A DNA stretch of 34,281 nucleotides from Tissierellia bacterium. Lineage in GTDB: Bacteria > Bacillota > Clostridia > Tissierellales > Sedimentibacteraceae. The position numbers and the translations under genes are program-made. The notes under the pieces were generated by a model. It had not been told where the DNA came from. It did not search any database and worked only from the letters and a program-made list of their open reading frames with translations. Below, piece after piece: positions 1 through 34,281 of this stretch. The stretch lies in NCBI GenBank assembly GCA_012520455.1, contig JAAYOE010000068.1, forward strand, positions 1-34,281, read 5' to 3'. Numbering within the stretch: the first letter of the stretch is position 1; every line of letters begins with the position of its first letter.

Positions 1-3000
1 AAACTTTCGGATATTTTTGCTTTTGATATGCCGGGAATCGATAACTTAGTAAATAAGGCAGTTGAAATTACGGCTGCTAATGCTGACCCTGAAATATTTT
101 TATCATTTGATGCTGCTTTAAGTGAAGCATTAAATGTTTTTTATGAAAAACAAATTAAAGATATAATAAAAATTGACAAGGAAAAAGCAGCTTCTCTTTT
201 TTCCCGGGCGGAAGTCCATAGTGCAGTCTATAAGGTCTACCGGTCCTTATTATCATACGGGAAGGGCCTGAATAAAACCTTGTATTCCATAATTGACCCG
301 GCATTTGAAAGGAGTCTCAAAAAATACATCAAAGATAATCTGCCTTATATCAGCGAACATTTAGTAGGCTATGTTCAAAAAAACAGCAGACAGATTGACA
401 GGATTATTGAAGATTCCATTGACCAGGTCCTTAATGAGGCGGAAGGTTTAAGGGCAAAGCTCCTTAAAAGCTTTAAAAACGCTTATTTTGACAATTTAAG
501 TAAAAAATACGGCATTGTTGACAAGATTATTTCATATATCAAACAGTTTGCAGGGTCGGAAAAACTGAGCATCCAAATAAGCAATAAAATTATTGAGGGC
601 TTGGATACCATAACCATAAGTGAAATAGTTACAGCGGTTGAAAGCAACTTCAATATTGACAGGGGGTATGACATCCTTAAAGATTACATGAATAAAAATG
701 GTGCCGTAATTATTGAAAGCCTTGAAAATTACTTTGGAAAACTTAAAGTAAAAGATATTTTGCCAAGGTTTGACTTGACCGTGGAAAAAGTATTGTCATC
801 CGGGACCGTGAGGGAATTTTTGAAAAACAAATCAAGACACTACTTAGAATCAGTCATGTCCAAGGAGCTTAAAATCCTGTTAGGCGAAGACAATTTGGAT
901 GCATATGTAAAAAAAGCCTCTGATTATTTGAAAGAAAAGTACTGGGCAGAAGGTAGTTCAATCAAAACCTATATTAGAGAGAAAATAGGCAGTTTAGATA
1001 TAGAAGGAAACCGATTAAAAAGCAAGGAATTAACCGGCCTTATTCACAAGGGGGCCTATGCTAAGTATAAAAATGAAGCTCTAAAGCTAAGAGACCTTAA
1101 CCTGTCCTTAGCCCTGGATAAATTAAATTCCATAGAAAACATAACAGAAAACAGTTCAGAAACCATTCGAAGGTATACCATAAACAATTCGGATATTATT
1201 TTGAAGGGGTCCGTCAAGGGGATCGTTTCTGACAACCTGAATAAGCTCACCGATGATGAGCTGGTTGGCTTTGCCAATGATTTTATAGGAAGGGAATTAA
1301 AGCCCATAATGTTTTTCGGCGGAGTATTGGGGGTTATTGCAGGCCTCATATTGGCCGGGGTTCAGAATTCTCCCCTCGACCCTTCCGAGATAAATTTTGC
1401 AAACATGGCAACCTATGCCTTTGTAGGCTTTATTACAAATGTAATAGCCATAAATATGATATTCAAGCCCTATAAAGAAATAAAAATGTTTTCTGAAATC
1501 CCCTTCCTGCGGAATTTTTCATTAGGCTACATCGTTAAAAACCAGAAAAATTTTGCAAAATCCACGGCCTATTACATCGATACCAACCTATTGAGCAAAA
1601 AAAGCATAAATGAATTGTTTGAGAGGCATAAGGATAAGATCAAGGATGGCTTTATAGAAAGCATTGCTGAAGATGACTTTGCCGCCCTCGGCAGCCTGCT
1701 GATGAAAAATCGAGAAGGAATAATTAGGGGAACCTTTAATTTTCTAAGACATACCGCTTTGAAAAACTTAAGTGCCTTGAGTAATTACCTGTATGAAATG
1801 ATTTCAAGGGCAAAGCTTTCGTCCCTCCTTAGTGACAAAAGTATAGAAAATTTGAGCAATTTTATTGGTGGAAGCATAAAAACCGATGATATAAGCAAGG
1901 GACTTTATTCAGCAATTAGGTCCGAAAAAAAATTGAAGAGTATTTTTTCAATGAGGTTTATCAATGAGCTTTTAAGAGATAAAGCCGGCAAATTATATGA
2001 TGGAATAATCAATTTTATGAAGCCGTCCGTCATAAAAGCTCAAATTATTAAGTATGAAGATAAGTATATAAAGAAAACCGACAAAACCATCGAAGAAGTA
2101 TTCAATGAAAATGATGTGTCCCGTTTTTCCGAAAAGATAAATGAAGCCGTGTTTTCGGAGGCTTTTAAAAATAATGTTTCATCGGCAGTCATCGCCACCT
2201 TTAACAAATTATTTGAGAGGGATAAAACCTTTGAAGAATTGTTCGACGGCAGAATAAAGGCCTATATAGACAGGAACCTGCCTCAAATCCTCAATAAGGC
2301 ATTACAAATAATCAAGGACAATCTTGCAGAAAACAAGGCAGTTGTTTCCGCATCCCTGCGAGCAGAATTTAAAGCAAGCTTAGGCTTTATTGAGGGCGGA
2401 TTTTATGCCTTTGTGGACGGCGATAAGCTTATTGATGATTTGGTTGGCAAAATAATGACCGAAAAACTGCCTGTCTTCATGCAAGTGAAAAAACATGAAA
2501 TAAATGAAATTATGTCTGACTTTATCAATAACAGGTTTTATAAGGCTAGGGTCGAAGTCTTATATACGGGTTTGAACAAGCTGCAAATAAATGAAGTGAT
2601 TGAAAGGTATTTATCTGCAAACAAGGAAAAGCTGAAATCTAAAATAGACTATTTGCTTTTGGAACTTTACAATAAAACAAAAGGCAGGAAATTAAATGAC
2701 ACATTAGACTTATTTAACCTGAAGGACCCCGGAAGCTTCATCAAGTCTTATGAATCTGAAATAAATGCATTTTCTGATACCTTGTATTCTTATTTAACTG
2801 ACAATAAAGATAAAACAAAAGAGGATATTTTTTCTTTCGCAAGCTCTGCAGCAGCTGAATTCATGGATTTAAGATTCGGTGATATTTTCTTCAATTTTAC
2901 TCGGGATGACATATACGGGATAGGAAAGAATATAAGTCATATACTTGATAAAGATGACGGCATAAAGAAAGTATTCGAATTTTTGATAAAAGAATACAGA

Positions 3001-3501
3001 AAATACAATAAAGACATTTGTTTGGATCATTATATTAACAGGGATGAATTCAAATGTTCTGCTCAAATGTTCGTTCAAAAGCTCTTAATCAATTATGAAG
3101 CCGAAAAGGAGCTTAAGCAAATCCTCAATACCATATTTGACTCGGCTGTGAACTGTAATTTTAATTTCATCGATTCAAGGTCTAAGGAATACACCGTTAA
3201 TATATTTGCGGAATCAAGCATCGAGGCACTGAAAAGAAACATGGATGATATTCTGAAGACGGTTGAATTTGACAAAATTGCAGAGGAAGAAATCGAAAAA
3301 ATGGAACCAGAAAAAATCCACCAAATGTTTAATTCTTTTGCAGGAAAGTATTTCAGGGCTTTAATGCTTTATGGAATAGGGGGATTCGTGTTCGGAATAA
3401 ACATGTACGTGGGATTTTCCCTGACAGGGTTAAAAATACTTTCTGAAACACTTAATAAGAGAGTCTTCGCTGATGCTCAGAATGACACGAAGGGCCGCTG
3501 A
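1..3501 (+). CDS. DUF445 family (YheB-like) large membrane-associated protein, 5' end truncated by window edge
   Basis: The ORF is open in frame from base 1 (KLSDIFAFD precedes the listed Met at 28). It contains the glycine-rich TM segment FGGVLGVIAGLILAG...YAFVGFITNVIAINMIFKPYKEI typical of DUF445, embedded in very long helical regions, and a C-terminal TM. Confidence 0.75.
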   Translation, partial: KLSDIFAFDMPGIDNLVNKAVEITAANADPEIFLSFDAALSEALNVFYEKQIKDIIKIDKEKAASLFSRAEVHSAVYKVYRSLLSYGKGLNKTLYSIIDPAFERSLKKYIKDNLPYISEHLVGYVQKNSRQIDRIIEDSIDQVLNEAEGLRAKLLKSFKNAYFDNLSKKYGIVDKIISYIKQFAGSEKLSIQISNKIIEGLDTITISEIVTAVESNFNIDRGYDILKDYMNKNGAVIIESLENYFGKLKVKDILPRFDLTVEKVLSSGTVREFLKNKSRHYLESVMSKELKILLGEDNLDAYVKKASDYLKEKYWAEGSSIKTYIREKIGSLDIEGNRLKSKELTGLIHKGAYAKYKNEALKLRDLNLSLALDKLNSIENITENSSETIRRYTINNSDIILKGSVKGIVSDNLNKLTDDELVGFANDFIGRELKPIMFFGGVLGVIAGLILAGVQNSPLDPSEINFANMATYAFVGFITNVIAINMIFKPYKEIKMFSEIPFLRNFSLGYIVKNQKNFAKSTAYYIDTNLLSKKSINELFERHKDKIKDGFIESIAEDDFAALGSLLMKNREGIIRGTFNFLRHTALKNLSALSNYLYEMISRAKLSSLLSDKSIENLSNFIGGSIKTDDISKGLYSAIRSEKKLKSIFSMRFINELLRDKAGKLYDGIINFMKPSVIKAQIIKYEDKYIKKTDKTIEEVFNENDVSRFSEKINEAVFSEAFKNNVSSAVIATFNKLFERDKTFEELFDGRIKAYIDRNLPQILNKALQIIKDNLAENKAVVSASLRAEFKASLGFIEGGFYAFVDGDKLIDDLVGKIMTEKLPVFMQVKKHEINEIMSDFINNRFYKARVEVLYTGLNKLQINEVIERYLSANKEKLKSKIDYLLLELYNKTKGRKLNDTLDLFNLKDPGSFIKSYESEINAFSDTLYSYLTDNKDKTKEDIFSFASSAAAEFMDLRFGDIFFNFTRDDIYGIGKNISHILDKDDGIKKVFEFLIKEYRKYNKDICLDHYINRDEFKCSAQMFVQKLLINYEAEKELKQILNTIFDSAVNCNFNFIDSRSKEYTVNIFAESSIEALKRNMDDILKTVEFDKIAEEEIEKMEPEKIHQMFNSFAGKYFRALMLYGIGGFVFGINMYVGFSLTGLKILSETLNKRVFADAQNDTKGR

Positions 3502-3520
3502 TAAGCGGCCCTTACATATT
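3490..3520 (+). terminator. Hairpin overlapping the stop codon of the DUF445 gene
   Basis: Perfect 10-bp stem AAGGGCCGCT (3490-3499)/AGCGGCCCTT (3504-3513) with GATA loop; only a weak T-rich tail. Confidence 0.5.
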
Positions 3521-3562
3521 TTCGTCATTGAAATGAATACACTTAAGTGTCAATACCCCCTA

Positions 3563-3625
3563 GTGTCATCCTGAGGGCTTTAGCCCGAAGGATCTCATAA
3601 GATCCTTCGCTTCGCTCAGGATGAC
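3563..3625. repeat. Palindromic intergenic repeat, family 1 (copy A)
   Basis: GTCATCCTGAGGGCTTTAGCCCGAAGGATCTCATAAGATCCTTCGCTTCGCTCAGGATGAC; termini are inverted complements and the core is shared with copies at 14454, 16771, 20531, 31907 and 34092. Confidence 0.8.
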
Positions 3626-3627
3626 TA

Positions 3628-3654
3628 AGAACGAAAAGAACCGTCCCTAAAATT
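3628..3654. repeat. GAACGAAAAGAACCGTCCC repeat, family 2 (copy 1)
   Basis: AAGAACGAAAAGAACCGTCCCTAAAATT matches copies at 9762-9786 (inverted) and 9820-9844 (direct). Confidence 0.75.
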
Positions 3655-4882
3655 CGGCGGACTCGGAAGTTTGGGGAGAGGTTGCGATGCTTCCAAAAAT
3701 GTTTGATTTATCAAACATGAGTTTGCTTATATTGTAAGCAACCAATAATTGATAACGTCCTATTTCAGCCTGGGCTAAACCTGCATTGGCTTCTAAAACA
3801 TCAAGGTTAGTAGCCATTCCGTTATCGTAGAGGAGCTGGTTTATCCTTGCTGCCTCTTTAGCCAGTTCAAGGGTTTTTTCCATGTTAATTAGGGCTCTTT
3901 CTGCTTTTATCAAGTTCAAGTATGATTTTCTAACGTCCAATTCAATATCCTTGTAGGCCTGGGGTACATTTAACTCCGCATCCTTGAGCTTTTCCTTTGC
4001 TGCCTTGTGCTGTCTTAAGTTTGATGTGTAGTAAGCAGTGTAAGCATGGGTTTCTATTTTTTGAAGCTCTAAGTTGTTTTCAGCTGTAAGTATTTCAGGT
4101 CTTTCTGCTTTTGCTTGTTCGATTGCTTCAGTTAAATTTATTTCTTCCGTCGGTACATATGTAAATTCTTTATCTGTCAGTGTCAGTTTTGTATCAAATG
4201 GAAGCTGCAATTTGTTCAACAGATTTAATTCGGCTATATTGTAATCATCCATTGCAGAATCAAGTTCCGTCTTAGCCTTTTGAACAGCCATTTCAGCATT
4301 TAGAACTTCCGCCTTTGTTGCAGACCCGTTATTGAATTTTAAATTAACGACTCGCAGCTGTTCTTCTGCCTTGCTCAAGTTTATCTTGTTGATTTCAATT
4401 GACTTTTCCGCCAAAAGCACATTGTAATATAGTGACTTTGTTTCTATTTCAATGCCTGCCAAAAGCACTTCCCTGCTTTTTTCCAATTGTTCCTGCTGGG
4501 TATCGGCATAAATAATATAATAATTATTTTTAGCCAATATTCTTTCAACCTGATTGCTTGTTACATCAAATTCAGGACCAAATACTGCTTGAATTTCAGG
4601 CAGGGACATGCCCATAATCAACTCTGCCAGGTCCTTCGCATTTTTTGCATCTTTTCTTGCCTCTTTAACCTGAGCGATTGCGTCATCTATTTTCCACATT
4701 TCCCTGCTGTTTTCTGTTGCTATTCTCACCGCATCCTCCATGGACAGCATCATGGGCTCCGCTTCTTCCATAGTTTCAACCGATGTTACCTGGACTTCAA
4801 CAGCGTCTTCTGCTGCAGCCACGTTTGTAAATGTGCCTAACACCAGCAACAGCAGTATTAGTAAAGATATTATTCTTTTCAT
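3647..4882 (-). CDS. TolC family protein (outer-membrane-efflux-protein-like)
   Basis: 411 aa with N-terminal signal peptide, long coiled-coil repeats and AEQLRVVNLKFNNGSATKAEVLNAEMAVQKAKTELDSA / RINQLLYDNGMATNLDVLEANAGLAQAE, the duplicated TolC/OEP motif; last gene of the RND operon. Confidence 0.85.
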   Translation of the reverse strand: MKRIISLLILLLLVLGTFTNVAAAEDAVEVQVTSVETMEEAEPMMLSMEDAVRIATENSREMWKIDDAIAQVKEARKDAKNAKDLAELIMGMSLPEIQAVFGPEFDVTSNQVERILAKNNYYIIYADTQQEQLEKSREVLLAGIEIETKSLYYNVLLAEKSIEINKINLSKAEEQLRVVNLKFNNGSATKAEVLNAEMAVQKAKTELDSAMDDYNIAELNLLNKLQLPFDTKLTLTDKEFTYVPTEEINLTEAIEQAKAERPEILTAENNLELQKIETHAYTAYYTSNLRQHKAAKEKLKDAELNVPQAYKDIELDVRKSYLNLIKAERALINMEKTLELAKEAARINQLLYDNGMATNLDVLEANAGLAQAEIGRYQLLVAYNISKLMFDKSNIFGSIATSPQTSESAEF

Positions 4883-4900
4883 TTTTTCCTCCCTTGTTGG

Positions 4901-5473
4901 TTATTTTACGGCAAAACCCTTGTACAATAAATCAAAGATTATATCATCTTCCTTAATCACATCTTCCTTATTATGGGACTTTAATCTTATATATTGACCC
5001 ATGGTGCCAATAAGGATGCATGCAATTATTTCGGATTGTATGTCACTTATAACCACGCCTTCTTCCTTGCCCCGGTCAATGATACCGCATATCAATTCAT
5101 ACATTTCAAACATTTTTCCGATTATGGCCTTGATAGCATCTTCCGATATAATGTTTTTACTTGACAAGACATCGTCTAAGGTAATGTCTGATTCCATCTT
5201 AAGGTTTTCGTTGAATAAAATCAATAATTTATTGTGAAAGGTATCTTTTAAATCAGAAATACATTTTATTTTATTTACTATTTCATTTACATATTCAATG
5301 CAGGTTTCATCGAATATGTCTTGTTTGCTTTCAAAGTATTCATACAGGGTTCCTTTTCCGACACCTGCACCTGCTGCAATATCCTCCATTTTTGTATTGT
5401 GAAACCCCTTATCCCTGAATAAAACCATGGCTGACTTCAATATATCCCGGCGTTTTTGATTTTTTTCTTCCAT
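4901..5473 (-). CDS. TetR/AcrR family transcriptional regulator
   Basis: 190 aa; N-terminal HTH RRDILKSAMVLFRDKGFHNTKMEDIAAGAGVGKGTLYEYFESKQDIF is classic TetR_N. Confidence 0.93.
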   Translation of the reverse strand: MEEKNQKRRDILKSAMVLFRDKGFHNTKMEDIAAGAGVGKGTLYEYFESKQDIFDETCIEYVNEIVNKIKCISDLKDTFHNKLLILFNENLKMESDITLDDVLSSKNIISEDAIKAIIGKMFEMYELICGIIDRGKEEGVVISDIQSEIIACILIGTMGQYIRLKSHNKEDVIKEDDIIFDLLYKGFAVK

Positions 5474-5489
5474 GATACCTCCCTTGCTC

Positions 5490-8400
5490 CTACTCCGTTA
5501 TCTCCCTAATTGCTTCTCTTTTAATCTTTCTTTTGAAAAATTCCGAAATGTCATCAAATATAGTATACATAACAGGAATTATTACCAATGTTAAGACTGT
5601 TGAAAGGGACAAGCCTCCGATCACAACAACACCCATGGATTGGGAAAGTTCAGCCCCTTCCCCTATACCCGAGGACATGGGCAGTAAGCCTAAGATGGTG
5701 GTCAGGGCGGTCATCATAATCGGCCGTATTCTTATGGGGCCTGCCTTCATGATTGCAGCATCCCTATCTTCTCCTCTTCCCCGCCTCTTGTTGATATAAT
5801 CCACCAACACTATGGCATTATTAACGACAATTCCTACCAGGATTATCAAGCCTATTATTCCTATTACGTTGAGAGGAAGGCCTGTGACAAACAATCCTAT
5901 AAAGCCTCCGGACAGGGCCAGGGGGACGGAAAACATGATTGACAAGGGCTGGATCAAGGATTCAAACTGGGCTGCTATTATCATATAAACCAAGGCAACT
6001 GCCAACAGCATTACCAAAAACAGGTCCGTAAAGGTTTCTTCTATCTGTTCTACTTCTCCTCCAAATTTGTAGGTGTAGCCGAAGGGCATTTCATAATCAT
6101 TCAAAAGGTCCTCTATTTCTTGGGAAGCAGATTGAATATCTCTTCCCACAACACTCCCTGATACGGTTAAAACTCTGACCTGGTTTTCCCTCTGTATACT
6201 TATGGGTCCTTTTTCGACTCTTATACGGGCAACTTCCGACAGGGGTACGGTGGTTCCCATGGGAGTTTCAACCGGGAGCATTTCCAAATATGATATGCTT
6301 TCTCCGTAAATATTATCTCCCTTTAACACAACATCTATTTCATCCCCGTTAACCTTAAACTTTGTAACATTTGACCCGGACATGGCATTTGTTATGGAAC
6401 TTCCGATTTGTGCGGTTGTTAATCCGTATTGGGATGCAATGTTCCTGTCGGTTATTACTTGAACTTGGGGAATTCCGTCCTCGTAGCTTGTGGTAACTTC
6501 TCTCGTTCCTTCAACCCTTTCAATTATCTTCTTAAAATCGTCCCCGATAGTTTTCAAGGTATCTATATCATCACCCTTAATACTGATACTTATGGCTCCG
6601 GTGGCCATGCCCATCATCATTGTTGAGGATTCCGCAACACTTATCTCCGCTCCGGGTATATCCTTTGTCAGTGCCCTTATTTCATCGCTTATTTCTTTTG
6701 CGCTCCTGTCTCTTTCATCCAGGTTCTTTAACAGAACAACCACAGAACCGGTGGAAGAACTCCCCATACCGTACATTTGGCCGCCTCCCGCTGAGGTAAA
6801 TACTGTTTCGATTTCAGGTATTCCAGCTATTGCATCTTCAATTTCTTCAAGCATTGCATCTATTTCCTCCGTTTCGGAGCCTGCCGGCAAATCAGCGCTT
6901 ATATTAATCATACCTTCATCGGTGGCAGGGAAAAATTCCGCTCCTACGGATATTACCATTAATATGCTTACAACAAATAGTCCTATACTTGCCAGTATTG
7001 TAATTAAACGGTGCCTTAAACTAAAACTTAATACTTTTTTATAAAAAACGACCAAGGGTCCTTGTCTTTTCTCCTGTGCCTCTTCAGATTCCAAATTCTT
7101 TACTGAAACCAACTTTGATGACAGCATGGGAACTAATGTTAAGGCGATAAGCAATGAACTCAATAAAGCAATTGTTATTGTAAGTGCAAATTCTTTAAAC
7201 AAAATTGCAGCAAGTCCGCCTGTGAACACAATGGGAATAAATACTGCAATGGTGGTCAAGGTGGAAGCTGTAATTGCCATTGAAACTTCATTTGTTCCGT
7301 CAACCGATGCAATGACCCTGTCTAACCCTAAGCTTCTGTTTCTGTATATGTTTTCAAGAACAACAATGGAGTTGTCCACCAGCATCCCCACTGCCAGGGC
7401 AAAGGCTCCAAGAGTCATCATATTTAAGGTTATGCCGGAGAAAAACATTATTACAAATGTGGTTATTACCGAAAAAGGTATTGAAACAGCTATAACCAAG
7501 GTGGTTTTAAAGCTTCTTAGGAAAACCAAAAGTATGATTATTGCTAAAATACCGCCCTTTGCTGCAGTGCTGATTAAGTTTTTAATGGCTAAATTAATAT
7601 AATCTGCCTGGTTAAACACGGTTACTAATTCTAAATCAGGGTATTCAGTTTTTAATTTTTCGATTTCTTTATCTATTGCATTGGCAACATTGACGGTATT
7701 GGCATCGGATTGCTTCATTATGGATATCTGAACAACTTCCTTGCCGTTTAATTTGGTTATTGAAGCTTGTTCCTTGCTTTTTAAACTTACGTCGGCTATA
7801 TCTTTAAGCCTTATGGTCCCCCCCCTAGTTAAAGGTATGGGCAGATTTCTAATTTCTTCGATGGATTTGAATTCACCCATTGTCCTTACCGTAAGTTCGT
7901 TGTTCCCTTTTTTTACCGTCCCTCCGGGCATATTTAAATTTTCGGCTCTAAGTATCTGGCCAACATAAGAAGAGCTTAAATTGTAACCTTTAATCACTTC
8001 TTCTTTCAACATTATTTCGACTTCCTGGTCCAGCCCTCCCGTTACCGTAGCGGAAGCAGTGCCTTCTAATCGCTCGAATCGAGGTGATATTACATCCTCT
8101 GCTATCTTTTGAGTGGTATAAAGGTCTCCCTTGCTTGAAACTGCCAGTTGAACTATGGGAATGGCATTAGGGTCCAGTTTTAAGGCTAAGGGTGAAGATG
8201 TCCCCTCAGGCAAAAAGCCTTTGATGATATCAATTCTTTCCCTTACCTGAAGCATTATTTCATCCATATCGGTGTTAAAGGCGAACTGCATCAACAAGAG
8301 TGAAGATCCTTCACTGGAAATTGAAATAATATCTTCTATGTTTTCAACCGTGGACAGGGTTTGCTCCAAGGGAATCGATATGATGTTTTCAATTTCTTCT

Positions 8401-8564
8401 GGCCCTGCTCCCTGATAGGTTGTTTGAACCATTACATATGGCAGGTCCATTTGTGGAAGCAAGTCAATCTGGAGCTTGCTTAAGGATACTGCCCCTATAA
8501 CAATCACTATTAATATCATCATGGTGATTGTAACGGGTTTTTTAACCGAAAATTTTGCAAGCAT
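5490..8564 (-). CDS. Efflux RND transporter permease (AcrB/HAE1-like)
   Basis: 1024 aa; FSVKKPVTITMMILIVIVIGAVSLSKLQIDLLPQMDLPYVMVQTTYQGAGPEEIE, GMLVDNSIVVLENIYR, VGIVVNNAIVLVDYIN, RIRPIMMTALTTILGLLPM are RND signatures. Confidence 0.95.
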   Translation of the reverse strand: MLAKFSVKKPVTITMMILIVIVIGAVSLSKLQIDLLPQMDLPYVMVQTTYQGAGPEEIENIISIPLEQTLSTVENIEDIISISSEGSSLLLMQFAFNTDMDEIMLQVRERIDIIKGFLPEGTSSPLALKLDPNAIPIVQLAVSSKGDLYTTQKIAEDVISPRFERLEGTASATVTGGLDQEVEIMLKEEVIKGYNLSSSYVGQILRAENLNMPGGTVKKGNNELTVRTMGEFKSIEEIRNLPIPLTRGGTIRLKDIADVSLKSKEQASITKLNGKEVVQISIMKQSDANTVNVANAIDKEIEKLKTEYPDLELVTVFNQADYINLAIKNLISTAAKGGILAIIILLVFLRSFKTTLVIAVSIPFSVITTFVIMFFSGITLNMMTLGAFALAVGMLVDNSIVVLENIYRNRSLGLDRVIASVDGTNEVSMAITASTLTTIAVFIPIVFTGGLAAILFKEFALTITIALLSSLLIALTLVPMLSSKLVSVKNLESEEAQEKRQGPLVVFYKKVLSFSLRHRLITILASIGLFVVSILMVISVGAEFFPATDEGMINISADLPAGSETEEIDAMLEEIEDAIAGIPEIETVFTSAGGGQMYGMGSSSTGSVVVLLKNLDERDRSAKEISDEIRALTKDIPGAEISVAESSTMMMGMATGAISISIKGDDIDTLKTIGDDFKKIIERVEGTREVTTSYEDGIPQVQVITDRNIASQYGLTTAQIGSSITNAMSGSNVTKFKVNGDEIDVVLKGDNIYGESISYLEMLPVETPMGTTVPLSEVARIRVEKGPISIQRENQVRVLTVSGSVVGRDIQSASQEIEDLLNDYEMPFGYTYKFGGEVEQIEETFTDLFLVMLLAVALVYMIIAAQFESLIQPLSIMFSVPLALSGGFIGLFVTGLPLNVIGIIGLIILVGIVVNNAIVLVDYINKRRGRGEDRDAAIMKAGPIRIRPIMMTALTTILGLLPMSSGIGEGAELSQSMGVVVIGGLSLSTVLTLVIIPVMYTIFDDISEFFKRKIKREAIREITE

Positions 8565-8566
8565 TC

Positions 8567-9673
8567 CTATTCACCCCTTACAACCTTTATTTTGCTGCCA
8601 TGGCTTATGTAATCCTGGCCTTTCACAATAACCTTATCCCCCTCCGAAAGACCTGACTTTATTTCAATATAAGCTCCGGTATCAAGGCCTGTAGTAACTT
8701 CTTTTTGGAGGGCTGCATCACCCTCTGCAACAAAGACAAATTGTTTGCCGTCGCGCTCTTTAACGGCTTCAGCCCTCACGGCAAGGGCATTGCCAATATT
8801 GTCGGTCTTCAAATAAACCTTGGCAAACATACCCGGTTTAATTGTACCGTCATTTTCAAGTACAATACTTACGGTATAAAGATTTGTCATAATATCTGCA
8901 GATGAGCTTACACTGTTTATCACGGCTTCATTTTTATAGCCTGCTGAACTTATTTCAACAAGAGCCTTATCCCCGGCTTTCACCTTGTTGACAAGACTTG
9001 CGGCTATTCCAAACTCAACGGTTACACTGTTTGAATCAACAATTGTCACAGGCGGATTGGCAGATGATGCATATTCACCTTCAACAATGTTGACACTTGA
9101 AACCACCCCTGATATGGGTGCCTTTACTTCAGCATTTTTAAGCATGGATGCTGCGTTGGAATAGGCTACCTTGGCCTGTTCCACACCCATCCTTGCCGCC
9201 TCCAAAGCCTCATCGGAAGCGGCTAATTTTGCCTGTTCATACTGGGTTTCCGGAACGGCTCCTTCCTCGTAGAGTTTTTTAATGCGCTCAAGGTTATCCT
9301 TGGCGGTTTGTATTTGAGCAGAGGTCACTTCAAAGCCGGCCCTTGCCGCCTCGTAAGCAGCATAAGCTTGGTTGACCTGCTTTTGGATATCCTCCTTATC
9401 CATGACAAAAAGCACATGGTCCTTTTCTACCCTGTCGCCGACTTTTACGTTAACTTTTTCTGCCTTTCCCGCTACTAAAGGGATTACAAAAACATCCTTA
9501 TCCGCAAATACTTTTCCGGTCATAAGGTTTTCTATGTATAGCTCCATAGGCTGAAGAATTTCCACTTCCACTGCCGTATAAGCCTCTTCTTCATCTGCCT
9601 TTGTTTCCTGGCCTGCAGTACAGCCTGTGAAAATAAATGCAGTAATTAATAATAATGTCAATATTCTTCTCAA
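8567..9673 (-). CDS. Efflux RND transporter periplasmic-adaptor-type lipoprotein (HlyD/MFP family)
   Basis: 368 aa with lipobox (ITAFIFTGC), biotinyl-lipoyl-like VIPLVAGKAEKVNVKVGDRVEKDHVLFVMD and coiled-coil hairpin; 2 bp upstream of the RND gene. Confidence 0.92.
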   Translation of the reverse strand: MRRILTLLLITAFIFTGCTAGQETKADEEEAYTAVEVEILQPMELYIENLMTGKVFADKDVFVIPLVAGKAEKVNVKVGDRVEKDHVLFVMDKEDIQKQVNQAYAAYEAARAGFEVTSAQIQTAKDNLERIKKLYEEGAVPETQYEQAKLAASDEALEAARMGVEQAKVAYSNAASMLKNAEVKAPISGVVSSVNIVEGEYASSANPPVTIVDSNSVTVEFGIAASLVNKVKAGDKALVEISSAGYKNEAVINSVSSSADIMTNLYTVSIVLENDGTIKPGMFAKVYLKTDNIGNALAVRAEAVKERDGKQFVFVAEGDAALQKEVTTGLDTGAYIEIKSGLSEGDKVIVKGQDYISHGSKIKVVRGE

Positions 9674-9690
9674 CTTACCCTCCAGATTTT

Positions 9691-9708
9691 CCGACCGACC
9701 GGTCAGTT
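9691..9708 (-). promoter_or_regulatory. Putative TetR operator for the efflux operon
   Basis: Sequence CCGACCGACCGGTCAGTT with palindromic core GACCGGTC (9697-9704), between the -10 box and the adaptor start codon; resembles GACCGACCGGTC-type TetR operators. Confidence 0.6.
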
Positions 9709-9718
9709 TTTTAATAAG

Positions 9719-9747
9719 ATTATAACACCCTCATTTTTTGCTGTCAA
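9719..9747 (-). promoter_or_regulatory. Consensus sigma-70/SigA promoter of the efflux operon
   Basis: Reverse strand TTGACA (9742-9747), 17-bp spacer, TATAAT (9719-9724). Confidence 0.8.
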
Positions 9748-9761
9748 CAATTTCGCAATTC

Positions 9762-9844
9762 CAGGGACGGTTCTTTTCGTTCTCAAGAAAATACCAGGGA
9801 CGGTTCTATCATCCTTACTTTGAGAACGAAAAGAACCGTCCCTG
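9762..9844. repeat. Family 2 repeat pair: 25-bp perfect inverted repeat with a partial third copy in the loop
   Basis: CAGGGACGGTTCTTTTCGTTCTCAA (9762-9786) and TTGAGAACGAAAAGAACCGTCCCTG (9820-9844); CCAGGGACGGTTCT again at about 9794-9807. Confidence 0.85.
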
Positions 9845-9863
9845 AAATTTATAGTTGGGACAA

Positions 9864-11309
9864 CTAATATGCTCTTGCTGCGTAAATCATGTGTTTAGCA
9901 GGCTTACCGCAGATGTGGCACTTGTCGCCCAAGTTTTCCTGGTCGAAAGGAATACATCTTATGGTTGCACCGGTTTCTTCCTTCAGCCTGTCTTCACATT
10001 CTCTTTCGCCGCACCACATCATTTTTGCAAATCCGGGACGGGTGGGCAAATCTTTTTTGTACCGGTCATAGTCCTCTACTATATAAGTGTGGGCTTCCCT
10101 GTGGGCCTTTGCTTTTTCAAATAAATCTTTCTGCATTGCATCGAGCATTTGGGCGATTTTGTCATCAATATCGTCAAGGGATAAGATTTCTTTCTCCAAT
10201 TTATCTCTTCGAACGGCAACCGCCTGGTTGTTTTCAATGTCTCTGGGACCAATTTCAATACGAATAGGATAACCCTTCATTTCGTATTGGTTAAATTTCC
10301 AGCCGGGTGAATATTCCGTGTTGTCATCAAGCTCTACCCTTATTCCTTTTGCTTTTAATCTGTCGAACAATTCATTAGCTTTCTCCAAGACGCCTTCTTT
10401 CTTTTGCGCTATGGGAATTATGACAACCTGTACAGGCGCCATTTTAGGAGGAAGTACCAAGCCCCTGTTATCGGAATGAACCATTATCAAACCGCCGATT
10501 AATCTTGTGGAAATTCCCCACGAAGTAGAATAGGGGTATTGCTCCTGGCCGTTTCTGCCTTGGAATTTAATATCAAAAGCTTTGGCAAAATGCTGGCCTA
10601 AGTTATGGGATGTTCCTGCCTGTAGGGCCTGGCCGTCATGCATCAAAGCCTCCATGGTATAGGTGGCATAGGCGCCTGCAAATTTTTCTTTTTCGCTTTT
10701 TTGGCCAACAACTACCGGCATAGCCATTAAGTCTTCCGCCAACTGCCTGTATATATCTAGCATTTGTAAGGTTTCGGCCTGGGCTTCCTCCTCTGTTTCG
10801 TGAAGGGTGTGACCTTCCTGCCAGAGAAATTCCGATGTCCTTAAAAAAGGCCTGGTTGTTTTTTCCCACCTGACAACACTGCACCACTGGTTATACAAGT
10901 AGGGCAGGTCCCTGTATGAATTAAGCCATTTTGCATACATGTGGCAAATGATTGTTTCTGATGTAGGCCTTATGACAAGCCTTTCAGCAAGGTCCTGGCT
11001 TCCTCCCCTGGTAACCCAGGCAACTTCGGGAGCAAAGCCTTCAACATGTTCCTTCTCCTTATTTAATAGACTTTCGGGAATCAACAGAGGAAAATACATG
11101 TTTTTATGGCCTGTTTCCTTAAATTTCGCATCCGCATATTCCTGAATTTTCTCCCACAAGGCATAACCGTAAGGTCTGATTACCATAAAGCCTTTAACCG
11201 GTGAATAGTCAACCAATTCATTCTTCATTATTACATCCGTATACCACCTGCTGAAGTCTTCCTCCATGGGGGTTATCTCTTTTACAAATTCTTTTTCTTT
11301 TTTAGACAT
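9864..11309 (-). CDS. proS: Proline--tRNA ligase (ProS, archaeal/eukaryotic-like type)
   Basis: 481 aa; [62 protein letters not shown]-terminal Cys-rich region; preceded by a T-box. Confidence 0.95.
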
Positions 11310-11365
11310 TATTACTCCCTTCTTTCATACATTTACAGATATTTTATTACAATTATACTTGCTAA

Positions 11366-11600
11366 AAATAAACCGCCTCTTAAACCAAGAGGCGGATTTC
11401 CGCGGTACCACTCTAATTACTGTCAATAGAATCATCCGTCGACAGTTCTCGTTTATATAAGGGGGGGACCCTTTGAGTTGCCACACTCAAATACTCCAAG
11501 GCGGGTTCAAAATACATAGGGCCGAAAATCTTCCACCGGTGATTTTCTCTCTATAGGCCGTGTATATCTACTATTCCTCTTCACAGTAACTATTAATTTG
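11366..11600 (-). promoter_or_regulatory. T-box riboswitch leader of proS
   Basis: Reverse strand contains the T-box AGAGTGGTACCGCGG (11400-11414) followed by terminator CCGCCTCTT-GGTTT-AAGAGGCGG (11373-11395) and T-rich tail; upstream stem I region with GAACCCGCC near the expected specifier (a Pro CCN codon is possible, exact codon not assigned). Confidence 0.92.
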
Positions 11601-11605
11601 TATAC

Positions 11606-11634
11606 ATGATATAAAAATTTATTGTTGTTGTCAA
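11606..11634 (-). promoter_or_regulatory. Promoter of the T-box-proS transcript
   Basis: Reverse strand TTGACA (11629-11634), 17 bp, TATCAT (11606-11611). Confidence 0.65.
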
Positions 11635-11713
11635 CAAGTATCCGATGTTTTTTTGAAGTTTATGAAAATTGTGTCCCTTATGCTTAATTCTTGAAGGGCA
11701 GGCAAAAGTTGTC

Positions 11714-11742
11714 TTGAAATTCCACTGCCCTGACTGTATAAT
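11714..11742 (+). promoter_or_regulatory. Promoter of the 5'-nucleotidase gene
   Basis: TTGAAA (11714-11719), 17 bp, TATAAT (11737-11742), then GAGGAGG ribosome-binding site before ATG 11782. Confidence 0.7.
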
Positions 11743-11781
11743 ATATATGTCTCTACCAAAAAAAATGAGGAGGAAAAGTCA

Positions 11782-13527
11782 ATGAAAAGAGTATTGAGTT
11801 TAGTTTTAGTTGTATTGCTGATTCTAAGCAGTTTCAGCTTCGCTTTCGGACAAGATGCTGAAACCGTGAAAATTACTATTATTCACACTAATGACACCCA
11901 TTCAAGATTAGAAGGTTCAGATTCCGTAATAGGTTTTGCCAAAATAGCAACCCTCATTAAGGAAGCAAAAGAAGCAAACCCTAACACCTTGGTTCTTGAT
12001 GCCGGAGATACCCTCCACGGTATGCCGATAGTAAACATCTCCAAGGGTGAAAATGCAATTAAGGTATTGGAAGCAGCAGGTTATAATTACATGACTTTAG
12101 GAAACCATGACTTTAATTACGGCCAAGAAAGATTGCTTGAATTAAAGGATATGTCTAAGGTAGGAATGCTGAGCGCCAATATCGTTGATGAAAACGGAGA
12201 TTATCTTTTTACTCCATATGCTATTGAAGAGGTAGGCGGCGTTAAGGTAGGTATTTTTGGTCTATCTACTCCTGATACCGTGATTGTGACACATCCTAAG
12301 AATGTAGAAGGTTTAACATTTAAAGATCCTATTGAAGTTTCAAAAGAAATGGTAAAGGAACTTGAAGACAAGGCTGATGTAATAATTGCACTGGCACATT
12401 TGGGACTTGATGAAAGTTCGACTATAACTTCAAAAGCTTTAGCCCAGGGTGTGGAAGGAATCGACCTGATTATTGACGGACACAGCCATACGATATTAGA
12501 AGCCGGTCAATTGGAAAATGATACATTGATTGTTCAAACAAAGAATTACGGTGAAAACTTGGGTTATGTTGATATTGAAGTTTTAAACGGTGAGGTTACA
12601 GGTATATCAGCAAGACTTCTACCTGTCGCAGACACTGCAGATGTTGTTCCCGACCCGGATTTAGCGGCATATATCGAATCAATCAACCCGAAAAACGACC
12701 CGGCATTCCAGGTAGTAGTTGCATCAACTGATGTATATTTGGACGGAGTGAGAGAAAATGTAAGGACCAAAGAAACAAATCTTGGAAACCTCTCAGCAGA
12801 TGCAGCAAGGACTGCAACTGGTGCTGACGTTGCCTTTGTAAACGGCGGCGGTATCAGAGAGGATGTACCGGTTGGTGATATAACAAAAGGTAAGATAGCT
12901 GCTATATTCCCCTTTGGTAACCTGATTGTTGTAAAGAAAATTACAGGTCAAGACCTTAAAGCCATGCTGGAATGGTCTGTAAGCGATTATCCTGCAGCTA
13001 AGGGAGCCTTCCTCCAGGTGAGCGGACTTGAATTCTCCTTTGACCCTGCTAAGGAAGTTGGTTCCAAGGTTGTAGAAGTAAAAGTAGGCGGCGAACCCTT
13101 AGATTTAACCAAAGAATATACGGTTGCGGTAAATGACTTTATGGCAGATGGCGGAGACGGCTATGAAATGCTTGCTGACTATAAGGTTGAAGCATTATAC
13201 GGAACCTATGAAGAAATAGTAATAGATTATCTCGCTACTAACGGGACTGCAGGAAGCGAAGTTTCAGGAAGAATTAAGGTTTTGGAAACTGTTGTTGAAG
13301 AACCTGAGCCGGTTGAACCTGAGCCTGTTGAGCCTGAGCCTGTTGAGCCTGAACCGGTTGAACCTGAACCTGCAGAAGAAGTGATTTACATAGTGGTTCC
13401 GGGCGACGTTTTGTGGAAAATAGCAGAAAAATATGGCTTTACTTATCAGGAATTGGCTGAATACAACAAGATAGCAAATCCTCATTTAATATTCCCTGAA
13501 CAAGCTATAAAGATTCCAAGCAAATAA
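11782..13527 (+). CDS. Secreted bifunctional UDP-sugar hydrolase/5'-nucleotidase family protein with C-terminal LysM domain
   Basis: Signal peptide; metallophosphatase motifs IIHTNDTHS, LDAGDTLHG, GNHDFNYG, IDGHSHT; 5'-nucleotidase C-terminal domain (FVNGGGIREDVPVGDITKG); PEPVE linker; LysM YIVVPGDVLWKIAEKYGFTYQELAEYNKIANPHLIFPEQAIKIP. Confidence 0.92.
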   Translation: MKRVLSLVLVVLLILSSFSFAFGQDAETVKITIIHTNDTHSRLEGSDSVIGFAKIATLIKEAKEANPNTLVLDAGDTLHGMPIVNISKGENAIKVLEAAGYNYMTLGNHDFNYGQERLLELKDMSKVGMLSANIVDENGDYLFTPYAIEEVGGVKVGIFGLSTPDTVIVTHPKNVEGLTFKDPIEVSKEMVKELEDKADVIIALAHLGLDESSTITSKALAQGVEGIDLIIDGHSHTILEAGQLENDTLIVQTKNYGENLGYVDIEVLNGEVTGISARLLPVADTADVVPDPDLAAYIESINPKNDPAFQVVVASTDVYLDGVRENVRTKETNLGNLSADAARTATGADVAFVNGGGIREDVPVGDITKGKIAAIFPFGNLIVVKKITGQDLKAMLEWSVSDYPAAKGAFLQVSGLEFSFDPAKEVGSKVVEVKVGGEPLDLTKEYTVAVNDFMADGGDGYEMLADYKVEALYGTYEEIVIDYLATNGTAGSEVSGRIKVLETVVEEPEPVEPEPVEPEPVEPEPVEPEPAEEVIYIVVPGDVLWKIAEKYGFTYQELAEYNKIANPHLIFPEQAIKIPSK

Positions 13528-13538
13528 CATAAATGATA

Positions 13539-13577
13539 AGAATGAGGCTTTGGTAACAAAGCCTCATTCTATTTTGC
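13539..13577. terminator. Rho-independent terminator after the 5'-nucleotidase gene
   Basis: 14-bp stem AGAATGAGGCTTTG-GTAA-CAAAGCCTCATTCT followed by ATTTT. Confidence 0.85.
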
Positions 13578-13597
13578 AAATCTCTTTATGTCCTATC

Positions 13598-14425
13598 TTA
13601 TTTCATCCCGCTTATTGTAATAACCGTCAGTTCGGGTACTGCCATAAAGCGCAGAGGAAGGGTTGATGTTCCCAGGCCCACATTGACATATATTTTGGTC
13701 TGCCTGTTATTATCTATCTCATACATACCCCTTACATATTTTTGCGCCAGGGGTGGTGTATAACTGATGATAGGCAGGTTAACCTGACCTCCGTGGCTGT
13801 GGCCGGTTAAAAACAAGTCTGCGTCGTATTCAAAAAAAAGGTCCGCAACATCCGGCTCATGACTCAACACTATGTTATATGAATCTTCATTCAGCAGCCT
13901 TATAATTGCTTCTTTATCAAGGGTGCCGAATATTGAATCATCCATTCCTATTATATTTACAGGGTATCCTTCAATTTCCGCCCTTTCATTTTGAAGTATC
14001 TGAAAGCCGCCCTTCTCCATTATCTGTCTGAATGCCCTTTCAGCCCCGCCTCCGTAATCATGGTTTCCATAAACAGCATACTTTCCTAAAGGTGCCCGTA
14101 TTTGGCTTAATACTTCCCATATTTCATTTATCCTGTCCTTATTTTCGTATTTATCGTATCTCTCTATCAAATCGCCGCTAAAAACAACCACATCCGGTTT
14201 TTGAGCATTTATTTTGTCTGCGACCTTCTTCAAATGATTTGCATCAAAATATCCGGATATGTGGGTATCTGAAAATTGTACTATTTTTATATTATCATCA
14301 ATATAAGAGCTATATATGTTTTCGTATTTAACCGTCAATAATGCCGGTTCTACAAGTCTTGCGTATGAATAAAAAACAATTGAAAGCAAAAATAAAAAGC
14401 CAAGAAATTTTAAAAGTAATTTCAC
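13598..14425 (-). CDS. Metallophosphoesterase (calcineurin-like, YkuE/YaeI-like), N-terminal TM
   Basis: 275 aa; VQFSDTHISG, VVFSGDLI, YGNHDYGGG, LSHEPD, LTGHSHGGQVNLP motifs. Confidence 0.9.
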   Translation of the reverse strand: MKLLLKFLGFLFLLSIVFYSYARLVEPALLTVKYENIYSSYIDDNIKIVQFSDTHISGYFDANHLKKVADKINAQKPDVVVFSGDLIERYDKYENKDRINEIWEVLSQIRAPLGKYAVYGNHDYGGGAERAFRQIMEKGGFQILQNERAEIEGYPVNIIGMDDSIFGTLDKEAIIRLLNEDSYNIVLSHEPDVADLFFEYDADLFLTGHSHGGQVNLPIISYTPPLAQKYVRGMYEIDNNRQTKIYVNVGLGTSTLPLRFMAVPELTVITISGMK

Positions 14426-14453
14426 TTCTACTCCCCATAATTTACATTTTTTT

Positions 14454-14516
14454 ATGAGATTCTTCGAGCTAAAGCTCTCAGAATGACAATTTGTGAGTTA
14501 TTCATAATAATGACAA
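14454..14516 (+). repeat. Palindromic intergenic repeat, family 1 (copy B)
   Basis: ATGAGATTCTTCGAGCTAAAGCTCTCAGAATGACAATTTGTGAGTTATTCATAATAATGACA. Confidence 0.85.
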
Positions 14517-14569
14517 AATGTTATAATAGTATGGTATGTCACATGTATATGGAGTATATCAAATTTTTG

Positions 14570-14624
14570 CAAAAAAATATAGCGAAACTTCCAACTTAAT
14601 AAACTATTAATATAGCTTCGCTAT
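14570..14624 (-). terminator. Possible terminator of the Veg-like gene
   Basis: Inverted repeat ATAGCGAA (14579-14586)/TTCGCTAT (14617-14624); on the minus strand the stem is followed by a run of T. Confidence 0.5.
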
Positions 14625-14632
14625 CATCCACT

Positions 14633-14938
14633 CTAACCTATTCTGGTCTCCATATCATCACAAATGTAAAATTCAACATTATTGGTGAGAATATCAATAT
14701 AATTAAAGGACACGATCCTGTTATGGTCTTGTTTTTCCACAAAGACCGTAAAAATCGAAGGGTAAGTGTGCAGAATTACTCCTTCGCTGAATTGAGACCT
14801 GGTTTTGCCTTTTTTTATCTTGAATTTTACTTTTTTACCGATACAGTCTTCAACTGCCCCCTTAACTCTCTTAACGGAACTCTTGGGCAAAAAATCACCT
14901 TCTATGCTAAAATTAATGAAAAGGTTAAAACTATTCAT
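14633..14938 (-). CDS. veg: Veg family protein (start codon uncertain)
   Basis: 101 aa; VKGAVEDCIGKKVKFKIKKGKTRSQFSEGVILHTYPSIFTVFVE...RIVSFNYIDILTNNVEF matches the Veg pattern (KxGR..xxGxLxxTYPSVFxV...SYxDVLTxxVEL); next to ispE as in many Firmicutes. Confidence 0.8.
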   Translation of the reverse strand: MNSFNLFINFSIEGDFLPKSSVKRVKGAVEDCIGKKVKFKIKKGKTRSQFSEGVILHTYPSIFTVFVEKQDHNRIVSFNYIDILTNNVEFYICDDMETRIG

Positions 14939-14985
14939 TAATTAATATCTTTTCCATTTATAAAATAATTATGTGCCTTAAATGA

Positions 14986-15032
14986 ATAACACCCAATTTT
15001 CATCAATTTCACACCAGAAAATCGGGTGTTAT
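14986..15032. repeat. Long imperfect inverted repeat between veg and ispE
   Basis: ATAACACCCAATTTT (14986-15000) and AAAATCGGGTGTTAT (15018-15032), one G-T mismatch. Confidence 0.75.
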
Positions 15033-15223
15033 CCATTCATGGCTTCAATTTCTGTTTTTGGGGGAATCACCTCTTTCTCACTAGCACTATGATTCATTAA
15101 ATTTATACCCCATATTATGAATTTTAATCATAAAAACTGAAAAAAATTTAGTATTAGTTATATTTTGCCTTGTCCACCAAAATATTATGTTATATAATGT
15201 TGAAAAACTCGGGGAAGGTTCTC

Positions 15224-16090
15224 ATGAAATTAAAATCATACGGTAAAATAAATTTATTTTTGGATGTCAAAGGAAAGCTCCCAAGCGGTTATCACGATAT
15301 TGTGACTGTTATCCAGTCTATTGATATTTATGATGAAATAACCCTAAAACCTGTAAATGAGGATAAGATTATCATTGAGTGTTCTGATTTATCAATACCG
15401 GTTGATGAAAGTAATACCTGTTTTAAAGCGGCTATGGTATTAAAGGATACTTTCGGCATAAATTCAGGCATACACATATATATTGATAAAAAGATACCTG
15501 CAGGTGCAGGCATGGGGGGAGGCAGCTCAAACGCAGCTGCTGTCATAAAGGGGCTGAATGCCTTGTGGAAGCTGAATTTATCCCGGGAAGAATTATCCGC
15601 CATCGGGGTACGGGTCGGGGCTGATGTGCCATTTTGCCTGGTCGGGGGTACCTGTCTTGCAGAAGGAATAGGTGACAAAGTCACTGACTTAAATGACTTT
15701 CTATGGAATGATATATTATTGGTTAAGCCTGAATTTTCAATTTCAACTGCCTTTATCTATAAAAACCTAAAGTCCGATTACTATAATTTATATGATTCAA
15801 GCCTCATGCTCAGACATCTATCATCACATGACCATGAATCAACCGCAAGAAGTGTTTCAAATACTTTGGAAAAGGTTGTGGAGATTTTCCATCCCCAAAT
15901 CAAGGACATTAAGGGATTAATGATTGATAATGGAGCAATATCCTCAATAATGACCGGTTCAGGCTCAACAGTATTCGGTTTATTTAAAGACAGTACCTCC
16001 CTTAATAAGGCATATGATCTTGCATCCGGGGCTTATCCCTTTACATTTAAGACAAAGACCAACAAAGATGGAGTTAAATTTATTGATTGA
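15224..16090 (+). CDS. ispE: 4-diphosphocytidyl-2-C-methyl-D-erythritol kinase (IspE)
   Basis: GHMP kinase: MKLKSYGKINLFLDVKGKLPSGYHDIVTVIQSI, IPAGAGMGGGSSNAAAVIKGLN, GADVPFCLVGGTCLAEGIG, MTGSGSTVFGLF. ORF track start is 15170; the Met at 15224 fits family starts better. Confidence 0.94.
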   Translation: MKLKSYGKINLFLDVKGKLPSGYHDIVTVIQSIDIYDEITLKPVNEDKIIIECSDLSIPVDESNTCFKAAMVLKDTFGINSGIHIYIDKKIPAGAGMGGGSSNAAAVIKGLNALWKLNLSREELSAIGVRVGADVPFCLVGGTCLAEGIGDKVTDLNDFLWNDILLVKPEFSISTAFIYKNLKSDYYNLYDSSLMLRHLSSHDHESTARSVSNTLEKVVEIFHPQIKDIKGLMIDNGAISSIMTGSGSTVFGLFKDSTSLNKAYDLASGAYPFTFKTKTNKDGVKFID

Positions 16091-16135
16091 TTATCCATAT
16101 AACCGGGTATCATGTAATTCATAAAGGAGAAGACA

Positions 16136-16702
16136 ATGAAAAAAATACTGATTATTATTTTATCCCTGATATTGATAGCAGGATGCACCGATAATTCCTC
16201 TATCAGCCCTGATAATGAAGCAGAGGATGCTCTCAATGATAACCAAGAAACAGAGGATACTCTCAATGATAACCAAGAAACCGAGAATTCCAACGAACCC
16301 ATAATGGTCCCGGATTTTGAATTGGAAACTTTAGACGGTTCGGTTATAAAATTGAGTGAAATTAGAGACAAGAATGTAATCATCAACTTCTGGTATACGG
16401 GATGCACCTTTTGCGTAATGGAGATGCCTGATTTGCAAAAACTTCAGGAAACCTATCCGGATGACCTTTTGTTGCTGGCAATCAACGTAGGTGAGACCAA
16501 GGAAACAATTGAGGAATTTATGGCTGAAAACAAGCTTAATATTAGGGTTTTATTGGACCAAGACATGCATGTGGCTTACGATTACGGCATCCGTTCCTTT
16601 CCTACTACCATAGCCGTGAACAAGAATGGTGAAATGGTAGGCGGCTATATCGGTATGCTCACTTATGAGCAGATGGAAAAGCTGTACGGTTTTTTTGAAT
16701 AG
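16136..16702 (+). CDS. TlpA/ResA-like thioredoxin-fold lipoprotein
   Basis: 188 aa; lipobox LILIAGC; NFWYTGCTFCVMEMPDLQKLQETYPDDLLLLAINVGE...IRSFPTTIAVNKNGEMVGGYIG (CxxC = CTFC). Confidence 0.9.
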   Translation: MKKILIIILSLILIAGCTDNSSISPDNEAEDALNDNQETEDTLNDNQETENSNEPIMVPDFELETLDGSVIKLSEIRDKNVIINFWYTGCTFCVMEMPDLQKLQETYPDDLLLLAINVGETKETIEEFMAENKLNIRVLLDQDMHVAYDYGIRSFPTTIAVNKNGEMVGGYIGMLTYEQMEKLYGFFE

Positions 16703-16770
16703 TGAGGTCTTCAGGTGCTGCCTTGGAAAAACGAATACCCTTTGTCATACTAGAGCATATGCCAAGGAAC

Positions 16771-16850
16771 TCATGAGATTCTTCGAGCTAAAGCTCTCAG
16801 AATGACAGTTTCTGAGTTATTCATAGCAATGACACCCTGTGGGTTATTCA
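16771..16850 (+). repeat. Palindromic intergenic repeat, family 1 (copy C), running into the etfA stop codon
   Basis: TCATGAGATTCTTCGAGCTAAAGCTCTCAGAATGACAGTTTCTGAGTTATTCATAGCAATGACACCCTGTGGGTTATTCACAG. Confidence 0.9.
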
Positions 16851-18026
16851 CAGCCTCCCTTTTATTTTCTCAATCAGGACAGGGAGGATTTCTTTTACAT
16901 CCGCTACTATCCCGTAATTTGCAACCTTGAATATAGGGGCGTCGGGGTCTTGATTTATTGCTATTATGGTATCAATATCCGCAAGCCCTGCCAAATGCTG
17001 GATTGCTCCCGAAATTCCGCAAGCAATATAGATTTTGGGGGCAACTGTTTTACCCGTCTGTCCCACTTGACGGCTGTAGGGCATCCACCCCATGTCAACC
17101 AAGGGCCTTGAAGAGGCCAGGGCTCCGCCCAAAACATCTGCCAATTCCTTGGCAAGCCGGATATTTCCTGCACTTCCTATACCTCTTCCGACACTTACGA
17201 TTATTTCCGCATCAGACAAGCTCTGCCCTTCTGAATTATCTATATTTTTTAGCAGTTTTACAAACCCTTCTATGGGCTTTTTGTGTATCCTGGTAATTTT
17301 ACCCCTTCTTTTATAATCAGGCTCTAAGGGCTTAAAAACTTTAGGTCTTACCGTTGCCATCTGGGGACGGTTATTGGGGCAAATTATTTCAGCCATTAAA
17401 TTCCCTCCAAAGGCAGGTCTTGTCTGGACCAAAAGTCCGCCCTCATCAATACTCAAGCCTGTACAGTCAGCCGTGAGGCCGGTTTTTAAAGACGAAGAAA
17501 TATAGGGTGCTAAGGACCGGCCTTTTGAAGTTGCTCCCACCAACACTATTTCAGGTTTATATTCACTTATAAGGGCTGTCATAGCTTCCCCGTAAATATA
17601 GTCATTGAAGTCATTCAGCCATTCTTCATCCATGACAAGGACTTCGTCGGCACCATGGGCAATTAGCTCATGGGCTAAAAATTCAATATTATGTCCAAAC
17701 AAGACCGATGTGACTTGAGTTTTAAGAAGGGATGACAATTCCCTTGTCTTCCCCAAAAGCTCCGAGGAAACGGTTTTTAATTTACCGTATCTTTGCTCGG
17801 CAAAGACCCATATTCCTTTGTATTGACTTAAGTCTGAACTTTCTCTCTCATCTCTTTTGAAATCTATGGCATCAAATTTGCAACTTTCTGCACAAGCCCC
17901 GCATAGGGTGCATTTTTCCGTAATTACCGCCTTCTTCCCCACAATTTCTATAGCTCCGAAGGGACATGCACCCATGCATGCTTTGCAGCCCACGCATTTA
18001 TCCTTAATAATATTAATACCGGCCAT
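16848..18026 (-). CDS. etfA: Electron transfer flavoprotein subunit alpha with N-terminal 2x[4Fe-4S] ferredoxin domain
   Basis: 392 aa; DKCVGCKACMGACPFGAI and EKCTLCGACAESCKFDAI; C-terminal FAD-binding SRPLVDMGWMPYSRQVGQTGKTVAPKIYIACGISGAIQHLAGL. Confidence 0.94.
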   Translation of the reverse strand: MAGINIIKDKCVGCKACMGACPFGAIEIVGKKAVITEKCTLCGACAESCKFDAIDFKRDERESSDLSQYKGIWVFAEQRYGKLKTVSSELLGKTRELSSLLKTQVTSVLFGHNIEFLAHELIAHGADEVLVMDEEWLNDFNDYIYGEAMTALISEYKPEIVLVGATSKGRSLAPYISSSLKTGLTADCTGLSIDEGGLLVQTRPAFGGNLMAEIICPNNRPQMATVRPKVFKPLEPDYKRRGKITRIHKKPIEGFVKLLKNIDNSEGQSLSDAEIIVSVGRGIGSAGNIRLAKELADVLGGALASSRPLVDMGWMPYSRQVGQTGKTVAPKIYIACGISGAIQHLAGLADIDTIIAINQDPDAPIFKVANYGIVADVKEILPVLIEKIKGRL

Positions 18027-18820
18027 TACTCCACTTCCATTCTCAAATTTAACAGTATTTCGGACAGCTTACCTGCCTTTTCTTCAAGAGTGCCTTCAAT
18101 AAGGGTGGTGTTCACTTCATGAAGGGGCACGAATACCTTTCTCACCTGGGTAGGTGACCCCTTAAGCCCGGTCCTTTTTTCATCTGCCTTAATACCATCG
18201 AATTCCACAATTTCTATTTTTGATTTTCGGGCAGCCTTCATGCTTTTTATTGACGGAAGCCTGGGCATATTGATTTCTTTCACCACAGTAATCAATGCCG
18301 GGAGTTTTATTAATATTTCCTCATATCCGTCATCGGTTATTTTGAGGCAGTGTATTTCATTGTCCTTGATTTCGATTATCTTGCTGATATCCGTGGCATA
18401 GGCTATGTTTAAAGTCCTTGCAAGGCTTGGCCCCACTTGGGCAGTATCACCGTCCGTTGCCTGCCTGCCGCAAATAATCAAATCAAATTCTCCGATTCTT
18501 TCTATTCCCTTGCTGAGGGTATATGCTGTAGCTAAGGTGTCGGCACCTGCAAATTTCCTGTCAGTCATGAGTATTCCTTTGTCAATTCCTAAAGAAACTG
18601 CTTCCTTCAGCATATCTTCTGCCGAAGGAATACCCATGCTTATACCGTAAATGAAAGCTCCTGTCCTTTCTTTGATGCGGACGGCCTCTTCTATGGCATA
18701 GGTGTCAAAAGGATTTATGATGGCAGGAACATTTTCTCTTATGATGGTGTTTGTTTCCGGGTCGGTTTTTACTTCATTGGTTCCCGGAACCTGCTTTATG
18801 CAAACAATAATTTTCATCAT
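18026..18820 (-). CDS. etfB: Electron transfer flavoprotein subunit beta
   Basis: 264 aa; KIIVCIKQVPGTNEVKTDPETNTIIRENVPAIINPFDTYAIEEAVRIKE; LIICGRQATDGDTAQVGPSLA; stop/start overlap (TAATG) with etfA. Confidence 0.95.
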   Translation of the reverse strand: MMKIIVCIKQVPGTNEVKTDPETNTIIRENVPAIINPFDTYAIEEAVRIKERTGAFIYGISMGIPSAEDMLKEAVSLGIDKGILMTDRKFAGADTLATAYTLSKGIERIGEFDLIICGRQATDGDTAQVGPSLARTLNIAYATDISKIIEIKDNEIHCLKITDDGYEEILIKLPALITVVKEINMPRLPSIKSMKAARKSKIEIVEFDGIKADEKRTGLKGSPTQVRKVFVPLHEVNTTLIEGTLEEKAGKLSEILLNLRMEVE

Positions 18821-20409
18821 TGGCCCTCCACATATTCAAAAATAGTTCCCCTGTTTAGAATCTGAGAAGGGTCAAATATTTTCTTTAGTTTTCTCATTTC
18901 ATTGATTTCTTCTTCAGTATACATTTTCTTAAGGAAGGGAACCTTTAATTTTCCAACTCCGTGTTCGGCTGACACGGCTCCTCCCATGGCTGCAATTTTT
19001 TCTGCCCAAATAAGAAAGAGCTCCTTTCCTTTCTCATATTCATCCATGTCTTTCGGAATAATGTTTACATGGAGGTGATTATTGCCTATATGGCCGAAAA
19101 TGACCCCGTCAAGTTTGTTTTCTTCCATACCTTCATTATACATTTTCATGACATCCTTCAACTTGTCATCAGGCACTGACATGTCGGTACCTAATTTGGT
19201 TATCCCGGCATTTAATTTTTTTATTTGGTCTATTTCTAAGTTTACACATTCCGGACATGCATGCCTGAAATCATGGAGCTTTTCAAGGTTTATGGGATTA
19301 TAGGCAACCCATGTTTCTTCCTCGTCTCCCCCCAAGGCATTTATAACATCTCCCAACTTTTCAACTTCTGCCCATACTAGCTCATTTGAATCACTTTCTA
19401 TTTCAATATAAACCGCTGTGTGGCAGGTGTCCTTGAGCTCCTGGATATTTGAGAAGGCGGAAGTCTTTTGCCGGTCTCTCAGCATCTTTAGCGCCTTATG
19501 AGAGAAAAACTCTATTGCGGAAGGATTTATATTTAAGTTGATATCAGCTATCTTAATCTCATGTCTCAGTGCCCTTACCAAATCCAAGGCCTTATCTTCA
19601 TCCGGCATAAAAATTGTAAGCCCCCAGATTACATCAAAGGTTTTATTAAGCTCAATTTCAATTTCGCTTATGATTCCTAAGGTGCCGTCTGACCCTATGA
19701 ATAAATCAATCATGTCCATACCGGGCTTATTGTAGTAACCGGAAGTATTCTTCTTCACATGGGGCATTTTGTATTTGGGAAGTTTGCCTTTTATTTCTCT
19801 TCCGCCTTCCGTAATCAGGGAAAATTCATCATCCTTAGCAAGGTATTGCCCCCTCTTTAAAACTAAGACGTCCCCGTCTGCCAAAACAAGCCTGAGCCCC
19901 GTAATGTGGTCACGGGCTGACCCGTATTTGTAGCTTCTGGCACCGGATGCATTGCATGAAGCTATACCTCCCATTGATGCAGAGGTTTCCGTAGGGTCGG
20001 TGGAATAAAACCACCTGCCTTTTTCCATGAATTTAAGAGCATTTATTGATTCTTTATCCCACTCGGCTGCAACAAATGATTTATTGGCTATATATTTTCT
20101 CAGGTCGGACAGGAGGACTCCCGGTTGAACCGTCAGGAAAAACCTGTCTTCCTTTTCATCATATCTTGCCCCTGTAACCTTGTTCATTTTGCTTAAATTT
20201 ATTATGTGTCCCCCATATGGAACCGCGGAAGCCGCAAGACCTGTTCTTGCTCCCTGGCTGGTAATCGGAATGTTTTTGCGGGACATTTCTTTAACACTGT
20301 TGATTATTTCAGCCTCTGTTTTCGGGAAAACTATGCTTTCGGCCCTTCCGACCTGCCTTGATTCATCTCTTAAATATTCACCATATATTTGATTAAACTT
20401 AATGTCCAT
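18817..20409 (-). CDS. FAD-binding oxidoreductase (GlcD/D-lactate dehydrogenase-like; Etf-linked)
   Basis: VFPKTEAEIINSVKEMSRKNIPITSQGARTGLAASAVPYGGHIINLSKMNKV, DPTETSASMGGIASCNASGARSYKYGSARDHITGLRLVLADG, AEHGVGKLK. ORF track begins at 20466; internal Met at 20409 is a likely start. ATGA overlap with etfB. Confidence 0.9.
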   Translation of the reverse strand: MDIKFNQIYGEYLRDESRQVGRAESIVFPKTEAEIINSVKEMSRKNIPITSQGARTGLAASAVPYGGHIINLSKMNKVTGARYDEKEDRFFLTVQPGVLLSDLRKYIANKSFVAAEWDKESINALKFMEKGRWFYSTDPTETSASMGGIASCNASGARSYKYGSARDHITGLRLVLADGDVLVLKRGQYLAKDDEFSLITEGGREIKGKLPKYKMPHVKKNTSGYYNKPGMDMIDLFIGSDGTLGIISEIEIELNKTFDVIWGLTIFMPDEDKALDLVRALRHEIKIADINLNINPSAIEFFSHKALKMLRDRQKTSAFSNIQELKDTCHTAVYIEIESDSNELVWAEVEKLGDVINALGGDEEETWVAYNPINLEKLHDFRHACPECVNLEIDQIKKLNAGITKLGTDMSVPDDKLKDVMKMYNEGMEENKLDGVIFGHIGNNHLHVNIIPKDMDEYEKGKELFLIWAEKIAAMGGAVSAEHGVGKLKVPFLKKMYTEEEINEMRKLKKIFDPSQILNRGTIFEYVEGQ

Positions 20410-20485
20410 CTTCCACCCTGCTTCCTTTTTGGTGCTCTTTTTATCTTTTAAGGAATAACTTATCACATATTATCATTATAATCAA

Positions 20486-20513
20486 TATAAAAAAGAGGAC
20501 TAAGTCCTCTTAT
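20486..20513 (-). terminator. Rho-independent terminator downstream of ltaE
   Basis: AAGAGGACT/AGTCCTCTT (20493-20501/20503-20511), minus-strand T run following. Confidence 0.65.
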
Positions 20514-20530
20514 TAATGATAAAAACTATT

Positions 20531-20740
20531 ATGTCATCCCGAGCTTATATGAAGGATCTCAAAAATTATCATCCTGAACGTACGCGAAGGATCTCATGAG
20601 ATTCTTCGAGCTAAAGCTCTCAGAATGACAGTTTCTGAGTTATTCATAGCAATGACAGTTTATGAGTCATTCATAACAATAACACTTTGCGGATATTTAC
20701 AGTGAAGACACTGATGATTTTTTCATAGCAGTTACGCTGC
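20531..20740 (+). repeat. Palindromic intergenic repeat, family 1 (copy D, compound)
   Basis: Partial head GTCATCCCGAGC...GAAGGATCTC, then a fuller unit ATCCTGAACGTACGCGAAGGATCTCATGAGATTCTTCGAGCTAAAGCTCTCAGAATGACAGTTTCTGAGTTATTCATAGCAATGACA with degenerate tail repeats (GAGTCATTCATAACAATAACAC, TTTTTCATAGCAGTTACGC). Confidence 0.85.
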
Positions 20741-20764
20741 ACCCTATTATAACAAAGATTAAAA

Positions 20765-21793
20765 CTATTTTAATATCAATTCTTTCATGCAAGCTATGAC
20801 GTAGTCAATATCTTCTTTTGATATGCCAATGTGGGTTACGAACCGGTATTCGCCGCCTTCAAGGCCGTTAATTTTGATGTTTTTCTCGTACAATTTCTCA
20901 ACAAGGACACTTTCTTTTATTATATCTTCTCCTAATTCAAAGAAAACCATGTCAATGTCTAACCTGTCTCTTTTCACCTTAACTCCGGGAAGCTTTGAAA
21001 GTTCATCAGCCAAGTATTTAGCATTCTCGTGGTCTTCGATCAGCCTTCCGGTCATTTTTTCCAATGCTATGATTCCTGCGGCAGCCAATATGCCTATCTG
21101 CCTCATGCCTCCACCCAAGAGCTTTCTGTTTTTTCTTGCCCTGTCAATGAATTCCTTGCTCCCTGCAAGCATTGATCCGGCAGGTGCAGCTAATCCCTTT
21201 GATAAGCAAAACATCACGGAATCGGCGCAGGCGGCAATTTCTTTTGCATCTACACCCAAGGCTAAAGCTGCGTTGAAGATTCTTGCCCCGTCCATGTGGA
21301 CCGGAATGGAATGCTTTTCTGCAATTTGTTTTATTTCCTTCAATATGTCAAGGGGTACCACTGCCCCGCAGCCATGAGCATTTTCAACACATATGAGTCC
21401 TGTTTCCGGTTCATGTATATCATCAGGCCTTATGGCTTTCAAAACATCTTCCGGAGCCATAACGCCATTTACTGTTTCAAGGGTCCTTAACTGGACTCCT
21501 GAAATAACTGCGGAAGCTCCTACTTCATGGAGGACTATGTGGTTGTCTTTCCCCACTATTACTTCATTCCCTCTTCTTGTATGGGTCATGATTGCCAATT
21601 GATTGCCGAATGTACCGCTGGGTACGAAGAGGGCTGCTTCTTTCCCTGCCCTTTCGGCGGCAAGCTGCTCCAATTTGTTGACAGTGGGGTCATCCCCGTA
21701 AACATCATCTCCAACTTCCGCATTGGCAATGGCTTGTCTCATCTCATCGGTCGGCATTGTCACCGTATCGCTTCTTAAGTCAATAAATCTCAT
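20765..21793 (-). CDS. ltaE: Low-specificity L-threonine aldolase
   Basis: MRFIDLRSDTVTMPTDEMRQAIANAEVGDDVYGDDPTVNKLE...VENAHGCGAVVPLDIL...HMDGARIFNAALALGV...CLSKGLAAPAGSMLAGSKEFI. ORF track start 21802; Met at 21793 fits better. Confidence 0.94.
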   Translation of the reverse strand: MRFIDLRSDTVTMPTDEMRQAIANAEVGDDVYGDDPTVNKLEQLAAERAGKEAALFVPSGTFGNQLAIMTHTRRGNEVIVGKDNHIVLHEVGASAVISGVQLRTLETVNGVMAPEDVLKAIRPDDIHEPETGLICVENAHGCGAVVPLDILKEIKQIAEKHSIPVHMDGARIFNAALALGVDAKEIAACADSVMFCLSKGLAAPAGSMLAGSKEFIDRARKNRKLLGGGMRQIGILAAAGIIALEKMTGRLIEDHENAKYLADELSKLPGVKVKRDRLDIDMVFFELGEDIIKESVLVEKLYEKNIKINGLEGGEYRFVTHIGISKEDIDYVIACMKELILK

Positions 21794-21837
21794 TTTTACC
21801 ACCTTCTTAATTTGATTTTTGTTATATGTGTGATTCC

Positions 21838-22401
21838 TTATGGTTGGATGAAACTGTCTTCATATATTGCAAAGTGAACATGATCTTCCCATTTTCCATT
21901 GATTTCAAGGTACCTTTTCGAATAACCTTCCTCCTCGAAATTCAACTTTTTCATCACTTTAAGGGACCTGATGTTTCGGGGTACCACATTTGCTTCGATT
22001 CTATGGAGGCCGTATTCACTGAACATGACATCCACTACTTTTTTGATGGCTTCCGTCATGTATCCCTTGTTGATTTCCTCGCAATCTAACTTATAGCCCA
22101 TATAGCAGGACTTAAAGTTCCCCATGACTATATTGCTTATGCATATATTGCCTATCAGCTTATTATCTTCCTTTTTAAAAATCCAGAACCTTATGAGCTT
22201 TCTTCTTTTAAAAAGCTGGTATTCATCCCTCAGCTGCCTTTTCTGGTATGCCAGGGTATAGAAATCCCGGGGTCGTTTGGGCTCCCACTCCTTCAAAAAA
22301 TTATGGTTCCTTTTATAGTAGTCCAAAACCTGCCTGCAATAATTAGGTTTCAGAATCTTTAAATATAACCTGTCCGTTTCATATATGGTTTGTCTGTACA
22401 T
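21838..22401 (-). CDS. GNAT family N-acetyltransferase (RimJ/RimL-like)
   Basis: 187 aa; ETDRLYLKILKPNYCRQVLDYYKRN..., GYKLDCEEINKGYMTEAIKKVVDVMFSEYGLHRIEANVVPRNIRSLKVMKKLNFEEEG. Confidence 0.92.
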   Translation of the reverse strand: MYRQTIYETDRLYLKILKPNYCRQVLDYYKRNHNFLKEWEPKRPRDFYTLAYQKRQLRDEYQLFKRRKLIRFWIFKKEDNKLIGNICISNIVMGNFKSCYMGYKLDCEEINKGYMTEAIKKVVDVMFSEYGLHRIEANVVPRNIRSLKVMKKLNFEEEGYSKRYLEINGKWEDHVHFAIYEDSFIQP

Positions 22402-22511
22402 AGTAAATCCCCTTAAGATCTGTCATTTAATTTTATTATCCTTTATACATTTAGTCAACTTATTTCACTTTACCTCAAATCATTTATATGGTAGTATGAT
22501 TATTATCCTTA

Positions 22512-23696
22512 TTGAAGGACATGCTTTTAAAGGAGATATATCACTTGAAGCCTAATAAAAATATATTCTTGATATTTACTTTATTTTACATATATTTTAT
22601 AATAGCACTTTTTGAAAGCTCCAGAGGCAACTTTGTTCCCTTTTTCTTGGAAGAATTCCGCATAAATAATGCCCAAATGAGCTTAGTGCTGACATTTAAC
22701 ACGATAGGCGCCATAATAGGAAGCTTTTTCGCCGGACACCTATGTGAAAAATACGGACATAAGTTTGTTTTTTTCTTAGGGGCTTTGATTTCAACCGGGG
22801 CTGTATTAATTGCTCCCTTTGCTTCCAATATATTTTTGCTGGTACTGTTTAATTTTTTGTTTGGAGCGGGAAGGCAGTTATGGGCGGTTTCCATTGACTC
22901 GGTCATCCCTGTCCTGTCTGTGGGTTTTGAATCCATTTTAATGAATTTAACCCATTTCATGTACGGCCTGGGAAGCCTGACCGGCCAGAGCCTGTATGGG
23001 TCTCTCTTAGAATATGGACTGCATTGGAGAAAAATCTATCTATATCTGGGTGTTTTCTTTGTTGCATCTGCAGTCCTCACCTTGCTTGTAAAGGTGCCGG
23101 GAATTACAATCAGTGTCAACAGGGAGGAAAAAAGGAGAGAATTGTTCAAGAATCCCTTGGTTTACCTCTTTGTAGGAGCCGTCACATTTTCATTCTTGGG
23201 CGAAGCCGTTATATACACATGGTTTATCAGCTACATGAGGATTTCCTATGGTTTTAATCCTGCCCTGGCTGCAAAATATGCCGGCGTATATTATTTGTTG
23301 TTCGCCCTGGGCAGGCTTGCGGGAGGTTTCATACTTAACAAAACAGGCAACGTAAAAGGTCTCAAGCTTTATTTGTTGTCGGGTGCTTTTTGCATATTAA
23401 CCGGTCTTTTGCTGAGGGATAAGGGGCTCATGATAATAGCCGGGTCAGGATTCTTTGTATCCGTTGTTTTCCCCACCCTTATGGTTGTTACTAATGCTGT
23501 GTTCAAAGAATCCGCTTCATTTGCTATCGGAATGATAACAACATTAGGCAATATTTTGTTTGTGGTCTTCTTTAACATCACCGGTGTCCTCAATGACTTG
23601 GCAGGAACTTATGCGGCATTTTTCATTGCACCTGCTTCTTTTATCATATGCTACGGGATTATGGCAATGATAGATAAAAGAACTGCAAAGTCGTAA
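22512..23696 (+). CDS. MFS transporter
   Basis: 394 aa, about 12 hydrophobic segments; NTIGAIIGSFFAGHLCEKYGHKFVFFLGALISTGAVLIAPFASN typical MFS N-half. Confidence 0.88.
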   Translation: MKDMLLKEIYHLKPNKNIFLIFTLFYIYFIIALFESSRGNFVPFFLEEFRINNAQMSLVLTFNTIGAIIGSFFAGHLCEKYGHKFVFFLGALISTGAVLIAPFASNIFLLVLFNFLFGAGRQLWAVSIDSVIPVLSVGFESILMNLTHFMYGLGSLTGQSLYGSLLEYGLHWRKIYLYLGVFFVASAVLTLLVKVPGITISVNREEKRRELFKNPLVYLFVGAVTFSFLGEAVIYTWFISYMRISYGFNPALAAKYAGVYYLLFALGRLAGGFILNKTGNVKGLKLYLLSGAFCILTGLLLRDKGLMIIAGSGFFVSVVFPTLMVVTNAVFKESASFAIGMITTLGNILFVVFFNITGVLNDLAGTYAAFFIAPASFIICYGIMAMIDKRTAKS

Positions 23697-23712
23697 TAAA
23701 AAAGTCGTAATA

Positions 23713-23736
23713 AAGAGGTATGTGCCCATACCTCTT
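23713..23736. terminator. Bidirectional terminator-like hairpin between convergent genes
   Basis: AAGAGGTATG-TGCC-CATACCTCTT; it overlaps the 3' end of the minus-strand gene by 2 bp. Confidence 0.65.
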
Positions 23737-24400
23737 ATACATGCAGCCTTCTTTTTATCTCCGCTATAAGCCTTTTATCCTCAAAAATTATTATTGTTGC
23801 CAGTGAAATGACACTTATGGATATACATATGATCGAAGGATACAAAACATCCAACAAACCGGTTATGATGAAAATTATGGGGACTATCCCAAACAAGCCG
23901 TCAATTATTATGTAAAGTATGTAGTCTTCTATGTAGAGTTTTATGATTTTTGAAATAAGGGCCATGGATATCATTGCAGCCACACACACCAAGGGAATCA
24001 CATAGTTAATGGACCAGCCCTTCCAACCGGTCAGAAAATCCCATAATAAGACTGTGACGGATATGGTCATTACCTGGTATACTATGTTTTTGGGTATGTT
24101 TTTACGTTTGTTAATAAGGTTGATGAGACTTGCCCAGGCTGAACCAAGCCCTCCCAATACAAACAAGGACCAAGCCCCCCTGCCGGGCAGGAGAATATTT
24201 AGGGCAAGGGATACAGTGGCAACTATTATTGATATTAAAAGCATTATCTTCAAAAACCAGGAATGCTCCCTATATACAAAGGAGATCTTTGGAAAAACTT
24301 CATCCTGGTACTCATCCCCACTAAGCCTATCCTGACACAAGGGACAGAGCTTTCTTTTTCCAACCACGCTGACCTTACAGCTTTTGCAATATTTCATCAC
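23735..24400 (-). CDS. Zinc-ribbon multi-TM membrane protein (resembles DUF6320)
   Basis: 221 aa; N-terminal YCKSCKVSVVGKRKLCPLCQDRL zinc ribbon followed by 6 or so TM helices; overlaps the upstream gene stop (GTGA). Confidence 0.7.
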   Translation of the reverse strand: MMKYCKSCKVSVVGKRKLCPLCQDRLSGDEYQDEVFPKISFVYREHSWFLKIMLLISIIVATVSLALNILLPGRGAWSLFVLGGLGSAWASLINLINKRKNIPKNIVYQVMTISVTVLLWDFLTGWKGWSINYVIPLVCVAAMISMALISKIIKLYIEDYILYIIIDGLFGIVPIIFIITGLLDVLYPSIICISISVISLATIIIFEDKRLIAEIKRRLHV

Positions 24401-25680
24401 AAGGCCTCCTCTTCTTCATCGACCATATTGGACTCGATTACAACAGAGATTCCCATATCGGTTAAGGTCCTAAAAAATCTTCTTTGAATTTCGGTACTGA
24501 CAAAGGCAGAAGTGAAACTGATTCTCAGCTTATTCTCATAAGTGCATAAACAAGCCTGGAGCTTGTCGGTGCTTACAAATACGTCAAACGACCTGATATA
24601 AGGCTTTATTTCATCAGGCATGTTCACTATTCCCACGTTGGACAAGGTTGAAGTATGGTTTTTAGCGGCAATTATATATGCAATTCTCAGTGCTAAATTC
24701 TTTATAACCAATGGAATGACCCTCAAAAAATAATTGTGCTCTAAGGAGGCCAGCTTGTTGATTCTCCTTGCCAAAACTTCCGGGGTTAAATTATCCTTGA
24801 ATTTTTTCTTCAAAACCTCAATTACATCTATTAAGTCACCGGTCCCCTTTGAAAAATCATAATCAACATTTATGACTCCGTAAAAATTACGGGCTGTCTG
24901 GGAGGAGAAGTAATTCCTTAAATTCACCGGAATGCTTAATACAACGGGTTTTCTTTTCAATCTTGCGGGAATTTCTTCGTTTATGGCGCACATTAAAACC
25001 GCAGCCAAAAATATTGTCAAGGATGCTTTGTATTCTTTAACCTTAGGCAGTATTTCATCAATGGGAATCACCCCTTCTATTACACTGAAACGGTATTCGG
25101 GTATTTTGGCCCCCCTTAGCTTATAAGCCTTCACAGCCTTCTTTTTGGAAAGAATGCTTTCTTCCTTAAAGTATTTTTGAAAGCTGTCATCCAACTTCTG
25201 AGTTTTGGAGGCATCAATATCCAAGACGGGAGCCTTGTCTTTAAAAGCATCCTTGTATTTTATGGTTATGTAGTGAAAAACCAAAGTCCTTAAAAATTGA
25301 AGGGCTCCTGCCCCGTCGGCCAAAGCATGGTAAACTTCAAGGCTTATCCGCTTCCTGTAATACATAACCCGGAAGAGGAGGGTTTTATGGTTTTTATCAT
25401 ACAAGGTGGAACAGGGAGGAAGGTTTTCTTCGGTTACAAGGGCCTTAAACCTGCTTTTTTCAAAATAATACCAAAAAAGACCGGACTTCATTACCGACCG
25501 GTAGAGGGGGAAGGCTTCCAGGCTTATATCAAGTGCCTCTTGTAGGACCTTTGGGTCTACCGGATCAAATAATTCGCATGAAAACCTGAATACCTTGGTA
25601 TCGCTTTTTTTGCTGTTGGCAGGAAATATTTTAGCCGCATTATCCAATTTGCTCCATTCGGATATTTTTTTATTTTTCAA
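24397..25680 (-). CDS. Condensation-domain-like / alcohol acetyltransferase-like acyltransferase
   Basis: 427 aa; ISLEVYHALADGAGALQFLRTLVFHY matches the H-x3-DG motif; VVLSIPVNLRNYFSSQTARNFYGVINVDYDFS; TTG start codon immediately after the upstream stop. Confidence 0.78.
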   Translation of the reverse strand: MKNKKISEWSKLDNAAKIFPANSKKSDTKVFRFSCELFDPVDPKVLQEALDISLEAFPLYRSVMKSGLFWYYFEKSRFKALVTEENLPPCSTLYDKNHKTLLFRVMYYRKRISLEVYHALADGAGALQFLRTLVFHYITIKYKDAFKDKAPVLDIDASKTQKLDDSFQKYFKEESILSKKKAVKAYKLRGAKIPEYRFSVIEGVIPIDEILPKVKEYKASLTIFLAAVLMCAINEEIPARLKRKPVVLSIPVNLRNYFSSQTARNFYGVINVDYDFSKGTGDLIDVIEVLKKKFKDNLTPEVLARRINKLASLEHNYFLRVIPLVIKNLALRIAYIIAAKNHTSTLSNVGIVNMPDEIKPYIRSFDVFVSTDKLQACLCTYENKLRISFTSAFVSTEIQRRFFRTLTDMGISVVIESNMVDEEEEAL

Positions 25681-26598
25681 CTAATTCACCTCATAAATGA
25701 AACGATTGATTATGTCATAACACAATTTAACCTGAGGAAACCTAGGGGGTAAGGAAAAAAATCCGTGAAGGCCATCCTTAATCCTGTATATTTCAACATG
25801 ATTTCCGGCTTCCCTGAGCTTTTTGCCGTATTCTTCCCCCTCGTCCCGCAAGGGGTCATATTCTGCCGTTATGATTAGGGTCTTAGGCTGCATTGTCAAG
25901 TCATGAGCAAGCAAGGGTGCAAAGTAAGGGCTGTAGAAATCTTCTTCCTTTGAGATGTACAAGTCCATGTAATCTCTTATTCTCTTTGTAGTAAGCAAGT
26001 AATCCCTTCCATTTTCCTCAATAGATCTAAAGGGCGAATTCTCGGTATGGTCATTGTAGGTTGACGGATAAATCAAGATTTGCTTGTCAACCTTGAATTC
26101 TTTTCTATCCCTTGCCAGCAGGGATACGGCCGCCGCTAAATTTCCTCCGGCACTGTCCCCGATTAATATTACTTCTTTATCATTGATTACCTTATTTGCA
26201 ATAAATACTTTGGCTGCTTCATAGCAGTCTTCCAGGCCTGCGGGAAAGGGGTTTTCCGGTGCCAGCCTGTAATCCACAGACACCACCTTGGAATTTGTAA
26301 GCTTAGCCATGTTTGTACAAACCTTGTTATAGGTATCGATGTTACCGGTCACCCAGCCGCCCCCGTGGAAAAACAAAAGCACAGGGTTGGCTCCATGGAC
26401 CTGGGGAGAGAATACACGAACAGGAATATTGTGATTTTTTGACCCTATTTTAAAGTCCCATGTTTTGAACAAGGGTTTTAAAATATGTTTTCTTGTTAAA
26501 TTTACAAAACTCCTGTACATCTGCAAGTTTTCTTTTATATCATATTCAGTGTAGGACAGGGCTTTAAGAGCCGCTCTCACAACCTTGTTAATAGCCAT
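25681..26598 (-). CDS. Alpha/beta hydrolase (HSL-type esterase/lipase)
   Basis: 305 aa; VLLFFHGGGWVTGNIDTYN (HGGGW oxyanion hole), SVDYRLAPENPFPAGLEDCYEA, LIGDSAGGNLAAAVSLLARD (GDSAGG), YDPLRDEGE, HGFF. Confidence 0.93.
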   Translation of the reverse strand: MAINKVVRAALKALSYTEYDIKENLQMYRSFVNLTRKHILKPLFKTWDFKIGSKNHNIPVRVFSPQVHGANPVLLFFHGGGWVTGNIDTYNKVCTNMAKLTNSKVVSVDYRLAPENPFPAGLEDCYEAAKVFIANKVINDKEVILIGDSAGGNLAAAVSLLARDRKEFKVDKQILIYPSTYNDHTENSPFRSIEENGRDYLLTTKRIRDYMDLYISKEEDFYSPYFAPLLAHDLTMQPKTLIITAEYDPLRDEGEEYGKKLREAGNHVEIYRIKDGLHGFFSLPPRFPQVKLCYDIINRFIYEVN

Positions 26599-26655
26599 AG
26601 TACCCTCTTATCTGTTAGTTTACACTATTATATATATAATTATTATATGTGTCTA

Positions 26656-26745
26656 CAAATTCTTGAGAAAGGATGACACTACCCCCGTCCCCTTGTCATC
26701 CAAATTCTTGAGAAAGGATGACACTACCCCCGTCCCCTTGTCATC
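26656..26745. repeat. Perfect tandem duplication of a 45-bp palindrome-containing unit
   Basis: CAAATTCTTGAGAAAGGATGACACTACCCCCGTCCCCTTGTCATC twice (26656-26700, 26701-26745); GATGACA...TGTCATC inverted within each unit. Confidence 0.92.
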
Positions 26746-26758
26746 AAAATTATATTTA

Positions 26759-26786
26759 TTGACATTTGGACAATATCGGATAGAAT
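26759..26786 (+). promoter_or_regulatory. Rubredoxin promoter
   Basis: TTGACA (26759-26764), 16 bp, TAGAAT (26781-26786); AAGGAGG RBS at 26808-26814. Confidence 0.65.
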
Positions 26787-26820
26787 ATTAGGTAAGGTAT
26801 ATATGATAAGGAGGCTTAAT

Positions 26821-26979
26821 ATGCAAAAATACGTTTGTGATGTATGCGGTTACGTTTATGATCCTGCTGAGGGGGATCCGGACAACGGCATAGCTCCCGG
26901 CACATCTTTTGAAGCCCTTCCGGATGACTGGGTATGCCCCTTGTGTGGAGCCGGAAAGGACGAATTTTCACCTGAATAA
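26821..26979 (+). CDS. Rubredoxin (52 aa; absent from the supplied ORF track because of size)
   Basis: Translation [52 protein letters not shown]; two CxxC motifs (CDVCGY, CPLCGA). Confidence 0.97.
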
Positions 26980-26983
26980 AGGC

Positions 26984-27016
26984 AAAAAAAAAAATGGCGG
27001 GAACGCCATTTTTTTA
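26984..27016. terminator. Rho-independent terminator of rubredoxin, probably bidirectional
   Basis: AAAAAAATGGCG-GGAA-CGCCATTTTTTT. Confidence 0.9.
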
Positions 27017-27034
27017 TTTTCTTGTTATATAGGC

Positions 27035-27520
27035 TTACTCACCTGTTGAAGCGGAGATGGAGGCGGTTTTATCGCTTACGGTATAGGATGCCATAATGCC
27101 TATGCCTTCTTCATTTTTTCCGGTATAGGCTATGGTGTCTGCACTCTTAGCCTCATAAGATTCCTTGTCAAATTCCCCTTTAAGCTTATTGTAATAATCC
27201 ATGAAATCATCTGCTTCGACATCTTCGATGATTACCAGCATATATGCTTCACTATTCATCACGCTTACAATATTCCCTTTTTTAAACTCCGGAATCTTAG
27301 CGGACAGTTGAGAATCGGGCCATTCCGTGGAACCAAAGGTGACATCGCCTTCTTCGGACTTAATGGTTATTTCATCTCCGTCTATATCGATGTCTGCCCC
27401 GCCGATTGCTTGTTCTATGATTTTTTCGGCGATTTTTTCCTCCATTTTTTGTTTTGCTCCACAAGCAGTGAGTAAGGTTAACAAAGTGATAATTATTAAA
27501 ATATAAGAAATTTTTTTCAT
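27035..27520 (-). CDS. Hypothetical lipoprotein
   Basis: Met at 27520 gives MKKISYILIIITLLTLLTACGAKQ lipoprotein signal; no confident family. ORF track start 27598 adds an unlikely N-terminal extension. Confidence 0.75.
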   Translation of the reverse strand: MKKISYILIIITLLTLLTACGAKQKMEEKIAEKIIEQAIGGADIDIDGDEITIKSEEGDVTFGSTEWPDSQLSAKIPEFKKGNIVSVMNSEAYMLVIIEDVEADDFMDYYNKLKGEFDKESYEAKSADTIAYTGKNEEGIGIMASYTVSDKTASISASTGE

Positions 27521-27641
27521 AGTCCTACCCCCTTGGATTTTAATATTATTATATATTACCGTATAATAATTGCTATCACCCTGAGGGTGATATTTCAAAA
27601 AAAACCAGGATGAACTTAGGGTTATTTGTCGGGATTTCTAC

Positions 27642-27670
27642 TTGGAACCGGTATGTATTTATGATATAAT
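27642..27670 (+). promoter_or_regulatory. Promoter of the SBP/LuxR module
   Basis: TTGGAA (27642-27647), 17 bp, TATAAT (27665-27670), 30 bp before ATG 27700. Confidence 0.65.
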
Positions 27671-27699
27671 AAGTAAAATCGTTTTTATGGAGTCTGGTT

Positions 27700-29070
27700 A
27701 TGAAAAGGATCATCCTGTCCCTATTGATAATTGCCTTGGTCTTATCGGGCTGCCAAACCAATGAACCCCTTAGCGGAAAAAACGCCGTGACAATCAACTT
27801 ATGGCATAATTACGGCGGCTTGATGAAAGATACCATGGATACCCTCATAGACGAATTCAATGAAACGGTGGGAAGAAATGAAGGCATTATCATAAATGTT
27901 ACATCAATAACCGGGTCTGCGACAATTCATGAAAAATTGAAAATGGCCGTCAACGATGAACCCGGGGCACCTGACCTGCCTGATATTACTACCTTGTACC
28001 CCAATACTGCACTGATGCTGGCTGAAAAAGGCCTCTTGGCAGACCTTGAATCGCATTTTTCCAAGGAAGACTTGTCCTTATATATTTCTGAATTTGTTGA
28101 AGAAGGAAGGCTTCCCGACGGGAAACTCTATGTCCTGCCGATAGGTAAATCCACCGAGGTTATGTTTTTAAACACTTCAATATTCAACAGGTTTATGAAG
28201 GATGCCGATGTAAGTTACAATGATTTATACACATTTGAAGGAATTCTTGACATTGCCGAAAAGTATTATGAATGGACTGATAATCAAACTCCCAATATTG
28301 AAAACGATGGCAAGGCTTTCATAAATTATGATTCTGTCTTTAATATGGCTCAAGCCATATACAAGCAGTCAAAGGAAGACTTGATTGTCGATGGAAGCTT
28401 AAACTTAAACTCCCCTGCCTTTAAAGACCTTTGGAAGAATTATTTTGAGCCGGCCGTCAAAGGCTATGTTTCCATATATGACGGGTATGGGTCAGACCTT
28501 ATTAAGACCGGCACCGTTGCGGCAAATATCGGCTCAACCGCAGGAGTCCTCTTCTACTCGGACATTGTTACATATGAAGATAATACTACCGAACCGGCCG
28601 AGTTTTTGATTCTTCCTTACCCTGTTATTGAAAGGGGAGAAAAAATTGCAATTCAACGAGGGGGCGGCATGTGCATCATAAAATCTGACAGAGCAAAAGA
28701 AAATGCGGCCGGAATATTTCTTAAATGGTTTACATCCCCGGAGCAAAATTTGAAATTTGTATCATCGACAGGATATCTTCCGGTAACCGAAAAGGCAGTC
28801 GAATTGACAAATGATGACGGAAGCGACCCGGAAGACAAAATGAGAAGTCTTGAGAATACTACGAAAGAGATGGCTGAAAATTTTAACTTTTTTTACACTC
28901 CGGTAATTGATAATTTTGATGAGTTAGAAGACAGTTTCAATAGCAGTTTGAAGGATACGGCATTGGTTTGCAGAAATGAGTATTTGAATTTATTGGATGA
29001 CATGGATGAATATGATGCATTTATCAAGGCGACCGAAAACAAATTTGAAGAATTTATCAGGCAGAGGTGA
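27700..29070 (+). CDS. Extracellular solute-binding lipoprotein (ABC sugar-type SBP family 1), without adjacent permease
   Basis: 456 aa; lipobox LVLSGCQTN; VTINLWHNYGGLMKDTMDTLIDEFNE, LPDGKLYVLPIGKSTEVMFLNTSIF, GGGMCIIKSDRAKENAAGIFLKWFTSPEQNLKFVSSTGYLPV typical of SBP_bac_1. Confidence 0.88.
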   Translation: MKRIILSLLIIALVLSGCQTNEPLSGKNAVTINLWHNYGGLMKDTMDTLIDEFNETVGRNEGIIINVTSITGSATIHEKLKMAVNDEPGAPDLPDITTLYPNTALMLAEKGLLADLESHFSKEDLSLYISEFVEEGRLPDGKLYVLPIGKSTEVMFLNTSIFNRFMKDADVSYNDLYTFEGILDIAEKYYEWTDNQTPNIENDGKAFINYDSVFNMAQAIYKQSKEDLIVDGSLNLNSPAFKDLWKNYFEPAVKGYVSIYDGYGSDLIKTGTVAANIGSTAGVLFYSDIVTYEDNTTEPAEFLILPYPVIERGEKIAIQRGGGMCIIKSDRAKENAAGIFLKWFTSPEQNLKFVSSTGYLPVTEKAVELTNDDGSDPEDKMRSLENTTKEMAENFNFFYTPVIDNFDELEDSFNSSLKDTALVCRNEYLNLLDDMDEYDAFIKATENKFEEFIRQR

Positions 29071-30641
29071 TAAGCTTGGCTGTTAGAGACAGAATTAAAT
29101 ATACCCTGCGGCTGAGACTGTTTTTGTTTTTGATAATTCTTGTAATTACCATATTATCGGGTATTTTGATTATTCTTTTTGTATCCGGAAACATTACGGC
29201 AGGCTTAAAGAAAAGTGAAGAGTTTATACTCAACGAGCATGCTAAAATTGTGAAGAATACAGACGGACTCTATGATAATTTGGCAGCCGAAGCCGTAAGT
29301 TTTTCCCGCACTCTTTCCCTTAGGATTGAAAGCTTTATGAGGGAAGAAGATTTAAAAATCAGCGACTTCAATGACAATCCGGCTCTTTTGAATGAGCTTT
29401 TATCAGGTCAGCTTCACCAGATAATCCTCTACCTGCAAAAATCAAAAAGCAGCGGGGCCTTTATCATCTTGGATGCAACATCAAACACCAGGCTTCCGGG
29501 TTCGGAATATTCGAAAGCGGGGGTATATCTGACAAATATGGAGCCGAATATAATAAGCTCCTCCAGCCCGACAATTTATGTATTGAGAGGTAATGCAGAC
29601 CTTGCATATAAGAATTTCCTGCCCCTCCACCCCCAGTGGAGGATGGAATTCAACACGGCAGATGCCCCTTATTTTAGTCTGCCTATGGATAAGGCCCGTG
29701 AGAACACATCTCTATCAAACCTTTATTATTGGAGCGAAGCTTTTACCTTTCCAAAAACCAACGATAGAATAATGATATGCTCCGTACCTTTGATTGACAG
29801 TGAGGGAAATGTTTTTGGGGTGTGCGGTTTTGATGTGTCTTACATGCTTTTTAAACTCTTGAACACACCTGACACCACCATGTATAAGAGGATTTTTTGT
29901 TTGTTATCACCTGTTGAAGACAATATGTTAAAGGTTGACCATTCCTTGTTCTCGGGAGGCTATTCAACAAGAAGCTTTATTGATGATAGAGATTTGCATT
30001 TTTCCGCCGGGAAAAAATCCCTCTTTACATATGAAAATAATGAACATACCTTTATAGGCTACCATGAATTATTGAAGCTCTACCCGGAAAACTCAGCCTT
30101 TGCCGATAATGAATGGGCCTTGGCTTTAATGGTTCCCCAGGAGGACATAAACTCTTATGTGGTCAAGACAAATCTGAAATTCATCTACTTAAGCTCATTA
30201 ATCATGGTACTTGGAATTATTGTATCCTTTGTCTTGAGCAAATTTTACATCATGCCAATTTCAAGAGGAATCGAGATAATTAAAAATAATCCGAAAAACA
30301 TAAGAAAAACCAATATTGCTGAAATCGATGAATTAATAGAATTCCTGTCAGACAGGCCCGAAAGTGAAACCACCGACCCCAATTCAATAATTCTTAACGA
30401 GTTTTTGAACAACATCAAAACCCTGACTCCTGCAGAGAGGTCTGTTTTCAATTTGTATGCCCAGCAGTACACAGCCAAGGAAATTGCGGAAAGCTTATAC
30501 TTGAGCATCAATACGATTAAAACCCATACCAAGCACTTATATTCCAAATTAAACATTACTTCAAAGGAAGAACTTATCCTTTACGTAGAAATGTTAAAAG
30601 AATCCGGAAAAGATATTAGTAAAGTATTGAATAAACAATGA
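29067..30641 (+). CDS. Transmembrane one-component regulator: extracellular Cache-like sensor domain plus cytoplasmic LuxR-type HTH
   Basis: 524 aa; TM1 LFLFLIILVITILSGILIILFV, about 300-aa extracellular region, TM2 FIYLSSLIMVLGIIVSFVLSKFYIMPISRGI, C-terminal LTPAERSVFNLYAQQYTAKEIAESLYLSINTIKTHTKHLYSKLNI (GerE/LuxR HTH). 4-bp overlap with the SBP gene. Confidence 0.85.
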   Translation: MISLAVRDRIKYTLRLRLFLFLIILVITILSGILIILFVSGNITAGLKKSEEFILNEHAKIVKNTDGLYDNLAAEAVSFSRTLSLRIESFMREEDLKISDFNDNPALLNELLSGQLHQIILYLQKSKSSGAFIILDATSNTRLPGSEYSKAGVYLTNMEPNIISSSSPTIYVLRGNADLAYKNFLPLHPQWRMEFNTADAPYFSLPMDKARENTSLSNLYYWSEAFTFPKTNDRIMICSVPLIDSEGNVFGVCGFDVSYMLFKLLNTPDTTMYKRIFCLLSPVEDNMLKVDHSLFSGGYSTRSFIDDRDLHFSAGKKSLFTYENNEHTFIGYHELLKLYPENSAFADNEWALALMVPQEDINSYVVKTNLKFIYLSSLIMVLGIIVSFVLSKFYIMPISRGIEIIKNNPKNIRKTNIAEIDELIEFLSDRPESETTDPNSIILNEFLNNIKTLTPAERSVFNLYAQQYTAKEIAESLYLSINTIKTHTKHLYSKLNITSKEELILYVEMLKESGKDISKVLNKQ

Positions 30642-30674
30642 TACCCTTGCCGCTTATCAAAGCAACAAGGGTAT
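30641..30674. terminator. Hairpin between the LuxR-like gene and mnmA (convergent)
   Basis: ATACCCTTG (30641-30649)/CAAGGGTAT (30666-30674). Confidence 0.6.
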
Positions 30675-30691
30675 TCAAATCTGCTTAATTT

Positions 30692-31774
30692 TCAGTTAAC
30701 AATGGTCCCCCCGCCTATCACTGTATCTCCATCGTAAAAAACAACCGCCTGGCCGGGTGTGATAGCACGCTGTTTGTGGGCAAACTCCACAATGATGGTG
30801 TCCTCCCCTTCAGGATGAATAACTGCTTCAGTTTCCTTCTGGCTGTATCTGGTTTTAGCCGTCACCTTCATGGGTGAAGTTAATTTTTCAACAGCTATCA
30901 TATTTAAATCAGAAGCTTTCAGGTTTTTTGAATAGAGGTCTTCTTCGCTTCCTATGGTAACCGTATTAAGGTCCTTATCTTTATTGATTACATAGGCAGG
31001 TTTGCCCAAGGCAATACCAAGTCCTTTTCGCTGCCCCACGGTATAATGGATGATTCCTTTGTGCTCACCCACTACCCTGCCCTTTGTGTCAATAAAATGG
31101 CCTTTTTTCGATTCCACCCCCATCATGTTCTCCAAAAAACCGGCGTAATCACCGTCTTTAACAAAACATATATCCTGGCTGTCAGGCTTTCTTGCATTTA
31201 TCAGGTCTCTTTCTTCGGCTATTCTTCTGACTTGAGATTTCATCATTCCCCCCAAGGGCAGAAGGGTCCTTGACAAATCATGCTGTGAAAGGACGTAAAG
31301 GACATAGCTTTGGTCCTTGGATAAATCCACTGCCCGCTTTAGCAAGTACCTGCCGCTGGCACCGTCATACTCTATCCGGGCATAATGGCCGGTAGCAATA
31401 TAGTCTTTTTCCATTAAAAGAGCCCTTTGAATCAATTTGCTGAATTTAATATACCTGTTGCAGTCAATGCACGGATTTGGGGTCAAACCCTCTTCGTAGC
31501 TTCTTTTAAATTTTTGTATCACTTCATCCTGGAAGGTATCCTTGAAATTAAACACAAAATGGTCTATCCCTAATTTATGGCAAACACTCCTTGCGTCTTC
31601 AACATCCTCCAAGGAGCAGCATGTTCGCGTCCTGCTGCAGGATGTCAATACATCCTCATCGCTGAACAACTTTAAGGTTGCTCCGCATACATCATAACCC
31701 CGGTCTTTGAGGAGGACGGCAGCTACTGATGAGTCAACCCCCCCGCTCATGGCAACCATAACTTTCTTCTTCAT
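30692..31774 (-). CDS. mnmA: tRNA-specific 2-thiouridylase MnmA
   Basis: VMVAMSGGVDSSVAAVLLKDRGYDV (PP-loop SGGVDSS), TPNPCIDCNRYIKFSKL, ATGHYARI, KDQSYVLYVL, SQDICFV. ORF track start 31789; Met at 31774 fits better. Confidence 0.96.
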   Translation of the reverse strand: MKKKVMVAMSGGVDSSVAAVLLKDRGYDVCGATLKLFSDEDVLTSCSRTRTCCSLEDVEDARSVCHKLGIDHFVFNFKDTFQDEVIQKFKRSYEEGLTPNPCIDCNRYIKFSKLIQRALLMEKDYIATGHYARIEYDGASGRYLLKRAVDLSKDQSYVLYVLSQHDLSRTLLPLGGMMKSQVRRIAEERDLINARKPDSQDICFVKDGDYAGFLENMMGVESKKGHFIDTKGRVVGEHKGIIHYTVGQRKGLGIALGKPAYVINKDKDLNTVTIGSEEDLYSKNLKASDLNMIAVEKLTSPMKVTAKTRYSQKETEAVIHPEGEDTIIVEFAHKQRAITPGQAVVFYDGDTVIGGGTIVN

Positions 31775-31906
31775 ATTTATCTTACACAATCTCCTTGCAA
31801 TTGTATTCCCTTCTTCTTTTAATTCAGTAATGTATTATATAATTTCATTATACCCCTTGTCAATGATTTAGATACTTTTAACCGGAACCTTCATGCCATT
31901 GCATGT

Positions 31907-31972
31907 ATAACCCATGATGTGTCATTGTTATGAATAACTCTGAGAGCTTTAGCTCGAAGAATCTCATGAGAT
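31907..31972 (-). repeat. Palindromic intergenic repeat, family 1 (copy E, opposite orientation)
   Basis: ATAACCCATGATGTGTCATTGTTATGAATAACTCTGAGAGCTTTAGCTCGAAGAATCTCATGAGAT is the reverse complement of the family 1 core and tail. Confidence 0.88.
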
Positions 31973-32010
31973 TAATTTCAGGACAATATATTCTTTAACC
32001 ATAAATCTTC

Positions 32011-32038
32011 TTTATTTTTGATTTAAATCAAAGATAAA
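32011..32038 (+). promoter_or_regulatory. FNR/Crp-type operator palindrome upstream of the flavodiiron gene
   Basis: TTTATTTTTGATTTAAATCAAAGATAAA, 28 bp with a single mismatched pair; contains TTGATTTAAATCAA (32018-32031), an exact TTGATN4ATCAA consensus. Followed by TATAAT at 32053-32058, placing the operator centre near -41. Confidence 0.85.
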
Positions 32039-32089
32039 TGGTATATTAGTAATATAATAAATAATATAAAATAACTAAAGGAGGAAAGC

Positions 32090-33265
32090 ATGTTTAAAAT
32101 TTCTGATACAGTAACCTGGGTGGGTAAAATCGACTGGGAGTTAAACAGGTTTCACGGAGACGAATATTCTACCCATAAAGGTTCATCTTACAACTCTTAT
32201 TTGATAAGAGACGAAAAAACCGTCTTGATTGACACCGTTTGGCAGCCCTTTTCAAAAGAATTTGTCGAGAACTTAAAAAAGGTAATTGATTTAAAAGAAA
32301 TTGACTACATAGTAATAAACCATTCAGAAATCGACCACTCGGGTGCCTTAACCGACTTAATGGAGGAAATACCTGATACCCCCATTTACTGCACTAAAAA
32401 TGGAGCCAAAATAATCAAGGGCCACCACCATAAGGATTGGAATTTTGTTGAGGTTAAAACAGGAGACACCTTGCATATAGGCAAAAATAAGCTGATTTTC
32501 GTAGAAGCAAGAATGCTTCATTGGCCGGATTCAATGATGACATACATGTCGGGAGAAAATATTTTATTCAGCAACGATGCTTTCGGCCAGCATTATGCTT
32601 CAGAATTAATGTACAATGACAAGGTTGATAGGGAAGAACTATATAACGAAGCATTAAAATACTATGCCAACATCTTGACTCCTTTCAGTAAATTTGTCAT
32701 AGGCAAAATCGAAGAAGTAGTTGCATTGAACATACCCATAGAAATGATTTGCCCCAGCCACGGAATAATTTGGAGGGAAGATCCTCTTCAGATAGTTAAC
32801 CAATATATGGAGTGGGCAAACAGTTATCAGGAAAACCAAATCACAATTGTTTATGACACCATGTGGAACGGAACAAGAAGAATAGCTGAAGCAATAGCGG
32901 AAGGAATAAAATCTAAGGACAAGGATGTTGACATTAAACTCTTCAACTGCGCAAAAAGAGATAAGAACGACATAATTACCGAAATCTTCAAGTCAAAAAT
33001 GGTCCTTGTAGGTTCATCCACAATCAATAACGGTATCCTGACGGCAGTTGCGGGAATATTGGAAATGATGAAGGGGTTGAAATTTACAAATAAAAAAGCC
33101 GCAGCCTTCGGAAGCTACGGCTGGAGCGGCGAAGCCGTAAAAATAATTACCCAGCAGCTGAAGGACGCCAAGTTCGATGTTGTTAACGAGGGTATAAGGG
33201 AGCTTTGGAATCCGGATGAAGAAGCTCTGGAAAGATGCAGGGAATACGGAAGAAGTTTAGTATGA
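32090..33265 (+). CDS. FprA family A-type flavoprotein (flavodiiron protein, O2/NO reductase type)
   Basis: 391 aa; diiron metallo-beta-lactamase motif NHSEIDHSG, FSNDAFGQHYAS, CPSHGIIW, then flavodoxin domain ITIVYDTMWNGTRRIAEAIAEGI...VGSSTINNGILTAVAGILEMMKGL...AAAFGSYGWSGEA. Confidence 0.96.
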   Translation: MFKISDTVTWVGKIDWELNRFHGDEYSTHKGSSYNSYLIRDEKTVLIDTVWQPFSKEFVENLKKVIDLKEIDYIVINHSEIDHSGALTDLMEEIPDTPIYCTKNGAKIIKGHHHKDWNFVEVKTGDTLHIGKNKLIFVEARMLHWPDSMMTYMSGENILFSNDAFGQHYASELMYNDKVDREELYNEALKYYANILTPFSKFVIGKIEEVVALNIPIEMICPSHGIIWREDPLQIVNQYMEWANSYQENQITIVYDTMWNGTRRIAEAIAEGIKSKDKDVDIKLFNCAKRDKNDIITEIFKSKMVLVGSSTINNGILTAVAGILEMMKGLKFTNKKAAAFGSYGWSGEAVKIITQQLKDAKFDVVNEGIRELWNPDEEALERCREYGRSLV

Positions 33266-33273
33266 CAAAGTAT

Positions 33274-33315
33274 GGGGACATATCTCTATAAAGAGGTATG
33301 TACCCGATTTTTATT
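33274..33315. terminator. Terminator-like hairpin between the convergent FprA and Crp/Fnr genes
   Basis: GGGACATATCTCT (33275-33287)/AGAGGTATGTACCC (33292-33305), then GATTTTTATT. Confidence 0.65.
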
Positions 33316-34024
33316 GTATATCTCTTAACCCTTCCAAATCTGTAATTATGATTTTCCTTTGTCCCTCAAGCCTTATAAGGCCTTGATCCTGTAAAAGGGA
33401 GAGTTTGCGGCTGAGGGTTTCCTTGCTTGTCCCAAGCATGGAGGATAAAACACTCTTGGTTACGGGAAGGTTTATTACATATTCCTTGTTTTTACTTTTG
33501 ATATTGTTCTTTTGGATTTCCGCTACCAAGTAATTTGCTATCCTTTGCTCAACTTCCCTGAGGCCTATCTGCTCTATGAGTTCTTCTGACTGTTGGATTC
33601 TTTCGGTGTATTTTGCCAAAAATTTCAGTGCAATTTCCGGCCTTTGCATGATGATTTCATGAACCTTTTCCTTTTTTATTATGCAGATTTCGGTTTTTTC
33701 CATGGCTTCAGCGAAATTAGTCAGTTCTGCATCCTTAAAAAGGGCTAATTCACCTGCAAAATCTCCGACTTCAAGGATTTTTAGAATCTGTTCCCTGCCC
33801 ATGGCAGAAATCTTGGACAGTTTAACCCTCCCCTTATTAACGACAAACAGGTAGTCAAAACGGTCTCCCGGGCTGAATATTATATCGCCTTTTTCATAAG
33901 TCTTATGGTCGGATGATTCCATGATGCCTTCTTTTACTTCAAAGGGCAAGTCCGCGAATATAGGAACATTATCAATACAGTATCCATGGCTGCAATCGTG
34001 GCATCCGCAAGAACATTTTTCCAT
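33311..34024 (-). CDS. Crp/Fnr family transcriptional regulator with Cys-rich N-terminus
   Basis: 237 aa; N-term MEKCSCGCHDCSHGYCIDNVPIFADLPFE, cyclic-nucleotide-binding-like fold (GDIIFSPGDRFDYLFVVNKGRVKLSK...LEVGDFAGELALF), HTH PVTKSVLSSMLGTSKETLSRKLSLLQDQGLI. Confidence 0.93.
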   Translation of the reverse strand: MEKCSCGCHDCSHGYCIDNVPIFADLPFEVKEGIMESSDHKTYEKGDIIFSPGDRFDYLFVVNKGRVKLSKISAMGREQILKILEVGDFAGELALFKDAELTNFAEAMEKTEICIIKKEKVHEIIMQRPEIALKFLAKYTERIQQSEELIEQIGLREVEQRIANYLVAEIQKNNIKSKNKEYVINLPVTKSVLSSMLGTSKETLSRKLSLLQDQGLIRLEGQRKIIITDLEGLRDIQ

Positions 34025-34042
34025 GTAGACCTCCTCTTATAC

Positions 34043-34056
34043 TTAATACAAATCAA
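34043..34056 (-). promoter_or_regulatory. Possible degenerate FNR-type site upstream of the Crp/Fnr gene
   Basis: Minus strand TTGATTTGTATTAA differs from TTGATN4ATCAA at one position; 18 bp upstream of the start codon. Confidence 0.4.
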
Positions 34057-34091
34057 TCATATCAGCTAAGGCGAGATTATTCAATAAAAAA

Positions 34092-34209
34092 GTCATCCTG
34101 AGCGCATGCGAAGGATCTCATGAGATTCTTCGAGCTAAAGCTCTCAAAATGACAGTTTCTGAGTTATTCATAGCAATGACACCCTGCGGGTTATTTATAG
34201 CAATGACAC
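34092..34209 (+). repeat. Palindromic intergenic repeat, family 1 (copy F, most complete)
   Basis: GTCATCCTGAGCGCATGCGAAGGATCTCATGAGATTCTTCGAGCTAAAGCTCTCAAAATGACAGTTTCTGAGTTATTCATAGCAATGACACCCTGCGGGTTATTTATAGCAATGACAC. Confidence 0.9.
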
Positions 34210-34281
34210 TTAAATTGTATAAATCTGTGTAACTATAGATACTTCTTTTCCAATCTTTCAAGCAAATCAAGGTAATACTTT

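Follow-up and report, generated by a model that had tools for sequence, protein, structure and literature searches.

A candidate SBP-fed membrane regulator

The window (the whole 34,281-nucleotide stretch of DNA analysed here) encodes a solute-binding protein (SBP) of the lipoprotein type, paired with a membrane-spanning regulator carrying a LuxR helix-turn-helix (HTH), and we consider it likely, with a probability of roughly 0.8, that the two constitute an SBP-fed transmembrane one-component activator of an envelope regulon. The contact between SBP and sensor, the ligand, the DNA binding and the sign of regulation are inferred in this reading; the pair itself, its topology, the candidate operator and its position, the predicted regulon and the co-loss of regulator and sites are results of sequence analysis. 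The window is part of contig C182 in a 2.0-Mb genome of 187 contigs, and the features discussed are listed in Table 1.

Table 1. Locations of the features discussed (window positions unless another contig is named)
Feature	Position	Strand	Remarks
Divergent small lipoprotein gene, first predicted target	27035..27520	-	161 aa from ATG 27520; weak PF20234
-10 box TATAAT of the divergent lipoprotein promoter	27548..27553	-	30 nt from palindrome centre
Palindrome ATCACCCTGAGGGTGAT, candidate operator of LuxR	27575..27591	.	centre ~-42 of the divergent promoter
Degenerate half-site AGGGTTATTT, SBP side	27618..27627	+	in relatives, often two tandem GGGTGATT half-sites
Sigma-70-type promoter of the SBP-LuxR operon	27642..27670	+	TTGGAA-N17-TATAAT, extended -10 (TG)
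Orphan solute-binding lipoprotein (SBP_bac_8)	27700..29070	+	456 aa, lipobox at C18
Membrane-spanning dCache-LuxR regulator	29067..30641	+	ORF of 524 aa; start more likely TTG 29076
Extracellular sensor part, dCache fold	29190..30176	+	residues 42-370
LuxR/GerE helix-turn-helix	30414..30590	+	residues 450-508
Hairpin between convergent LuxR and mnmA genes	30641..30674	.
Sister pair, SBP lipoprotein and related sensor fused to GGDEF	own genome, C54 (L032) 1774-5013

Domain architecture and topology

The lipoprotein had originally been labelled as SBP_bac_1-type; its best Pfam match is instead SBP_bac_8 (PF13416, E = 4.8e-29). Its predicted structure (pLDDT 92) was nearest in fold to a dinucleotide-binding ABC protein, followed by oligosaccharide binders and UgpB, with glycerophosphodiester-binding proteins among the closest, and a PDB profile search with the SBP alignment returned nothing at 1e-10. 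The promoter proposed ahead of the pair was recovered and is conserved in four relatives.

Residues 21-39 and 372-390 of the regulator are hydrophobic, and from these two segments and the positive N-terminus an N-in/C-in topology with ~330 residues outside is predicted. The GerE domain (PF00196) was detected at residues 452-506 with E = 3.8e-13 and 49.3 bits, above the curated cut-off of 23.5 bits for membership in the LuxR/GerE family. This agrees with the original prediction of a protein with two transmembrane segments (TMs), a large extracellular sensor and a LuxR HTH. The Pfam match of the sensor part was weak (PF22673, E = 0.011, under the cut-off). An AlphaFold2 model built with 66 homologues in the alignment reached a pLDDT of 86, and the Foldseek search that had been suggested as a check matched the part between the two TMs to chemoreceptor ligand domains of the dCache type (best E = 7.7e-07), in keeping with the definition of a dCache sensor as a double PAS-like fold that lies outside the membrane and is flanked by two TMs. 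The protein also meets the definition of a one-component transmembrane transcription regulator (TTR), since it combines a DNA-binding domain and TM helices in one polypeptide with no receiver or kinase domain.

Two details of the operon were only partly upheld. The proposed 4-bp overlap between the SBP and LuxR genes exists only if translation starts at GTG 29067; a start at TTG 29076, which would leave a 5-nt gap, is likelier because a Shine-Dalgarno-like AGAGGTGA extends across the SBP stop, is followed by a TTG and is kept in L082 and L084, and because the aligned start in L087 and L024 is ATG. The hairpin said to close the operon is real but lacks a good T-run on the + strand. A search against Rfam detected only a T-box, elsewhere in the window.

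A palindrome at the class-II activator position

The candidate operator, a palindrome of the form AATCACCC-N3-GGGTGATT, adjoins the pair just outside the region covered by the original prediction (27642-30641). The core TCAC-N7-GTGA was observed in 43 out of 55 regions upstream of LuxR-type loci, compared with an expectation of 0.1, and after shuffling no dyad reached more than nine regions. None of 18 regions upstream of SBP-GGDEF or SBP-kinase pairs contained the palindrome.

Most target promoters (19 of 23) have a TATAAT-like sequence beginning 30-31 nt away from the centre of the palindrome, a spacing that places this centre at approximately -42, the class-II activator position. Since TATAAT at this distance was found on 36 of 52 divergent sides and on none of 54 SBP sides, we concluded that the window palindrome serves the divergent lipoprotein gene. 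A class-II activator promoter is defined by a site centred near -42 and a -10 box at a fixed distance, and this definition is met; the classical lux box likewise occupies the class-II position (~-42). A role as control element of the SBP-LuxR promoter was rejected as the main function of the palindrome, in view of the missing -10 box at activator distance on the SBP side (0/54). Tandem GGGTGATT half-sites on that side, present in many relatives, might serve autoregulation. In L090, L102, L132, L148, L161 and other loci, direct tandem copies of GGGTGATT lie ~11 bp apart between the palindrome and the SBP start.

This geometry bears on the possibility that the LuxR protein is a repressor, or that it works after proteolytic release rather than as a membrane-bound activator. 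Proteolytic release is known for some membrane regulators, and no direct data are available here; however, a site at -42, a fixed distance to the -10 box and the absence of a -35 consensus are what is expected of an activator, and we consider this alternative unlikely.

Predicted regulon and distribution of the palindrome

The genome carrying the window contains exactly five perfect copies of ATCACCCN3GGGTGAT, with none added at one mismatch, 10 further scattered weak sites at two mismatches and no match for the reversed control. Each perfect copy is located ~60-120 bp upstream of a gene start. Apart from the copy in the window, the genes concerned encode a secreted protein with an SLH domain, a second lipoprotein (257 aa) that is related to the divergent one of the window, a helical protein of 94 aa and a regulator of the Crp type, and for each of the four a homologue adjoins LuxR in other genomes. 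In same-genus genomes, the orthologues of the SLH, lipoprotein and 94-aa genes have kept the palindrome upstream, and the divergent promoters of the orthologues of the window lipoprotein gene in L334 and L338 have the same palindrome. The divergent cluster beside LuxR recurrently contains small lipoproteins (31 of 80 loci) and DUF4870-like membrane proteins (33 loci), as well as zinc-ribbon, AIM24 and SPFH proteins; elsewhere, sites separate a lipoprotein gene from one resembling a polysaccharide flippase, or AraC-type from DUF4870 genes. Judging from these predicted targets, the most likely role of the pair is to turn on genes whose products are at the cell surface, and many unannotated lipoproteins of Clostridia would gain a regulatory context.

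We compared genomes of the class sample with and without a core LuxR, defined by a sensor match of E < 1e-110 in a LuxR-sized frame, with one Peptoniphilaceae-like genome left out. The palindrome was present in 17 out of 20 core-LuxR genomes and in 6 out of 372 others (P = 5e-22), where approximately four would be expected by chance as estimated from genome sizes; the sites in LuxR-negative genomes appear chance-like, being inside a gene in three of five fetched regions. Three core-LuxR genomes had no perfect copy. The enrichment is partly built in, since one copy belongs to the pair itself, although many copies are on other contigs. Many of the sampled genomes are metagenome-assembled with split contigs, and apparent off-locus sites in L280 and L286 were left out of the counts as probably representing the pair locus itself. 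Within the family, all 10 genomes with the SBP and/or LuxR carry one to six palindromes, as does 1 of 17 others; the exception, G003, has one palindrome and only a LuxR fragment, which is situated between the same neighbours (esterase and mnmA).

The LuxR gene has decayed to fragments in the same-genus genomes G003 and G015 (L029 7081-7524, L030), and nearly all operator sites have been lost there.

Binding of the palindrome by the LuxR protein of the pair is a strong inference that rests on no binding data. Crp- and AraC-type genes adjoin palindromes in some genomes and no experiment links the LuxR protein to the palindrome, so that the membrane LuxR could be real and the palindrome nonetheless be the operator of another co-inherited regulator, e.g. 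one of the Crp or AraC type. We regard this as improbable, as nothing but the SBP-LuxR pair is known to occur in every palindrome-rich genome of the family, and the palindrome adjoins the pair, is missing at the sister GGDEF pairs and is limited to the LuxR clade that has the recognition-helix pattern of the window protein. In the more diverged LuxR members (Peptoniphilaceae-like and others), neither the palindrome nor a convincing alternative dyad was found, and no such dyad was found in the GGDEF loci. At L065, L067-L072, L074-L076, L194 and L227-L230, the diverged SBP-LuxR pairs lack the palindrome and differ in the recognition helix.

Conservation of the SBP-sensor pair

A scan of GTDB genomes with an SBP profile yielded 80 independently fetched SBP loci. 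Directly downstream of the SBP, 67 had a complete sensor-LuxR gene, five a shortened sensor-LuxR gene and seven the contig end, and one was indeterminate. The reverse search from the sensor across the class agreed, with an SBP upstream at nearly all loci that had room for one, and recovered LuxR, GGDEF, GGDEF-EAL and histidine kinase outputs; the exceptions were the LuxR locus L226, which has room upstream but no SBP seen, and three weak matches that are chemoreceptors or a kinase without an SBP. Thus, the conservation of the pair foreseen in the original prediction is borne out, and the definition of an SBP-dependent sensor, in which the SBP gene is paired with a sensor gene, is met. Within the order, SBP matches of at least ~190 bits that are not at a contig end are followed by the family sensor with LuxR or GGDEF(-EAL) output. 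When all outputs are counted, the sensor profile matches ~6-12% of the sampled genomes of the phylum and class, including 23 of 399 genomes in other classes of the phylum; a plasmid tblastn search gave two distant matches to the sensor only.

L226 (G525:C71) has a core-type LuxR with a palindrome ~0.4 kb upstream and no SBP gene found between them, a possible SBP loss.

The genome carrying the window contains a paralogous pair (C54) whose SBP is 37% identical to the window SBP and whose 615-aa partner has a sensor 27% identical to that of the window and a GGDEF output. Given this paralogous pairing of an SBP with the same sensor and the conservation across the phylum, the arrangement, as far as genome comparison can tell, is more than chance. 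In relatives, the output is GGDEF-EAL or a hybrid histidine kinase.

In the SBP tree, LuxR-paired SBPs and those paired with c-di-GMP or kinase outputs are split by a branch with a support of 99. In a mirror-tree comparison, SBP distances correlated with those of the extracellular sensor at r = 0.90 (0.69-0.84 for length-matched blocks of 67 columns), with those of the HTH at r = 0.47 and with those of the neighbouring lipoprotein at r = 0.39. Joint vertical inheritance can also produce such a correlation, and distances computed from the HTH, which is short and conserved, are noisy. The correlation supports a link between the SBP and the extracellular domain without proving contact, and that the SBP touches the sensor remains a weaker inference than the binding of the palindrome by LuxR.

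No permease or ATPase gene adjoins the SBP in the window, as had been noted, and the homologues likewise lack cognate permeases: only one of 138 fetched stretches (some loci fetched twice) contained an ABC permease, 5.6 kb away, and the adjacency to permease and ATPase genes that marks ABC transporter SBPs is not met. By comparison, two weaker SBP matches inspected in the same order (L080, L081) are ABC SBPs with an ATPase and two permeases. Hence, that the SBP is an ordinary ABC component with its permease encoded elsewhere, and LuxR a local regulator whose sensor binds its own ligand without SBP contact, appears very doubtful: the SBP has the fold and family of sugar/UgpB-type ABC binding proteins, and ABC SBPs without adjacent permeases occur generally, but besides the rarity of permeases, this SBP clade is separate from same-order ABC SBPs, its members adjoin a sensor and are also paired with GGDEF and kinase outputs, and the predicted regulon comprises envelope proteins and not transport or catabolism.

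Proposed mechanism

We propose that the SBP lipoprotein, anchored at the outer face of the membrane, would bind a solute (by its fold, one resembling an oligosaccharide, a glycerophosphodiester or a dinucleotide), and that it would engage the regulator encoded in the same operon through the dCache domain of the latter. From there, the signal would cross via TM2 to the cytoplasmic LuxR HTH, which would bind AATCACCC-N3-GGGTGATT centred at -42 while in the membrane. LuxR would in this way activate promoters without a good -35 box, and its targets would be the neighbouring divergent lipoprotein gene and a small dispersed envelope set (the SLH protein, the second lipoprotein, the 94-aa helical protein and possibly the Crp-type regulator). 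The candidate operator, predicted regulon and activator geometry found here strengthen the original proposal that a one-component factor acts on DNA.

More tentatively, and at slightly less than even odds in our estimation, the system might serve envelope surveillance that is widespread in Clostridia-type bacteria: the SBP would read an extracellular or cell-wall-derived molecule, the membrane LuxR would act at -42 on conserved lipoproteins, S-layer-type proteins and membrane proteins, and the sister SBP-dCache branch would feed c-di-GMP signalling.

Comparison with known systems

On the main reading, the pair would be a new variant among SBP-fed transmembrane transcription regulators, for which CBP-ChiS is the precedent. 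In Vibrio cholerae, the periplasmic SBP CBP activates the regulator ChiS, which is embedded in the membrane and binds DNA from there (PMC11856585). The likeness is that an SBP drives a membrane-bound DNA-binding regulator, as proposed for the window pair; in the window, a dCache domain precedes a LuxR/GerE HTH as the output, the SBP gene belongs to the same operon and encodes a lipoprotein, and an envelope regulon takes the place of chitin use. ChiS has the architecture of a hybrid sensor kinase and a different DNA-binding domain.

For NspS-MbaA, an SBP gene is paired with that of a membrane sensor with c-di-GMP output (PMC9993111). This overall layout is that of the GGDEF/EAL sister pairs; MbaA, however, is a c-di-GMP enzyme rather than a transcription factor. 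NspS, a sensor of polyamines, comes from a different SBP family.

The LuxR regulators DadR, CadR and HcdR of Eggerthella lenta are activators with 10-12 TMs and an HTH tethered to the membrane (PMC9734109). The window protein does not meet the criterion of 10-12 N-terminal TM helices, as it has only two TMs, along with a dCache domain, and is partnered by an SBP. Distinct from the window regulator, a multi-helix MFS-like protein with a C-terminal LuxR HTH, resembling the 12-TM Eggerthella type, is encoded in the genome carrying the window (C63 (L003) 1099-2520).

TTRs in general combine a DNA-binding domain and TM segments in one polypeptide and use no phosphorelay, as does the window regulator (PMC10269533). 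A search of the text of the TTR survey returned no reference to LuxR/GerE, Cache domains or solute-binding proteins (PMC10269533). No description of the pair or the operator was found in the open-access literature searched, and an earlier description is not excluded, as subscription papers were mostly outside the search; for the operator half-sites, only unrelated papers were found among the matches listed. If the main reading is true, the pair would represent another well-defined design of SBP-driven receptor, one whose output is a transcription factor and that uses neither a kinase nor a second messenger. With operator, geometry and targets readable from sequence, the question of how a factor tethered to the membrane locates and activates dispersed promoters would become directly testable.

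Other features of the window

A 45-bp tandem repeat of 2.1 copies (26656-26751) was observed upstream of a small rubredoxin-like gene (26821-26979), and a row of MFS transporter, DUF6320, AATase-like and hormone-sensitive-lipase-like genes extends from 22512 to 26598, the last two of which are also found beside the LuxR remnant in G003. A T-box leader (11385-11593, - strand) is located upstream of the prolyl-tRNA synthetase gene. At 3647-9673 (- strand), the window contains an RND efflux operon with an OEP/TolC-type outer-membrane protein and a TetR regulator, which is unexpected if the host is a single-membrane bacterium of the Clostridia type.
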